Below, one piece after another: positions 1 to 55,505 of a stretch of DNA of 55,505 nt. Each line of letters begins with the position of its first letter. The stretch's first letter is position 1. This stretch comes from Thermoprotei archaeon. GTDB taxonomy: Archaea; Thermoproteota; Thermoprotei; Gearchaeales; Gearchaeaceae. The translations under genes were made by a program, and so were the position numbers. Under the pieces are notes generated by a model. The model saw only the letters and a list, made by a program, of their open reading frames with translations, was not told where the DNA came from and ran no database searches. The DNA is taken from assembly GCA_017857595.1 (NCBI GenBank), contig JAFMCU010000009.1, positions 1-55,505 of the forward strand. Reading direction: 5' to 3'.

Positions 1-1178
1 CAGGTGGTAGAAGACATTGTTATAAACATGTTTATGGAATAGATAGTTTTGGTTGTATACAATCGACTTCTTATAAAGGTTGTAATATTGCTTGTGTTTT
101 TTGTTGGAGGGATGTGGAAGAAAGACCTAAAGTTTTTAAAGGATATGATGAGCCAGAATATTTAGTTGAAGAATTTATAAGAACGCAAGAAAAAATTGTA
201 GAAGAAAGTTTAGAAAGAAGCTTAGAAAATTGGGAAATATGCAAGAATGCGTTGGTTTATTTAAGTAGAGTCAAAAAGTCAACAATTCAGGAGATTTCTG
301 AAAGATTATGTATTTCAAAAACTAAAGTAAGAGAAGCTTTCATCGATTTATACAATTCTGAATTGGTAGTAAGAATAAACAATAATGAGTTTGAGATAAA
401 TCAAAAAATCATTAAAGATTGTATAAACGAAGAAGAAGCATCAAACTTATTAGCTAAATACTTTACAACAAAAGAAGAAATCATTGATGTTCATAATAAA
501 GCAAAGCGCCCTAAGCATGTTGCTATATCCTATGACGGTGAACCTACTATGTATCCTTATATTGGCAAACTTATTCAAGCATATAGAAAGAGAGGAATTT
601 CAACCTTTCTAGTCACAAATGGTACATATCCTGATAGAATTAAGCAAATGCTGGAAGAAGGTAATTTACCTACACAGCTATACGTATCTTTAGTTGCTCC
701 TGATCCGGAGACATATATTAAAGTGACTTCAAGCTTGAATCCATATTTGCCTTCAACTTCAAAACATTGGGAAAGATTAAATGAAACATTATCGTTACTT
801 TCCAAATTGCCATGTAGAACAGTAATTAGAATTACAGCAGTAAAATATTTGAACATGATAAAGCCTGAAGAGTACCGTAAAATAATATTGGATTCGAATC
901 CAGATTTTTTCGAAATTAAAGGATACTCGATTACTGGATTGGCACCTAGGATGCTAGTTAGGCTAGGAAAGGAGCTACCGATATATGATGAACATGGTGA
1001 GCTAATGAAAAAAGCTTTAGCTTATTCTCCAAATTATGAAGAAGTTTACGAATTTGCTAGACAAATCTCAGATAACTTTAGAATATTTCCGTTTATAACA
1101 GGTAATATAGACAGTTCTCAAGTTGTGATGGCTGTTAAATGGAAGGATATTAAGAACGTTCAATTTGAACTCATATAA
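1..1178 (+). CDS. taw1: tRNA 4-demethylwyosine synthase (Taw1/TYW1), 5' end outside window
   Basis: Radical SAM enzyme that condenses pyruvate carbons onto N1-methylguanosine-37 of tRNA-Phe to form the tricyclic wyosine base. The frame is open from base 3, so the gene starts upstream of the window; a GTG at 114 is not the start, because the family motif lies before it. Bases 81-104 encode CNIACVFC, the CX3CX2C radical SAM cluster motif, followed by WRD. Two further cysteines (codons at 18 and 54) sit where family members carry ligands of the second 4Fe-4S cluster. The downstream motifs DGEPTMYP and FLVTNGT are typical. About 50-80 residues more than in Pyrococcus TYW1 lie between the cluster motif and HVAISYDGEP, and this extra part reads like a winged helix (see findings). 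391 residues are visible, so the protein is longer than usual. Confidence 0.93.
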   Translation, partial: GGRRHCYKHVYGIDSFGCIQSTSYKGCNIACVFCWRDVEERPKVFKGYDEPEYLVEEFIRTQEKIVEESLERSLENWEICKNALVYLSRVKKSTIQEISERLCISKTKVREAFIDLYNSELVVRINNNEFEINQKIIKDCINEEEASNLLAKYFTTKEEIIDVHNKAKRPKHVAISYDGEPTMYPYIGKLIQAYRKRGISTFLVTNGTYPDRIKQMLEEGNLPTQLYVSLVAPDPETYIKVTSSLNPYLPSTSKHWERLNETLSLLSKLPCRTVIRITAVKYLNMIKPEEYRKIILDSNPDFFEIKGYSITGLAPRMLVRLGKELPIYDEHGELMKKALAYSPNYEEVYEFARQISDNFRIFPFITGNIDSSQVVMAVKWKDIKNVQFELI

Positions 1179-1180
1179 AT

Positions 1181-1202
1181 TTTTTGAACGAATGTTCAAA
1201 AA
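1181..1202. promoter_or_regulatory. Perfect 9-bp inverted repeat upstream of the surface-protein gene
   Basis: The arms are TTTTTGAAC (1181-1189) and GTTCAAAAA (1194-1202), separated by GAAT. The repeat sits 3 bp after the taw1 stop and ends about 35 bp before the ATG at 1238, just upstream of the AT-rich TATA-like stretch near 1210-1220. The position fits an operator for a dimeric regulator. A stem-loop at the end of the taw1 transcript is the alternative. Confidence 0.5.
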
Positions 1203-1237
1203 GGTATGATTATTTTTATATTTTACATTTTTAAATC

Positions 1238-2908
1238 ATGGAAAACAAAAAAATAACAATTAAAGTAATCTGTGGAATACTTTTAGCTATAGTAATTTCT
1301 CTAGGAATGTCCGCATATTTTCATACTGTTATGGCTCAGAATAATAGTTCTGAAAGTGTCGAAGGTTTCAAGCAATTCTCTAATGGTGTAATTACAATAT
1401 TGATTCCAGCTAATGGAGAGAAGCCTATGTTTATATGGTGGTATAACAATAAAAGTGATACAGCTTATGTATTTAAATATAGCGGTTTATCTGAAATTTG
1501 GACGGTTAATAATACTCCTTTCAATCATAAGCTTATCTTCGAGAATGAAAATGATTTCAAAGAATACGTTAAAGAAATTTTGACGAATGTAACAGGTATC
1601 TCAATTGAAGATATTTTAAATAAAGTAAAAGATAAATTACAAGATTTATTGTCTATACAATTAGTTTATTCAAATGGTTCCATAAATAAAGAAAATGTTA
1701 ATGAATTGATAAATAACTTGGAAAATATTTCTGCTACATTAAATAAGCTACCATCCGTTTTTTCAGATAATATTACAACAATAATAAATCAATTAATCGA
1801 ACAAATTAAAACTCTCGGAAATGTAACCGAGATAAGCAAAATTATGAGAATTTTAAATCAAATAAACACAGGTTTAAGAAGCATGATCACAACAATATCA
1901 GATGTTTTAACAAGGATTGATAGCGCATTAAATTATTTATCTGCTATATTGAATCACCCATTCTATTTTCCATTCGATGCAGCGAACTGGTCATTAATAG
2001 GTCCTAAAAATATAACTGATAATTCAGGTAAAACAATTGGCATTCAATTCATATTTAATTTAACAAACGTTTATGATAAAAGATTTAGTTTTGCTGCTGG
2101 TAATATAATGATTTCAAATGAACTTTTCTTTTTGACAGTTTCATATAAAAGCGGGAATCAAACATTTAACGTTACAAAAGCGGAACTCAAAAGCGATATC
2201 ATAATAAAGAAATGGAATTGGAATATAGTATCTCTTTTGGGCAATGTGAAAAACAACACACCTATAATAAGCTATTTTCTGAATGAATTAAAGAATGTTA
2301 GGCCGGCTTTAGTACTAATATCTCACTTTACAAACCCTGTAGTAAATTCAAACAAAACACAAGAATTTAATGAATTAGAAATGCCAGGAGGTGAGGATGA
2401 GGTTGAAAATGAAAATGCAACAGTGATTTCAAATCAAACATCGAAATTCAATCTTGGTAACATGATGCTTAATGATGAAGAAGTAGCAAATCAGAATGTT
2501 TACAATGAAGATTTGCCAGTTATATTAATTAAAGCGAGCAATTCAACAATTGCTGGTTTCTTTAGATTCGTTCCTTTTGCTAAGGTAACCTATCCAAATG
2601 GAACTAAATCGACCGTAAATGTTAGTGGATATTTCATTCTTGAAGGCAGACATGTATCAATTTTCCTAGTATATCCTTACTTTGATAATGGTACATTAAT
2701 TCATGATCCTATGATAGGTGTCGCTGGTGCCTCTATTTCAACTCAACCTAACTACGTAGTAAGCATATCAACAAACGGTGAAGTTACTACTCAACAAACA
2801 ACAATGCAAGTAGCACAAATAAATTGGCTTTATTACGTTGTTGCAGGAATAATCGCGGTTGCTGTAATAGCTCTATTTCTTGTAACTCTACGAAGGATTA
2901 AAAAATAA
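1238..2908 (+). CDS. Membrane-anchored extracellular coiled-coil protein, unknown function
   Basis: I do not recognise a named family. Residues about 8-34 form a hydrophobic signal segment ending near VMAQ. Residues about 527-552 form a C-terminal membrane helix followed by the basic tail RRIKK, so the bulk faces outward and is anchored at the C terminus. Residues about 105-240 are rich in helical heptad-like stretches of Ile/Leu with Asn and Glu, consistent with a coiled coil. There are many N-x-S/T sequons, as expected for a glycosylated archaeal surface protein. The gene has its own TATA-like box near 1212 and looks leaderless. It ends only 2 bp from the convergent MBL gene, with a T7 run at 2914-2920 that could terminate it. 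It could be an S-layer-associated stalk or a binding protein. Confidence 0.75.
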   Translation: MENKKITIKVICGILLAIVISLGMSAYFHTVMAQNNSSESVEGFKQFSNGVITILIPANGEKPMFIWWYNNKSDTAYVFKYSGLSEIWTVNNTPFNHKLIFENENDFKEYVKEILTNVTGISIEDILNKVKDKLQDLLSIQLVYSNGSINKENVNELINNLENISATLNKLPSVFSDNITTIINQLIEQIKTLGNVTEISKIMRILNQINTGLRSMITTISDVLTRIDSALNYLSAILNHPFYFPFDAANWSLIGPKNITDNSGKTIGIQFIFNLTNVYDKRFSFAAGNIMISNELFFLTVSYKSGNQTFNVTKAELKSDIIIKKWNWNIVSLLGNVKNNTPIISYFLNELKNVRPALVLISHFTNPVVNSNKTQEFNELEMPGGEDEVENENATVISNQTSKFNLGNMMLNDEEVANQNVYNEDLPVILIKASNSTIAGFFRFVPFAKVTYPNGTKSTVNVSGYFILEGRHVSIFLVYPYFDNGTLIHDPMIGVAGASISTQPNYVVSISTNGEVTTQQTTMQVAQINWLYYVVAGIIAVAVIALFLVTLRRIKK

Positions 2909-2910
2909 AT

Positions 2911-3816
2911 CTATTTTTTTGTTAGATAATTTAAAATTCCCATTAATGATATTCTCAATGATTGAACAGCATAAGGATGCAGTTGTGATGGACTTATATT
3001 AGCTTCTTCAGAAACTTTTTTTATCAATTCATTAAGCATATCATCAAAGTTTAAATTCTTATTTCTTAAATTTTTTATGATTTCTATATATTCTTTAATT
3101 TTCTTTTTTGTTTCCTCAAATACAAATAGACTATCATTTCTAATTCCGAAATGAGGAATAAGCAACGTCTTTAATTCATAAGAGGAAAGTTTATTTAATG
3201 TATCAATGGCTTGCTCTGCATTAAAACTAGGAGGCGGTGTCGTTGGTATCATTACGTTCAAAAAAGGATATATAATGCCTACTGAATCAGCAGTGATTAA
3301 ATATTTCATTTCTTCTATATAAACAGTAATTTGATGTGGTGCATGACCTGGAGCGTAAATACATTTAATTGTTAAATTTCCTAATTTCAATTCTAACTCA
3401 TCTTTTACTACAATTATTTTATCGCTTTGTACAGGAATTGGCAATCCTATGTAATTGTTTAGGATATATTCTCCATAAACTTCCTTGGAACTTTCAATTA
3501 ATCTTTTTGGGTCTATTAAATGCTTTGAAGCTCTTTCATGAGCTACTACAATCGCGTTTTTCATATTTTGCATTAAATGACCTGTAGCACCTGAATGATC
3601 GAGATGAACGTGAGTAGGAATTATATATTTTATATCGTTAATATCAATACCAGCCTTATTTAGAGCGTTTATCACGTTTCGATATGTTGAAGCATAGCCT
3701 ACATCTATAAGAGCGTATTTATCACCTTTAATTAAGTATGAAGCAACACAGTTCTCATATCCAAAAGCTAGTGTATCTATTATATATATACTTTCACTTA
3801 CTCTAATGATGCTCAT
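2911..3816 (-). CDS. Metallo-beta-lactamase-fold hydrolase
   Basis: A 301-residue cytoplasmic MBL-superfamily hydrolase. The metal-binding motif THVHLDHSG (His69, His71, Asp73, His74) is intact. APGHAPHQ near residue 155, TADSVG near 175 and a C-terminal PHFG supply the other expected ligands. About 90 residues after the core are helical, as in the glyoxalase II-like and lactamase-B-like subfamilies. The substrate cannot be told from sequence. It is the last gene of a leftward run (FAH hydrolase, methyltransferase, CruF-like protein, this gene) with gaps of 20-35 bp, so it is probably cotranscribed with them. Confidence 0.88.
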   Translation of the reverse strand: MSIIRVSESIYIIDTLAFGYENCVASYLIKGDKYALIDVGYASTYRNVINALNKAGIDINDIKYIIPTHVHLDHSGATGHLMQNMKNAIVVAHERASKHLIDPKRLIESSKEVYGEYILNNYIGLPIPVQSDKIIVVKDELELKLGNLTIKCIYAPGHAPHQITVYIEEMKYLITADSVGIIYPFLNVMIPTTPPPSFNAEQAIDTLNKLSSYELKTLLIPHFGIRNDSLFVFEETKKKIKEYIEIIKNLRNKNLNFDDMLNELIKKVSEEANISPSQLHPYAVQSLRISLMGILNYLTKK

Positions 3817-3844
3817 AAAATTATTTCGATCAAAAAGTAATAAA

Positions 3845-4645
3845 TTATTGATACTTAAATTTCGATAAAAAATAAGAGTAAATTATAAAAAATGAACTTA
3901 CTAATACGCCTATAGTCATACTCCCAAAATTATTCAATTTTATATTAGCCAATATTCCGTCGATAATCAAAACAATGTATATTATATAGGCATACTTTGA
4001 ATATCTAAACTCAAAATTTTTTTCGGCTTTTTTCAAAAATAAGCTAAATATAGATAATATTGTTAATGCTACAATATACCATCCTACAAAGTTTGTTATG
4101 GGAATGCCACTTAGCATAGGAATATTATTGCTCAACCATTTCCAATAACCGTAACTTACAAACATTGGATCGATGAATAAATCCCAACCTACAACACCTA
4201 AAGAAGCTAAGAATACAAAAGCTAGTTTGTTGTAATAAGCAATTTTTATTGTTATACTAAAAGATAAATATATAATTACGAACCAAACAAATGGTACAGA
4301 AAATGGCACATTTAATATCTTAGGGCCTAACAAATCAGAATATACATACTTGCCAAACGGTATTCCTGTATTAGTACCAATTATTTCGAACAATAATCCT
4401 AATGCATAAGAGATTAAAAGGAAGATAAGGGCATATTTAATTTTTAATTCTGCAATAGCTTGAAATAAAGCAAATAAAATAAGTTGTAAAGATAAAAAGG
4501 AATAAATATCGTAGCTTATTCCAAATTTTAAATAAAGACCAGCTAATAAATATGAAAAAGAAGCAATAATTGTTATAATTAATACAATTATGATCCTTTC
4601 TACTAAACTTTTTGATTTGATTTTAACAGCTTTATTTTCTTGCAT
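3845..4645 (-). CDS. CruF/DUF422-family carotenoid biosynthesis membrane protein
   Basis: A 266-residue integral membrane protein with about seven hydrophobic helices. The segment EIIGTNTGIPFGKYVYSD and the later LFIDPMFVSYGYWKW are hallmarks of the CruF/DUF422 family. That family includes carotenoid 1',2'-hydratases and the bisanhydrobacterioruberin hydratase of haloarchaea. In a crenarchaeote the substrate would be a C40 or C50 carotenoid, but no other carotenoid genes are visible in this window. It lies in a leftward cluster between a methyltransferase and an MBL hydrolase. Family assignment is confident; the reaction is inferred. Confidence 0.82.
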   Translation of the reverse strand: MQENKAVKIKSKSLVERIIIVLIITIIASFSYLLAGLYLKFGISYDIYSFLSLQLILFALFQAIAELKIKYALIFLLISYALGLLFEIIGTNTGIPFGKYVYSDLLGPKILNVPFSVPFVWFVIIYLSFSITIKIAYYNKLAFVFLASLGVVGWDLFIDPMFVSYGYWKWLSNNIPMLSGIPITNFVGWYIVALTILSIFSLFLKKAEKNFEFRYSKYAYIIYIVLIIDGILANIKLNNFGSMTIGVLVSSFFIIYSYFLSKFKYQ

Positions 4646-4678
4646 TTCATTATTTTTCAGTAATAAGTGTAAATATTT

Positions 4679-5317
4679 TTACTGTTTATTTTGAATATGA
4701 GTGTTTTTTAGAGATTTTGGTTTAGCTTTTATGCATACAAAAGATCCTTTGAAACCTTCAATCGGTTCCTCAAATTTTTCTTCCTCTCCGGGCTTATACG
4801 TAAGAGTTGAATATACATTAATTATATCAAAATATTCTTTAATTATTTTGATCAATTCAATTTTAGTTAAAAATCTTGCTCTAGAATAGTACTTATGTCC
4901 TCTCTTTCCTAGTTCGAAATAATGTTCACCCCAAGTAGAATCTTTCGGTATGATGCAAATGCATAATTCTTTTAAAATTACTCTGTAAATTTCTTTTATC
5001 ATCTTTTTAACATCGTTTACAAAGCATGCAGTTACAGACACGAATGCACATGGAATTGATTTATCTCTAAAAGGTAAACTCTGAGCATCTCCTACTACTT
5101 TATCTTCTTCTTTATTAGCAAATTTTAACATTTCTTTAGATATATCTAAAGAAATTATTCGACCTTTTATTACATCATGAAAGATTGAAGGACCTGAACC
5201 TATGTCTAAGCAATCTTTCAACTCTAGCTTTTTAACAAGTTCTCTTTCGCTCTTATAAATTTCAATATGCTTATCATACCAGCTCTTATATTCAAATGGA
5301 TCCTTAAAAATTTCCAT
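4679..5317 (-). CDS. SAM-dependent methyltransferase (class I)
   Basis: 212 residues. The glycine-rich SAM-binding motif LDIGSGPSIF (about residues 36-45), an acidic strand end (ISLDIS) and VVGDAQSLPF (motif II/III region) define a class I Rossmann methyltransferase of the UbiE/Methyltransf_11 type. The substrate is not evident. It is placed 21 bp downstream of the FAH-family gene and 33 bp upstream of the CruF-like gene on the same strand, so it may act on a small molecule or lipid in the same pathway, but this is only context. Confidence 0.85.
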   Translation of the reverse strand: MEIFKDPFEYKSWYDKHIEIYKSERELVKKLELKDCLDIGSGPSIFHDVIKGRIISLDISKEMLKFANKEEDKVVGDAQSLPFRDKSIPCAFVSVTACFVNDVKKMIKEIYRVILKELCICIIPKDSTWGEHYFELGKRGHKYYSRARFLTKIELIKIIKEYFDIINVYSTLTYKPGEEEKFEEPIEGFKGSFVCIKAKPKSLKNTHIQNKQ

Positions 5318-5337
5318 CTTTAGTAAAATTATTCAAT

Positions 5338-6141
5338 TCATTCAACCTCATTTAGAAGCGTCCCAATTTTTTCAATTGTAACTTCCAACTTATCTCCTTT
5401 TTTCAAATAAACAGGTGGTTCTCGAAAGTGACCAACACCAGAAGGAGTTCCTGTAAAAATTATATCGCCAGGATACAATGTGAAATATTTTGAAACATAG
5501 GAAATTATTTCTTTAACGTTAAATATCATGTTTGATGTGTTTTCTTTTTGCATAACATTTCCATTAAGGTTAAGAATCAAATTCAAATTTGGTTCATCAC
5601 CTATCTCGTCCACGGTAACAAACCAAGGACCAACAGGAGAAAAAGTATCTAAGCTCTTAGACAACGATATCATACCTGTTTCCTGTTGTATATCCCTTGC
5701 AGTTATATCATTTCCTATTGAATAACCTAAAATGCAATTTTTGGCTTCAGAAGAACTTACTTCTTTAATTTTTTTAGAAATTATAATAACAAGCTCTCCT
5801 TCATAATCCGGTTTCTTAATGAAAGCAGGTATCTTTATCTTTTCTAAATGGCCTATCAAAGAGCTTGTAGCTTTGAAGAAAATATCCGGCTCTCGATGCT
5901 GCTTAGGTCTCATTTTTTGTGCCTCCATTGCATGTGATTCGTAATTTCTAGCAAGGCCTATGATTTTTGTTGGTTTACAAGGGGGTAAAAATTTAACAAT
6001 TTCATTTGAATCAATAATTTCTTTCTCTTGTATTTTTCCTCTTAATATTGAATTAAAACCTCCTACTAATTCTATAAATTCGTTGTTTTCAAATTTTGCA
6101 AATACTATTTTGTTTCTATACTTTATCCTTGCAATTTTCAT
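5338..6141 (-). CDS. Fumarylacetoacetate hydrolase family protein
   Basis: 267 residues from the ATG at 6141. An in-frame extension to 6210 exists, but it adds 23 residues rich in Ile/Phe that the family lacks and would run into the divergent promoter. Motifs include IGLARNYESHA, PDIFFKATSSLIG, DYEGELVII with the metal-binding acidic residues, GYSIGNDITARD and TGTPSGVG. Family members hydrolyse or decarboxylate 2-oxo acids such as acylpyruvates, or 2-hydroxyhepta-2,4-diene-1,7-dioate in aromatic catabolism. It starts the leftward cluster that contains the methyltransferase, CruF-like and MBL genes. Confidence 0.92.
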   Translation of the reverse strand: MKIARIKYRNKIVFAKFENNEFIELVGGFNSILRGKIQEKEIIDSNEIVKFLPPCKPTKIIGLARNYESHAMEAQKMRPKQHREPDIFFKATSSLIGHLEKIKIPAFIKKPDYEGELVIIISKKIKEVSSSEAKNCILGYSIGNDITARDIQQETGMISLSKSLDTFSPVGPWFVTVDEIGDEPNLNLILNLNGNVMQKENTSNMIFNVKEIISYVSKYFTLYPGDIIFTGTPSGVGHFREPPVYLKKGDKLEVTIEKIGTLLNEVE

Positions 6142-6212
6142 AATAATTATAATATCATTCGTAAAAATTAAAACAAACATTTTTAAGTTGTTTAAAATAA
6201 AAAATTGCAATT
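6142..6212. promoter_or_regulatory. Divergent promoter region, FAH gene / DHA2 transporter
   Basis: A 71-bp AT-rich spacer between two divergent ATGs. On the plus strand, TTTTTAAG at 6180-6187 lies 26-33 bp before the ATG at 6213, as expected for a leaderless archaeal gene. On the minus strand the AT-rich stretch near 6165-6175 could serve the FAH operon. No clear operator palindrome was seen. Confidence 0.5.
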
Positions 6213-7934
6213 ATGGTTGAATATAAGTGGATTGCTCTATCTAATACTACACTTGGGACATTAATGGCATCAACTAATTTAACCATAATTATGATATCAT
6301 TGCCTGCTATATTCAATGGAATAGGAATCAATCCCTTAAATTCTTTTGAATATTTGCTTTGGGTTCTTTTCGGTTACAATATAGTTACATCCGTACTTTT
6401 AGTAACTTTTGGTAGAATTTCAGATATTTACGGCAGGGTAAGGCTTTACAACTTAGGATTCGCTATTTTTACAGCAGGATCAATATTGTTATCGTTAACT
6501 CCAAATCAAGGTGATCTAGGAGCTATGGAAATTATAATTTTTAGAATTATACAAGGAATTGGTGCTGCTTTTCTTTTCTCAAATAGTATTGCAATATTAA
6601 CAGACGCATTTCCGTATAATGAAAGGGGAAAAGCTTTAGGGATCAATCAAATTTCCTTTTTAGCTGGTTCTCTAATAGGTCTTATTATAGGAGGTGTTCT
6701 AGCAGTAATTAATTGGAGATATATATTTCTCGTTAGTGTACCATTTGGTATAGCTGGTACTATTTGGTCTTACTTAAAGCTTAAAGAAACAGGAACATTA
6801 AATCGAAATCAAAAGATCGACTGGATAGGCAATACAGTTTTTGGTGTGGGATTAACAGCAATATTGATAGGAATTACCTATGGACTCATGCCTTATGGTA
6901 ATGATGTGATGGGATGGACAAATCCATGGGTAATAGCTAGCTTAGTTATTGGAATAGGATTATTAGTATTATTTCCTTTTATTGAGATGCATGTTCAAGA
7001 TCCAATGTTCAGAATGGAACTATTTAAAATAAGAATGTTTGCTGCAGGAAATTTTGCCAATATCTTAAATTCTATAGGAAGAGGTGGTGTAATGATAATG
7101 CTTATAATTTTACTCCAAGGAATTTGGCTTCCATTGCACGGTTACAGTTTCGAATCTGCACCTTTCTGGGCCGGGGTTTATACAATACCTATGATGCTCG
7201 GATTTGTTTTATTCGGTCCAATTAGCGGTTATCTCTCTGATAAATACGGCGCCAGATTCTTTGCTACATTAGGCATGATAATAACTGCAGCTACATTTTT
7301 TGTACTTTCAACATTTAGCTATAATTTTGATTATGCTCCATTTGCTATCGTAATCTTTTTAATGGGTGTAGGTGGAGGAATGTTTGCTGCACCTAACACA
7401 GCATCTATTATGAATTCTGTCCCGCCAGAGCATAGAGGGGCTGCATCAGGTATGAGAGCAACTTTACAAAATGTTGGTCAAACTATAAGTAATGCATTAT
7501 TTTTCACCATTCTAATTTTATCTTTATCTTCTAGCTTACCTTCAGCAATAAGCAGCGCATTAAATTCCACTGGAGCGCCTCAACTGATACCATTCGTTGA
7601 AAACATTTCACCAACAGGTGCCTTATTTTCAGTATTTCTTGGTTATAACCCAATTAGCTCAATTTTGAATCAAATATCAAATTCACCGCAAGGTTCAACC
7701 ATTTTAGCAAGCTTGAATAGTGACACGATCCACGATCTTTTAGCACCAACATTTTTCGCCAATGCTGTTGCACCAGCTATCATGTCTTCTATGGATATAT
7801 CTTTCTATATTGGAGGGATTCTATCATTAGGTGCTGCTATAGCTTCCATGCTAAGAGGAGGTAAATATATTTATGAAGAAGTAAAAAGCAAGAAGTCAGA
7901 AAAGGAAATATTAAAAATGAATTTCAAAAAATAG
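6213..7934 (+). CDS. MFS transporter, DHA2 (14-TM) drug-exporter type
   Basis: 573 residues with about 14 hydrophobic helices, the size and layout of the DHA2 proton-coupled exporter family. The loop 2-3 motif appears as [16 protein letters not shown], and motif C-like glycine-rich stretches occur in TM5 ([13 protein letters not shown]). A repeat of the gating loop is present in the C half ([16 protein letters not shown]). Family members expel lipophilic compounds or drugs. The start is the ATG at 6213, right after a TATA-spaced promoter shared with the divergent FAH operon. Confidence 0.88.
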
Positions 7935-7987
7935 TTTGTTTTATTTTTAGTCAAAAGATTATAACAATCTTATATTATTAAAAAATA

Positions 7988-10684
7988 ATGAGTAGTGAAA
8001 TAGAATTCATTCCATTTGAAGTTGCAGATGTTGTTTTAAAAGATGGTTCGACTGTTAGAGTCAGACCTGCAAAAAAAGATGATGCTTTATATCTTATAAA
8101 CTTTTTTAATAATTTGTCAATTGAAACTAAATACAAAAGATTTATGGGTTTTGCTCTGCCTAATATTGAAATTCTTATTCCTGAGAAAGATGGATTAGCA
8201 TTAATTGCTATACATGAAGATAGAATAATCGCACATGCAATGTATAGAAAGATAAACAATAAAGCTGAGGTAGGAATAGTAGTTGACGATCGTTTTCAAG
8301 GAAAAGGTTTAGGTACCATATTGTTAGGAATGATAACGGAAGCTGCTTATAAATCTGGAGTAGAACAAATGGAAGCTATAGTTCTACCAGACAATTTACA
8401 AATGATAAATGTACTTAAGAATCTTGGATTTCCTTATAAGCTTGAAATAGAACCCGGCTACATAAAAGTCATATATCCTACTTCATTAACGCCAGAAGCG
8501 ATTGAAGTTTTTGATAAAAGGGACTCGATTGCAGCAAGAGAGGCAGTAAGATATTTCTTAGAACCAAAATCCGTAGCTGTAATAGGAGCATCGAGAGAAA
8601 AAGGTTCTATTGGATATGAGCTATTTAAGAATATTATTGAAGGAGGTTATACAGGAGTATGCTATCCAATTAATAATAAAGCTAATCATGTAATGGCAAT
8701 AAAATCTTATAAATCAATAAAAGAGGTCAACGATAGCATTGATATAGCATTTATCACTGTTCCTGCAAAAGAGGTAATAAATGTAGCAAAGGATTGTGCT
8801 GAAAAAGGTGTTAGAGGCTTAGTTGTCATTTCATCAGGATTTGCGGAAGTAGGTGAGGAAGGTAGAAAGCTTCAAGAGGAACTTCTCAAAGTTTGCAGAG
8901 AAAGTGGTATGAGACTCATAGGACCGAATTGTATGGGAATTATAAATACTGATCCTACTATAAGTTTAAACGGACAATTTTCTAGCTTTAAACCTAAGGA
9001 AGGCAGTATAGGTTTCTTTTCTCAATCGGGCGCTTTAGGGATTAGTATTATAGAATATGCTAATATGCTCGATATAGGTTTATCTTCCTTTATTTCAGTA
9101 GGGAATAAAGCAGATATATCTGGTAATGATGTATTACAATACTGGGAATATGATGATAGGACAAAAATAATATTACTTTACCTTGAATCATTTGGCAATC
9201 CAAGAAAATTTTCAAGAATAGCTAAAAGAATTTCAAAATTTAAACCAATCATTGTTGTAAAAGGTGGCAGATCATTAGCAGGGCTTAGAGCAGCTCAATC
9301 TCATACAGGTGCAATGATAATGGGCTCAAATTTAAGTTTGGATGCTTTGTTTAAGCAATGTGGAGTAATAAGAACAGATACATTAAGCGAAATGTTCGAT
9401 GTAGCTTCTCTTTTAGTCACTCAACCATTACCAAAAGGAAGAAAAGTGGGTATAATTACTAATGCAGGCGGTGCAGGAATTTTAGCTGCAGATGCATGTG
9501 AAGCAAATGGATTGGAAGTTATTGAATTTCCAATTCAGCTAAAACAAAATCTTAAATCCATGTTGTTACCGATTGCAAGCATAAATAATCCTGTGGATCT
9601 TTCTTCTCAAGCAAATGCAAATCATTATTATAATGCCATTGTGGAAATTCTCAAGAGTAAAGTTGTTGACGCATTAATTGTTATTTATGTACCTCCTATT
9701 AAAACAGGTGTTGAAGAAGTAGCCAATAGCATATTAAAAGCAACCTATGAATTTAGAAATTATGATATACCAATCATTTCCGTTTTTTTAGCTCATAGAG
9801 GAATAACTCAAATGCTCTCTTATAACGGATTTAAAATACCATCCTATCCGTTTCCTGAAGATGCTGTAAAATCCTTAGCTAAAGTTGTAGAATATACTGA
9901 ATGGAAAAAGAAACCATTAGGCAAATATGTAAGACCTAATGATGTTGACAGATTATCCGCAATTTCATTGATTTCTAAAAAATTGAAAGAAGGTGTAGAG
10001 TGGCTAGATCTTGAGGATAGTATAAAATTACTTAGCTACTATAAAATACCCTTTGCTAGTACAATGATATGTAAAAATGTTGAAGATATAAATAGAATTT
10101 CTAAAAATTTGAACGGAAAATTTGCATTAAAAGCAGGTGGCAAGCAAATAATTCATAAAACAGAACTGGGGGCTATAAAAACTGAAGTAAATGCAGAAAA
10201 TTTATATGAAGAAGCTTTAAAGATGAGAGAATTGTTAACAAAAAAGAATGTTGAAGTTGAATACTTTGTAATTCAAGAGATGATAGAAGAAGGGGTGGAG
10301 ACAATTGTTGGGGTAACGCATGACCCTCTATTCGGTCCACTTGTTGCATGCGGATTAGGAGGAGCCATAACTGAACTAATAAATGACATATCTGTAAGAT
10401 TAACACCTTTAACTGATTTGGACGTAGATGGAATGATTAAAAGTCTTCGTACATATCCACTGTTGATGGGATATAGAGGAGGAAAAGTTTATGACGTAGA
10501 AGCATTGAAAAATATAATCATTCGCGTAGGAACTCTTATCGAGGATATTCCTGAAATATTGGAAATGGATTTAAACCCTGTATTTCTAATGCAAAAAGAG
10601 AATGGTGCAAAAGCTGTAGATGTAAGGATAAGAATAGGAAAAGTTAAACCTTATGTTACAATAGGCGCTAAAAGTATAAGGTGA
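7988..10684 (+). CDS. GNAT acetyltransferase fused to ADP-forming acyl-CoA synthetase (Pat-like)
   Basis: 898 residues. Residues about 20-165 are a GNAT domain with the acetyl-CoA loop RFQGKGLGT (102-110). Residues about 188-650 resemble the alpha part of ADP-forming acetyl-CoA synthetases: a CoA-binding Rossmann start (SVAVIGASREKGSIG, 195-209), a ligase-CoA domain, and SHTGAM with His439 at the position of the phosphorylated histidine. Residues about 660-898 are an ATP-grasp beta part (FALKAGGKQIIHKTELG). The architecture matches protein lysine acetyltransferases of the Pat type, except that GNAT is N-terminal and the histidine is retained. It may acetylate proteins such as acyl-CoA synthetases, make acyl-CoA, or both. 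Its stop abuts the stop of the convergent HAD gene. Confidence 0.9.
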   Translation: MSSEIEFIPFEVADVVLKDGSTVRVRPAKKDDALYLINFFNNLSIETKYKRFMGFALPNIEILIPEKDGLALIAIHEDRIIAHAMYRKINNKAEVGIVVDDRFQGKGLGTILLGMITEAAYKSGVEQMEAIVLPDNLQMINVLKNLGFPYKLEIEPGYIKVIYPTSLTPEAIEVFDKRDSIAAREAVRYFLEPKSVAVIGASREKGSIGYELFKNIIEGGYTGVCYPINNKANHVMAIKSYKSIKEVNDSIDIAFITVPAKEVINVAKDCAEKGVRGLVVISSGFAEVGEEGRKLQEELLKVCRESGMRLIGPNCMGIINTDPTISLNGQFSSFKPKEGSIGFFSQSGALGISIIEYANMLDIGLSSFISVGNKADISGNDVLQYWEYDDRTKIILLYLESFGNPRKFSRIAKRISKFKPIIVVKGGRSLAGLRAAQSHTGAMIMGSNLSLDALFKQCGVIRTDTLSEMFDVASLLVTQPLPKGRKVGIITNAGGAGILAADACEANGLEVIEFPIQLKQNLKSMLLPIASINNPVDLSSQANANHYYNAIVEILKSKVVDALIVIYVPPIKTGVEEVANSILKATYEFRNYDIPIISVFLAHRGITQMLSYNGFKIPSYPFPEDAVKSLAKVVEYTEWKKKPLGKYVRPNDVDRLSAISLISKKLKEGVEWLDLEDSIKLLSYYKIPFASTMICKNVEDINRISKNLNGKFALKAGGKQIIHKTELGAIKTEVNAENLYEEALKMRELLTKKNVEVEYFVIQEMIEEGVETIVGVTHDPLFGPLVACGLGGAITELINDISVRLTPLTDLDVDGMIKSLRTYPLLMGYRGGKVYDVEALKNIIIRVGTLIEDIPEILEMDLNPVFLMQKENGAKAVDVRIRIGKVKPYVTIGAKSIR

Positions 10685-11083
10685 TCAATCATCAAATACT
10701 TCTGCATAAATCTGCTTTATAACAAAATCTGAAAATTTACCTTTGAATCTTGTAGCTCTTACATGTGCATCATCTATGTAATGATATTCAACGTAGGGGG
10801 CTATTTTTCTAGGCTTGTTAAAAATGATTTGATGATATTTTACTCCATGTCTTTTTAACCATTCAATTGTTACTTCTTTATGTTCATCTGTTCTTGCTGT
10901 GAAAAAGCATATATAATGTCCTTCATCGTAAAGTTCGTTTATTTTTTTAATTGAATCATAATACGGTTTAGCGTTTCTCATCCTTTCAATACCCTCTTCA
11001 TTTCTTATATCTTCACAAACTGTTCCATCTATATCTATTATGAAAATTTTTAACTTCTTTTTATTATTTTGATTCGTTTCCAT
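10685..11083 (-). CDS. Small HAD-superfamily phosphatase
   Basis: 132 residues. Motif I is IDIDGTVCED with the nucleophile and acid pair Asp17/Asp19. FFTARTDEHKEVTIEWLKRHGV supplies motif II and the alpha/beta core, and YIDDAHVRA near residue 100 supplies the motif IV acids. The protein is capless or minimal-cap, like the polynucleotide-kinase-3'-phosphatase-like and LNS2-like HAD groups, so it may act on a macromolecular or sugar phosphate. It stands alone on the minus strand, and its stop codon directly abuts that of the convergent acyl-CoA synthetase fusion. Confidence 0.82.
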   Translation of the reverse strand: METNQNNKKKLKIFIIDIDGTVCEDIRNEEGIERMRNAKPYYDSIKKINELYDEGHYICFFTARTDEHKEVTIEWLKRHGVKYHQIIFNKPRKIAPYVEYHYIDDAHVRATRFKGKFSDFVIKQIYAEVFDD

Positions 11084-11132
11084 TAAATTATAATCTATTT
11101 TTTATTATGCTATAAAAAATTTACCTAAATTA

Positions 11133-11160
11133 AAAGTCTCGCACTTTAGGGAGGTGAGGA
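11133..11160. other. Short hairpin and perfect Shine-Dalgarno-like element between two leftward genes
   Basis: AAAGT (11133-11137) and ACTTT (11143-11147) form a small stem that, read leftward after the Nudix-like gene, is followed by Ts and may act as a terminator. On the plus strand, GGGAGGTGAGGA (11149-11160) is an almost perfect anti-16S match. A TATAAAAA box lies at 11111-11118. No convincing plus-strand start codon follows, so a role in translation is unproven. Confidence 0.35.
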
Positions 11161-11162
11161 AG

Positions 11163-11702
11163 TCAGTTTATCTTGTATCCTATAGATTCCAAAATATCTT
11201 CATGACCTCTAGCAAAATCTTTTTTTGATACACTATTTATATTTACAAAAGTTAATTCATTCCATAGCTCATTTTTATTGATTTCATTTAAGTTACCAGT
11301 AAAAATAAATTCGATGTCCCAATGAGTATATTGAGGTACACGAGAGGATGCATATTGAAAACTAATAACAATTGGACCTTTTAATTGAATGTTTTCTAAT
11401 TTCAATTGTTCTCTCAATATTCTGTTCGCAGCATCCTTTGGATCCTCTCCAAATATAAGATGGGAAGACGGTATCATCCATCCTTTACTAAAAGTTTGTG
11501 CTCTTTCTTGATCTAATGCACCTACATATGCCCATTTTTCTATAGGATTAATCTTTCCCAGCAATACTTCATTCTTATTTGTACTCTTTGTTAGAACAAC
11601 GAAAGCAGATAGACAAAATCCTCCTTCCGGAATCTCTTTTATTGCTAAATTCGACTTGTCCCAATATTTATTAAATCTACAGAATAACCTTTTTTCTGCC
11701 AT
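11163..11702 (-). CDS. Nudix-fold-like protein with degenerate Nudix box
   Basis: 179 residues. The sequence FGEDPKDAANRILREQL aligns with the Nudix box core (GE..EEAA.REL.EE). However, the catalytic Glu of REL is Ile and the second Glu of the EE pair is Gln, and the opening Gly of the box is Ser. The surrounding strands and the late region FVNINSVSKKDFARGHEDIL fit the fold. It may be a non-hydrolysing binder or a divergent hydrolase. It is divergent from the S9 peptidase gene, with 46 bp between the starts. Confidence 0.65.
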   Translation of the reverse strand: MAEKRLFCRFNKYWDKSNLAIKEIPEGGFCLSAFVVLTKSTNKNEVLLGKINPIEKWAYVGALDQERAQTFSKGWMIPSSHLIFGEDPKDAANRILREQLKLENIQLKGPIVISFQYASSRVPQYTHWDIEFIFTGNLNEINKNELWNELTFVNINSVSKKDFARGHEDILESIGYKIN

Positions 11703-11748
11703 AATTTAAAAAGTTTTATAATCTAAAAATAGATTCCTTTTATTTAAA
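11703..11748. promoter_or_regulatory. Divergent promoter, Nudix-like gene / S9 peptidase
   Basis: A 46-bp spacer. TTTATAAT at about 11714-11721 lies some 28-35 bp before the ATG at 11749. Directly behind it is the inverted repeat AATCTA (11720-11725) / TAGATT (11730-11735) with an AAAA spacer, in a position where a bound regulator would block the start site. Confidence 0.4.
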
Positions 11749-13626
11749 ATGTGGGATGAAAAAACCTTTGTATTATTTTCATCATTAAGCGATTTGCAAA
11801 TATCTAAGAATGGAGAATTTATAGTGTATAACATAACGAAAGCTAATTACGAATCAAACGATTACAAAAAAACTATAATCATAAAAGACTTAAGAGAAGG
11901 TTCAGAAAGTTATATAGAAAATTCTTATAATCCAACGCTGAGCAAAGATGGAAAATTTCTTGCATACGTTAAAGAAAATAAGAGAAAAAAATTAACCGAA
12001 GTGTGGATCTGTGAACTTAAAAATTTGAGTAGAAGAAAATTATTAGAAATCAAGAATTTCATAGATCTTGTATGGTTAAAAGATGACAAAGAAATATTGG
12101 TAATTACTTATGAAAGATTGGGAGATGAAGATCTTTATTTCGAAAGCAAAATACCTTTTTGGTTTGATGGACGTGGAATTTTGGACAGCGAGAAAACGAA
12201 TTTCTCAATTTATGAATTAAATTCAGGTAACAAACTTGAATCTTTTACTCAAGATTTTTTTGTTCTACCTTACGTTACTGTAGCTATAGCACATCAAGAT
12301 GGATTTATAATTAATATTCCAAAAAGAGAAAATCCGTATATAAAATATGATATTTTAGAATATACCAATGGTTCTCTTGATTATCTTTATAGAGATGTTT
12401 CTTTCACAGCAATAGATTCTAATGATAGGGAAATTTTGTTCTTAGGAAAGCCTAAGAAAAGTAGCATAACAGAACACGATTATTTGTATAAATACAGTAA
12501 TGGAGATTTGGAACCTATAACTGAAAATTTCAAATGGAATAACTATGATGGCAAAATAATTTCTTCTGGCGAGATTTACTTTACATCAGCGGTTAAAGGT
12601 AAAATTGTTTTAGATAAATTTAAAGAATCTAAAGAAACTTTAGTTGATGAAAATTGCTATATTTTGGATTTTGATGTAAGTGAAGATGGAAAAGTTGTTT
12701 TTGTGAAACAAACATCTACAGTTCCTGATGAGATATTCTTTTTTGATGGTAGAATAAAGCAAATTACCAATTACAATACAAGAATAATAAAGAAAATTGG
12801 CTCTATTGAACCAATTTATTTTAATTATAAATCCTTCGATGGTAAATTGATCGATGCATGGTATTTGAAGCCTAAAGAGCTTAAAGGAACATGTCCGATA
12901 ATTGTAATGGTCCATGGTGGACCAAAGGGAATGTATGGTTATCAATTCATATACCAAGCACAGCTTCTTGCAAATAATGGATATTATGTACTACTAACAA
13001 ATCCAAGAGGAAGTGATGGATATGAAGAAGAATTTGCTAAAGATGTGGTTCAAAAAACAGGATTGGAAGATTTTCAGGATATTTTATATGGACTGACTAA
13101 TCTTTTTGAAAAAGAAAAAGAAGTTGACAAAAATAAAGTTGGCATCACTGGAATAAGTTACGGAGGTTTCATGACAAATTGGGCTATAGGTAAATCGAAC
13201 ATTTTTAAAGCTGCAATAAGTGAAAATGGGATAAGTTATTGGTTATCAGATTATGGATTTTCTGATATAGGATACTGGTTCAATAAGGAGCTTATAGGAG
13301 AAAATCCTTTAGAAAATGAAAATTACAAAAAATTAAGCCCATTGTCTTATGTAAATAACGTAAATACACCCGTTTTATTCATACATAGTACAGAAGATTA
13401 CAGATGTACCTTCGATCAATCATTAATATTTTACACTTTATTGAAAGATTTAGGTAAAGAAGCATATATTGCATTATTCAAATCAGGTGCTCATGCCCAC
13501 AGCCTCAATGCAAAGCCTAGACATAGAGCTAAGCGATATAAGTTAATCCTTGAATTCTTTAGACAAAAATTAATTGAAAATAAAATTGGATTCGATATAA
13601 ATTTCTTAAAAGAATTTAAAGACTAA
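11749..13626 (+). CDS. S9-family serine peptidase (acylaminoacyl-peptidase type)
   Basis: 625 residues. An N-terminal beta-propeller-like region (about 1-350) carries WD-like repeats such as TLSKDGKFLAYV and SEDGKVVFVK. The alpha/beta-hydrolase domain contains HGGPKG (oxyanion region), the nucleophile motif GISYGG with Ser470, the acid in HSTEDYRC (Asp550) and the GAHAH histidine (His582 or 584). Size and motifs match acylaminoacyl peptidases and prolyl oligopeptidase-like enzymes that trim short or N-acylated peptides in the cytoplasm. No signal peptide is seen. It probably feeds amino-acid catabolism together with the M24 and M14-like enzymes elsewhere in the window. Confidence 0.9.
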   Translation: MWDEKTFVLFSSLSDLQISKNGEFIVYNITKANYESNDYKKTIIIKDLREGSESYIENSYNPTLSKDGKFLAYVKENKRKKLTEVWICELKNLSRRKLLEIKNFIDLVWLKDDKEILVITYERLGDEDLYFESKIPFWFDGRGILDSEKTNFSIYELNSGNKLESFTQDFFVLPYVTVAIAHQDGFIINIPKRENPYIKYDILEYTNGSLDYLYRDVSFTAIDSNDREILFLGKPKKSSITEHDYLYKYSNGDLEPITENFKWNNYDGKIISSGEIYFTSAVKGKIVLDKFKESKETLVDENCYILDFDVSEDGKVVFVKQTSTVPDEIFFFDGRIKQITNYNTRIIKKIGSIEPIYFNYKSFDGKLIDAWYLKPKELKGTCPIIVMVHGGPKGMYGYQFIYQAQLLANNGYYVLLTNPRGSDGYEEEFAKDVVQKTGLEDFQDILYGLTNLFEKEKEVDKNKVGITGISYGGFMTNWAIGKSNIFKAAISENGISYWLSDYGFSDIGYWFNKELIGENPLENENYKKLSPLSYVNNVNTPVLFIHSTEDYRCTFDQSLIFYTLLKDLGKEAYIALFKSGAHAHSLNAKPRHRAKRYKLILEFFRQKLIENKIGFDINFLKEFKD

Positions 13627-13719
13627 AAAAATATTATATATTATATAAATTTATAAAAATAATAAATAATTAATTAACAGAAGTCATATAAAGCAATTTG
13701 CATATAATTAATATGAATA

Positions 13720-15180
13720 TTGAGCGAAATTGAAAAATTTCAGGAGTTTTATCATGTTTATCCACCTTATGGTAGTGTAGGAATTAAGTATGAATCGGGC
13801 TTATTTACATATATAGTTATCGAGCCTATTTTAGACAAAAAAGAAGAGGAAATCTTAGAAAGAATTAAAAGAGGGATTTATGAAGAAGTTGATTTCTCTA
13901 AAATGAGTACAATTGACGAAAAAGAAATTGAGAATCAGGCAAATTTTCTCATGAAAAAATACAAAATAAAAATAGAAGAGCCTAGGTTTAAAAAAATACT
14001 GTATTTTTTAATAAGAGATTTGCTTAAATACGGCAAAATTACGATACCCATGCTCGATCCTAATGTTGAAGATATTAGCTGTGATGGGTTGAATATACCA
14101 GTCTATATTTATCATAAAAGGTATGATTTCATACCTTCAAACATTATTTTTACAGATATCAGTGAATTGAGATCGATGGTTTACAGATTAGCTTTTAAAG
14201 GAAATGCCCAATTAACTTCTTCTACTCCTATAGTCGACGCGACTCTACCTGAAGGATACAGAGCAAATTTAACATTAGAAGATGTTTCAAGAAAGGGCCC
14301 TGCTTTCACTATAAGAAAGTTTTTTGCAAAGCCAATAACTATAGTGGATTTGTTAAAAAGCAAAGTACTAACTCCTAGAATGGCCGCATACCTTTGGTTA
14401 ATGATAGAATACAAAAAAGCAATCTTAATAATAGGTACAACAGGAGCAGGAAAAACCACTACATTAAATGCAATAGCTACATTTATACCTCCAGATTCAA
14501 AAATAGTTACAATAGAAGAAACAAGAGAAATAAACTTGCCGCATAAAAATTGGATACCTTTCACAACTCGAACAACATATCAAACAGGAATTAAAGAAAT
14601 TACAATGTTCGAACTTTTGAAAGCATCGTTAAGACAAAGGCCTGATTATATAATTGTAGGAGAAATAAGAGGTGAAGAAGCTTATACTTTGGTTCAAGCA
14701 ATTGCAACAGGTCATGGAGGTTTAACAACATTTCATGCAGAGAATGCAGAATTTGCTGTTCATAGACTTGTTAACAAACCTTTAGATGTTCCAGCCTCAA
14801 TAATTAATGCTTTTAGCGTAATAATTAAAGTAGAAAAAGTCAAGCTAATAAATGGCTTATTCAGAAAGATCGTTTCGATAGATGAAGTTATAGAATACGA
14901 TGTGAAAAATGATAAACCCATTTTAAATAATGTGTATAAATTCAATGTTTTTATGGAAGAGGATATAGATATTAAGAAAAGTAAAAAGATAGTTGAAATT
15001 GCTGTTAATTACATAGGAGGAAATATTGAAGAAGAGTTTGAGAGGAGGGCTAGAATACTTCAATGGCTTACAGAAAAGAACATAACCGATTTTAATAAGA
15101 TAGGCGAAATCATAGCAGCATATTATAGAAATCCAAAGCACGTATTAACAATAGTAGATTTAAATCGAGAGTGGATATGA
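13720..15180 (+). CDS. Type IV pilus-like secretion ATPase (TadA/GspE/UpsE family)
   Basis: 486 residues. Walker A GTTGAGKT is at 239-246; DYIIVGEIRGEE is the Walker B region, the basic stretch RTTYQTG precedes it, and ATGHGG forms the His box. This is the hexameric ATPase that drives assembly of archaeal type IV-like pili. An ATG at 13713 is out of frame and meets a stop, and the reading frame opens only just before TTG 13720, so TTG is the likely start. The N-terminal region (VYPPYGSVGIKYE) matches the family, so nothing is missing. The gene overlaps the next one by ATGA, starting a three-gene operon with two membrane platform genes. Confidence 0.92.
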   Translation: MSEIEKFQEFYHVYPPYGSVGIKYESGLFTYIVIEPILDKKEEEILERIKRGIYEEVDFSKMSTIDEKEIENQANFLMKKYKIKIEEPRFKKILYFLIRDLLKYGKITIPMLDPNVEDISCDGLNIPVYIYHKRYDFIPSNIIFTDISELRSMVYRLAFKGNAQLTSSTPIVDATLPEGYRANLTLEDVSRKGPAFTIRKFFAKPITIVDLLKSKVLTPRMAAYLWLMIEYKKAILIIGTTGAGKTTTLNAIATFIPPDSKIVTIEETREINLPHKNWIPFTTRTTYQTGIKEITMFELLKASLRQRPDYIIVGEIRGEEAYTLVQAIATGHGGLTTFHAENAEFAVHRLVNKPLDVPASIINAFSVIIKVEKVKLINGLFRKIVSIDEVIEYDVKNDKPILNNVYKFNVFMEEDIDIKKSKKIVEIAVNYIGGNIEEEFERRARILQWLTEKNITDFNKIGEIIAAYYRNPKHVLTIVDLNREWI

Positions 15181-16058
15181 AGGTTGAGGGATTATTAAAT
15201 TCATACAAAAGCTTTGCGTATAGTATATTTAAAGGAAGAATACCTGAATATAAAGCCCTAAGGGAATCTTTGATTAAAACTGGAATTTCAGAAAGCTATG
15301 AAATTTATTTTTCAACATTAATACTTACTTCGATAATCATTTTACCTCCTCTATTCATCGCAGCCTTATTATTTCACTTAATGGTGCTAAAGTTTAATCT
15401 TGTAGTTTCTTTAGCTCTTAGCGCACTAATTTTAATGATAGGTGAAGGAATAAACTTGTTTATGTGGATTGGTTATCCGATAATGCTAAAGGGAGCTCGA
15501 GCTAACGAAATAGAAAACAGATTATATTTAGTTTTAGGCTACGCTTCAGTGCTTGCTAGTTCGATGGATAACATTGTTGAAATTATTCATGAATTATCAA
15601 AGATTGAAAAATCAAAGGCTATAAAAATCGTTTTAAACAATTTTCTTAAATATTTATATGCAGGTGGAATGAGTGTAATCGATGCTTTCAATGAAGCAGC
15701 AAAAAGATGTCCTTCTGACAAATTTGCGTCTATTTTGATAACCTTAGCTTCTATATATTCAACAACAGGGAATTTTAGAGATTATTTCAATATTGAAGCA
15801 AAAAATGCCTTAAGCGTTAAAATGAATAAGATGAGAAGACTTATTTCTCAAATAGCAGTAATGGCGGAACTTTATGTAGGATTGGTTCTACTTGGACCAA
15901 CATTGTTTGTTATAATAATTGCTCTACTATCAGGTCTAAGTTTCAATCCACTTCCACTTCCTATAAATTTAGTTTTAACATTAATTGCCTTATTTAGCGT
16001 GCCATTGCTTTCAGGTATGTTTTTAGCATTATTAATAAGTACTTTAGGGTCTGAATAA
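15177..16058 (+). CDS. Type IV pilus-like assembly platform protein (TadC/FlaJ type), first copy
   Basis: 293 residues from the ATG at 15177. A GTG at 15171 also opens the frame, but ATG overlapping the ATPase stop as ATGA is preferred. Paired hydrophobic helices near the N terminus (residues about 42-100) and again at the C terminus (about 230-290) flank a cytoplasmic helical domain, the layout of T2SF/TadC proteins. The protein would sit in the membrane and couple the ATPase to pilin insertion. It is followed by a second platform gene with a TAATG junction. Confidence 0.82.
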   Translation: MKVEGLLNSYKSFAYSIFKGRIPEYKALRESLIKTGISESYEIYFSTLILTSIIILPPLFIAALLFHLMVLKFNLVVSLALSALILMIGEGINLFMWIGYPIMLKGARANEIENRLYLVLGYASVLASSMDNIVEIIHELSKIEKSKAIKIVLNNFLKYLYAGGMSVIDAFNEAAKRCPSDKFASILITLASIYSTTGNFRDYFNIEAKNALSVKMNKMRRLISQIAVMAELYVGLVLLGPTLFVIIIALLSGLSFNPLPLPINLVLTLIALFSVPLLSGMFLALLISTLGSE

Positions 16059-16930
16059 TGCCTATAAGAAATGTAAAGATTGAATATTTTTTCTATCCTC
16101 TCCCCATTTTATTGATTATTTTATCATTAATATTTACTGTAAGTTTTCATCTTTATAATCCTAGAATAGAGTTTCTTCCTACAAATATGAAGGCTAATGA
16201 TATAATAATAGGAGCTTTGATGGTAGGATTAGTACCAATTGCTTATTTTCAATGGAATAGCTATAATAGAAAACGAAAGATTCAAAGAATTATTCCTAAA
16301 TTTCTTGACACTCTTGCAGAGAATTTAAGAGGAGGGCTTAATTTTACAAATGCTTTAAAAAAAGCAACTGAAAGTTACGGTACAGAAGTCTCTTCTTCTT
16401 TAAGAGATGCAATAAATAAACATTATTTAGGCTTGGAATTTAGTGAAGCTATAAAATTAGCTTCTAAAAAGATTAATCAAGCAGACGCAGAACCATTCCT
16501 AAATGTAATAAGTAGAGCATATTATGCTGGAGAAAATGCTGTTGATGCGATTAAAAATGCTTCCTCTTTTTATTGGTCATTAGAAGAATATAGAAATACA
16601 AGAGAAAGTGAAACCAGAGTTTATATAGGTGTAATATTCATTTCTTTATTGGTTTATCTCTTCGTTGTTGTTTTAATTCTTACTCAATTGATTTTGCCAA
16701 TAACAACTTTTAAACCTAAGACTGCAGCTGCGTTTTCCTTAAACATTAATTTTTTTGGTAACATTTCTGCTACATTTCTTTCAAGTGTATTTCTTTGGAT
16801 GGGAATTCTAGAATCTTTATTTTCAGGTTTAATAATTGGAAAAATAATATATAATAACTTAGGAGCGGGGCTTATTTATTCAATTATCATGATGGTAATA
16901 ACTTTGATTACTTTTAATATTTTTTCTTAA
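16058..16930 (+). CDS. Type IV pilus-like assembly platform protein (TadC/FlaJ type), second copy
   Basis: 290 residues. Two N-terminal helices (residues about 11-30 and 47-65) are followed by the RIIPKFLDTLAENLRGGLNFTNALKKATE segment, typical of the T2SF domain, and three or four C-terminal helices. Together with the preceding gene it probably forms the split platform found in crenarchaeal pilus systems. It is the last gene of the operon: the next gene, PAC2, starts 37 bp later after a T-rich stretch with its own TATA-like sequence. No pilin with a class III signal peptide was found nearby. Confidence 0.82.
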   Translation: MPIRNVKIEYFFYPLPILLIILSLIFTVSFHLYNPRIEFLPTNMKANDIIIGALMVGLVPIAYFQWNSYNRKRKIQRIIPKFLDTLAENLRGGLNFTNALKKATESYGTEVSSSLRDAINKHYLGLEFSEAIKLASKKINQADAEPFLNVISRAYYAGENAVDAIKNASSFYWSLEEYRNTRESETRVYIGVIFISLLVYLFVVVLILTQLILPITTFKPKTAAAFSLNINFFGNISATFLSSVFLWMGILESLFSGLIIGKIIYNNLGAGLIYSIIMMVITLITFNIFS

Positions 16931-16967
16931 TAACTAAACTTTTATTAAAATTATTTTATTTATAATT

Positions 16968-17702
16968 ATGCCAAAGAATACAATTGAAATAAAAGAATAT
17001 AAAAAAATTGACTTGAGAGAGTCTGTATTAATTGATGGCTTCCCTAGCATAGGCTTAATAAGCACAATAATTTCCAACTATTACATATCAGCTTTTAATT
17101 TAGACGGTATGGCCTTTATCGATTCTCAATATTTTCCTCCTTTAACGTTAGTATATGGCAAGAAGCCTAAATATCCAGCAAGAATTCATGCAAGTGAAGA
17201 TAAAAAGTTAGCTGTAATAACTTCAGAGTTTACACCAGCACCGCAATTAACAAGAGCAATTGGAGAAAAGATTGTAAAATGGGCAATAACTAGACATTTG
17301 CATTCAATAATTACGTTTGAAGGCGTTATGGAAAAAGAAGGTTCTAGTCAAGAAACAGAAATTTACGCTGTTGGAAGCACGGAACAAGTAAGAAATTTAC
17401 TAGTTGAGAAGCAAATACCTTTACTCGAATACGGTGCAGTTATAGGTTTGCCTGCAGTAATATTGAATGAATGCAGATGGTTAAACTTTGACGCTGTTTG
17501 TTTTGTAGTAAAAGTATATCATCCTTTTCCTGAATTTAGAGCAGCTGCACATGTAATTGAATACATAAACAAACTTTACCCTAATTTAGCAGTGGATGTT
17601 AAGCCATTATATCAAGAAGCTGAAAACATTGAAAAAAGGGTTAGAGAAGTTAGAGAAGCAGCAAGACCGCTACAAGAGCCTTCGGGTACATTATACAGAT
17701 GA
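16968..17702 (+). CDS. PAC2-family protein (proteasome-assembly-chaperone-like)
   Basis: 244 residues. The N-terminal VLIDGFPSIGLISTIISNYY and the central TSEFTPAPQLTRAIGEKIVKW are characteristic of the archaeal PAC2 family, annotated by homology to the eukaryotic proteasome assembly chaperone PSMG2. A direct chaperone role in archaea is not established. A C-terminal charged helix (residues about 215-240) may be a coiled coil. The 3' end overlaps the convergent DUF72 gene by 12 bp. Confidence 0.88.
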   Translation: MPKNTIEIKEYKKIDLRESVLIDGFPSIGLISTIISNYYISAFNLDGMAFIDSQYFPPLTLVYGKKPKYPARIHASEDKKLAVITSEFTPAPQLTRAIGEKIVKWAITRHLHSIITFEGVMEKEGSSQETEIYAVGSTEQVRNLLVEKQIPLLEYGAVIGLPAVILNECRWLNFDAVCFVVKVYHPFPEFRAAAHVIEYINKLYPNLAVDVKPLYQEAENIEKRVREVREAARPLQEPSGTLYR

Positions 17703-18413
17703 ACGTTTTAAACCTAATTTATCCATAAGATAAAAACCGTTTGGAAGCATGCCATGGTCATTATTTAGATAGATATAACATTTGCTAAAATCTTTATTCA
17801 ATATTTTTGATACTATTTCATCCAATTCTTCTTTAGAATATTCATAACTATACCATTCTTTTCTTCCATGTAATCTAAGATAAATTATTCCATTCGATTC
17901 ATAAATTTCATTAGGAAATTCTGGAGCATCTATGGAACAGAAAACAATTCCTATTTGATTAAGTATATGAATAATCTTATCATCTTTAAACCAAGATTCA
18001 TCTCGAAATTCGATAACAACCTTATTTTCTAAATTTATTTTTCTAAAAAAAATTTCAATTTTAGCTAAATTTTTTTCATTGAGTTCAAATGTAGGTGGCA
18101 TTTGAAATAACCAAAAAGAAATTTTATCTTCAATTTCATTCAAAGAATTTTTAAATTTGCTAAACAATTCAATACCTTTTTGGCTCAATCTTGAATAATG
18201 GGTTATGGTTCTATTAACTTTTATTGAGAAATCAAAATAATCTGGACTATCTAACCAGCTTTTTATCCAGCTTTTATATGGAAAACTGTAGAATGTAGCA
18301 TTAATCTCAACTGTATTGAATCCTTGTTTAATGTACCATTTAAAAGGTGTTGGCTTTCCTTTGTTCCAAAAATAATTGTAACCACTCGTTCCAATTTTAA
18401 TCAACTTTTCCAT
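17691..18413 (-). CDS. DUF72 (YecE-like) TIM-barrel protein
   Basis: 240 residues. KIGTSGYNYF at the start, FNTVEINATFYSFP, FSIKVNRTITH, FRDESWF and YIYLNNDHG are DUF72 landmarks. The fold is a TIM barrel with an endonuclease-IV-like arrangement of acidic and His residues; its biochemical role is unknown. It is the third gene of a leftward operon with fbp and tpiA and overlaps the tpiA 3' end by 13 bp. Confidence 0.88.
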   Translation of the reverse strand: MEKLIKIGTSGYNYFWNKGKPTPFKWYIKQGFNTVEINATFYSFPYKSWIKSWLDSPDYFDFSIKVNRTITHYSRLSQKGIELFSKFKNSLNEIEDKISFWLFQMPPTFELNEKNLAKIEIFFRKINLENKVVIEFRDESWFKDDKIIHILNQIGIVFCSIDAPEFPNEIYESNGIIYLRLHGRKEWYSYEYSKEELDEIVSKILNKDFSKCYIYLNNDHGMLPNGFYLMDKLGLKRSSV

Positions 18414-19096
18414 TCTTTAATTATCATTGCAAATTTTCTAATTTTTTCATAAGGTTCCTTAGATTTGATGATACTAGATGATACAAGTATACCTTCAGCA
18501 CCCAATTCTAACGCTATCTTTACATCTTCTTCATCGCTAATGCCTGCACCGCATATTACATGAATATTTTTATTAAAATTCTTTACCAATTCAACCGTTT
18601 TAGATATGCTTTCAGGTTTATATCTTGAAACCGAATTACCTGTACCAATGAGCTCAGGAGGCTCAATTGCAATAATATCAGGATTGTATTTAGATAATTT
18701 ATAACATTCTTCAGGGTCTTTTCCACAGATAATGCTGGTCAAATCAAACCTCTTACATTTTTTTATAAGATATTCTATTTGATTATCTTGCAATCTTTTT
18801 TCTGAATGATTTATTAAAATACCCGAAACACCAGCTTTTTTAAATGCTTCCACTGGAATATGCCCTGTATAGCTACCAGGATCTATAGGATCCGCATGTT
18901 GTGCAATAACGAAATTGAAGAAATTTTTTACATTTAGTATATCGACAGCAGTTGGCGCTATTGCGATGGTAACGTTCGTTTCTTCAACTATTTTTTTTGC
19001 TTCCTTTGCTAATTTAATCGCATTTTCTCCGATAGCTTCTTCATAGCATTTGAAATTTAGAATAAATATTGGGTATCTAATTTCACTCTTAAACAT
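18401..19096 (-). CDS. tpiA: Triosephosphate isomerase (archaeal type)
   Basis: 231 residues, the short archaeal form. Catalytic residues are Lys16 in NFKCYEE, His97 in INHSEKR and Glu145 in AIEPPELIGTG. The phosphate loop CGAGISDEEDV and GILVSSS follow. It interconverts dihydroxyacetone phosphate and glyceraldehyde 3-phosphate in the cytoplasm. It overlaps fbp by 8 bp and the DUF72 gene by 13 bp, so translation is probably coupled. Next to fbp this forms a gluconeogenic pair: TIM supplies both triose phosphates that the aldolase/phosphatase joins. Confidence 0.96.
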   Translation of the reverse strand: MFKSEIRYPIFILNFKCYEEAIGENAIKLAKEAKKIVEETNVTIAIAPTAVDILNVKNFFNFVIAQHADPIDPGSYTGHIPVEAFKKAGVSGILINHSEKRLQDNQIEYLIKKCKRFDLTSIICGKDPEECYKLSKYNPDIIAIEPPELIGTGNSVSRYKPESISKTVELVKNFNKNIHVICGAGISDEEDVKIALELGAEGILVSSSIIKSKEPYEKIRKFAMIIKEWKS

Positions 19097-20192
19097 TAAC
19101 TTTTTCGAATCTTTTTTCTAATTTCTTTAGTATTTGAGGTAAAGTTGTATATTCCATTTCTTCTGGACCAAGCCTATGAGGCATGAATGGTCCATGTCTT
19201 CTTATGTATTCAGCGATATCAGCAGCTCTATTTCTTACATAATCGTAAACAGGATCATCGAATAGATCAGCTGGTCCTAACAATTTTCCGTTGTAGACTT
19301 GAAAACCTAAAGCTACGAGCCTTGGAGGCCCATCAAATCTAGTAACTTGGGAATATTTTAATGGAACAGGCATTATAGGTCCTACATGACTTCCTCTCAT
19401 CCAGCCAGCAACTAAATAAGGATATGAAAATGCTTCTAAATATTCTCCTACAGCTGGAAGTCCTCTTTGAGCTCTAACAACACAAACAGGGTCATCTTTA
19501 CCAACGTATTTACCTGCTATTAATGATAATCTACTTGTGCTAGCAGAACAAGCTATCAATCCATCTTTTCTATAAACTTTGTTTATAACGAATCTTCCTG
19601 GAGTCCCGATTAAACCAAGTAAGTCATAAGATTCTTCTGGAGTTTTAAGTGAAATAATTTTACCTTCGACTAAATCCATTACCTCGAATACAAAGCCTTC
19701 ATGCATTGTAGGATCAATAACCAAACCAGGAGTGCAGAATGGATCCGCATAAACTCTGTATAAAGGTAAATTCCAAGCACCAGGTTCTGTTTTATCGGCA
19801 GCAAAAACAATTATGGGTTCACTTGGTCTTTCTTCAAATTCCATTTCAGCAACACCAGGACCTAATCCTCTTACATTCCCTGAGAAGGCATCTGAAAGCA
19901 AATCTTGGCCTGCAGCATACAATTTGAATTTTTGAGACACATTTGTTGTTACTTCTTTAAAAACATTCCAAGCAAGTTCATGTATACTTGAATTGTTTTC
20001 ACCTTTATCATGTGTCATTAATAACTCTAAATCATCTGCAGCATTGAAAACATAGTAATCTATAATTAACTTTTTTGATTTTGCTTCTTCTAACTTTTTC
20101 TTTGCATATTCTATTTGCTCAGGTATAACTTTATGATGTCCTGCTAAACTACCTATATCTGCTTTTATAACACTTACAGTTATCTTACTCAT
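19089..20192 (-). CDS. fbp: Bifunctional fructose-1,6-bisphosphate aldolase/phosphatase
   Basis: 367 residues, the usual length of the archaeal type V enzyme. It condenses triose phosphates and then dephosphorylates the bisphosphate to fructose 6-phosphate, making gluconeogenesis one-directional. Asp12, His19, Asp53 and Asp54 (ADIGSLAGHH and NAADD) are the conserved metal ligands. AAGQDLLSDAFSGNVRGLGPG and FAADKTEPGAWNLPLYR are family signatures. It leads the leftward operon fbp-tpiA-DUF72. A TATA-like AATTTAAATAT lies about 20-30 bp upstream of the ATG, so the gene looks leaderless. Confidence 0.97.
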   Translation of the reverse strand: MSKITVSVIKADIGSLAGHHKVIPEQIEYAKKKLEEAKSKKLIIDYYVFNAADDLELLMTHDKGENNSSIHELAWNVFKEVTTNVSQKFKLYAAGQDLLSDAFSGNVRGLGPGVAEMEFEERPSEPIIVFAADKTEPGAWNLPLYRVYADPFCTPGLVIDPTMHEGFVFEVMDLVEGKIISLKTPEESYDLLGLIGTPGRFVINKVYRKDGLIACSASTSRLSLIAGKYVGKDDPVCVVRAQRGLPAVGEYLEAFSYPYLVAGWMRGSHVGPIMPVPLKYSQVTRFDGPPRLVALGFQVYNGKLLGPADLFDDPVYDYVRNRAADIAEYIRRHGPFMPHRLGPEEMEYTTLPQILKKLEKRFEKVNV

Positions 20193-20204
20193 AAGAAAGT
20201 AATG

Positions 20205-20225
20205 AATTATATAATTTAAATATTA
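20205..20225 (-). promoter_or_regulatory. Promoter of the fbp-tpiA-DUF72 operon
   Basis: Read on the minus strand, ATATTTAAATTATATAATT occupies the -18 to -33 region before the fbp ATG at 20192, in the 45-bp gap after the ABCE1 stop. It is a typical archaeal TATA element for a leaderless transcript. Confidence 0.5.
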
Positions 20226-20237
20226 CAGGTTTTAAAA

Positions 20238-22040
20238 CTAAAAATAATAATATTCTCCCTTTTCTTTTTGCATCCTATCTAAATATGAATTTATTTTATT
20301 AATTCTAGGCCGATTAGTTTTAGGATCCCTTCTAAAGGTTATACCTATATCTTTAAGAAATAAGTTAAATCCTTTTTTAATTGAATAAGGACCTTGCGAA
20401 TACCCTTGCACACCTGGCTTCCCCATGAATACCATTATCGAATCTGCTGCAAAATCTTGAATTATTAAATCATGCTCAATAACCACAACCAGCTTAGAAA
20501 AAGTTTGAGCATATTTTTTTAATAATTTTGCGACAGCTAATCTTTGTTCAATATCTAGAAATGCGCTAGGTTCATCTAGTAAATATACATCAGCATCTTT
20601 TAAGAAAGTGGAGGCAACTAGTAAAGCCTGTTTTTCTCCACCGCTTAATTCTTTTATTTTTCTTTCTAATATTTGATCGATTCTGAGAGGTACAATTATT
20701 TCATCCTTTATCCAATCATCGGATAAATAATTCTTATTTATAGAAGTTAAATAATCCTTAACTTGGATTTCTTCATCTTCAAATTTGAATACTTGTGGTT
20801 TATAGCTAATTTTTGGATTTTTATCATAAGTAAATATGTTTCCTTCAGCTGGTAATATTTCACCTACAATTGTTTTTATGAATGTTGTTTTTCCAATTCC
20901 ATTTTGACCCAAAATTCCAAGTACTTCTCCTTTCATAGCATATCCATTTTCAACATGCAGAACAAATCCATTCAATTTGATAAGCAAATCTGTCCATTCA
21001 ATAAATCTGTAACCTTGCTGTTCATTTCTTTCTAAAGGTCGCATATTAAAATAAATCGGATTCTTACGCCATCTTATATTTTCAGATGGCAAGTATCCTT
21101 CGAAATAAGAATTGATCGCTGTTCCTGTAGGATAAGGTAATGAGACAATACCATAAACTTTTGGTTTACCATATATTATACAGATCGAATCACATAGATA
21201 GTCTAATATACTAAAATCATGTTCTACTAAAAGAATAGTTTTACCCTTTGACAATAACTTATCCAGTAATTTTGCTAAATTTAATCTTTGATATGAATCT
21301 AAATAGCTGCATGGTTCATCGAAGAAGAACACATCAGCATCTCTCAGAATACTTATAGCAATGGTAAATCTTTGTAGTTCACCTCCGCTCAAATCTCTAA
21401 CCTTTTTATTCATAATTGAATTTAAGCCCAAAAATTCAGAAATTTCATCAATTTGTTTATTCACATCAACATAGTTTAAAATTTGTTTTACTTCACCTTG
21501 CAATTGCTTTGCTACGTTGAATATTTCTTGAGTTTTTATGGATACTTTTATTTTTCCGTTGTAAAGGTCAGTTAAATATCTTTGGATTTCTTTACCTCTA
21601 AATCTTTCAATTATTTCATCTATATTAATTTCTCTATCGAGAATTCCCAAATTTGGTTTTAACTTACCAGCTAAGATATTTATTGCAGTAGACTTACCTG
21701 ACCCATTCATACCGATTATACCTACTGCTCTTCCATATTTAGGCGTTGGAATACCATATAGTCTAAAAGAATTTATTCCATATTGATGAATACAAGGAAC
21801 ACTAGGTTCACTTGCAAGATTTACTATCTCTATAGCATGAAAGGGACATTTCTCAACACATATTCCGCAACCTATACAGCCTATCTCGTCAATAACTGCC
21901 TTACCTTGTTCATCTAACCAAACTATGTTGTTTCCAGCTCTTACAATAGGGCAGAATCTATTACATTCAAAATTGCAATCATTAGATCTGCAATATTCTC
22001 TTTCAACTATTGCTATTCTTAATTTACTAGCTGCTTTCAA
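20238..22040 (-). CDS. abcE1: Ribosome recycling ATPase ABCE1 (RLI)
   Basis: 600 residues. Eight cysteines (17, 22, 26, 30 and 55, 58, 61, 65) form the two 4Fe-4S clusters of the N-terminal domain. Two ABC ATPase domains follow. NBD1 has GMNGSGKST, LSGGELQRF and FFFDEPCSYLD; NBD2 has GQNGIGKTT, LSGGEKQAL and YLLDEPSAFLD. ABCE1 splits the 70S ribosome after termination with aRF1/aPelota and stays on the 30S subunit. It overlaps the upstream zinc-ribbon gene by 14 bp, so both are in one operon. Confidence 0.97.
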   Translation of the reverse strand: MKAASKLRIAIVEREYCRSNDCNFECNRFCPIVRAGNNIVWLDEQGKAVIDEIGCIGCGICVEKCPFHAIEIVNLASEPSVPCIHQYGINSFRLYGIPTPKYGRAVGIIGMNGSGKSTAINILAGKLKPNLGILDREINIDEIIERFRGKEIQRYLTDLYNGKIKVSIKTQEIFNVAKQLQGEVKQILNYVDVNKQIDEISEFLGLNSIMNKKVRDLSGGELQRFTIAISILRDADVFFFDEPCSYLDSYQRLNLAKLLDKLLSKGKTILLVEHDFSILDYLCDSICIIYGKPKVYGIVSLPYPTGTAINSYFEGYLPSENIRWRKNPIYFNMRPLERNEQQGYRFIEWTDLLIKLNGFVLHVENGYAMKGEVLGILGQNGIGKTTFIKTIVGEILPAEGNIFTYDKNPKISYKPQVFKFEDEEIQVKDYLTSINKNYLSDDWIKDEIIVPLRIDQILERKIKELSGGEKQALLVASTFLKDADVYLLDEPSAFLDIEQRLAVAKLLKKYAQTFSKLVVVIEHDLIIQDFAADSIMVFMGKPGVQGYSQGPYSIKKGFNLFLKDIGITFRRDPKTNRPRINKINSYLDRMQKEKGEYYYF

Positions 22041-22290
22041 AGTATTCTAATGAATCCTTGTAAAGCTCCTCTAATAAAAGTTTTTCGTCTTCTCTTGTTT
22101 TTACCTCTTCAGGTGATGTCACAGCAATTTCCTTTGACCTTTTAGAGGTAGACACTTGTTTTTTTGGTTTTGTTTTTCTTGGTTGTTTAACTGCCTTTTT
22201 TGTATTTCCACAATTTTTGCAAACAAGGACTACCTGCGTTTTCCTCTTTTCAGGTATCATTACACCGCCGCATTTATTGCAAAACTCCAT
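22027..22290 (-). CDS. Single zinc-ribbon protein resembling the TFS/Rpb9 N-terminal domain
   Basis: 87 residues. Cys4, Cys7, Cys24 and Cys27 form a zinc ribbon (FCNKCGGVMIPEK and VLVCKNCGN) very like the N-terminal ribbon of transcription factor S. The C-terminal ribbon with the catalytic Asp-Glu loop of TFS is absent. In its place are a lysine-rich linker (about 30-55) and an acidic tail (56-87). It could bind RNA polymerase or ribosomes without cleavage activity. It overlaps the start of ABCE1 by 14 bp. A TATA-like AATTTTTAAATAAT lies about 25-38 bp upstream of its ATG, so the operon starts here. Confidence 0.78.
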   Translation of the reverse strand: MEFCNKCGGVMIPEKRKTQVVLVCKNCGNTKKAVKQPRKTKPKKQVSTSKRSKEIAVTSPEEVKTREDEKLLLEELYKDSLEYFESS

Positions 22291-22337
22291 CGGATAGTTA
22301 AAAAATATGATACATTATTTAAAAATTATTAGTTAAA

Positions 22338-22415
22338 TTATTCTTCAAATTCCTCAAACTCTTCTAATTCTTCTAAGTCCTCGAATTCCTCTAATTCCTC
22401 AAACTCTTCTTCCAT
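22338..22415 (-). CDS. 25-residue extremely acidic microprotein (putative)
   Basis: A complete ATG-to-TAA frame of 25 codons. The peptide has 16 Glu, 1 Asp, 4 Phe, 3 Leu and the initiator Met, and no basic residue. After MEEE the hydrophobic residues fall at 5, 8, 11, 14, 17, 20 and 23, an exact three-residue period of (F/L)-E-E with one Asp. GAA and GAG are mixed and the Leu codons are all TTA, so it is not a pure DNA microsatellite. An in-frame stop lies 15 bp upstream, so the ATG is the only start. TTTTTAAGC (minus strand, 22452-22444) gives a TATA-like box about 30-37 bp upstream. It precedes the zinc-ribbon/ABCE1 operon on the same strand. No known family is recognised; expression is unproven. 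Confidence 0.5.
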   Translation of the reverse strand: MEEEFEELEEFEDLEELEEFEEFEE

Positions 22416-22755
22416 TTTTATTCTAATTTATTTATTATTAATTGCTTAAAAACCTTTCTAAAAATATTTTTTCTATAATAAGCATTTAAGGCATGAAAAC
22501 GACTTTCTCCTCGCCATAAATGGTGAGGCTTTCAATTATGTGTGAGAATTTTAATAATTTTAAGATAATATTCTCTGAATGAGTGACGATTTTATTAAAG
22601 TTTCAAATTATTTGAAGATTATTCATATTGCATCGATTGCAAAAATGAGAAATAAATATAGCTCATGCTTAAATCATATGAGATTTGGTTATCTTTTAGA
22701 CAACATTTTAAATAAAGTATTCATGTATAAAAAAATAAAATAGAAAATATTTTTA
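22416..22755. other. 340-bp intergenic region with one GC-rich hairpin
   Basis: AT-rich spacer between the divergent acidic microprotein gene and the lysine-rich protein gene. CCTCGCC (22509-22515) and GGTGAGG (22522-22528) pair, with one G-U, around ATAAAT, and stand out in the AT-rich surroundings. A CTGA followed by GTGACGA near 22574-22587 hints at a D'/C' box pair, but flanking C and D boxes are lacking. No larger ORF was found. Confidence 0.4.
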
Positions 22756-23136
22756 ATGATACTTATTTGGCTTGAAGAAGCTCAAAGAAATTTTTTAAAG
22801 AATTTTTTTACTATGATAAAAAAGAAAGACAAAATTGAGTTAGTTTTTCAAGAAGAGGATAAGTTTTTTGAAGGATATTTCTCCCCAAAATTTTTAAAAG
22901 GAAAAAATAAAGTTTATTATATTTTACCGGTCTCTAAGAAAAAGCTAGATAGACGAATAAAAATAAAATTGAAAAATTGTAGAAAGAAAAATATAAAGAA
23001 TGATTATGTTATTGAAATTGTAAATGTGATCAATAAGCCCTTATTGTTTAAAAAAATAAAATATGTAAGGAAAAAGGCAACTATTGTGAAGAGATTTAAA
23101 GATACGTATAAAATTATTTTGCTTTATAAAGATTAA
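22756..23136 (+). CDS. Lysine-rich protein of unknown function
   Basis: 126 residues with 29 Lys and 6 Arg against 13 acidic residues. I do not recognise the family. The N terminus (MILIWLEEAQRNFLKNFF) is amphipathic. The middle and C terminus alternate beta-like hydrophobic pairs with basic clusters (KKKLDRRIKIKLKNCRKK, KKIKYVRKK), suggesting an RNA-binding or ribosome-associated protein. It is followed after 14 bp by the Tan1-like THUMP gene on the same strand, probably cotranscribed. The long frame and the conserved spacing to its neighbour make it likely real. Confidence 0.65.
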   Translation: MILIWLEEAQRNFLKNFFTMIKKKDKIELVFQEEDKFFEGYFSPKFLKGKNKVYYILPVSKKKLDRRIKIKLKNCRKKNIKNDYVIEIVNVINKPLLFKKIKYVRKKATIVKRFKDTYKIILLYKD

Positions 23137-23150
23137 TTCTATAGTTGAGA

Positions 23151-23720
23151 ATGGAACCTAGAAATTATCAAAAAGGATTATTAATTACTACGTATAAAGG
23201 TAGAGAAGACGATTGTGCACAGGAAGTATGGTATATACTATCTCAACTAGATTATAGGGAATTTGAAATAGAGAAAGTTGGCTTACCTGGAATATTAATT
23301 GTGAAAGCGAATTTTGACCCGATTAAATGTTTAAATGATTTCATAAACTACTCGAAGGAAAATATATGGAGTATTAGATACATTTTAAAAATGATCCCAT
23401 TGGAAATCATTGTTGATGCTGATTATGAAAAAATCGCTGAAGCTGCAGAAGCGTTATCAACGAAAATTGAAGAGAATTCTACATATAGGATTTCTGTTAA
23501 TAACAGGTCTTCTCCTTTAAATTCAAAAGAGATTATTTACAAGACGGCAGAAAGGATTAACAGAAAAGTAAATCTGACGGAGTTTGACTATGAGGTCGTT
23601 ATAGAAATAATAGGAAAGATAGCAGGAATATCTATATTAAAAAAAGGTCAAGTATTTTCACTTTATAAGGCAAGAGAAAAGAGCGTTAAAGAGATAACAG
23701 ATGAGAATAAAAGTTATTGA
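23151..23720 (+). CDS. THUMP-domain protein, archaeal Tan1-like
   Basis: 189 residues from the ATG at 23151; a TTG two codons earlier also opens the frame. Residues about 8-40 (GLLITTYKGREDDCAQEVWYIL) and about 75-175 (THUMP core ending EIIGKIAGISILK) match archaeal homologues of Tan1. In yeast, Tan1 is the tRNA-binding partner of the N4-acetylcytidine-12 acetyltransferase Kre33. It presumably helps modify tRNA. Its 3' end overlaps the convergent cgi121 gene by 7 bp, placing two tRNA-modification genes tail to tail. Confidence 0.85.
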   Translation: MEPRNYQKGLLITTYKGREDDCAQEVWYILSQLDYREFEIEKVGLPGILIVKANFDPIKCLNDFINYSKENIWSIRYILKMIPLEIIVDADYEKIAEAAEALSTKIEENSTYRISVNNRSSPLNSKEIIYKTAERINRKVNLTEFDYEVVIEIIGKIAGISILKKGQVFSLYKAREKSVKEITDENKSY

Positions 23721-24242
23721 AGCCATTCTATTGCAGATATCTTTGTAAGAATTTCCTTATCAATTTCATTAGTTTTAAGATTATAAATCTTGATTATTTC
23801 AGATTTTCTCTCTTCATTAACTTCCATCAATTTATCATCTATATTTAAATGATATTTTGAAATTATTTCATTCATAACGTTTATTAGATTATCAATGTTT
23901 GTATCGCATGCCAATAAAATTATCTTTTTTGTAGAATAGTTTACACCCAATATGTTAATCGCTTTTGAAATTTGTCTTTCCCCTGATGTTCGTAATAATA
24001 ATTCTATTGCCTTATCTTTTGCTATATTTTTTCTTCTCATAAATGCTCTATAGGTTCTATATAATCCAGAAAGAAGTTGATGAATAGAGTAAACTATATC
24101 TAAATTTATTACTTGTATTAAGTCTATCTTTCTCCTATAGTTGTTTATCTCTTTTAGTATATCATTTAGCGTATTTTTTTCAATATAAGAAGGTGCTATT
24201 GCTGTCCATATATTGAATTCAGAAAAGAAAAAATCTTATCAT
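23714..24242 (-). CDS. cgi121: KEOPS subunit Cgi121, reading frame interrupted near the 5' end
   Basis: Cgi121 binds the 3' CCA end of tRNA for the KEOPS complex that makes t6A-37. The motif RTSGERQISKAINILGV and the preceding YRTYRAFMRRKNIAKDKAIELLL are diagnostic. The ATG at 24040 cannot be the real start, because about 66 conserved in-frame residues lie upstream, and that stretch has no ATG, GTG or TTG. An ATG at 24242-24240 overlaps the NAC stop codon as ATGA and enters the Cgi121 frame if one T of the six-T tract (24233-24228) is skipped. The product would then begin MIRFFFSEFN and be about 175 residues, close to the usual size. Whether this is a sequencing error, slippage or a mutation is open. 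Confidence 0.82.
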
Positions 24243-24607
24243 TTTTTCCTCGCCTGAGCTAACAAAATTGCTGCAGCTATATCTCCTTCTGTCTCCTTTA
24301 AAGCTTGAACCGCTTCTTCTCTATTAACGCCTGCCTTTTCCATAACTAAAGCAATATCTTCTTCATTAGGTGTATAGGCTTCCTTTTTCAACCTTTCAAC
24401 ATTAGAGCTTTCTTCCTCAGCTTCAGCTACAATTTGATAAATTTTTTGCCCGCTAACATTCGTAATCATAACTTGAGGATTTATAAGCTTCAATATTTTA
24501 TCTTTAAATTTAATTTCCACCTCTTCAACATTTTCTAGATTTTCAAAAGAAACGCCCATTCTTTGCAACATTCTAAGAGTTTCCCTGTTAATTCCTCTAC
24601 GATACAT
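24239..24607 (-). CDS. nac: Nascent polypeptide-associated complex protein (alpha-NAC type)
   Basis: 122 residues. The NAC domain (about 30-75, with VMITNVSGQKIYQIVAE) is followed by a C-terminal UBA domain (about 82-120, ending EGDIAAAILLAQARKK). Archaeal NAC homodimers bind nascent chains at the ribosomal exit tunnel. The gene is followed by cgi121, whose proposed start overlaps this stop codon, so the two would be translationally coupled. Confidence 0.95.
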   Translation of the reverse strand: MYRRGINRETLRMLQRMGVSFENLENVEEVEIKFKDKILKLINPQVMITNVSGQKIYQIVAEAEEESSNVERLKKEAYTPNEEDIALVMEKAGVNREEAVQALKETEGDIAAAILLAQARKK

Positions 24608-24661
24608 ATCAAATTACATGAAATAATAAATTATTTAATTTTTAAAATTATTCAAAAAAAT

Positions 24662-25975
24662 TTATTCTTCTATTTTATTTTTCTCTTTTATAGCAAGTAT
24701 TGTAATCAAAGATATAATTGTATAAGTCAATCCTATAGCAGCTATGTAAGGCCATGCATTTATACCTTTGTACAAAACTAACATTGTAGAAGCTAAAATG
24801 GGTGCCAAACCACCGGAGAGCACCCCACCTAAATGGTAACAAAAAGAAACTCCAGAATATCTATACTTTGTGGGGAATTGCTCTGAGAAAAATGATGCAA
24901 TAACTGCATACCCAGAGTTTGCTGCATTGAACATTAATACTAGTGCTAGTATTATCAAAGCAGGATTACCTGTATTTATTAGCATGAAGAATGGGAAAGA
25001 TAGTATAGCTGTTATTAATGCTGATATAATCAGTAGTTTTTTCTTACCTATTTTATCTCCAGCGTATGCTGCTAGTATAAGAACAAATACATTTATTCCT
25101 GTAGCGATTATTACGCCTGTTAGAGCAAAAGTCAATGGGAAAGATAAAAATTTTGTAAGATATGTTTGCATAAATGCAGGAACTAAATACCCCCAGGAAT
25201 TGATGTATAACCAAGTTCCTGTAAGTAAAAGCACAGTTTTCCATTGATTTCTCATCAAAGAAGCAAAGGGTATTTTCTCAATTGCTTTCTTTTGAAATAT
25301 TTGTGTAAACAATGGGCTCTCTGCTATCTTATATCTTATGAATACACCTATTACTATTACGAGAACTCCAATATAGAAAGGTATTCTCCAAGCCCAATTT
25401 ATTAAATCACTTCTAGAAATGAATAATAAGAGGATTAAAAATGTAGCATTAGCTGCTACGAAAGCAAACGGGACTCCTTCCTGAACCCAAACAGACCATA
25501 GGACTCTCCACCTACTACCATGTCTTTCAGCATATTCAGTTAATAATGATGTAGCACCTCCCCATTCCCCTCCAACACCTAAACCTTGTATAAGTCTAAA
25601 AATAGTAACTAAAATTCCTCCCCAAATTCCTATTACAGCATAGGAAGGTGTTACTGCTATGCCTAATGTTCCTATTCCCATAGTTATTAGTGTCCAGATC
25701 AGCATTCCCCTTCTTCCTAGTCTATCTCCAAAGTGGCCAAAAAGTACAGCTCCTATTGGTCTTGTTACAAAACCTAGTCCAAAAGTCGTGAATGACAATA
25801 ATATTCCCACAGCCGGTTCTTGTGATGGATAGAAAACAGCTGGCCAAACAAGAGATGCGGCTGTTGCAGCAATAAAAAAATCATACCATTCGATTGTTGT
25901 TCCAAGAACACTTGCAATTGCAACTTTAACCATGTCAAACCTAGTTATTGTAGCCAAAGTTGTACTTGAGCCCAT
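24662..25975 (-). CDS. MFS transporter, metabolite:H+ symporter (MHS) type
   Basis: 437 residues with 12 predicted helices. VASVLGTTIEWYDFFI-like start (here SVLGTTIEWYDFFIAATAA), the loop 2-3 motif FGHFGDRLGRRGML and GLGVGGEWGGATSLL in TM5 are typical of the MHS family (citrate, alpha-ketoglutarate, proline/betaine, shikimate). It should import an organic acid or amino-acid-like solute with protons. It is a close relative of the carrier at 31837-33150, but stands alone here, between NAC and a long intergenic region. Confidence 0.9.
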   Translation of the reverse strand: MGSSTTLATITRFDMVKVAIASVLGTTIEWYDFFIAATAASLVWPAVFYPSQEPAVGILLSFTTFGLGFVTRPIGAVLFGHFGDRLGRRGMLIWTLITMGIGTLGIAVTPSYAVIGIWGGILVTIFRLIQGLGVGGEWGGATSLLTEYAERHGSRWRVLWSVWVQEGVPFAFVAANATFLILLLFISRSDLINWAWRIPFYIGVLVIVIGVFIRYKIAESPLFTQIFQKKAIEKIPFASLMRNQWKTVLLLTGTWLYINSWGYLVPAFMQTYLTKFLSFPLTFALTGVIIATGINVFVLILAAYAGDKIGKKKLLIISALITAILSFPFFMLINTGNPALIILALVLMFNAANSGYAVIASFFSEQFPTKYRYSGVSFCYHLGGVLSGGLAPILASTMLVLYKGINAWPYIAAIGLTYTIISLITILAIKEKNKIEE

Positions 25976-26348
25976 TTTTTAATATATAATCATGCAGATA
26001 AATATAAACCTTTGCTTATATTTAAATATGGTTATCTTTATGTAGATAAATTATTTTGAATTAACATATATGATAAAAATATATATCAAGAGCTGTAAAT
26101 AACTACCAATTAGTTTATATTAAAAGGTAATTTAAAGAATAGAAGCTCAGAGTTTGAATTGTCAATTAATCTTTTACAAATTATCGTTTAGTTTATTTTA
26201 GAATGCTTCTATAATTTTTTCAAATAAAGATACTGTATAATTCTTCTACATTTAAACATGATGGTTCATGTTTTATTGAAATTATTAAATTTCTTCAAAT
26301 TTTGGAGATAGTTAATGATTATGAGACCAATTTTTTAATTCAAAACAA
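25976..26348. other. 373-bp intergenic region with a perfect 8-bp inverted repeat
   Basis: AT-rich spacer between the start of the MHS gene and the end of the PUA gene, both leftward. TATA-like sequences at 26020-26035 probably serve the MHS gene. AAACATGA (26254-26261) and TCATGTTT (26266-26273) form a perfect stem with a TGGT loop and could terminate the PUA transcript. Only very short frames (under 20 codons) occur; I see no gene. Confidence 0.4.
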
Positions 26349-26831
26349 TTAACGCTCTCGATTTATTTTTCTTAGCTTAACAGCGACTCCTCTTTTCATA
26401 AGTTGCATTTCTTCGCCCGACAATATAGCTCTTCCAACACCTACAATATTATTGTTTTCATCTATGACGATAACTTCACTACCAGCTTCAATATTAGGGT
26501 CTACTCTTTTTATATGTTTCACTAAAACCCTTCTTATATCAAAGATCATAGGTACAAATAGATTATCAACTTGAACTGCATATTTAAAGAGCCTCATATT
26601 TTTAATCAAATTAGCAGCAGCCTCAAGACTTGGAACAATAAAACCGTCTGAAGCTCTAAATGTTACGTATGTCTTATTATCTAAAAATACATATTTTATT
26701 TTACCACTTTTTCTTGAATATTTAACCTCCATCTTACTTATTAGATCACTAGGAAATAATGCATCTCCAGCACCATATCCAAATTGATAATCAGCAACCT
26801 TTTTCAAAATCATGAAAGGATCTAATCTCAT
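26349..26831 (-). CDS. PUA-domain RNA-binding protein
   Basis: 160 residues. The C-terminal half (about 80-157; VPMIFDIRRVLVKHIKRVDPNIEAGSEVIVIDENN, then VGVGRAILSG) is a PUA domain. The N-terminal half (KVADYQFGYGAGDALFP) matches the pre-PUA module found in archaeosine tRNA-guanine transglycosylases and free-standing relatives. It likely binds tRNA or rRNA and may assist modification. It is divergent from MBF1, and the 53 bp between them hold a perfect palindrome. Confidence 0.85.
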   Translation of the reverse strand: MRLDPFMILKKVADYQFGYGAGDALFPSDLISKMEVKYSRKSGKIKYVFLDNKTYVTFRASDGFIVPSLEAAANLIKNMRLFKYAVQVDNLFVPMIFDIRRVLVKHIKRVDPNIEAGSEVIVIDENNNIVGVGRAILSGEEMQLMKRGVAVKLRKINRER

Positions 26832-26845
26832 TTTTGAATTTTAAT

Positions 26846-26864
26846 AAACAAAATATATTTGTTT
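26846..26864. promoter_or_regulatory. Perfect 7-bp inverted repeat in the PUA / MBF1 divergent promoter
   Basis: AAACAAA (26846-26852) and TTTGTTT (26858-26864) flank ATATA. The site covers -21 to -39 relative to the MBF1 TTG start and about -15 to -33 relative to the PUA ATG, so it overlaps the expected TATA positions of both genes. It may be an operator, or simply the two overlapping TATA elements. Confidence 0.45.
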
Positions 26865-26884
26865 TATTTTATATATTAATCAAG

Positions 26885-27361
26885 TTGAACTGCGAAATTT
26901 GTGGAAGGAAGTTAGTGTCAAAAAATATAGTTCAGATCGGAAAAGCTAAATTAATAGTGTGCAATGATTGTAAAAAGTTTGGAAGTAATGTTGTTCAAAC
27001 AACATCAAAACAACCAACACCTAAAGTTGCATATGTGCCCAAAAAAATTGTTAAAAAAGCTCATGAAGTTAATTTACCTGAATATACGATTCGTGAAGAT
27101 TATGCTGAAATAATAAAAAAAGGTAGAGAAAATATGGGTATGACACAAGATATGTTGGCATCTACTGTAGGTGAGCGACTTTCTGTTATCAAAAAGATAG
27201 AATCTGGAAAAATGAAGCCTACTATCGAACTTGCTAAGAAGATTGAAAAGCTATTAAAGGTCAGCTTGTTAGAAATTGATAGTTCTAAATTCGAAATTGG
27301 AAAGTTGAGCAAAAAATCTGACTTAACAGTTGCTGATATTTTAGATATAAAGGAAGACTAA
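26885..27361 (+). CDS. mbf1: Multiprotein bridging factor 1 (MBF1)
   Basis: 158 residues from TTG 26885. An in-frame ATG at 26834 would add 17 hydrophobic residues before the conserved CEICGRK start and would overlap the promoter palindrome. A four-Cys zinc ribbon (CEIC near the start, CNDC about 30 residues on) precedes a basic linker and a Cro/C1-type HTH (RENMGMTQDMLASTVGERLSVIKKIESGKMKPT). Archaeal MBF1 associates with 30S ribosomes; the eukaryotic protein bridges TBP and activators. TFE follows 38 bp downstream in the same direction. Confidence 0.95.
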   Translation: MNCEICGRKLVSKNIVQIGKAKLIVCNDCKKFGSNVVQTTSKQPTPKVAYVPKKIVKKAHEVNLPEYTIREDYAEIIKKGRENMGMTQDMLASTVGERLSVIKKIESGKMKPTIELAKKIEKLLKVSLLEIDSSKFEIGKLSKKSDLTVADILDIKED

Positions 27362-27399
27362 GATAAATTAATTAAATCGATAGAAAAGATAAATAACCA

Positions 27400-27939
27400 A
27401 TGGTATCATCGGAGGAAAAAAAGTATATTGATAAGGTAATTAAGCTTTTATTAAGGCCTGAAGCTAGTAAAATAGCTTTAGCTATATTAGAGAAGAATGA
27501 TGCTACTGAAGAATGGTTAACTAAAAGAACTGATATGAAATTAAGCGTTGTTAGAAAAATTCTTTATGATATGTATGAATTGGGGTTGGTAGATTTTAGA
27601 AGAGAAAGGGACGAAAAAACAAGTTGGTACATATATCATATAAACTTTAAGTTTGAGAATTTTAACAAAGTAGTGATAGATAGATTAAGGTATATACTTG
27701 AAAGAAAGTTAAAATTAAGGTTAAAGTATGAATTATCGCATAGCTTTTATGAATGCCCAAAGCATAAAAAATTATTTACAGAATCAGAAGCTTTACAGCT
27801 TAACTATATTTGTCCTTATGAAGATTGCGGGGAAGTGATGCTTCAAAGATCTAATCAACATATTATCGATAAATTAACAAAGTATATAGGTATAATAGAG
27901 AAAATATTAGATTTAACAGAAGAGAAAAAGAATAAATAG
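27400..27939 (+). CDS. tfe: Transcription factor E, alpha subunit
   Basis: 179 residues. An N-terminal winged helix (about 14-85; LAILEKNDATEEWLTKRTDMKLSVVRKIL) is followed by a zinc ribbon (about 110-145). Its ligands are CPKH and CPYEDC, a variant of the usual CxxC pairs in that the second ligand is His and the last pair is C-x4-C. CGEVML is a family mark. TFE stabilises the open RNA polymerase-TBP-TFB complex. The last base of its TAG stop is also the first base of tRNA-Val. Confidence 0.95.
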   Translation: MVSSEEKKYIDKVIKLLLRPEASKIALAILEKNDATEEWLTKRTDMKLSVVRKILYDMYELGLVDFRRERDEKTSWYIYHINFKFENFNKVVIDRLRYILERKLKLRLKYELSHSFYECPKHKKLFTESEALQLNYICPYEDCGEVMLQRSNQHIIDKLTKYIGIIEKILDLTEEKKNK

Positions 27940-28012
27940 GGCCGGTGGTCTAGCTTGGTGGGATGTCGCCCTTACGAGGCGAAGATCCCCGGTTCAAGTC
28001 CGGGCCGGCCCA
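27939..28012 (+). tRNA. tRNA-Val (anticodon UAC)
   Basis: Cloverleaf of 74 nt. The acceptor stem pairs GGGCCGG (27939-27945) with CCGGCCC (28005-28011), discriminator A at 28012. The anticodon stem TCGCC/GGCGA encloses CTTACGA with anticodon TAC at 27973-27975. The T arm is CCCGG-TTCAAGT-CCGGG. CCA is not encoded, and no intron is seen. The first G overlaps the stop codon of tfe. Confidence 0.97.
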
Positions 28013-28127
28013 TGCTTAATAATTTACAATAGATTGAAATACTCGTAATTTACAGCGGATAGCAAGTCTGTCTAATTATAAGCGAATTATAAACATAATT
28101 ATATAATATTAGTTTTTCAACAAACAT

Positions 28128-28784
28128 ATGCTATCAGAAAGATTATGGGCTTCCATTTCAGACATATATTATTCTATTCTTAATCATCCTTTTATTAAAG
28201 GGCTGATTGATGGTACATTGGAAGAGGAGAAATTTAAATATTATATAATTCAAGATTTTATTTATTTGAACGAATTCAGCAAAGCTCTTGCAATACTATC
28301 ATCCAAATCTGAAAACGTTGAAGAATCTTTATTGTTTGCATCACATGTACAAGAGGTTATCAAAGTTGAAAGTAGTCTTCATGAATACTTCATTAAATAC
28401 TGGAATTTAAATTTAAATGAATATTATCCTTCTCCAACTAATTTATTGTATACCTCATTTTTGGTTTCAACTGTATCTATGAGACCATATTATGAAGGAG
28501 TAGCATCAGTTTTACCATGTTATTGGATTTATATGGAAGTGGGAAAGTCTTTAATTAAACAAGGTTCGAATAATGAATTATACAAAAGGTGGATAGAAAC
28601 ATATGCAGGTGAAGAATATGAGAAAGGTGTAAAAGAAGTAATAAAAATTGTCGATGGATTTAAATTGACTAGAGATCAAGAATATAACGTGTTTAAAAAT
28701 TTTAGAATGACAGCAATATTCGAGTATATGTTTTGGGATTCAGCTTATAAATTAGAAAAATTTCCTTTTAAATTAACTATTTAA
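28128..28784 (+). CDS. tenA: TenA-family thiaminase II / aminopyrimidine aminohydrolase
   Basis: 218 residues, the normal length. Asp43 (IIQDFIYL), the catalytic Cys131 (SVLPCYWIY) and a C-terminal FEYMFWD with the conserved Glu are present, so this is the TenA_C type with an active-site cysteine. The enzyme salvages thiamine breakdown products by hydrolysing aminopyrimidines, giving HMP for thiamine synthesis. A TATA-like TTATATAATA lies about 20-29 bp upstream. The 3' end overlaps the convergent M24 peptidase gene by 8 bp. No other thiamine genes are adjacent. Confidence 0.92.
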
Positions 28785-29859
28785 TGACAGGATTTGGCCA
28801 ATATTCATCAAGGACTTTTGTTTTACCTTGATAATCAATTACAACATCGCTTTCCAATCTAACACCAAATTGGTTAGGCAAATATATACCAGGTTCAATA
28901 GTAAATACCATGCCTTTGTTTAATTTTTTATTGTCATTTTCTACAATGAAAGGTTCTTCATGAACTTCTAAACCTAAACCATGGCCTGTTCTATGAATAA
29001 AATACTTTGCATAACCTTTTTCTGATATAAATTTTCTAGCTACATTATCTATATCACTTGCTAATTCGTTCTCTTTAGCACTCTCTATTGCTCTATCATG
29101 TGCTTCTTTAACAATGTTATAGATTTCATAGAACTTATTATTTGAAGGCGTACCAAATACATAAGTTCTTGTCAAATCTCCATAATAATCCTTATATGTT
29201 GCAGAAACATCAAGAACAATTACATCACCTCTTTTTATTCTTTTATCTGAATGCCTCCAATGAGGAATCGATGAGTGTTCTGCTACTTGTACTAGTATTT
29301 CCTTAGGCACACCACCTTTTCTTAGTATTTCTTTATATAGTATAGAAGCTATCTCATTCTCAGTCATATCTTCAGACAGGTATTCTTCACATTCTTTTAG
29401 TGCTGCTTCTATAATTTTTACAGCTCTATGTATATTATCAATTTCTTCCTCTTCTTTAATCATCCTTATTTCATAGATTATATCATCTAATGTTGTATAT
29501 TCGAAATTTCCATAAATATTGTTTAAAATTAAAAAGTATTTTATAGGCATTCTTTCTTCAAAAGCGATCTTTTTTACCTTATCCTTGACGATTCTTTTCA
29601 AAAACTCTAATGGGTTTTCTGAATCAGAATATGCAAAGTAATTTATTCCAATATCTTTGATTTTTAGTTCATCAAGCTTCGGTATTATTATACCTACGTC
29701 TTCATTGTTAGTGTCTAGGTAAAGCAAGCAGAATCTTTCATAAGTTTCTATATTAACGCCCAAAATATATCTTAAATTTGGACCTGGAATTATGAATGCT
29801 AAATCAACTTCTCTATCTTTTAGTCTATTTGCAATGGTTTTAATTTTCCTAATATTCAT
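28777..29859 (-). CDS. pepQ: M24 metallopeptidase, Xaa-Pro dipeptidase/aminopeptidase type
   Basis: 360 residues: a creatinase-like N-terminal domain (about 1-130) and a pita-bread catalytic domain. All five metal ligands are present: Asp217, Asp228, His293, Glu322 and Glu336 ([36 protein letters not shown]). It removes residues N-terminal to proline from di- or short peptides in the cytoplasm. It is the last gene of a leftward operon with two M14-like deacylases and an MHS carrier, suggesting uptake and breakdown of blocked or proline-containing peptides. Confidence 0.92.
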
Positions 29860-29880
29860 ATGATAAAATATTGAAAAAGT

Positions 29881-30864
29881 TTAAGTAACTTTCTTCAATT
29901 TCTTTGTATCACAAATCATAAAAGAATAATCCCCAGGTTTAACTACGGATCTCTTACGGTACAAAAAAATATCAGCTTCTTTAAAACAAGGTCTTGTTTC
30001 ATTAATTAGGTCAAATGTGTATGGGTCATAAATCCTGAATAATACATCATTTTCAGTAACCCTTTTGCCAATTAAAGTATTTTGTTCAGAAGGTATAAAG
30101 ATTCCTCCAACAGGAGCTCTAATGTTTCCATAAGCATCTTCCTCAAAAATGAAATATTCATTTGCAAATTCAAATTCTTTTTTTATAAAACCAATTGAAG
30201 ATAAAGCATTCTCTATCTTATCCACCATTTTATTATAATAACTACTATCTTTATCATCCTTGGGTCCAGATTCTGTAGCAATTGCCGTAATTCCAATTTC
30301 ATTAGCGTAAGTTGTGACAGCTCCATTGTAGCCAAAACTATTGTAAATGTATTTGAATCCAAAAGATTTAGCTAGCTTAATAGCGATGTCCTTTTCTTTT
30401 GCTTTATTGCTTATAACTGAATATTCAACATGTAAAAAAGGCGGTGAAGTATGGAAATCTATTAAATAATCCATTTTCTTAACCAATTCTTCAGAAATTA
30501 CGTACGCAATCTTTTCTGTTAACCAACCATCTCTGTTTCCTGGGAAGTTTCTATTTAAATCTAAATTATCTTCGGGAGTATTTCGAACACAATATTCAAA
30601 GGCTAATGGATTGGCTACAGGTAATATAATTATATTTCCACTTAATTCTTTTGGATTAATTTTCTCTATAAAGTTTTTAAAGAATTCAAAGCAATGTGTT
30701 TCATCTCCGTGTATTCCGCCTATTAAACCAATTGTTTTTCCCTCATTAATACCTGTTATAATATGGGCGGTTAAATAAAGTTCATTACCATTGCTAAGCT
30801 TTGTAATTTTAATCTTTAGTATATGTTTTTCACCTTTAGATAAGTTCTTATTGTTTATAATCAT
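29881..30864 (-). CDS. AstE/AspA-family zinc deacylase (M14-like), second copy
   Basis: 327 residues. Zinc ligands are His52 and Glu55 (GGIHGDETH) and His138 (LIDFHTSPP), with the general-base Glu in TAIATESGPKD. The C-terminal about 80 residues form a beta barrel-like domain. The family includes succinylglutamate desuccinylase and aspartoacylase, which remove acyl groups from N-acyl amino acids. It overlaps the upstream paralogue by 4 bp (ATGA), and the two proteins share layout and the TPxDxxxxNRxFPG motif. The natural substrate is unknown. Confidence 0.88.
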   Translation of the reverse strand: MIINNKNLSKGEKHILKIKITKLSNGNELYLTAHIITGINEGKTIGLIGGIHGDETHCFEFFKNFIEKINPKELSGNIIILPVANPLAFEYCVRNTPEDNLDLNRNFPGNRDGWLTEKIAYVISEELVKKMDYLIDFHTSPPFLHVEYSVISNKAKEKDIAIKLAKSFGFKYIYNSFGYNGAVTTYANEIGITAIATESGPKDDKDSSYYNKMVDKIENALSSIGFIKKEFEFANEYFIFEEDAYGNIRAPVGGIFIPSEQNTLIGKRVTENDVLFRIYDPYTFDLINETRPCFKEADIFLYRKRSVVKPGDYSFMICDTKKLKKVT

Positions 30865-31847
30865 ATTTTGTAAGCTATGAATGCAATAATATCTCCAGTT
30901 GCGACAGCTTGATTGCCTAACAATGGATATGCAAGTATATATCCGTTAACAGGGCTTTCAATTCTTTCAACCGTCTCTCCATACGGATTCCAAATTTCAG
31001 CTATAACATCTCCTTTATTTACTTTATCGCCAGCATTAAATTTTATATCCACGAAACCACCTTTATTCGCTGTTATCTCTACTCGAGAAAGCTCACCTTC
31101 GATGATGGGAAATCCTTCTTGTTTTTCTATGTTTCCATTAATCATACCAATTGATTTCATTATATTAAGTATACCTTTGATGCACATTTTAGAACTCGTT
31201 GGCTCTATTCTTCTCCAGTATAAAGCTTCAACAGTCAAAGCTGGCTTATCCAAGGATAAAGCAGCATCTATAATAGTACCTGTTCTATGTGGCTCATTTG
31301 AAACCATCATTCTTATTGTTGTTATGCCAAAAGATTTTGCTAAACTAATTGATTTTTTGTCCACGTCGGCTCCTTTTAATTTAATAATTGTAAACGGTAT
31401 TGCAGGTTGAGGATTTGCATGAAAGTCAATTATATAATCGCTTACTTTAATGGCTCTTTCAAATATTAAATTAGCTATTCTAAAACTGGTAAGACCTTTT
31501 GGGTCGCCTGGGAAAACTCTATTCATATTATAACTATCTTGAGGAGTATTCATAACTGAATGTTGAAATGCAAAAGGATTTAAAACAGGTAAGCAAAGAA
31601 CTGTTCCTTTCATTTCATTCGGGTCTAAAATTTTAATTAATTTCCTTAAAGCATCTGCGCCTGTTATTTCAGTTCCATGAATCGTTGATGAAAGCATGAG
31701 TATTGGGCCATCTTTATTACCTCTTACTACAATCAGTGGTATTTTTATTTCGGTTGAATCTGGAAGGTAAACTTCTGCCAAACTTCCGTAGTTTATTGTA
31801 CCTGGTTCTGCTTCGATGTTACCAATTTTTAAAATTTTATTCTGCAC
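30861..31847 (-). CDS. AstE/AspA-family zinc deacylase (M14-like), first copy
   Basis: 328 residues. Zinc ligands are His57, Glu60 (STIHGTEITG) and His143 (IIDFHANPQ), and the catalytic Glu lies in ALTVEALYW. The C-terminal part (about 255-328; GDKVNKGDVIAEIWNPYG) resembles a lipoyl/biotinyl-like barrel common in this subfamily. It overlaps the MHS carrier gene by 11 bp and the second copy by 4 bp. Both copies keep all catalytic residues, so they probably act on different N-acyl substrates. Confidence 0.88.
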   Translation of the reverse strand: MQNKILKIGNIEAEPGTINYGSLAEVYLPDSTEIKIPLIVVRGNKDGPILMLSSTIHGTEITGADALRKLIKILDPNEMKGTVLCLPVLNPFAFQHSVMNTPQDSYNMNRVFPGDPKGLTSFRIANLIFERAIKVSDYIIDFHANPQPAIPFTIIKLKGADVDKKSISLAKSFGITTIRMMVSNEPHRTGTIIDAALSLDKPALTVEALYWRRIEPTSSKMCIKGILNIMKSIGMINGNIEKQEGFPIIEGELSRVEITANKGGFVDIKFNAGDKVNKGDVIAEIWNPYGETVERIESPVNGYILAYPLLGNQAVATGDIIAFIAYKI

Positions 31848-33150
31848 TTTTCTGATAAATTGATTGGGTTGATGGTAATATTTCTATATTATAAGTTTCT
31901 TTCATCAAAGCAAATCCAATCGTTGAGACAATTGCAGATAGTACTATATAGATCACAGGTGCTAAAGGAGTCTTTAAAGATAGTACTAAAAACTGAGATA
32001 TGAAAGGTGTGAAACCTCCAAAGTATGATATAGCGATGGAATAAGCTATATATCCAGAGTATCTATCATTTGTAGCAAAGCTTTCACCGATCCAGACTGG
32101 AAGTGTAGCTTCAAGAATGGACATGAAGAGTGCAAGTATTACTGTTACTAAAAGTATAGTTTCAAATGAATAAGACGTTATAAATAAGAAAAGTGGATAA
32201 GTAAATACTGCGAAGAAAGCTGAAGCTATTAATGAGGGTACTTTCCTACCAAGCTTAATATCTGATAGGTATGCCCAAACAGGTGTTAATATCATTATTA
32301 CTGCTTCTGCAGTTAATGTGATTAGTAATGCAGAACTTAATGGTAGATTTAATGTTTTGCTAAGATAGGTGGGCCAGAAGCTTGTAATTGCATACAAAAC
32401 TACTGTCCCTACGAAAGTCGTCATAATTGCAAGAACAGCTGGTTTCCAATCTTTTGTAAATACTTTTACAACAGGAATCTTTGCAACTTCGTTCTTAGCT
32501 TTAACTTCTTGAAAGAGTGGAGAATCTGACATTCTAAATCTCAAAATTGCAGCAACAGGTATTAACAGTGCACCGTATAGGATGAATGGTATTCTCCAGC
32601 CTATTCCATATGCAAAATCATGCCCCATAGAAGATACTAATAAAGCTGTGCCAGTGCCCAGCATTGTAGCTCCTAAAATTGTCACACCTACCCAAGAACC
32701 ATAGAAACATCTTCTTTTTGGTGTTGCGCTTTCAATCAAATAACTTAGCGCTCCTCCCAGCTCACCACCTGCGGCAAAGCCTTGAGCTATTCTTACAATC
32801 GCTAAAGAAACTGGCGCAAACAAGCCAATACTTGAATATGAAGGAATCAAGCCTGTAAATATTGTTGCGATACCCATTATCCAGAAAGTAATTAACATAG
32901 CTCTTTTCCTTCCATATTTGTCTCCGAGATGACCAAAAACTATTGACCCTAAAGGTCTAAAAACAAATCCGAAACCGAAGATTAATAGTGTATTAAGTAT
33001 AGCTATTTGCGGATTTGTTGTTGAAGGGAACATCACACTTGCTATTATAGTTGCAAACTGTGCATACATCACGAAATCTGCCCAATCTAAGAAGTTTCCT
33101 ATCAATGCTCCAGCTACATCACGCAGTTTGGCGACTATGGATTTGGACAT
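31837..33150 (-). CDS. MFS transporter, metabolite:H+ symporter (MHS) type
   Basis: 437 residues, 12 helices. GNFLDWADFVMYA at the start, FGHLGDKYGRKRAML in loop 2-3 and GFAAGGELGGALSYL in TM5 are MHS signatures. It is the first gene of the leftward operon with two zinc deacylases and an M24 peptidase, all overlapping or within about 20 bp. The imported solute is therefore probably an N-acyl amino acid or a small peptide that the enzymes then split. A TATA-like run (ATATATATATAAG on the minus strand) precedes the ATG. Confidence 0.9.
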   Translation of the reverse strand: MSKSIVAKLRDVAGALIGNFLDWADFVMYAQFATIIASVMFPSTTNPQIAILNTLLIFGFGFVFRPLGSIVFGHLGDKYGRKRAMLITFWIMGIATIFTGLIPSYSSIGLFAPVSLAIVRIAQGFAAGGELGGALSYLIESATPKRRCFYGSWVGVTILGATMLGTGTALLVSSMGHDFAYGIGWRIPFILYGALLIPVAAILRFRMSDSPLFQEVKAKNEVAKIPVVKVFTKDWKPAVLAIMTTFVGTVVLYAITSFWPTYLSKTLNLPLSSALLITLTAEAVIMILTPVWAYLSDIKLGRKVPSLIASAFFAVFTYPLFLFITSYSFETILLVTVILALFMSILEATLPVWIGESFATNDRYSGYIAYSIAISYFGGFTPFISQFLVLSLKTPLAPVIYIVLSAIVSTIGFALMKETYNIEILPSTQSIYQKSAE

Positions 33151-33191
33151 TTATGGATTTAATATATAACTTATATATATATATTACGTTT

Positions 33192-34370
33192 TTAATCTAT
33201 TATCCAGCTTGCTATTCTTTTGAAAATTGTTGAACCAACAAACGTTGTAAAAAGTGCCATAAAGACTATACCTGTAAATATATTATTATCAATAAAATTA
33301 TTAGCTAATCCAATAGAAGCAACAACTAATCCCGTCTCACCTCTGGGAACCATACCTATAGAAGCTGATAGTGCAGCCCTAAAATTTTTTAAAGTTATAT
33401 ATGCGAATGGAAACACTCCTATTATCTTAAACAAGATTGCAATTATTGTTAGTTCAATTGCAAATCCAAAAGTCTGCAAGTTTATGGACAATAAATTAAC
33501 TTGTGCTCCTACAACCACAAAGAATATTGGACCAAAAACGCTTAAAAGAACTTCAGTTATGGATCTTATTTTTTCAGCAGTATAACTTTCAGCTAATGCT
33601 ACACCTGCAATGAATGCAGATATAATCGGTGAAAAACCTAATATGCTCATTATCGTTGTAAGTCCAAAAAGTAGTACAAAAGGCAGCTGATAAACATATT
33701 TATCTCCAGCTAAGTTCACAATCTTAGGAATTATATATACAGAAGTAACTAATATGATTAACCAAGATATTGTGAAATAAGCTATCAATGAAAATATATT
33801 TATAAGAAATCTTCCTGTTATGGAGGTTGCTATTGCAATAACAATTGAAAGTAAAATTAAATCAACAACGTCATCTAATGCCGAAGCAGATAATAAAAAA
33901 TCCACACCTTTACTTTTTATTCTTAATTCTTGAATAATAGCAGCAGCGGCTGCTAGACTAGTAGCACCTAAGGATACGCCTATAAAAAGTGCTTCATGTA
34001 TTCCAAAACTTTCATAGTAAACAAATGTAGCAACAGTAAATGGTAAAATAGCACCTAGAGTAGCTCCAAGAAAACCCCATATACCTGTTTTTCTTAGAGG
34101 AGATATTCCATGTTCTAGTCCTGAAGCAAATATTAAGAGTATCATGGAGAACTCTGATAGGAATAGAAGAAAATCATTAATTGTAAATATGTCATAACCA
34201 GAAATTTGGTTTATATATCCGCCTATTGCAAATGGGCTAATTAATATACCAGCTAATATTTCTCCGACCAATAAAGGAAAACCATACCTTGATATAAAGC
34301 TTCTAACTACAGCGGCTATAAATATCATAACGGATATTTCAAGGAATACTAGAATGAAACTACCATCCAT
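33192..34370 (-). CDS. Monovalent cation:proton antiporter (CPA2/KefB-type membrane domain)
   Basis: 392 residues with 12-13 hydrophobic helices. ALDDVVDLILLSIVIAI carries the Asp-Asp pair typical of CPA2 Na+/H+ or K+/H+ exchangers, and PRGETGLVVASIGLANNF is the conserved C-terminal helix with the Arg-Gly-Glu motif. No TrkA-N regulatory domain is attached. In an acidophile it would help pH and ion homeostasis. It is on the same strand as the MHS operon, 41 bp upstream, but has its own spacing and is probably separate. Confidence 0.9.
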   Translation of the reverse strand: MDGSFILVFLEISVMIFIAAVVRSFISRYGFPLLVGEILAGILISPFAIGGYINQISGYDIFTINDFLLFLSEFSMILLIFASGLEHGISPLRKTGIWGFLGATLGAILPFTVATFVYYESFGIHEALFIGVSLGATSLAAAAAIIQELRIKSKGVDFLLSASALDDVVDLILLSIVIAIATSITGRFLINIFSLIAYFTISWLIILVTSVYIIPKIVNLAGDKYVYQLPFVLLFGLTTIMSILGFSPIISAFIAGVALAESYTAEKIRSITEVLLSVFGPIFFVVVGAQVNLLSINLQTFGFAIELTIIAILFKIIGVFPFAYITLKNFRAALSASIGMVPRGETGLVVASIGLANNFIDNNIFTGIVFMALFTTFVGSTIFKRIASWIID

Positions 34371-34431
34371 AATAACTATTCATAAAATATGAAATAAAAA
34401 CTTAATTTAAAAATATTTGTAATATTTTGCC

Positions 34432-35607
34432 TTAGATTTTTAATTTATTTTTTAAAATGCAAATTTTTCCAATTAAATTATTTTTTAAAAATCTTATATC
34501 AATACCATATGCATATAGTTTAGATTTATTGTTTTTTAAATTATTAATAATTTGTATTATTTCCATTTCTGATAATGTTTTAGTTGGTTTTTCTTTAATA
34601 ATCCCTCCAGGTCTGAAAAATAAAGCTAATGCCAATGCAATACTGAATAGTATTGGATTGAGCCATACTGCATCAAAAGGTATATATGGTTGGAACAGAT
34701 ACTTGTAGATATCAATTATTCTCAATAGCGTTACAAACATTATAACTCCTATTGCTACGCCAAAATTATTAGCAGCTCCTCCAACGACGACCATCGTCCA
34801 AGGATAAAAGGTATCGTCAACTCTATTGTATTTAATTGCAATAACGGCTTGTGAATTAAGTGCTAAGATTAAGCCACCCAGCGCTGCTAAAGCTCCTGCA
34901 ACCATCATTACATTTCTTCGATATAAAACTATATCTTTTCCTAATGTCTGAGCTAAAGTTTCATTATCTCTGATTGCTCTAAGAACTCTACCTAATGGAG
35001 AATTAACTAATTTTCTTACAAAGTAATAAACTAATATAGCTAAGACTAAAAAAAATGCTATTCTGATGTAATTAACATAAATGACACTTATATGGAATGA
35101 ATTTGTAAAAAATCCAAAGAGGGAGGGTACGAAAACTCCCAACGAGCCACCTACAGGAAAGTCAAGATTGTATCCAATAACTACAAGCATATCTCCAAGT
35201 GCTAGAAGAGTCATAGCTAAGTAATCTTCTTTTAATCTTAATGCAGGGTAACTACTTACAAAGCCTAGGAAAGCTCCAAATAAAATTGCTACTATTATAG
35301 TTAATAAAAGTAAACCAATTGACAGCAGAGGAGAGCTGCCAATTATTTCGTTTATATTAAGTATTATCAGTGCATGCTGATTTCCATAATAATAACCTAT
35401 ACTGGATAAATTATATAGATAATATATTATCAATCCTGGTAAAAATCCTGCAACAAATCCTCCTCCGGAAACTGCTAAGAGTTTTCCAAAGTTAGGAATT
35501 CCAAGATAACCATATTCTAGATTTAAGCTCAAAGCAATTATTAAATAAGCTGCAATCCAAGGAATCAAATCTGTTATGAATAAAACAAGCAAGTCTATTG
35601 CTGCCAT
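34432..35607 (-). CDS. livM: Branched-chain amino-acid ABC transporter permease LivM
   Basis: 391 residues, about nine helices. SYPALRLKEDYLAMTLLALGDML and GRVLRAIRDNETLAQTLGKD are LivM landmarks, the latter being the coupling loop to the ATPase. A hydrophilic tail of about 45 residues after the last helix is longer than usual. The gene itself is intact and overlaps the end of a livH fragment by one base. The partner genes for a working transporter (livG, a full livH and livF, a binding protein) are not next to it. Confidence 0.9.
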   Translation of the reverse strand: MAAIDLLVLFITDLIPWIAAYLIIALSLNLEYGYLGIPNFGKLLAVSGGGFVAGFLPGLIIYYLYNLSSIGYYYGNQHALIILNINEIIGSSPLLSIGLLLLTIIVAILFGAFLGFVSSYPALRLKEDYLAMTLLALGDMLVVIGYNLDFPVGGSLGVFVPSLFGFFTNSFHISVIYVNYIRIAFFLVLAILVYYFVRKLVNSPLGRVLRAIRDNETLAQTLGKDIVLYRRNVMMVAGALAALGGLILALNSQAVIAIKYNRVDDTFYPWTMVVVGGAANNFGVAIGVIMFVTLLRIIDIYKYLFQPYIPFDAVWLNPILFSIALALALFFRPGGIIKEKPTKTLSEMEIIQIINNLKNNKSKLYAYGIDIRFLKNNLIGKICILKNKLKI

Positions 35608-35749
35608 TATGGCTTACCTCTTAAAATGATTTTTTTGAATTTTATACCAGTTATACCTTTTGGTGCAATGAGCAACGTTATAGCCATTATGACCAAAGGG
35701 ACAAATAATTGAAAATTAAGTACAATTGGATACCCTAGTTGGGCGATCA
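35607..35749 (-). pseudogene. livH: C-terminal fragment of permease LivH
   Basis: About 47 residues, starting near LIAQLGYPIVLNF and including FVPLVIMAITLLIAPKGITG, match the last helix and the PxG tail of LivH permeases. In a normal livH-livM pair this end would directly precede livM, as it does here with a one-base overlap. Upstream, the livH frame runs at about 35744-35750 into a livF sequence on the opposite strand, so about 85% of the gene is missing. Confidence 0.75.
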
Positions 35750-35750
35750 A
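35744..35750. other. Rearrangement junction between livH and livF
   Basis: Leftward, the sequence reads as the end of livH; rightward, it reads as the end of livF. The switch occurs within GATCAAA, which includes a GATC. Neither gene has its 5' part here. The junction marks an inversion or deletion in the genome, or a chimeric join in the assembly or cloning. Confidence 0.65.
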
Positions 35751-36325
35751 AAACGGTATTTGGCTTGACAAATGTTTATTCTGGTAATATAATTTTAGAA
35801 GGAAAGGATGTAACAAAAATTAGGCCTCATCAAGCAGCAAGAATTGGAATTGCGTATCTTCCCCAAACAGATAATGTATTTTCTGAATTAACAGTAGAAG
35901 AGAATTTGAAGATGGCTGCTTATACTTTAAAAAAAGAAATTGCTGAAGAAAGAATTAAGGAAGTCTTAGATTTCTTTCCTACTTTGAAAAGAAAGTTTAA
36001 AGATAAAGCAGCTACAATGAGTGGAGGAGAAAGGCAAATGCTAGCTATTGCTATAAATTTGATTCGAAGTCCTAAATTGATGATGTTTGATGAACCTACA
36101 GCTAATTTAGCTCCGATAGTTGTTAAACAAATTTTAGACTCTATAATAAAGCTGTGCGAAGAACATGGCATTACTGTTGTTTTAGTTGAGCAAAATGCGA
36201 TGCGAGCTCTTGAAGTAGCGGATAAAGCTTATCTTTTAGTAAGTGGTCGTGTAGCTTTCAGCGGACAACCAAAAGAATTATTGGAACATAAAGAATTTGC
36301 AAGTATGTATTTAGGAATCAAATAG
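35747..36325 (+). pseudogene. livF: C-terminal fragment of ABC ATPase LivF, lacking Walker A
   Basis: About 190 residues. From KTVFGLTNVYSG on, it follows LivF: Q-loop YLPQTDN, signature MSGGERQML, Walker B MMFDEPTANLAP and switch VVLVEQNAMR. The N-terminal strand and the Walker A (GxNGAGKST) are absent; family members carry them just before KTVFGL. A TTG at 35726 gives an open frame, but its first seven codons are antisense to livH. The product could not bind ATP normally, so I call it non-functional. Confidence 0.8.
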
Positions 36326-36676
36326 TTTACTTATATTGTGTTTTATTAAAGCTTACAAAATTTGACTTTTCTATTGATTTATATTAAGCTGTTTATTTCT
36401 CATTATTTATTTCCACGCTTTTCTTCAACCTATTGCTTTATTTCTGATTTTATTGTAAATGTTATATAAATATATTTTTTAGCGTGTATGTTTAAAACTA
36501 ATTAAATATTTATAATTCTCCTTTTATTTAATCAAATTTGTAGATGAACTTAATGATTCATCTTAGTTTATTTATAACTAACATATCTGAATAGGTAGCT
36601 ATATCAATATCAACAATATTATCAATATATATTTTTATGCAAATTAAAAAGGTAAACTTTTATCTTAAAGATTTAT
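36326..36676. other. 351-bp intergenic region, AT-rich, no gene seen
   Basis: Spacer between the livF fragment and the HEPN/MNT pair, which converge on it. AGATGAA (36542-36548) and TTCATCT (36557-36563) form a 7-bp stem with an 8-nt loop. The tract 36600-36632 has several near repeats of ATATCAA. No ORF above about 25 codons looks coding, and no RNA gene was recognised. Confidence 0.4.
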
Positions 36677-37021
36677 TTAATTAACTTCAATATAATAATC
36701 AAGGAATTTTTTATACCATTTCTCAAATGTCTCTTTTGTAGCAAAATGAAATTCGATTGGAGCGAAGAAATCGTTCAAATAATCTTTGATCTTAACAATA
36801 ACTTTTGCATATTCTTTTATTTTATCGCTTACTATTAATATATCAAGATCGCTTAGCGGAGTATAGGTTCCTTTAGGAACACTACCAAAAGCTATAACTT
36901 TTGCATTTTCATCTAAGTTTTTAATTATAAAATCTTTAATTATTTTTGCTATTTCCAGATAATTGTCAAAATATTTTTTCTTATGTATATATGTTGATAT
37001 CGCTATATCAATCGCTTTCAT
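36677..37021 (-). CDS. mntA: Minimal nucleotidyltransferase (MNT, antitoxin of HEPN/MNT pair)
   Basis: 114 residues. FGSVPKGTYTPLSDLDILIV carries the GSx..G and SDxD catalytic motif (Gly46, Ser47, Asp58, Asp60). The third acidic residue is probably Glu in APIEFHF. In characterised HEPN/MNT modules the MNT protein adds AMP to the HEPN toxin and so blocks it. The gene overlaps the upstream HEPN gene by 14 bp, the usual order (HEPN first). Confidence 0.9.
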   Translation of the reverse strand: MKAIDIAISTYIHKKKYFDNYLEIAKIIKDFIIKNLDENAKVIAFGSVPKGTYTPLSDLDILIVSDKIKEYAKVIVKIKDYLNDFFAPIEFHFATKETFEKWYKKFLDYYIEVN

Positions 37022-37388
37022 ATTTTTCTAAAAATTCAAAAGCTTTTTTTGTAAACTTTAATAATTTTTCCGCTTTCTCTTTTGAATAATTTATAGCAAG
37101 ATATCTTGCACCTATATAAGCTAACTCTAATTCTTCTATTTCTTCTTTAAAGCTTAGAAAAAATTCAATTATTTTTGGATAAACTCTTTCAAGTTCATTG
37201 ATGAGTTGACTAATCATGTGTGTTTTGGTAAAGTAACCGATTTTCTTTGCTAACAAATATTTAATTTTGAGTTGAAAAGCTTGTTCTAAATGAAAAATTG
37301 CTAAATCGTAATATTCTTTCATAATATCATCTTCAGCTTCTTTTAAAAATCGTAATGCACGAATTTTAAGAAATTCTTCTTCTCTCAC
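37008..37388 (-). CDS. hepT: HEPN-domain protein (toxin of HEPN/MNT pair)
   Basis: 126 residues, all helical. KEAEDDIMKEYYDLAIFHLEQAFQLKIKYLLAKKIG and KTHMISQLINELE are the standard HEPN helices. At the place where RNase HEPN proteins have R-x4-6-H, this one has ARYLAINYS without His, as in the COG1895-type subfamily, so ribonuclease activity is doubtful. It pairs with the overlapping MNT gene. The function may be defence, plasmid or element maintenance, or regulation. Confidence 0.88.
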   Translation of the reverse strand: MREEEFLKIRALRFLKEAEDDIMKEYYDLAIFHLEQAFQLKIKYLLAKKIGYFTKTHMISQLINELERVYPKIIEFFLSFKEEIEELELAYIGARYLAINYSKEKAEKLLKFTKKAFEFLEKYESD

Positions 37389-37519
37389 TTCATCATATTA
37401 ATATCTTTGCGGTAATAAAAAGAATTTACTCCTTTAAAAGTATGTTAAGAAAGAGAAAATTAAAGCTCTCAAAATATCAGAATTGGTATAAATAAAATTA
37501 AGAATTATGAAAAAAAGTT

Positions 37520-38158
37520 TTATTTCGTAAGATTCAAATATTTTATAAACCAAACAGGCTTTATTAGTGATGCTACTTTTATCAATTGAGGATTATATCT
37601 TAATAGGAAAACCGGTATGAAGGTTGTAATAATTGCATGTATTGCATTAAATATTCCTATTATTGAAAGCAAAACAAAAACCTGCATTCCAAATCCTTGA
37701 ACAACGATTCCTGTTGTTTTAGCGATTAAGTTTAGAGAAGGCTGGAATGTATAAGGAAAGAATACTAAGAAAAATAGATAATTTGCAACACTCATTATCA
37801 AAACTCTTGAAATTATCGCAAACGGTAAAGCTACCTTTAATGATCTAAATCTCATTATTATCGTAAATCCGAAGATAGTTGATAAAATTGCAGCAGCTTT
37901 CATGGCTTGGCTCGCAATAGGCACTTGAGCTCCTGGTAGCAAGCTAATCGTAATAAAATGAACTAGTATTGTAAATAATGCAGCAATGGGGCCTAACAAG
38001 AGAAATGCAAGAAAATCTATTATTTCTGCCAAATCGAATCTTAAAAATGGTAAAATTGGAAATCTAAATATAGGCAGATCCGTCGTTAAAGTCACCATCG
38101 CTGCAAGAGCTCCGAAAATTGCTATAGCTGCAACTTCTTTACTATTAAATTTAGCCAT
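37520..38158 (-). CDS. ribU: ECF-type riboflavin transporter substrate-binding subunit (RibU-like)
   Basis: 212 residues with about six helices. FLRFDLAEIIDFLAFLLLGP is the hallmark of RibU-type S components, and the N terminus KEVAAIAIFGALAAM matches ECF S proteins. It would bind riboflavin and work with a shared ECF A/A'/T module, which is not in the window. It diverges from the HTH-riboflavin kinase gene across 50 bp, a pairing that supports the riboflavin assignment. Confidence 0.85.
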   Translation of the reverse strand: MAKFNSKEVAAIAIFGALAAMVTLTTDLPIFRFPILPFLRFDLAEIIDFLAFLLLGPIAALFTILVHFITISLLPGAQVPIASQAMKAAAILSTIFGFTIIMRFRSLKVALPFAIISRVLIMSVANYLFFLVFFPYTFQPSLNLIAKTTGIVVQGFGMQVFVLLSIIGIFNAIHAIITTFIPVFLLRYNPQLIKVASLIKPVWFIKYLNLTK

Positions 38159-38208
38159 AAGTAAGGTTATAAAATTAAAAATAAATTTTTATCTTAAATA
38201 AAATTTGT
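38159..38208. promoter_or_regulatory. Divergent ribU / ribK promoter with imperfect palindrome
   Basis: TAAG (38162-38165) and CTTA (38193-38196) mark the edges of an imperfect inverted repeat with inner arms ATAAAA-TT and AA-TTTTTAT. It overlaps the TATA region of ribK. Since the adjacent kinase has an HTH domain of the RbkR type, this is the likely site of its own control and of ribU control. Confidence 0.45.
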
Positions 38209-38868
38209 ATGGAAAGGAAGTATATTTTTGAATTAATAAAATTGGCTCAACTAGGAGCTTTCTACAAACCTATTTTAATATCAACGAACTTTTTAGCAAA
38301 AGAATTAAAAACTACTCAGCAGAATGCATCTCTTAAGCTTATAAGATTGGAAGAAGAAGGATATATAACTAGAAAAACATCTAGAAGAGGACAAGAAATT
38401 ATGTTAACAAAAAAAGGAAGAGATGTAGTTTTAGAAACTTACTCTGGATTAAAGGGGATCATTGAAGGTAAAAAAGAAGTTATTGTTAAAGGAATAGTTC
38501 AGAAAGGGATAGGTGAAGGAGGATATTACATTTCACTAGAAGGTTATGCAAAACAATTTGAAGAGAAATTGGGCTATAGGCCTTTTCCAGGAACTTTAAA
38601 TATAAAGCTTATAGAACCTAAGAGTAGAGGCTTCTTAAACAATTTCACAGGTATTTTTATAAATGGCTTTACTGACGGAAAACGAACTTATGGTTGGGTT
38701 AAATGTTTCCCTGCAATAATAAATAACAAGTTAGATTGCCATGTTATCTTATTAGAAAGAACAATACATCCTAGAAATATTATTGAAGTAATATCTAAAT
38801 ATCATATAAAGAAGGAACTTGGAATAAAGGAAGGTGACATTGTAGAAATAAAAATATTACCACAATAA
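38209..38868 (+). CDS. rbkR: HTH regulator fused to CTP-dependent riboflavin kinase (RbkR)
   Basis: 219 residues. A winged HTH (about 1-85; TTQQNASLKLIRLEEEGYITRKTSRRG) is followed by the archaeal riboflavin kinase domain (about 90-219). The kinase domain shows KGIGEGGYYISLEGY, GYRPFPGTLNIKL and the late HVILLERTIHP. It phosphorylates riboflavin to FMN with CTP. Family members with the HTH also repress or activate riboflavin genes. The divergent ribU gene fits this role. Confidence 0.95.
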   Translation: MERKYIFELIKLAQLGAFYKPILISTNFLAKELKTTQQNASLKLIRLEEEGYITRKTSRRGQEIMLTKKGRDVVLETYSGLKGIIEGKKEVIVKGIVQKGIGEGGYYISLEGYAKQFEEKLGYRPFPGTLNIKLIEPKSRGFLNNFTGIFINGFTDGKRTYGWVKCFPAIINNKLDCHVILLERTIHPRNIIEVISKYHIKKELGIKEGDIVEIKILPQ

Positions 38869-38997
38869 TTGTAGTCAAGCTTATAACCTTTCATAAATAC
38901 AAAAAAATTTGTTAAAATAAAATATGTTGTATTTGTTTAATCAATTATAAGCTACTTATATCAAAATTTATTAGTTTAGTCATACATTCAACAGTAA

Positions 38998-40296
38998 ATG
39001 AGAATCGAGGAAATACTTAATACAGAAAAAACAACAAAGCAGCAAAATAATATCCTATGGATAATACGTTTTTCATGGTCATTCGTAGCTATGGAAATCA
39101 TTTTAATATCTTTCACATTACCATTATTTTCTTCTATTTTTAATTTAAACAGTTTTCAACAAGGTTTACTTGCATCTGCTGTCCTCATCGGAGATATAAT
39201 AGGCGCTATAATATTTGGAAGATTTAGTGATGTAATAGGTAGAAGACCTTTATTCCAAGCTTCGTTGCTATGGTATAGTATATTCACAGCTATAACAGCT
39301 ACTTCTAATAGCTTTTATGAATTAATCGCATATAGATTTTTAGCAGGTGTTGGTTTGGGCGGAATGCTTGTCGTTGATCCGGCATTACTAAGCGAGTTTT
39401 TACCTTCTAGAAAAAGGGGAAGGCTTATGGTAAGTTTAGATCTATTTTGGCCTATAGGAAGTTTAATTGCTTTACTATTAGCTTATGTTTTTTTAGTTAT
39501 ATTTTCAGAAAATTGGAGAGCTTTATTTGTCGCTGCAGCTTTTCCAGCTTTCACTGTAGCTTTATTTAGATTTCTAGTTCCAGAATCGCCATTTTTCCTA
39601 GCTAAGACAGGAAAACTTGAAAAAGCTGCTCAAATTTTAGGCAGATTGATGAATAGAAATGTCGATCCTAAGGAAATAAAGTTTGCAATTGAAGAAAGAG
39701 GTAACTATTCAGAACTATTTGCAGGATACGGAAGAAGAGTTGCTGCAATGCTAGCTGCATGGATGGTTCTGAATTACACATATTATGGATTATTCTTATG
39801 GCTTCCACAAATTCTTAATGCAGTAAATCTTTATTCAGGTAATATTTGGTTATTTTTAGTTCTTGCTTTTGTTTTTCAAATACCAGGCTATTTGAGTGCA
39901 ATGTATTTTGTGGAAAGAATTGGTAGAAAGACAACTTTGACAATTTATTTGTTTCTAAGTGGTATATTGGGTATAACGATGGGTTTAGCAACAAGTGATT
40001 ATTTTCTATTCACTATAGCATTATTCTTTGTTAGCTTCTTCAATCTAGGTGCATGGGGGTCTGTCTATCCTTTTACTAGCGAATTGTTTCCAACTAAATT
40101 AAGAGGAAAAGCCTTTGGATTAGCAGAAGGTGTTGGGAAAGTTGTAGCTGTACTTGGCCCTTTAATATTTGGCATTCTTTTACAGTACTTGCAAAGTGTG
40201 GTTGTGCCTTTAATCGTAACAACAGCTATTGCAATAATTGCTGCCATTGTTATTTTTATTTTAGCCCCTGAAACAAAAACGTTGATATTCGATTAA
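38998..40296 (+). CDS. MFS transporter, sugar/aromatic-acid porter type
   Basis: 432 residues, 12 helices. FGRFSDVIGRRPLFQ in loop 2-3, FLAGVGLGGMLVVDPALLSEFLPSRKRGR in TM4-5 and VPESPFFLAKTGKLEKA after TM6 match the sugar porter and acid symporter (SHS/AAHS) groups. YFVERIGRKTT repeats the motif in the C half. It should import an organic acid or sugar with protons. It stands alone with a 129-bp upstream region holding TATA-like sequences. Confidence 0.9.
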   Translation: MRIEEILNTEKTTKQQNNILWIIRFSWSFVAMEIILISFTLPLFSSIFNLNSFQQGLLASAVLIGDIIGAIIFGRFSDVIGRRPLFQASLLWYSIFTAITATSNSFYELIAYRFLAGVGLGGMLVVDPALLSEFLPSRKRGRLMVSLDLFWPIGSLIALLLAYVFLVIFSENWRALFVAAAFPAFTVALFRFLVPESPFFLAKTGKLEKAAQILGRLMNRNVDPKEIKFAIEERGNYSELFAGYGRRVAAMLAAWMVLNYTYYGLFLWLPQILNAVNLYSGNIWLFLVLAFVFQIPGYLSAMYFVERIGRKTTLTIYLFLSGILGITMGLATSDYFLFTIALFFVSFFNLGAWGSVYPFTSELFPTKLRGKAFGLAEGVGKVVAVLGPLIFGILLQYLQSVVVPLIVTTAIAIIAAIVIFILAPETKTLIFD

Positions 40297-40609
40297 AAAT
40301 TTATTTTAATAATAATGGTAATTTTAAACGGGGCAATCTGCACAGCAAATCATATAATTAAAATCATAGAAAACGATTTTCCGCTATATTTTTATTGAAA
40401 GCGTAATACTAAAAAATACAATTCTAAATTTAAAAATGAAAAATCTACTGAACTTATTATTCAGTTGCAAAGCATGCTTATTACCTATAGATGAGCTAGG
40501 ATTGATTAGAAATAATTTTAGAATGATAATAAACAATATTTATAAGCATTTGTGTAATTAAATTCCACATAATCGAAGAATTAAATCCTTGGTAGATAAA
40601 TAAAGATAA
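40297..40609. other. AT-rich region upstream of decayed ATPase
   Basis: AAAATC/GATTTT (about 40361-40381) form a weak stem. A 41-codon frame at 40436-40561, with two Cys (CKAC) and the ending NNIYKHLCN, has no recognised family. It lies in the same phase as the decayed ATPase that follows and may be part of the same dead element. No other gene is seen. Confidence 0.35.
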
Positions 40610-40864
40610 ATTGTAGAACATGATCCTTATAGAAAATATATTAAATCTGAAGTAAAATAGATTCCGGATGTTATTTCTAAAATTTCCCTAAAACCTTATT
40701 CTCTTAATTTTATCATAGTGCTAATGCAAGTAGGTAAATCAACAGCTTTAGCAACTTTAATAAAAAACTTTTTAGAAAAGAATAATCCTAAATCGATTTT
40801 TTATTATTCTTGCGATTATTTCCTGAAATTTTTACAATATAATAATTTTAATTTATTTCTATAA
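40610..40864 (+). pseudogene. Decayed AAA-family ATPase (archaeal ATP-binding protein) fragment
   Basis: In one phase the sequence reads DPYRKYIKSEVK, a TAG stop (40658-40660), then IPDVISKISLKPYSLNFI, QVGKSTALATLIKNFLEKNNPKSIFYYSCDYF and a TAA (40862-40864). This follows the N-terminal third of the archaeal AAA/DUF4143-type ATPases, in which GPRQVGKTT is Walker A and FYYSCD follows. Here GPR has become VLM, so Walker A is lost. There is no remaining C-terminal half. The gene is dead by three signs: internal stop, lost motif and truncation. Confidence 0.7.
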
Positions 40865-40913
40865 TCAAATTATTATTGATTTAATTACTGCATTTTTTAA
40901 AATAAATGCTTTG

Positions 40914-41456
40914 TTAATCATAATAAAAAGAAGCAAAGATTACCCAAATCGATATTAACGAAATTCCGAATGCCTCTTGAATTGCAACAGATGGCCAATT
41001 CAGAAAGAATCCGAGTATTGTTCCTAACAAAACTAACGTAAGTGAAATAATCCCATAATTAATTTTGTTAGAAAGAGCTGATAAACTCCAGGTTAGTATT
41101 GAAATATCGCTCTGGATAAAAAAGTAAGAAGATACAAAAACATGTGGCCTTGTTCCTGCATGATAAATTCCTATTAAAGATAAAAATATGCCAGCAATAA
41201 AGAAGAATGATCCGCTAACGACTTCTAGCTTATTCTTACCTAAGGATATTAAGCTTATTGAATACATAATGACGAATAAAGAGGTTATAATTAATCCATA
41301 ATTGTAAATAATTGGCAAATTAGCTTTGTCTGAACCTAAATCGCTGAATGCATTTTTAAATAAATTAAACCAAGGATTGAAATAAATTGATGTTATTACT
41401 GTTAAAATAAATGCAATTATTCCCGATACAGCAATGTATAACATTTCCTTATTCAT
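40914..41456 (-). CDS. DUF998-family membrane protein
   Basis: 180 residues with six hydrophobic helices. NPWFNLFKNAFSDLGSD after the first helix and GIYHAGTRPH in the middle are DUF998 marks. The function is unknown; eukaryotic and bacterial relatives are simply multi-pass proteins. It diverges from the Cas6-like gene across 232 bp. The gene has no obvious operon partner. Confidence 0.8.
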   Translation of the reverse strand: MNKEMLYIAVSGIIAFILTVITSIYFNPWFNLFKNAFSDLGSDKANLPIIYNYGLIITSLFVIMYSISLISLGKNKLEVVSGSFFFIAGIFLSLIGIYHAGTRPHVFVSSYFFIQSDISILTWSLSALSNKINYGIISLTLVLLGTILGFFLNWPSVAIQEAFGISLISIWVIFASFYYD

Positions 41457-41688
41457 AGTTGTTTATTAATCTTTGTTTAGTAATAAATCTGAATATATCA
41501 CTTGATCAAAAATTAATATTTGAAACTATTTTATGTTGAAAAAGTAATTAGCAACATAGTTTTTATATTAAAATCAGTGTGAAATTAGATGAATCAATGT
41601 TTTTGACTAAATGTTAAATAGCTGATTTGTGAATAAAAATAATAATAAATCCTTATTAGGATATTATATTTTAACTCAAAAAGAGGTT
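41457..41688. promoter_or_regulatory. Divergent promoter region, DUF998 / Cas6-like gene
   Basis: TATGTTG (41532-41538) and CAACATA (41552-41558) form a 7-bp stem with a 13-nt loop. TATTATATTTTA near 41662-41673 lies about 26 bp before the ATG at 41689, and GAGGTT directly precedes that ATG as a Shine-Dalgarno-like element. No CRISPR repeat was found here. Confidence 0.45.
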
Positions 41689-42507
41689 ATGAAAATATAT
41701 ATACTGAAAATTCGGCTTAGGTATTTTTCAGATATACCACATATGATAACGGCATGGAGTGGATCTTTTTCTTTAAAGATTGTTTATGATTATTATCAAA
41801 GAATCGGTATTGATTTTGAAAAAAAAGCCAGAAAACCCTTTATAGTTGAGCCTTTAATTCACAATGAAAAATACATTCTAACAGGAATTTATATAAAGAA
41901 CGGCAAAGGTGAGTTTGAAAAAATTTCCAATCCTTTTGTTATGAAAAATCAAGATATATTTCAATTGAAAATTACATTTACAGACTATGATGCAGCACAA
42001 AAGTTTATGGAAGCTTTCTTAAAAGAAAGTTCTTTAAAAGAACCTGCGGGAATATTCATACCTGATTCCATATCGATAGAAGAAAAAGAATTGCCCATTA
42101 TTGAATTTACGGATTCCAATAAGTGGAGTGAATTTAAATTTAGAATCAGATTCTTAACTCCTACTAATTTTATATTCCATGGACATGAGATACCTTTCCC
42201 CTCACCTTTCAGATTATTGTATAATATTTCAAAAGATTATTACGAATTTACTAAAAAAAACTACAAAGAAAAGATTGAGAAATTAATGCTAAATGGCTTA
42301 GAAATCGAAGACTCTACGATTAAAAAAGTTTTTGTTGATATAGGAGAAGGAAGAAAAGTTCCTTGTTTCATTGGAAGTGCAAATTATATTGCATGTACAA
42401 AAGAAGGTTATCTAAAAGCCTTTATTACATTATTTGAATGGGCTGAATTTTTAGGTGTTGGAAAATCAAAATCATTAGGTTTTGGAAGAATAAAATTGGA
42501 ATTTTAG
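41689..42507 (+). CDS. cas6: Cas6-family CRISPR RNA endoribonuclease (orphan)
   Basis: 272 residues from ATG 41689. An in-frame GTG/ATG-free extension to 41629 is possible, but the TATA box and GAGGTT place the start at 41689. The C-terminal glycine-rich loop (CFIGSANYI, then FLGVGKSKSLGFGRI) and RFLTPTNFIF / PFPSPFRLLYN in the second ferredoxin-like domain match Cas6. His184-type catalytic residues are not certain. Cas6 cuts precursor crRNA within repeats. No array or other interference genes lie near; it converges on carbamate kinase with a 4-bp overlap. Confidence 0.8.
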   Translation: MKIYILKIRLRYFSDIPHMITAWSGSFSLKIVYDYYQRIGIDFEKKARKPFIVEPLIHNEKYILTGIYIKNGKGEFEKISNPFVMKNQDIFQLKITFTDYDAAQKFMEAFLKESSLKEPAGIFIPDSISIEEKELPIIEFTDSNKWSEFKFRIRFLTPTNFIFHGHEIPFPSPFRLLYNISKDYYEFTKKNYKEKIEKLMLNGLEIEDSTIKKVFVDIGEGRKVPCFIGSANYIACTKEGYLKAFITLFEWAEFLGVGKSKSLGFGRIKLEF

Positions 42508-43433
42508 ATAAATATTAACGTTCCATTATAGCCATTTATAGAATCTAATAGATGTTTTGTTGATGCAATTAATGCAGGTCTTTTAGTTGCTTCCACAAAA
42601 TTTATACAGGCTTGCATCTTTGGCTTCATGCTACCTTCTAAAAAATGTCCTTCTTCGAAATATTTTTTAGCTTCTTCTAAACTCATTTTGCTAACTTCTT
42701 TTTCATCAGGTTTACCAAAATTTAGTTTAACCTTTTCAACATTCGTTAAAATAATTAACATATCTGCTTCAACTTCAATAGCTAATTTAGAGCATGTTAG
42801 GTCTTTATCTATAACTGCATCAACACCTTTAATCATTCTATCTTTAATTATTACTGGTATCCCTCCACCACCACATGATATTACAATTCCTTTATTAATC
42901 ATCTCTTTTATTATTTCTAGTTCAACAATTCTCTTTGGTTCTGGAGAAGCTACGACTCTTCTATAAGCAAATCCATTCTTATATGGAACTTTTTTAATCA
43001 CATAACCTTTTTCTTTCGACAATTTTATTGCCTCACTTTTTGTATAAATAGGTCCAATTGGTTTAGTTGGGTTTTTAAAATTGGGATCGTTTTCGTCAAT
43101 TTCAACTTGTGTAAGTATTGTAAATACTGGGATCTTCTGCATTAAGAAAGAAGAAATCTCTTTTTGCAAAATATATCCAATTTGAGCTTGAGTCATAGCT
43201 ATTAATATATATAAAGGCATTCCTTTAACCTCTTCCTTTGCTATTTCTTGTTGAAGAAGCAAATAGCCTACCTGAGGTCCATTACCATGCGTTATAATTA
43301 TCTCATTGTTGTATTTAGCTAGAATACTTATTTGTTTAATCAATTCCTTAAATTCATAATTAGGTTTATCATCGACAGGTAGATTTTCAATCGCATTACC
43401 GCCCACAGCTATAACTAGCCTTTTATTTTCCAT
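42504..43433 (-). CDS. arcC: Carbamate kinase
   Basis: 309 residues. VIAVGGNAIE at the start, HGNGPQVGYLLLQQE, VASPEPKRIVE, CGGGGIPVI, GVDAVIDKDLTCSKLA and EGSMKPKMQA are the family motifs in order. The enzyme makes ATP from carbamoyl phosphate, or runs the reverse. Genes for arginine deiminase or ornithine carbamoyltransferase are not adjacent. Instead it follows hyuA-hyuB and a small membrane gene on the same strand, which may link it to the breakdown of carbamoylated or cyclic amides. Confidence 0.95.
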   Translation of the reverse strand: MENKRLVIAVGGNAIENLPVDDKPNYEFKELIKQISILAKYNNEIIITHGNGPQVGYLLLQQEIAKEEVKGMPLYILIAMTQAQIGYILQKEISSFLMQKIPVFTILTQVEIDENDPNFKNPTKPIGPIYTKSEAIKLSKEKGYVIKKVPYKNGFAYRRVVASPEPKRIVELEIIKEMINKGIVISCGGGGIPVIIKDRMIKGVDAVIDKDLTCSKLAIEVEADMLIILTNVEKVKLNFGKPDEKEVSKMSLEEAKKYFEEGHFLEGSMKPKMQACINFVEATKRPALIASTKHLLDSINGYNGTLIFI

Positions 43434-43470
43434 GATGAATAATACTTAAAGACTCTATCAAGCTAAAATT

Positions 43471-43836
43471 TTAAACATTTTCAATTCCTAATTTCAAAGC
43501 TAGGTCGTATATGAATCTAGGTTTCCAAAAAACATTTGATGCTGATTTTAATATTCCTATTATCCAGACTATCAATGCAAATAAGTAATATAATGTTTGA
43601 ATTATTGATGATACAATTGTTCCTAAAAAAGGAATTAAGCTTAGAAATATTGTTATCAAAGAAATTATTGCCAAACCTACTATAAAGATTATAAAGAAAG
43701 ATACAGATAGATATGCCCAATACTTCGCATATCTTGAATTTGGTTTTAATACCAGAACTAGGATTGCACCAACAATAGATAAAATCCATGCGATAAGTCC
43801 CCATATATTTTCATCAGAAGTTTGCGTCATAAACAA
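43471..43836 (-). CDS. Small DUF4870-like membrane protein
   Basis: 121 residues with three helices. WGLIAWILSIVGAILVLVLKPNSRYAKYWAYLS followed by two hydrophobic helices and a final WIIGILKSASN is the DUF4870/TM2-like pattern. The function is unknown. It lies 32 bp after hyuB and 37 bp before arcC on the same strand. The start could be ATG 43836 or the second ATG two codons on. Confidence 0.72.
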   Translation of the reverse strand: MFMTQTSDENIWGLIAWILSIVGAILVLVLKPNSRYAKYWAYLSVSFFIIFIVGLAIISLITIFLSLIPFLGTIVSSIIQTLYYLFALIVWIIGILKSASNVFWKPRFIYDLALKLGIENV

Positions 43837-43868
43837 GAATAATTAACTTAATTAAAATATATTGGCTC

Positions 43869-45530
43869 CTATTTTTTCCATTTTTTAAATTGCTTATAAT
43901 ATTCCTTGATGTAGGAAAAACTTATAATGCCGTTTTCGTAATCTCTGAAAATATTATTGATATCTCTTTCTAAAGGATTACCGTATCCTCCACCTCCTGC
44001 GGTTCTGATCTCTATCCAGTCTCCTTTATTCAAAATAAACGTTGATTTTATTCTAACTTTTCTTCTTCTTCCTTTCTTATTAATTACGACTTCTGTATTC
44101 TTGCCTTCCAATCCTCCAAATAACCCCCAAGGCTTATTCTTACCTCTATCAGCTAAAACTGTAAACGTAATGTCATCAAGAGCTAAATATGACCTTATTA
44201 TGCCACAACCTCCTCTGTATTTACCTGCACCAGAACTATTTTGTCTAAATTCATATTTCCTAATTAAAATTGGATAGTTTCTTTCTATATCTTCGATTGG
44301 TGTATTCATTGTATTTGTCATATTTGCTTGAATTCCATCTGTTCCATCCATCCCCTTTCTTCCACCCAACCCTACACCTATCGTTTCATAAAAGGCCCAT
44401 GTTTTTCCTTTATGCACTCCGCCTATCATTACATTATTCATTGAACCGCCTGCAGCAGATGGAACTAAATCAGGTAAAACATTGCTCATTGCAAGATATA
44501 ACAAATCAGCATTTCTCTGACTAGTTTCTACATTACCTCCTGCAACAGGATATGGGAATTCAGGGTTTAAAACTATTCCAGTAGGAGCTGAAATTTCAAT
44601 GTTTTTAAAAGCTCCAAAATTAAGTGGCAAGTCTTCTCCAAACAATGACCTAAATACAAAATAAACTCCTGAAATCGTTACACCAAAAACAGCATTCAAA
44701 GGCATAGGGACTTGTCGATCTGTCCCTTCGTAATCGACTAAAATTTTATCATCGGTTATGTTAATTTTGACCTTTAGCTTTATGTTTTTATAGTCAGGCG
44801 CTTCTATGAAATCTTCAGCCTCAAAAATGCCTTTTTTCATTTCTTTTAGTTTGTTAAGAAATATCTTTTCACCATATTCAAAAGCTATTTCATTAGCTTC
44901 ATTAAAAGCTTCAACTCCGTATTTATTTATTATTTCTAATATGCGTCTTTCTCCTACATAGTTAGCGGCAACTTGCGCTCTTATATCTCCTAATCTCTCA
45001 TATGGATTTCTTGAATTTATTGATAAAATTGAAAGCACGCTTGTTTGAAATTCATCTTTTTTAATTAAATAAATAGGGTTCACTATCAAACCTTCCTCAT
45101 AGATTGATTTAGCATCAAAGGATATACTACCAGGAACTTTACCTCCAATATCTGAATGATGAGCCTTATTTGCAACAAAGGCTATGATTTTGCTTAGATA
45201 ATAAACAGGTCTTATAACAGTTATATCATTCAAGTGAGTACCAGCTATGTAAGGATTATTTAAAACAATCATGCATCCTTCCTCCCAATTCAGGCTTTCT
45301 TTTTCCATGTATTCAATAGTTTTTTTAAGACCCCATGGTAAAGAGCCCAGATGAACTGGTATATGTTCTGCCTGTGCGATTAATCTGCCTTCTGAATCGA
45401 ATATTGCAGCGGAATGGTCCATTCTCTCCTTTATATTTGGGGAATATGCAGCATTTCTCAAAGCGATTCCCATTTCTTCACTGGCATAGAAAAGTGAATT
45501 TCTAATAATCTGTCCAGTTATTTTATCCAT
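43869..45530 (-). CDS. hyuB: Hydantoinase B / 5-oxoprolinase beta-type subunit
   Basis: 553 residues, the usual length of HyuB. GIALRNAAYSPNIKERMDHSAAIFD, FVANKAHHSDIGG, NPYIAGTHLNDI, NVETSQRNADL and GGRKGMDGTDG follow the family in order. With HyuA it forms the ATP-dependent N-methylhydantoinase/5-oxoprolinase/acetone carboxylase-like complex. It starts directly after the hyuA stop. If hyuA is inactive, HyuB alone would not be expected to work. Confidence 0.93.
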   Translation of the reverse strand: MDKITGQIIRNSLFYASEEMGIALRNAAYSPNIKERMDHSAAIFDSEGRLIAQAEHIPVHLGSLPWGLKKTIEYMEKESLNWEEGCMIVLNNPYIAGTHLNDITVIRPVYYLSKIIAFVANKAHHSDIGGKVPGSISFDAKSIYEEGLIVNPIYLIKKDEFQTSVLSILSINSRNPYERLGDIRAQVAANYVGERRILEIINKYGVEAFNEANEIAFEYGEKIFLNKLKEMKKGIFEAEDFIEAPDYKNIKLKVKINITDDKILVDYEGTDRQVPMPLNAVFGVTISGVYFVFRSLFGEDLPLNFGAFKNIEISAPTGIVLNPEFPYPVAGGNVETSQRNADLLYLAMSNVLPDLVPSAAGGSMNNVMIGGVHKGKTWAFYETIGVGLGGRKGMDGTDGIQANMTNTMNTPIEDIERNYPILIRKYEFRQNSSGAGKYRGGCGIIRSYLALDDITFTVLADRGKNKPWGLFGGLEGKNTEVVINKKGRRRKVRIKSTFILNKGDWIEIRTAGGGGYGNPLERDINNIFRDYENGIISFSYIKEYYKQFKKWKK

Positions 45531-47542
45531 TTATCTTGACAATATTATATTTAAATATTTATCAACAAACCATTTCCAATTTGGATTTATAACAATCGTT
45601 GAGTCATATTCTTCTATAATTGCAGGTCCTTTTCCTTCAAATCCGACATCGATTGCATTTCTAGAATATATAGGTATCTCATAGCTTTCTCCGTTAAAGT
45701 ATACTTTTCTTTTAGAGATTATCTCAATTTTATCCTTATTTCTTCTTGACTCTGCTATTTCGATTTTAGGTATTTTTGCTATAGCTAAGACTTTTACGCT
45801 TACAATTTCAATAGGGTCTTTAGAACTATATCCATACAATTTTTTATGCTCTTTATCAAATTGTTCCCTTATGTTTGGTTTACCTTCATATTTTAATGTA
45901 ATTTCATACGACTGTCCTTTGTATCTCACGTCTATAAATTCTTCGAATTCTACATTTTCAAACCCTTCCTTTTTAAAATCCTCAATCGCGTTATTTTTTA
46001 ATTCAATAAGTACTTTATCTAAATCTTTATCAAATACTGAAGAGGAGAAGACTTTTACTATATCTACTGTTAGAAGTCCATAAGCAGAAAACAAGCCTGG
46101 ATGAGGAGGCACGATTATTTCTTTGATTCCAATCTCATCAGCTAATTCACAAGCATGCATGGGTCCTGCACCACCAAAGGCAATTATAGAAAATTCTCTG
46201 GGGTCTCTACCTCTTTCGATGCTCATTATTGAAATGGACTTAGCCATTATGTTGTTAATTATTCTTATAATTCCTTCAGAAGCTGTTATTACATTCATAT
46301 TTAATTTTTTTGCAATCTTATCTTCGATGACCTTTTTTGAAAGTTCCCCGAATATCTTCATCTTACCACCTAGCAAAAAATCACTATTTAGTTTTCCTAA
46401 AACAATGTTAGCATCTGTAACTGTTGGTTCTTGTCCACCTTTATTATATGCAACAGGTCCTGGTTCTGCTCCCGCACTTCTAGGTCCAACTCTTAAAGAT
46501 CCTCCTTCATCAATCCAAGCAATCGTTCCACCACCTGCACTAACTTCTGCTAAATCAATAAATGGATACCAACAGGATATCCACTTCCTTTTATAACGCG
46601 ACCACTATGAACCTTACCTGCAACCTCATATTCATTAGCTATATCCGGTTTACCGTTTATAACGATGCCTACTTTTGCTGTTGTACCTCCCATATCGAAT
46701 GTAATTATTTTATCCTTGCCCAACACTTTGGAAAAATAACTACATGCCAATACTCCAGCAGCGGGTCCTGATTCGATTATTGAAATTGGTAATTTTGAAG
46801 CGTATTCATATGTAGCTAAACCTCCGTTAGAACACATTACATAAACTTTAGAATTTATTTCCATCTTTTCTAATTCATATTTTAATCTCAGTAAATAATC
46901 AGAAACAATAGGCATAAGTATAGCGTTTAGAACCGTTGTACTCGTCCTTTCGAATTCTCTATAATTTGGGTCTACTTCATGAGATGCACAAATATATTTA
47001 AATTCATCCTTTAATGTTTCTTTTACTTTTACTTCATGAACTTTGTTTACGTATGAATTCAAAAAAGATATCGCTATAGAATTAATGTTTTCATCTTTCA
47101 TCTTCTTTTTCAATTTTATTATTTTATTCAATTCTATTTCTTCAATGATAGAACCATCTGACGCAATCCTACCTTTTATGCAAAATCTATATTTTCTAGG
47201 AATTAATGGTGGAGGTCTTGTATATTTTAGATTGTAAAGTTCAGCTCTTTTTTGTCTACCTATCTCAAGTATGTCTCTAAAACCTTTGTTAGTTATTAAT
47301 GCTGTTTTTGGTAAATTTTCTCTTGTCAATAAAGCATTTGTAGCTATAGTAGTTGCATGATTAATAAAATTTATTTCCTTCCCATTTATTCCTATTTCTT
47401 CAATAGCCCTGATAACAGCTTTTTCAGGTTCTTTAGGTGTAGTAGATATTTTATAAATCTTAACTTGGTTAGTTAAATTGTCATAAACAACTAAATCAGT
47501 AAATGTACCACCTATATCTATCCCTAATTGAAATCTCGGCAT
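45531..47542 (-). pseudogene. hyuA: Hydantoinase A / 5-oxoprolinase alpha-type subunit, split by a frameshift
   Basis: The gene reads GIDIGGTFTDLV at the N terminus and FDMGGTTAKVGIV in the middle (ATP-binding actin-like motifs), then goes wrong after GSGYPVGI, ending in a TAG near 46550. The other phase continues at once with FIDLAEVSAGGGTIAWIDEGG and RSAGAEPGPVAY, to the end at 45531. Adding one C in ATCCATTT (about 46568-46572) would restore PVGIPFIDLAE and give about 671 residues, the normal HyuA size. No homopolymer is present, so the change looks like a true deletion or a sequencing error. It could also be decoded as two chains, but the domains would be cut inside the ATP-binding fold. 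Confidence 0.85.
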
Positions 47543-47548
47543 ATTATA

Positions 47549-48748
47549 TTATATTCTTTTTAAAAAAATTGGTTTAAACATCATATAAAATAAAATTATA
47601 GAAGCGGTGTATAATATTGCTGTGATATAAAATGGTAAATCCAACATGCCCATATTAAAAAAGTATCCTCCAATTGTAGGACCTATAGACCTAGGTATCG
47701 AATCGAATAGTTGTATTATTGCAGACCCTCTTGCTCTTTCTTCTTCAGGAATTATAGTCATTATGAAAGAATTAAAAATAGGATTTGACATGTTCATTAA
47801 TACATTTCTAAAAATATAAAGAACTCCTGCAAATAAATATGAGAAAGATATAGGTATGGCGATTAATATAATGATAGATAATAATTGGGGAAATATGATT
47901 ATATTAATCGTTCCAAATCTTTTTACAATCATTGGGATGAAAAAAGAGGCTATTCCAGTTAAAAATGTTGATATGGCAAATATAGGACCAAGAACATCAA
48001 CATTTGTTCCAAACTTCAAATAAAACCATAAAGGAAAGAGTTGAATTATTATACCTGCACCCAATCCTATTAGACCTAAGATTGACAATTTCATAACAAA
48101 TTTAAATGATTCTCTGGGTAATATCTCAACTTCTTTGGGTATTCTATAGCTTTCTTTTACTCTATAAATGAGAAATAAAGAAGGCAAGGAAAATAGAAAG
48201 TTTATAAAATACATCAATTTGTATGAATCAATAATGGAAATATTTGTTAAAACTGCTATAATCGGAGGCAAACCACCAATAACCATTCCAATAGATGAAA
48301 AAACTCCTTCAATAAAATTCATAAAAGAGAATGCATAATTTCTATCTTCTGAATTAGTCTTTTCTGTAAACCATGTAATAAATGATGAAGATATAGAAGC
48401 AAATGCAATACCGTCCAGAACTGCAACGGTTATTATCAATATTAAATCATATGTTATAGCAAGTATTAGAAAGCTCAAATCGAATAATAAATATCCCAAT
48501 ATTACAAAATTCTTTCTCCCTTTCAAATCAGATATTGTTGCTATGAATAAAACTAAAAAAGATCCTATAAATGTAGAAATTGTAAATAATAATCCTATCA
48601 ATAAAGGCGAATACCCTACAATATTCAAGTAAATTGGAAAGTCCACGAATAAAAATCCTTGAGGCAGTGAAATAAATATTGTAGAAATAATCATTATCTT
48701 TATATCATAGTTTAAAAGTTTAAAATATCCTAAATTTAACCTTTTCAT
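47549..48748 (-). CDS. MFS transporter
   Basis: 399 residues, 12 helices, with TISDLKGRKNFVILGYLLFD in loop 2-3 and IPEEERARGSAIIQLFDSIPRSIGPTIGGYFF in TM10-11. The second resembles multidrug and sugar MFS carriers. It is 6 bp upstream of hyuA on the same strand, so it probably imports the hydantoin- or oxoproline-like substrate used by HyuAB. It diverges from the VOC gene over 63 bp. Confidence 0.87.
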   Translation of the reverse strand: MKRLNLGYFKLLNYDIKIMIISTIFISLPQGFLFVDFPIYLNIVGYSPLLIGLLFTISTFIGSFLVLFIATISDLKGRKNFVILGYLLFDLSFLILAITYDLILIITVAVLDGIAFASISSSFITWFTEKTNSEDRNYAFSFMNFIEGVFSSIGMVIGGLPPIIAVLTNISIIDSYKLMYFINFLFSLPSLFLIYRVKESYRIPKEVEILPRESFKFVMKLSILGLIGLGAGIIIQLFPLWFYLKFGTNVDVLGPIFAISTFLTGIASFFIPMIVKRFGTINIIIFPQLLSIIILIAIPISFSYLFAGVLYIFRNVLMNMSNPIFNSFIMTIIPEEERARGSAIIQLFDSIPRSIGPTIGGYFFNMGMLDLPFYITAILYTASIILFYMMFKPIFLKRI

Positions 48749-48811
48749 TATGAGTAAATTTATTAATTATTTTTCTAAATAAGTTTAAATTTTTTAAACC
48801 AAAATATATTT

Positions 48812-49186
48812 ATGGAATTTAAATTTGCCTATGTTGGAATAAGGGTAATTGATTTGGATAAGTCAATAGATTTTTACACAAATATCCTTAACATGAAACT
48901 TTTAAGAAGGCATGCTATAAAGGAAACAGATGGGGAAATAGCTGTATTAGAAAGTGGAGGAAGTTTGATTGAGCTGAATTATTATTCTAAAAAAAGCAGA
49001 TTTTATACAGAATATACGCCAGGAGAAGAATTAGATCATTTAGCATTTCAAGTTAAGAATTTGGATTCAGCAGTTGAAGAATTAAATAAGAAGGGATATC
49101 CAATAGAGTTGGAAATAAGATCTGGAAGATCTCGCTGGATATACATTAAAGATCCTAATGGAATATGGATAGAATTATTCGAATAA
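48812..49186 (+). CDS. Glyoxalase/VOC-superfamily protein
   Basis: 124 residues. AYVGIRVIDLDKSIDFYTNILNMKLL at the start, a central AVLESGGSLIELNYY, DHLAFQVKNLDSAVEELNKKGYPIE and IYIKDPNGIWIELFE at the end form two babbab units with metal ligands (Glu56-like, His and Glu at the end). The size fits glyoxalase I-like lyases or ring-cleaving relatives. The first His of glyoxalase I is not obvious. It has its own promoter, divergent from the MFS/hyu operon. Confidence 0.85.
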   Translation: MEFKFAYVGIRVIDLDKSIDFYTNILNMKLLRRHAIKETDGEIAVLESGGSLIELNYYSKKSRFYTEYTPGEELDHLAFQVKNLDSAVEELNKKGYPIELEIRSGRSRWIYIKDPNGIWIELFE

Positions 49187-49402
49187 TTTTTTAAGAAAAA
49201 TTCATAATATAATTAGGTTGTATTTGTTAGCAAAAAGCTGTATTTATATCATCTTAAATCTTATGCGATAAATGATAAAGATTATTAAAATGATTAGTTC
49301 TAGAATGCTTCCATCTCAAATAAATGAAAAATATCCAAACTATTAAATTTAGACTGTTCGAAAAAGGAAAGGTTATAATTGTGTAAAAAACATAATATTT
49401 TT

Positions 49403-50008
49403 ATGCTGATGATAGCAACACTAGGGTTTGATGAAAAATTTATCATAAGAGAGTTGTTAAGACGAGGTGTTGATGAGAATACAAAGGTAATATTGCTTAG
49501 TTCAGGTGAAGACCAGAGAACCGAAAATGCTTATAATGCGATAAAAGAATTATCAAAGACAATCCCATTTCAAACAGAATTTAAAAATGTAAATATAAAA
49601 GAGCCATATTTATCTATTTCTGATCTAAGAAAGATGATTAAAAGTTACACGGGGGATAAAATTGTTTTTAATATAAGCGGTGGGCAAAGAATATTAATTT
49701 TCTATTTGCTTTGTGCAATAACAAGTTTGGGTCAAAAAGGTGAGATCGTTATTCATAGTGAAGATAGTTCTTTTACTGTGAATTTACCTACAAATATCAT
49801 GTTTCAAATGAATCTTGATGACGTTGATAATGCTATTTTAGATTTGATATCTAAAAAGACAAAAATTAGAGCATCTGAGCTCTCAAAGCTTTTAAACATG
49901 CCTCAAGTAACGGTTTGGAGAAGAATTAAAAGACTTCAAGAATTAGGTCTTGTGGATTATAAAAGTAGGGAATACTATTTAACAGAAATTGGCCGATCGA
50001 GGATATAG
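49403..50008 (+). CDS. csa3: Csa3-type CARF-HTH transcription factor (orphan)
   Basis: 201 residues from ATG 49403; a TTG start at 49379 would add eight residues. The first 140 residues form a CARF Rossmann domain: MIATLGFDEKFIIRELLRRG, VILLSSGEDQRTENAY and FNISGGQRILIFYLLC. The rest is a winged HTH (ELSKLLNMPQVTVWRRIKRLQELGLVDYKSREYYLT). Csa3 regulates CRISPR adaptation and array transcription and can bind cyclic tetra-adenylate. No cas operon is next to it. GGTTATAAT at about 49371-49379 supplies a TATA box with leaderless spacing. Confidence 0.88.
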   Translation: MLMIATLGFDEKFIIRELLRRGVDENTKVILLSSGEDQRTENAYNAIKELSKTIPFQTEFKNVNIKEPYLSISDLRKMIKSYTGDKIVFNISGGQRILIFYLLCAITSLGQKGEIVIHSEDSSFTVNLPTNIMFQMNLDDVDNAILDLISKKTKIRASELSKLLNMPQVTVWRRIKRLQELGLVDYKSREYYLTEIGRSRI

Positions 50009-50009
50009 C

Positions 50010-50360
50010 TTATTTTTGTTTTTTTATTCTGAAATATATTTCTGAGAATATGGCTGCTGAAATACCGATTACTAGAGAAAATAATAAAGGATAAAATATT
50101 AGTAAAACAATGCTGGGCAATCCTGTTAAGGCTGAGATTGTATCAGCTAATTTTGAAATCAGCCCTATTGAATAGCTCAATAAAAACACAGCTATGTTTA
50201 CTAAAATACCTAATAAAAATCCTAATATGAATGCATGCCTACTTCTAATGAACAATAATGGTATTCCTGCTATTATTGCTGCGTAGATACGTGGGTAATA
50301 AATAATCAATAATATAGCAATAGCAGCTGATAAAACTACCATTAAGTAATATTTTTTCAT
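50010..50360 (-). CDS. Small four-helix membrane protein, unknown
   Basis: 116 residues starting at ATG 50360, which overlaps the acylase stop as ATGA. An upstream ATG (50375) adds five residues. Hydrophobic stretches at about 4-26, 32-60, 62-75 and 80-105 suggest four helices. RSRHAFILGFLLGILVN recalls small membrane proteins that accompany exported enzymes, but I do not recognise a family. It probably is coexpressed with the acylase through the overlap. Confidence 0.65.
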   Translation of the reverse strand: MKKYYLMVVLSAAIAILLIIYYPRIYAAIIAGIPLLFIRSRHAFILGFLLGILVNIAVFLLSYSIGLISKLADTISALTGLPSIVLLIFYPLLFSLVIGISAAIFSEIYFRIKKQK

Positions 50361-52828
50361 GGTTTTAAATTCCATGTTGCAATTATTGAACTTAAATTTT
50401 GATTTATGTATTCAAGTTTCAACCACAGATTTATCTGTGTATTAAAATATTGGCTTAGAAAGTTTTCCGTTGATCCACCAGGAAAAACAACGTAGAATGT
50501 TTGTAATTTAGTATCAGCTACCATTCTTAGAGATGAACCTAATGTAACATAGGGCAATGGAACATCTAAAGCGTAAGGTATGTAACCTGGCGCTAACGAG
50601 AATGAATCGCCGTACATTGGATAAGGGCCTAAGGATAAAGGCTTTAATCCTAATGGATTATAAAAAACTATTTTATGGACATTCCCCCATGTCCAGTTGT
50701 TTATATTGTTACCTAATTTAGAGGACAAATAGTTGATTGCCTGTTCAAAGGCGTTCCTTACAAATTTAGAAAAATTACCGTTGAATATGTTAGAATTTGG
50801 ATCATATTTAGCCAAATACAAAAACAGTGAAGGGATCATTGAATCCGATTCACCTGTGTAAAAATCTAAGCCTAACGGTTTTAAAATTTTGTTTAATGAC
50901 ATGTTTACCATTTCTGAAACTAAGTAAGTATAAATTGTAGGTGCAATTTCATCAACTTTAAATGTTGAATCCCAATTTATAATTTCATTATAAGCTTGAA
51001 TTTCAATTTTACTCATATTCATGTTGGACAAAGTCTGTTTAATGTAAGGCATTAGCATATAAGACCATGAATCGAAAACGCTAGTTTGTAAATTAACCAT
51101 GTCTTGTAAGCTAACTGAAGATTTCTTTGAAAGGTAAAGGTATATATCATAGGCTCTACCATTTGAAACCCAATAACCTCCTATGAAAGGATAAGGATAA
51201 TTAATCCATGCATCGGGTTGGTTTGGAGCAAAGGCAAACCCTCTATTTGGATTAATCGTTTTAGGTAAGTATTCAAATGGAACATAAGAATTTGGACTGA
51301 AATTAGGTAAGCTTCCATTCAAAGGAGCCCTTGCTCCGATTACATGTAAAGTTTTATTGTTTGGAAGAGTTTCTTTAATTAAAGGATATAGGCCAGCATC
51401 TATAATTCCAGCATTGTTGTCACTTATAATTGCAATGTTTTGAGGCGGTATATTCCATAATTGAGCTGCTTTTAGTAAATCATTAAAGCTTGTTGAATTA
51501 TCTAAATAAAATTCTGAAATGACTGTTGTCATTGGTACATTTTGGGCAACCCAGTATAAGCTAATACCAATAGTGCCATTGGAATAAACAATAGGACCAT
51601 GTATTGTATAATTTATAGTATATGTTTTTCCCAACAATGTAAAATTGTAGCTCTTTAAAGGAAGCCAACTCCCGTTGTAATAATACATATTTCTGTTTAA
51701 CTTTTCTATGTAGGCATTTGAAGACGAACCAAAAGAAGTAGTTAATCCCCATGCTGTATGTTCTGTATGACCTATTAGAATTCCTGGTATACCTACTAAC
51801 GACCAGCCCGTTACATTCATATTACTAGCAACTAATTGTAATGGCATCCATAGTGATGGTGAATATAGTGTAAGATGCGGGTCATTAGCTAAAATTGGAG
51901 TATGCGTGGAACTAAAATTTGAAGTTATTATCCAAGAATTGCTTCCAGCATCTATTACATTAAAATACGGGTCATTGATAGCTTCTAAGCTTTGATTTAT
52001 TATATTGATAAGTTTTGAATAATTTTTAACGCCTGTTGCCCATTCATCATACCAATTTAAACTAAAAACATAGTTGGGAGAAATTCCTTGTTTAGTCAAG
52101 CTATAATTATTGATAGATCCATCTCCAGGCATGACAGTAACATTCCCATTCGTAAAATACGGATAAATTGGATTTAATAGGTTTGCAAACGTAAAGTTTG
52201 TTTTAGCATAGATTAATGCTGACCTCAGTTCATCTTCAAATCCATGCGTTAAAGACCATGCCATGAATTGTGCAAAACAAAGAATGTAGTATGGTGAATA
52301 TTGATAAGGATTGACGTTTAATAGTTTAAATTCAAGAGGTAAATCTCTGTAATTCAAAGAACTTATATAAGCGTTAACACCATCTGAATAGCTTTGTAAA
52401 TATGAATAAATTGAAGGATAGTTATTCTTTAAAAAATTAAGATTCATTAATGCATTTTGAGGAATTCCTATAAGATGCACAGCTATATCTGACTTTAAAC
52501 CCAATGATCCTACCCATGAACTTACATTTCCTGCAGCGACTAAGCCAAAGAATTCCATTTCAAACAATCTTTGGCTAGCAACATAATATCCTTGAGCGAA
52601 CATTAGATCATGCATGTTCGAAGCGTAGATATGCGCAGTTGAGTATCTATCTATTTTTATTGTTACGTTGCTGATTAAAGATGGAATAACAATCGTTTCG
52701 TTGTTATAATTTAAATTTGATGCTGAGCTCCAGATACCTGAATATGGATTAAGCAATGTAAAGCTGTTTCCTATGTAAGAGATTAATATTAGCAAAATTA
52801 CCAAAACAATAAATCTCCAAACCTTCAC
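50357..52828 (-). CDS. Secreted penicillin-acylase-family Ntn hydrolase
   Basis: 823 residues with an N-terminal hydrophobic segment (about 4-20) for export or anchoring. After a propeptide/alpha part, GSNSW at 295-299 provides Ser296 as the N-terminal nucleophile freed by autoprocessing. ILANDPHLTLYSPSLW and GIPGILIGHTEHTAWGLTTS follow, typical of the beta chain. FAPNQPDAWI is a further family mark. Substrates in the family are N-acyl amides, including penicillins, acyl-homoserine lactones and N-acyl peptides. In an acidic heterotroph it may hydrolyse N-acyl amino acids outside the cell, feeding the uptake systems elsewhere in the window. The gene overlaps the small membrane gene. Confidence 0.9.
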   Translation of the reverse strand: MKVWRFIVLVILLILISYIGNSFTLLNPYSGIWSSASNLNYNNETIVIPSLISNVTIKIDRYSTAHIYASNMHDLMFAQGYYVASQRLFEMEFFGLVAAGNVSSWVGSLGLKSDIAVHLIGIPQNALMNLNFLKNNYPSIYSYLQSYSDGVNAYISSLNYRDLPLEFKLLNVNPYQYSPYYILCFAQFMAWSLTHGFEDELRSALIYAKTNFTFANLLNPIYPYFTNGNVTVMPGDGSINNYSLTKQGISPNYVFSLNWYDEWATGVKNYSKLINIINQSLEAINDPYFNVIDAGSNSWIITSNFSSTHTPILANDPHLTLYSPSLWMPLQLVASNMNVTGWSLVGIPGILIGHTEHTAWGLTTSFGSSSNAYIEKLNRNMYYYNGSWLPLKSYNFTLLGKTYTINYTIHGPIVYSNGTIGISLYWVAQNVPMTTVISEFYLDNSTSFNDLLKAAQLWNIPPQNIAIISDNNAGIIDAGLYPLIKETLPNNKTLHVIGARAPLNGSLPNFSPNSYVPFEYLPKTINPNRGFAFAPNQPDAWINYPYPFIGGYWVSNGRAYDIYLYLSKKSSVSLQDMVNLQTSVFDSWSYMLMPYIKQTLSNMNMSKIEIQAYNEIINWDSTFKVDEIAPTIYTYLVSEMVNMSLNKILKPLGLDFYTGESDSMIPSLFLYLAKYDPNSNIFNGNFSKFVRNAFEQAINYLSSKLGNNINNWTWGNVHKIVFYNPLGLKPLSLGPYPMYGDSFSLAPGYIPYALDVPLPYVTLGSSLRMVADTKLQTFYVVFPGGSTENFLSQYFNTQINLWLKLEYINQNLSSIIATWNLKP

Positions 52829-52958
52829 GAATTATAAATATTTTCTAAATATAAATATTCTAAAGGAAGATTTTCATTGGTATATTGGAATGATACTAAC
52901 ATTAACATTGAACAACTCTTAAAATGTTGTCTGTTTGAAGCTGAGCTCGATTAATCAA

Positions 52959-53366
52959 CTAAAATTTGACTATTTCGCTAGCTTTTTTTGCTTTATCTAT
53001 GCTTTTTAATAAAATTTCATCATAAGTAATTAATGGGGAATCTATAAGATTAGAAAGTGCAACATACAACGAATCATAAACTGTAATATTTTTCTCAATA
53101 GCTAGTTTAATTGCATCATATATCAACTCTTCGAATCTATGAATGATTAAGCCTATTTGCATTAAAGCTCTTATTGCTAAGCTAATATCTTTTTCATTAA
53201 TTTTAGAGTATCTTAAAAGGTTTGCAATCTCTATGAAAATCAAATCTGGAACATGTGCCTCCACATTCTGTTTAGCTATCTCATTTCTTAATTTTTTCAT
53301 TTTATCGGATTCATCTTCAATTAAAAACCACTTTGCTATAGCACTTGCATCTAAAACTACTTTCAT
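52959..53366 (-). CDS. vapC: VapC-type PIN-domain ribonuclease toxin
   Basis: 135 residues. The four acidic residues of the PIN active site are present: Asp6 (LDASAI), Glu46 (FIEIANL), Asp98 (VYDSLY) and Asp116 (ITYDEIL). VapC toxins cut specific RNAs, often tRNA or rRNA. It overlaps the vapB stop by 4 bp. Confidence 0.93.
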   Translation of the reverse strand: MKVVLDASAIAKWFLIEDESDKMKKLRNEIAKQNVEAHVPDLIFIEIANLLRYSKINEKDISLAIRALMQIGLIIHRFEELIYDAIKLAIEKNITVYDSLYVALSNLIDSPLITYDEILLKSIDKAKKASEIVKF

Positions 53367-53581
53367 TTATCTCTAAACTCTCTAATGGCCACTTTGGCTT
53401 CTTTTTGGAGCCTAGTCTTCTTTGAAATTTCTTCCATCGTTGCTATTGCCCATTCAATTTCTTTCTTCCTTACTTCTTTCTCTAAAGCGGACCTTAATGT
53501 TTCGCTAATATTTATTCCGTATTCTTTTGCCTTGTCTACAATTTGTTTCTTCACCTTTGTAGAAACTGTAATGTAGCTCAT
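53363..53581 (-). CDS. vapB: VapB-type antitoxin
   Basis: 72 residues from ATG 53581. A longer frame to 53665 exists, but its first 28 codons come from the adjacent acylase remnant and hydrophobic spacer, so the start at 53581 is preferred. MSYITVSTKVKKQIVDKAKEYGINISETLRSALEKEVRKKE is a ribbon-helix-helix DNA-binding fold; the rest wraps the toxin. VapB represses its own operon and neutralises VapC. Confidence 0.88.
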   Translation of the reverse strand: MSYITVSTKVKKQIVDKAKEYGINISETLRSALEKEVRKKEIEWAIATMEEISKKTRLQKEAKVAIREFRDK

Positions 53582-53642
53582 ATATTTACTACTTATCATG
53601 TAGTATTTAAATTTACTTATGTTTATTGGCAAAACCTTTTGT

Positions 53643-53746
53643 ATAAGGATAATTAATCCATGCATCAGGTTGATTTAGTGCAAAGGTAAATCCTCTATTT
53701 GGATTAATCGTTTTAGATAAGTATTCAAATGGAACATAATAATTTT
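53643..53746 (-). pseudogene. 104-bp decayed copy of part of the penicillin-acylase gene
   Basis: Aligned without gaps to 51191-51294, 95 of 104 bases agree. The minus strand reads YVPFEYLSKTINPNRG, then FTFALNQPDAWINYPY, without a stop, against YVPFEYLPKTINPNRG and FAFAPNQPDAWINYPY in the full gene. The similarity stops sharply on both sides. It marks the remnant of a second acylase gene, lying in the same orientation and directly upstream of vapB. Confidence 0.85.
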
Positions 53747-53872
53747 GAGTTAAATGAAATCTTTGTTAAATAATGTATACTAAGATTTTTAGGAACCAAA
53801 TGTTTTATACCTTAATTGTAACAATATCCAAGTTGTATATTTCACAAGGAAACATAAATAGATTTTTATATC

Positions 53873-53894
53873 ATTATATTTTTAAAAATATAAT
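53873..53894. promoter_or_regulatory. Perfect 22-bp palindrome upstream of the small membrane gene
   Basis: The half-site ATTATATTTTT is followed directly by its exact reverse complement, with no spacer. It ends about 54 bp before the ATG at 53949. A separate TATA-like TATTTAAA at 53919-53926 lies 23-30 bp before the ATG. It may be an operator, a cruciform or a terminator of an unseen transcript. Confidence 0.4.
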
Positions 53895-53948
53895 ATAAAA
53901 TAATAGCATACATCAGATATTTAAATTCTATAAATAATTTTTATTCAT

Positions 53949-54380
53949 ATGCAAAGTAGACCAAGTGCAGCGTTTATATTATCTTTGATTGGTGGGTTAT
54001 TTATCCTAATACTAAGCGCAATATATCTATTGTTCATGATAAGATACGAATATTTTTACGGTGCCTATTTTAACTACATGATGTATCACATGATTTCATT
54101 TCATCCATACATGTTTACAATAGTCACTATGTTTGCAACAATAGGTTTAATCTCAGGAGCTTTGGTAATTGTAGGATCATTTTTTATCAATAGCGATAAC
54201 ATTGAAAAAGTGAGAACTGGCGGGATATTGGTCATAGTTTTTTCAGTATTAAGCATAGTAAGCGGTGGAGGGTTTTTCATTGGATTTATTTTAAGCTTAA
54301 TTGGAGGAATTTTGGCCATAACGTGGCAACCCTCTAACATTTCTAATACAACGATTTCTCAAAGTAAAACAATTCAATAA
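53949..54380 (+). CDS. DUF4064-like four-helix membrane protein
   Basis: 143 residues with four hydrophobic helices. ILSLIGGLFILILSAIYLLF at the start, a Tyr/His-rich loop (YEYFYGAYFNYMMYHMISFHPYM), SGALVIVGSFF, and GGGFFIGFILSLIGGILAI at the end match the DUF4064/DUF6114-like pattern of small archaeal membrane proteins. The His/Met/Tyr loop is unusual and may bind metal. The SRPBCC gene follows 41 bp later with its own promoter. Confidence 0.7.
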   Translation: MQSRPSAAFILSLIGGLFILILSAIYLLFMIRYEYFYGAYFNYMMYHMISFHPYMFTIVTMFATIGLISGALVIVGSFFINSDNIEKVRTGGILVIVFSVLSIVSGGGFFIGFILSLIGGILAITWQPSNISNTTISQSKTIQ

Positions 54381-54389
54381 ACTTTCAAT

Positions 54390-54421
54390 AGCTTTATATA
54401 ACCTGTAATATACATGTGCTA
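54390..54421 (+). promoter_or_regulatory. Promoter of the SRPBCC gene
   Basis: TTTATATA at 54393-54400 lies 22-29 bp before the ATG at 54422. This supports that ATG over the in-frame GTG at 54416 and fits a leaderless transcript. Confidence 0.55.
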
Positions 54422-54928
54422 ATGATAAATATAAACAAGAGTGACGAAATTAATGCACCTATTGAAAATATTTTTCAATTTTTAATAGACCCTGAGAAAG
54501 TTAAGATATATCTTCCCAATGTTTTTAACATTAGGAATATATCACTTTCTGATAAAAAGATAGGAGATATGTTCATAGCTGAACTTATGGTAATGGATTT
54601 CAAGTTTGAAGAGATGTTTATGTTTAGTAATTACAGACAAATGGAAGAAGTTTCTTTAAATTTCGATGGCGTATTAAACGGATACTTACAATTCGTTTTA
54701 AAAAGAAATAGAAAAGATGTAACAAATCTGAATCTTAAAGTAGAATATAGAATAAGCAATGATGTATTGAATAATCCAATTGATAATATTTTATTTCAAA
54801 GATTGAACACTGCAAATTTCGAAAGAGTTTTGGAAAATATAAAGCTAATTACTGAAACAAATTTCATACTTGAAAGCAGTAAAATATTTGTTTATAGGAA
54901 TAAATTGATTCAAAACCTCCAAGCATAA
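54422..54928 (+). CDS. SRPBCC/START-like fold protein
   Basis: 168 residues. INAPIENIFQFLIDPEKVKIYLPNVFNI near the start is the typical helix-grip opening of the CoxG/polyketide-cyclase-like SRPBCC group. A beta-rich middle and a long C-terminal helix (NTANFERVLENIKLIT) follow. These proteins bind hydrophobic ligands or membranes; CoxG-type members act in CO dehydrogenase maturation, but no cox genes are here. It converges on the EamA fragment. Confidence 0.72.
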   Translation: MININKSDEINAPIENIFQFLIDPEKVKIYLPNVFNIRNISLSDKKIGDMFIAELMVMDFKFEEMFMFSNYRQMEEVSLNFDGVLNGYLQFVLKRNRKDVTNLNLKVEYRISNDVLNNPIDNILFQRLNTANFERVLENIKLITETNFILESSKIFVYRNKLIQNLQA

Positions 54929-54945
54929 ATTTTAGAGTTCCAAAG

Positions 54946-55308
54946 CTAAAAATTAATAATTAACTGTAATATTTTTTCTCCTAATACAAAAGCTGCAATC
55001 TGAGAAAAGAAAACATAAGTATATGAAACAGGTGCAGCTATTGATGCACCAACTTTCCTTATAGAAAGTAAGTAAAAAGAATCTCCTATAGCAAGTGTTA
55101 ATATTCCACTAAGCATGCCAAATATGATTCCTTCGTTGAAACCAAGATATAAGAATGGTATAAAAAGAGCCAATGAAGCGAATAGCATTCTGTAAAAATT
55201 AACTTTGATGGTTGAGTTATTGTTCAAAAATTCTTTATAAAAAAGTGGCACAATTGCCCATATGAAAGCAGGTAATAAAGATATTATCGAATACTGTGTT
55301 TCTGACAT
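54946..55308 (-). CDS. Single EamA-type (DMT) transporter half, probably truncated
   Basis: 120 residues from ATG 55308 (a TTG at 55332 is possible). ISLLPAFIWAIVPLFYKEFL, FYRMLFASLALFIPFLYL, LTLAIGDSFYLLSIRKVG and APVSYTYVFFSQIAAFVLGEKI follow the first EamA repeat of DMT exporters. The frame stops directly after the conserved LGE. Full DMT proteins have two such repeats (about 280-300 residues). There is no room for the second half before the convergent SRPBCC gene. It may be a half-size protein that dimerises, or a broken gene. Confidence 0.7.
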   Translation of the reverse strand: MSETQYSIISLLPAFIWAIVPLFYKEFLNNNSTIKVNFYRMLFASLALFIPFLYLGFNEGIIFGMLSGILTLAIGDSFYLLSIRKVGASIAAPVSYTYVFFSQIAAFVLGEKILQLIINF

Positions 55309-55338
55309 ATTATCTTTAATTATTATTTGCAAGTAGTT

Positions 55339-55505
55339 TTATGATTTTATTTGAACTTTTTCATCCTTAAAAAATTTGAAATATAAGAGTATGTTGAAAA
55401 ATGTTATGAAGCTATAGACAAAGAAAGGCAATTCTATTTCTGAAATATCGAACATGTATCCCGATATTGTAGTTCCTGCAGAAGATGAAGCAAGCCTAGC
55501 TACTT
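55339..55505 (-). CDS. C-terminal end of an MFS transporter, gene continues beyond the window
   Basis: The frame ending at TAA 55339-55341 reads VARLASSSAGTTISGYMF, then ELPFFVYSFITFFNILLYFKFFKDEK. This matches the last two helices and the tail of MFS proteins such as the carrier at 47549-48748. It continues past the right edge, so the start and full length are unseen. It lies 31 bp upstream of the EamA start on the same strand. Confidence 0.7.
   Translation of the reverse strand, partial: VARLASSSAGTTISGYMFDISEIELPFFVYSFITFFNILLYFKFFKDEKVQIKS

Follow-up and report, generated by a model that had tools for sequence, protein, structure and literature searches.

ABCE1 splits ribosomes in archaea and eukaryotes. 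The archaeal ribosomal stalk protein aP1 recruits translation factors through a tail with an acidic hinge and a hydrophobic C-terminus. In eukaryotes, the acidic motif of eIF3j docks one tryptophan in a hydrophobic pocket ringed by lysines (PMC2824034). HCR1 binds RLI1 via the ABC2 domain, and excess RLI1 rescues deletion of hcr1 (PMC3836723). An acidic residue followed by a C-terminal aromatic residue is also found in the eukaryotic Fe-S signal [LIM]-[DES]-[WF]-COO-. This signal depends mainly on its aromatic side chain and terminal carboxylate, and QDW suffices (PMC10623007, PMC13082141). Lto1 matures Rli1/ABCE1 using its C-terminal tryptophan (PMC4523923). The same signal is essentially absent from archaeal Fe-S proteins (PMC10623007). 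Finally, N-terminal glutamate runs and Glu-rich nascent chains trigger intrinsic ribosome destabilisation (PMC9718836). Here we compare these systems with a very short acidic gene located upstream of ABCE1 in a Thermoprotei archaeon. The whole stretch of DNA analysed, 55,505 nucleotides long, is called the window below.

The acidic gene and its neighbours in the window

The initial annotation described a complete minus-strand gene encoding a 25-residue, 68% acidic microprotein at positions 22338-22415, with Phe or Leu at every third position from 5 to 23. Both points are exact. Direct translation gives MEEEFEELEEFEDLEELEEFEEFEE, composed of 16 Glu, 1 Asp, 4 Phe, 3 Leu and 1 Met, with Phe or Leu at residues 5, 8, 11, 14, 17, 20 and 23. 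The peptide contains no tryptophan and its C-terminus is Phe-Glu-Glu. Positions of the gene and of the surrounding features are collected in Table 1.

Table 1. Features at the microprotein locus of the window
Feature	Positions	Strand	Description
ABCE1	20238..22040	-	RNase L inhibitor family ribosome-splitting ATPase with two [4Fe-4S] clusters; Pfam ABC_tran, Fer4, Fer4_RLI
Zinc-ribbon gene	22027..22290	-	87 aa; TFS/RPB9-type N-terminal zinc ribbon; between the microprotein gene and ABCE1
TATA-like box AATTTTTAAAT	22317..22327	-	Between microprotein stop and zinc-ribbon ATG; read from the sequence, putative function
Microprotein gene	22338..22415	-	25 aa, MEEEFEELEEFEDLEELEEFEEFEE; ATG start, TAA stop
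TATA-like box GGTTTTTAAGC	22444..22454	-	29-39 nt 5' of the microprotein ATG; read from the sequence, putative function
THUMP-domain protein	23151..23720	+	Divergent from the microprotein gene; Pfam THUMP E 2.8e-7

As had also been noted, the gene precedes the zinc-ribbon and ABCE1 genes on the same strand, and a TATA-like box lies upstream of it. The spacing of GGTTTTTAAGC would imply a very short leader on the microprotein transcript. TATA-like boxes are found at similar distances in a relative of the same genus (L002, CTTATAAG) and in one of the same family (L003, TTTTTAAA). The microprotein and zinc-ribbon genes are 47 nt apart. The box AATTTTTAAAT, at 27-37 nt, has a promoter-like distance for a separate zinc-ribbon/ABCE1 transcript, and similar boxes are present between the two genes in both relatives.

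The zinc-ribbon protein is slightly under the cut-off of Pfam Zn_ribbon_RPB9 (E 2.2e-5) and scores 28 bits with TIGR01384 TFS_arch, below the cut-off of 64.75. It retains only the TFS/RPB9-like N-terminal ribbon and an acidic tail. No second match able to be a full TFS was found in the window genome, which is about 90% complete. Homologues of the zinc-ribbon protein are present in 41/41 genomes searched, and they sit before ABCE1 in several families of the class.

A divergent gene facing the microprotein encodes a highly basic protein (126 aa, net charge +22), in agreement with the initial annotation, which had suggested that the microprotein may mimic nucleic acid and bind a basic protein, the ribosome or RNA polymerase. 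This neighbour faces the microprotein within the window's archaeal family only, being 56% identical in L002 and 22% identical in L003. We reject it as the partner because it is limited to this family while the microprotein is phylum-wide. The gap between the two genes (22416-22755) is 340 bp long, much longer than in the congener, with 22% GC. It contains an 8-bp hairpin at 22509-22528 (CCTCGCCA/TGGTGAGG, one G-T pair), whose folding energy is mildly unusual only (z -1.63) and which has no Rfam match. An Rfam scan of the whole window returned one tRNA only, and no RNA family at the microprotein locus.

Extreme composition sets the microprotein frame apart. It is the only ATG open reading frame of at least 18 residues and 60% acidic content in the window, and 60 first-order Markov copies of the window contain none. 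The window genome has no other instance of the Glu-Glu-[Phe/Leu] repeat, which is also absent from another genome of the family (G002). In the congener (G001), the repeat is seen twice because the contig repeats the locus head to head. The two copies, at 11751-12005 on the minus strand and 34130-34384 on the plus strand of contig C7, look like an assembly duplication.

A Thermoproteota-wide acidic-aromatic family

Loci of relatives were gathered by searching 41 genomes with the zinc-ribbon protein. Microprotein orthologues were found at the same place in five of them (L002, L003, L004, L016 and L007). Directly 5' of the zinc-ribbon gene, the same-genus relative L002 encodes MEEEFEELEEFEELEELEELEEFEE and the same-family relative L003 encodes MAEEEELEEFEEFEEFEELEEFEEF. 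The C-terminal residue is Glu in the window and L002, and Phe in L003. Two relatives of the same order (L004, L016) and one from another family of the class (L007) have longer microproteins in which tryptophan is present; in L007 the TAG stop codon overlaps the start of the zinc-ribbon gene. The window, L002-L004 and L007 share a common arrangement, with the microprotein before the zinc-ribbon and ABCE1 genes and the THUMP gene divergent.

Comparison of the window with L002 reveals 8 synonymous changes over 9.8 sites (pS 0.81) and 2 non-synonymous changes over 65.2 sites (pN 0.03). With the synonymous fraction set at 0.13-0.3, the corresponding binomial P ranges from about 3e-6 to 1.6e-3. The initial annotation had named a synonymous to non-synonymous ratio near 1 as a result that would speak against a gene; the ratio is far from 1 and the gene reading survives. 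Four Thermoproteaceae-like genomes show 4-11 synonymous versus 0-1 non-synonymous changes, and synonymous changes exceed non-synonymous ones by far in most groups compared. In several clades, purifying selection has kept the microprotein gene as a conserved coding frame. Its start signals and the selection seen at codon level indicate that it is very probably translated. Lack of the frame in close relatives was another result named as speaking against a gene; the frame is conserved in genus, family and order, and the suggestion that it is a genuine, unrecognised gene is borne out.

More distant members were sought with a DNA pattern encoding EEEWEEEE. Within the class, it matches 37/81 genomes (28/43 good ones) and the reversed control matches none. 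Across the phylum, it matches 164/397 genomes (162/392 good ones) and 79/167 genera, with a reversed control near zero. Nearly always, one locus per genome is found. The frames are tiny proteins such as MREEEEEWEEEEEEEWEEEEW and MPIWYYREEEEWEEEEELWEEFEEEWEEEEEW. Anchoring on ABCE1 (Pfam Fer4_RLI) and looser patterns brought in more families, some with Asp. The Thermoproteota genomes covered are Sulfolobaceae-like, Thermoproteaceae-like, Thermofilaceae, Bathyarchaeia, Caldarchaeales and Brockarchaeota, where "Sulfolobaceae-like" and "Thermoproteaceae-like" are labels that we infer. According to the taxonomy used, the class of the window genome includes Thermoproteaceae- and Thermofilaceae-like genomes, and the Sulfolobaceae-like genomes share the phylum only. 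In the latter, MVLALMEEDWEDIEEEDWEDIEEEDWEEDEW is located directly 5' of ABCE1. The expectation of short Glu-rich frames upstream of ABCE1 in relatives is therefore confirmed for Sulfolobaceae-like genomes, but these frames have tryptophan at 4-7-residue spacings and not the predicted three-residue period.

Among the GTDB-wide matches listed, short E/W frames are seen in Thermoprotei, Thermofilales/Thermofilaceae, Desulfurococcales, Ignisphaera, Pyrodictium delaneyi and Bathyarchaeota, as well as in Caldarchaeum, Calditenuaceae, Wolframiiraptor, Brockarchaeota, Methanomethylicota and one Asgard archaeon. Almost all of the bacterial, lokiarchaeal and Nitrosopumilus matches among those listed are within or at the ends of longer proteins, or are incidental frames; the few short bacterial exceptions among them are from hot-spring lineages such as WOR-3. 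In ammonia-oxidiser-like (Nitrosopumilaceae-like) and several other families, pattern searches did not find the microprotein; such searches miss diverged copies and this absence is provisional. In Thermoplasmatota, the pattern is present in 2/194 genomes, both times within long proteins. In Asgard archaea, it is present in 22/195 genomes, mostly within a conserved protein of about 480 residues. Short E/W frames or E/W-rich tails are seen in about 5/195 Asgard genomes, and ABCE1 is near none of them.

Several isolated cases were recorded. The short Asgard frames or tails away from ABCE1 are those of L292, L294, L310 (for instance MSNGNREPYEEEEEEEWEEEEEEEWEEEEE), L288 and L311. In WOR-3 and Bacteroidia (L180, L227, L130, L174, L187), short proteins or long tails have similar E/D/W repeats, possibly by convergence. 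A Chloroflexi zinc-ribbon protein (L186), which resembles the amino-group carrier LysW, has the C-terminus EEEWEEEWEEEEEEEI, unlike the usual short LysW tail. In Nitrosopumilus and Nitrosarchaeum (L144, L156), a probable membrane protein of about 900 residues carries EEEWEEE as its C-terminal tail. A viral origin was considered and rejected, the strict EEWEEEEW-stop pattern giving 0 matches in 2.9 million viral contigs.

Family anatomy was described on 110 distinct archaeal sequences, with start codons assigned mechanically. The sequences are related and not independent, and the counts are descriptive and give no probability. Members are about 17-60 residues long (16-83 with the assigned starts) and only the acidic core is present. 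This core is 73.5% Glu, 14.4% Trp, 4.5% Asp, 3.0% Phe and 0.8% Gly, with 8 Lys/Arg in 3070 residues and a net charge of about -0.63 per residue. An Asp/Glu run is located near the N-terminus of the window copy and of most relatives. Hydrophobic residues are mostly 3-6 residues apart, with a peak at 5. The exact three-residue period is found only in the window's archaeal family (L001-L003) and is lost in the next family and in the wider set. As a functional signature of the family, the period put forward in the initial annotation is rejected, hydrophobic spacings peaking at 4-6.

The last residue is Trp in 82 sequences and Phe in 12, that is 94/110 versus 19.8 expected from shuffled cores. The penultimate residue is acidic in 109/110, giving a C-terminal consensus -E-E-W/F. 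Besides the window copy and its congener, some members also end in Glu (L016, L175, L190). A C-terminal Trp or Phe is a typical, not a defining, trait, since it holds in 94 of the 110 sequences and in neither the window nor L002. The window copy agrees in every respect with the family definition: a free-standing protein of up to about 60 residues, at least 60% acidic, with spaced aromatic or Leu residues and almost no Lys/Arg. It is a divergent member of a Thermoproteota-wide, essentially single-copy acidic-aromatic family, and is probably a diverged form in which Phe and Leu have replaced Trp. Pfam and NCBIfam scans of three family members and a phmmer search of the PDB with one member gave no match. 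No paper describing the Glu/Trp family was found in open-licence PubMed Central; a description elsewhere, or annotation as "hypothetical protein", is possible. The family is apparently undescribed, and the novelty concerns the sequence family.

Expression signals were examined on 117 frames, a set that includes seven bacterial or chance frames later removed. A Shine-Dalgarno-like motif is found within the 16 nt before the assigned start in 34/117 frames versus 10.7 after shuffling. A run of at least 5 T within 60 nt after the stop is found in 76/117 versus 27 after shuffling. By eye, Bathyarchaeia starts are often preceded by GGAGGTGA or GAGGTGA, and an TTTATAAC-like box is seen shortly 5' of the downstream ABCE1 start. 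From these sequence signals, the microprotein gene looks like its own transcription unit in many clades.

We also considered that there might be no gene here, the locus being a chance frame or a DNA or RNA element rich in purines. The low-complexity GAR repeats, with some internal duplication (L105 for example), would suit such an element. This reading is nevertheless highly improbable in view of the excess of synonymous changes in most groups compared, the Shine-Dalgarno enrichment, the conserved position of the stop after Trp, the phylum-wide presence with a near-zero reversed-pattern control and the empty Markov windows.

Gene order across the family

All neighbour counts given here are lower bounds, loci being often cut at 1.5 kb. 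ABCE1 is downstream on the same strand in at least 61/110 distinct copies, with or without the zinc-ribbon gene in between. ABCE1 follows the microprotein at 26-60 nt in Sulfolobaceae-like genomes; in Bathyarchaeia the distance is 99-126 nt. Where a gene intervenes before ABCE1 in Bathyarchaeia, we take it, by recognition of its sequence, to be asparaginase-like. The THUMP gene is divergently upstream in about 32/110 copies. The ancestral order seems to be THUMP on the opposite strand, microprotein, with or without the zinc ribbon, then ABCE1.

This order has been rearranged in several ways. In L112, L178 and L256, ABCE1 is inverted to a head-to-head position, so that the microprotein is divergent from the zinc-ribbon/ABCE1 side, and adjacency is kept. 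Stand-alone copies between opposite-strand genes are found in L041, L044-L047, L049, L139, L164 and L171; clades with stand-alone copies include Thermofilaceae and Caldarchaeales, among others. Thermocladiaceae-like L052 and L271 have lost the ABCE1 neighbour and still have the THUMP one.

A very short Glu-rich frame before a gene of ribosome metabolism resembles acidic nascent-chain leaders. The microprotein could then act in cis, its Glu-rich nascent chain destabilising its own ribosome, so that expression of ABCE1 downstream would respond to ribosome status. Glu runs near the N-terminus are a known trigger (PMC9718836), and the ribosome-splitting factor is the downstream gene in the majority of copies, at very short distance in Sulfolobaceae-like genomes. 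However, a leader would have to precede the gene it regulates in every genome and share its transcript, which is not the case in L112, L178 and L256, nor in Thermofilaceae and Caldarchaeales. Unlike acidic leaders, the microprotein appears to have its own promoter and terminator in many clades, as judged from the T-runs after the stop and from the TATA-like boxes that are seen by eye, in Bathyarchaeia and the window, ahead of ABCE1 or the zinc-ribbon gene. It also has stand-alone and divergent copies and a conserved C-terminal aromatic residue, which a leader would leave unexplained. A leader function is, overall, quite improbable. A purely cis role is excluded because stand-alone copies between opposite-strand genes keep the peptide sequence. 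Since this sequence is kept in both divergent and stand-alone settings, it is strongly suggested that the microprotein has its own transcript and acts mainly in trans, as a free and disordered peptide.

ABCE1 is present in 392/397 genomes of the phylum. As it is near-universal and pattern searches did not find the microprotein in several families, the microprotein is not required for ABCE1 function.

Possible roles of the peptide

Our preferred reading, to which we give a probability of about 40%, is that the microprotein is an accessory factor, a disordered acidic-aromatic ligand that binds ABCE1 or small subunits carrying it. A basic surface on the partner would attract the Glu run, and spaced Trp/Phe side chains, often one of them C-terminal, would dock in shallow hydrophobic pockets. 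The eIF3b RRM receives the acidic Trp motif of eIF3j/HCR1 in this way. Such a ligand may tune ribosome splitting or hand-over to initiation. By analogy, we judge this eIF3j-like mode the most likely one: an acidic chain with aromatic or hydrophobic residues at intervals is all that it requires, and every member is of this kind.

In composition, most relatives resemble the eIF3j/HCR1 motif, a short disordered acidic stretch centred on a tryptophan; the window copy has Phe/Leu and no Trp. The archaeal peptide differs in having several tryptophans, Glu rather than Asp, and often a C-terminal Trp. eIF3j is larger and has further domains, whereas the archaeal peptide stands alone and consists of the acidic core; no homology is claimed. 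HCR1 has a functional and physical tie to ABCE1/RLI1 (PMC3836723), and the archaeal peptide, whose gene is associated with ABCE1 in the genome, may have one too. The likeness to the aP1 tail is a lead only: the stalk tail is part of a ribosomal protein, the microprotein a separate gene with repeated tryptophans. Several facts count against the ABCE1-ligand reading. To our knowledge, archaea have no eIF3. The window copy has Glu as its last residue and no Trp. Of the distinct copies, about one in two has no ABCE1 next to it, and the gene has been relocated away from ABCE1 in Thermoproteaceae- and Thermofilaceae-like genomes. Gene order near ABCE1 may be inertia, as the THUMP neighbour is retained too.

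The peptide might instead be a general polyanionic aromatic molecule without any special tie to ABCE1, shielding basic proteins as a histone chaperone or a nucleic-acid mimic does. Candidates for shielding are ribosomal proteins, chromatin proteins or the THUMP tRNA-modification protein. The extreme composition, with almost no Lys/Arg, and the tolerance of spacing, length and aromatic type fit such a role. So do the divergent THUMP neighbour, sometimes the sole shared one (L052, L271), the moved and stand-alone copies in several clades, and the many genomes having ABCE1 in which no microprotein was found. On the other hand, a pure polyanion would have no need for the C-terminal Trp/Phe that 94 of the 110 members have, and ABCE1 has been retained as a neighbour across many families and after inversion. 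We consider this role rather unlikely, though deserving of serious attention.

Maturation of ABCE1 provides another possible link. In an Fe-S targeting adaptor doing the job of Yae1-Lto1, the acidic-Trp C-terminus would recruit the delivery machinery, perhaps archaeal Cia2/MIP18, to load the [4Fe-4S] clusters of ABCE1. As in the Lto1/TCR tripeptide, the family consensus end presents an acidic residue, then a C-terminal Trp/Phe with a free carboxylate; Lto1 serves ABCE1/Rli1, and ABCE1 is here the neighbour gene. The deca-GX3 motif of Yae1-Lto1 is absent, no member having a glycine repeat. The -2 position is acidic, not aliphatic, so that the sequences depart from [LIM]-[DES]-[WF], a signal that archaeal Fe-S proteins essentially lack (PMC10623007). 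The adaptor would also leave the repeated internal tryptophans unexplained, and C-terminal Glu is found in the window copy, its congener and some other members (L016, L175 and L190). We know of no Cia1 in archaea, which also counts against the adaptor. This mode is unlikely, and we favour it less than the eIF3j-like one because it needs a C-terminal aromatic residue, missing from the window copy.

Gene finders pass over genes of this length and low complexity, and homology searches mask them, so that an essentially single-copy gene found over much of a phylum has apparently been overlooked. The family may bear on the accessory partners of archaeal ABCE1 and on the route of its Fe-S loading. 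With copies 26-60 nt before ABCE1, culturable laboratory species among the Sulfolobaceae-like genomes are probably suited to direct study. Tentatively, and at somewhat less than even odds, this free-standing and ancient acidic-aromatic peptide would be an unrecognised component that helps to recycle ribosomes or to mature ABCE1 in Thermoproteota and in some Asgard archaea. If true, a phylum-deep gene of 17-30 codons would supply separately the acidic Trp motif that eukaryotes hold within eIF3j or at the end of Lto1.
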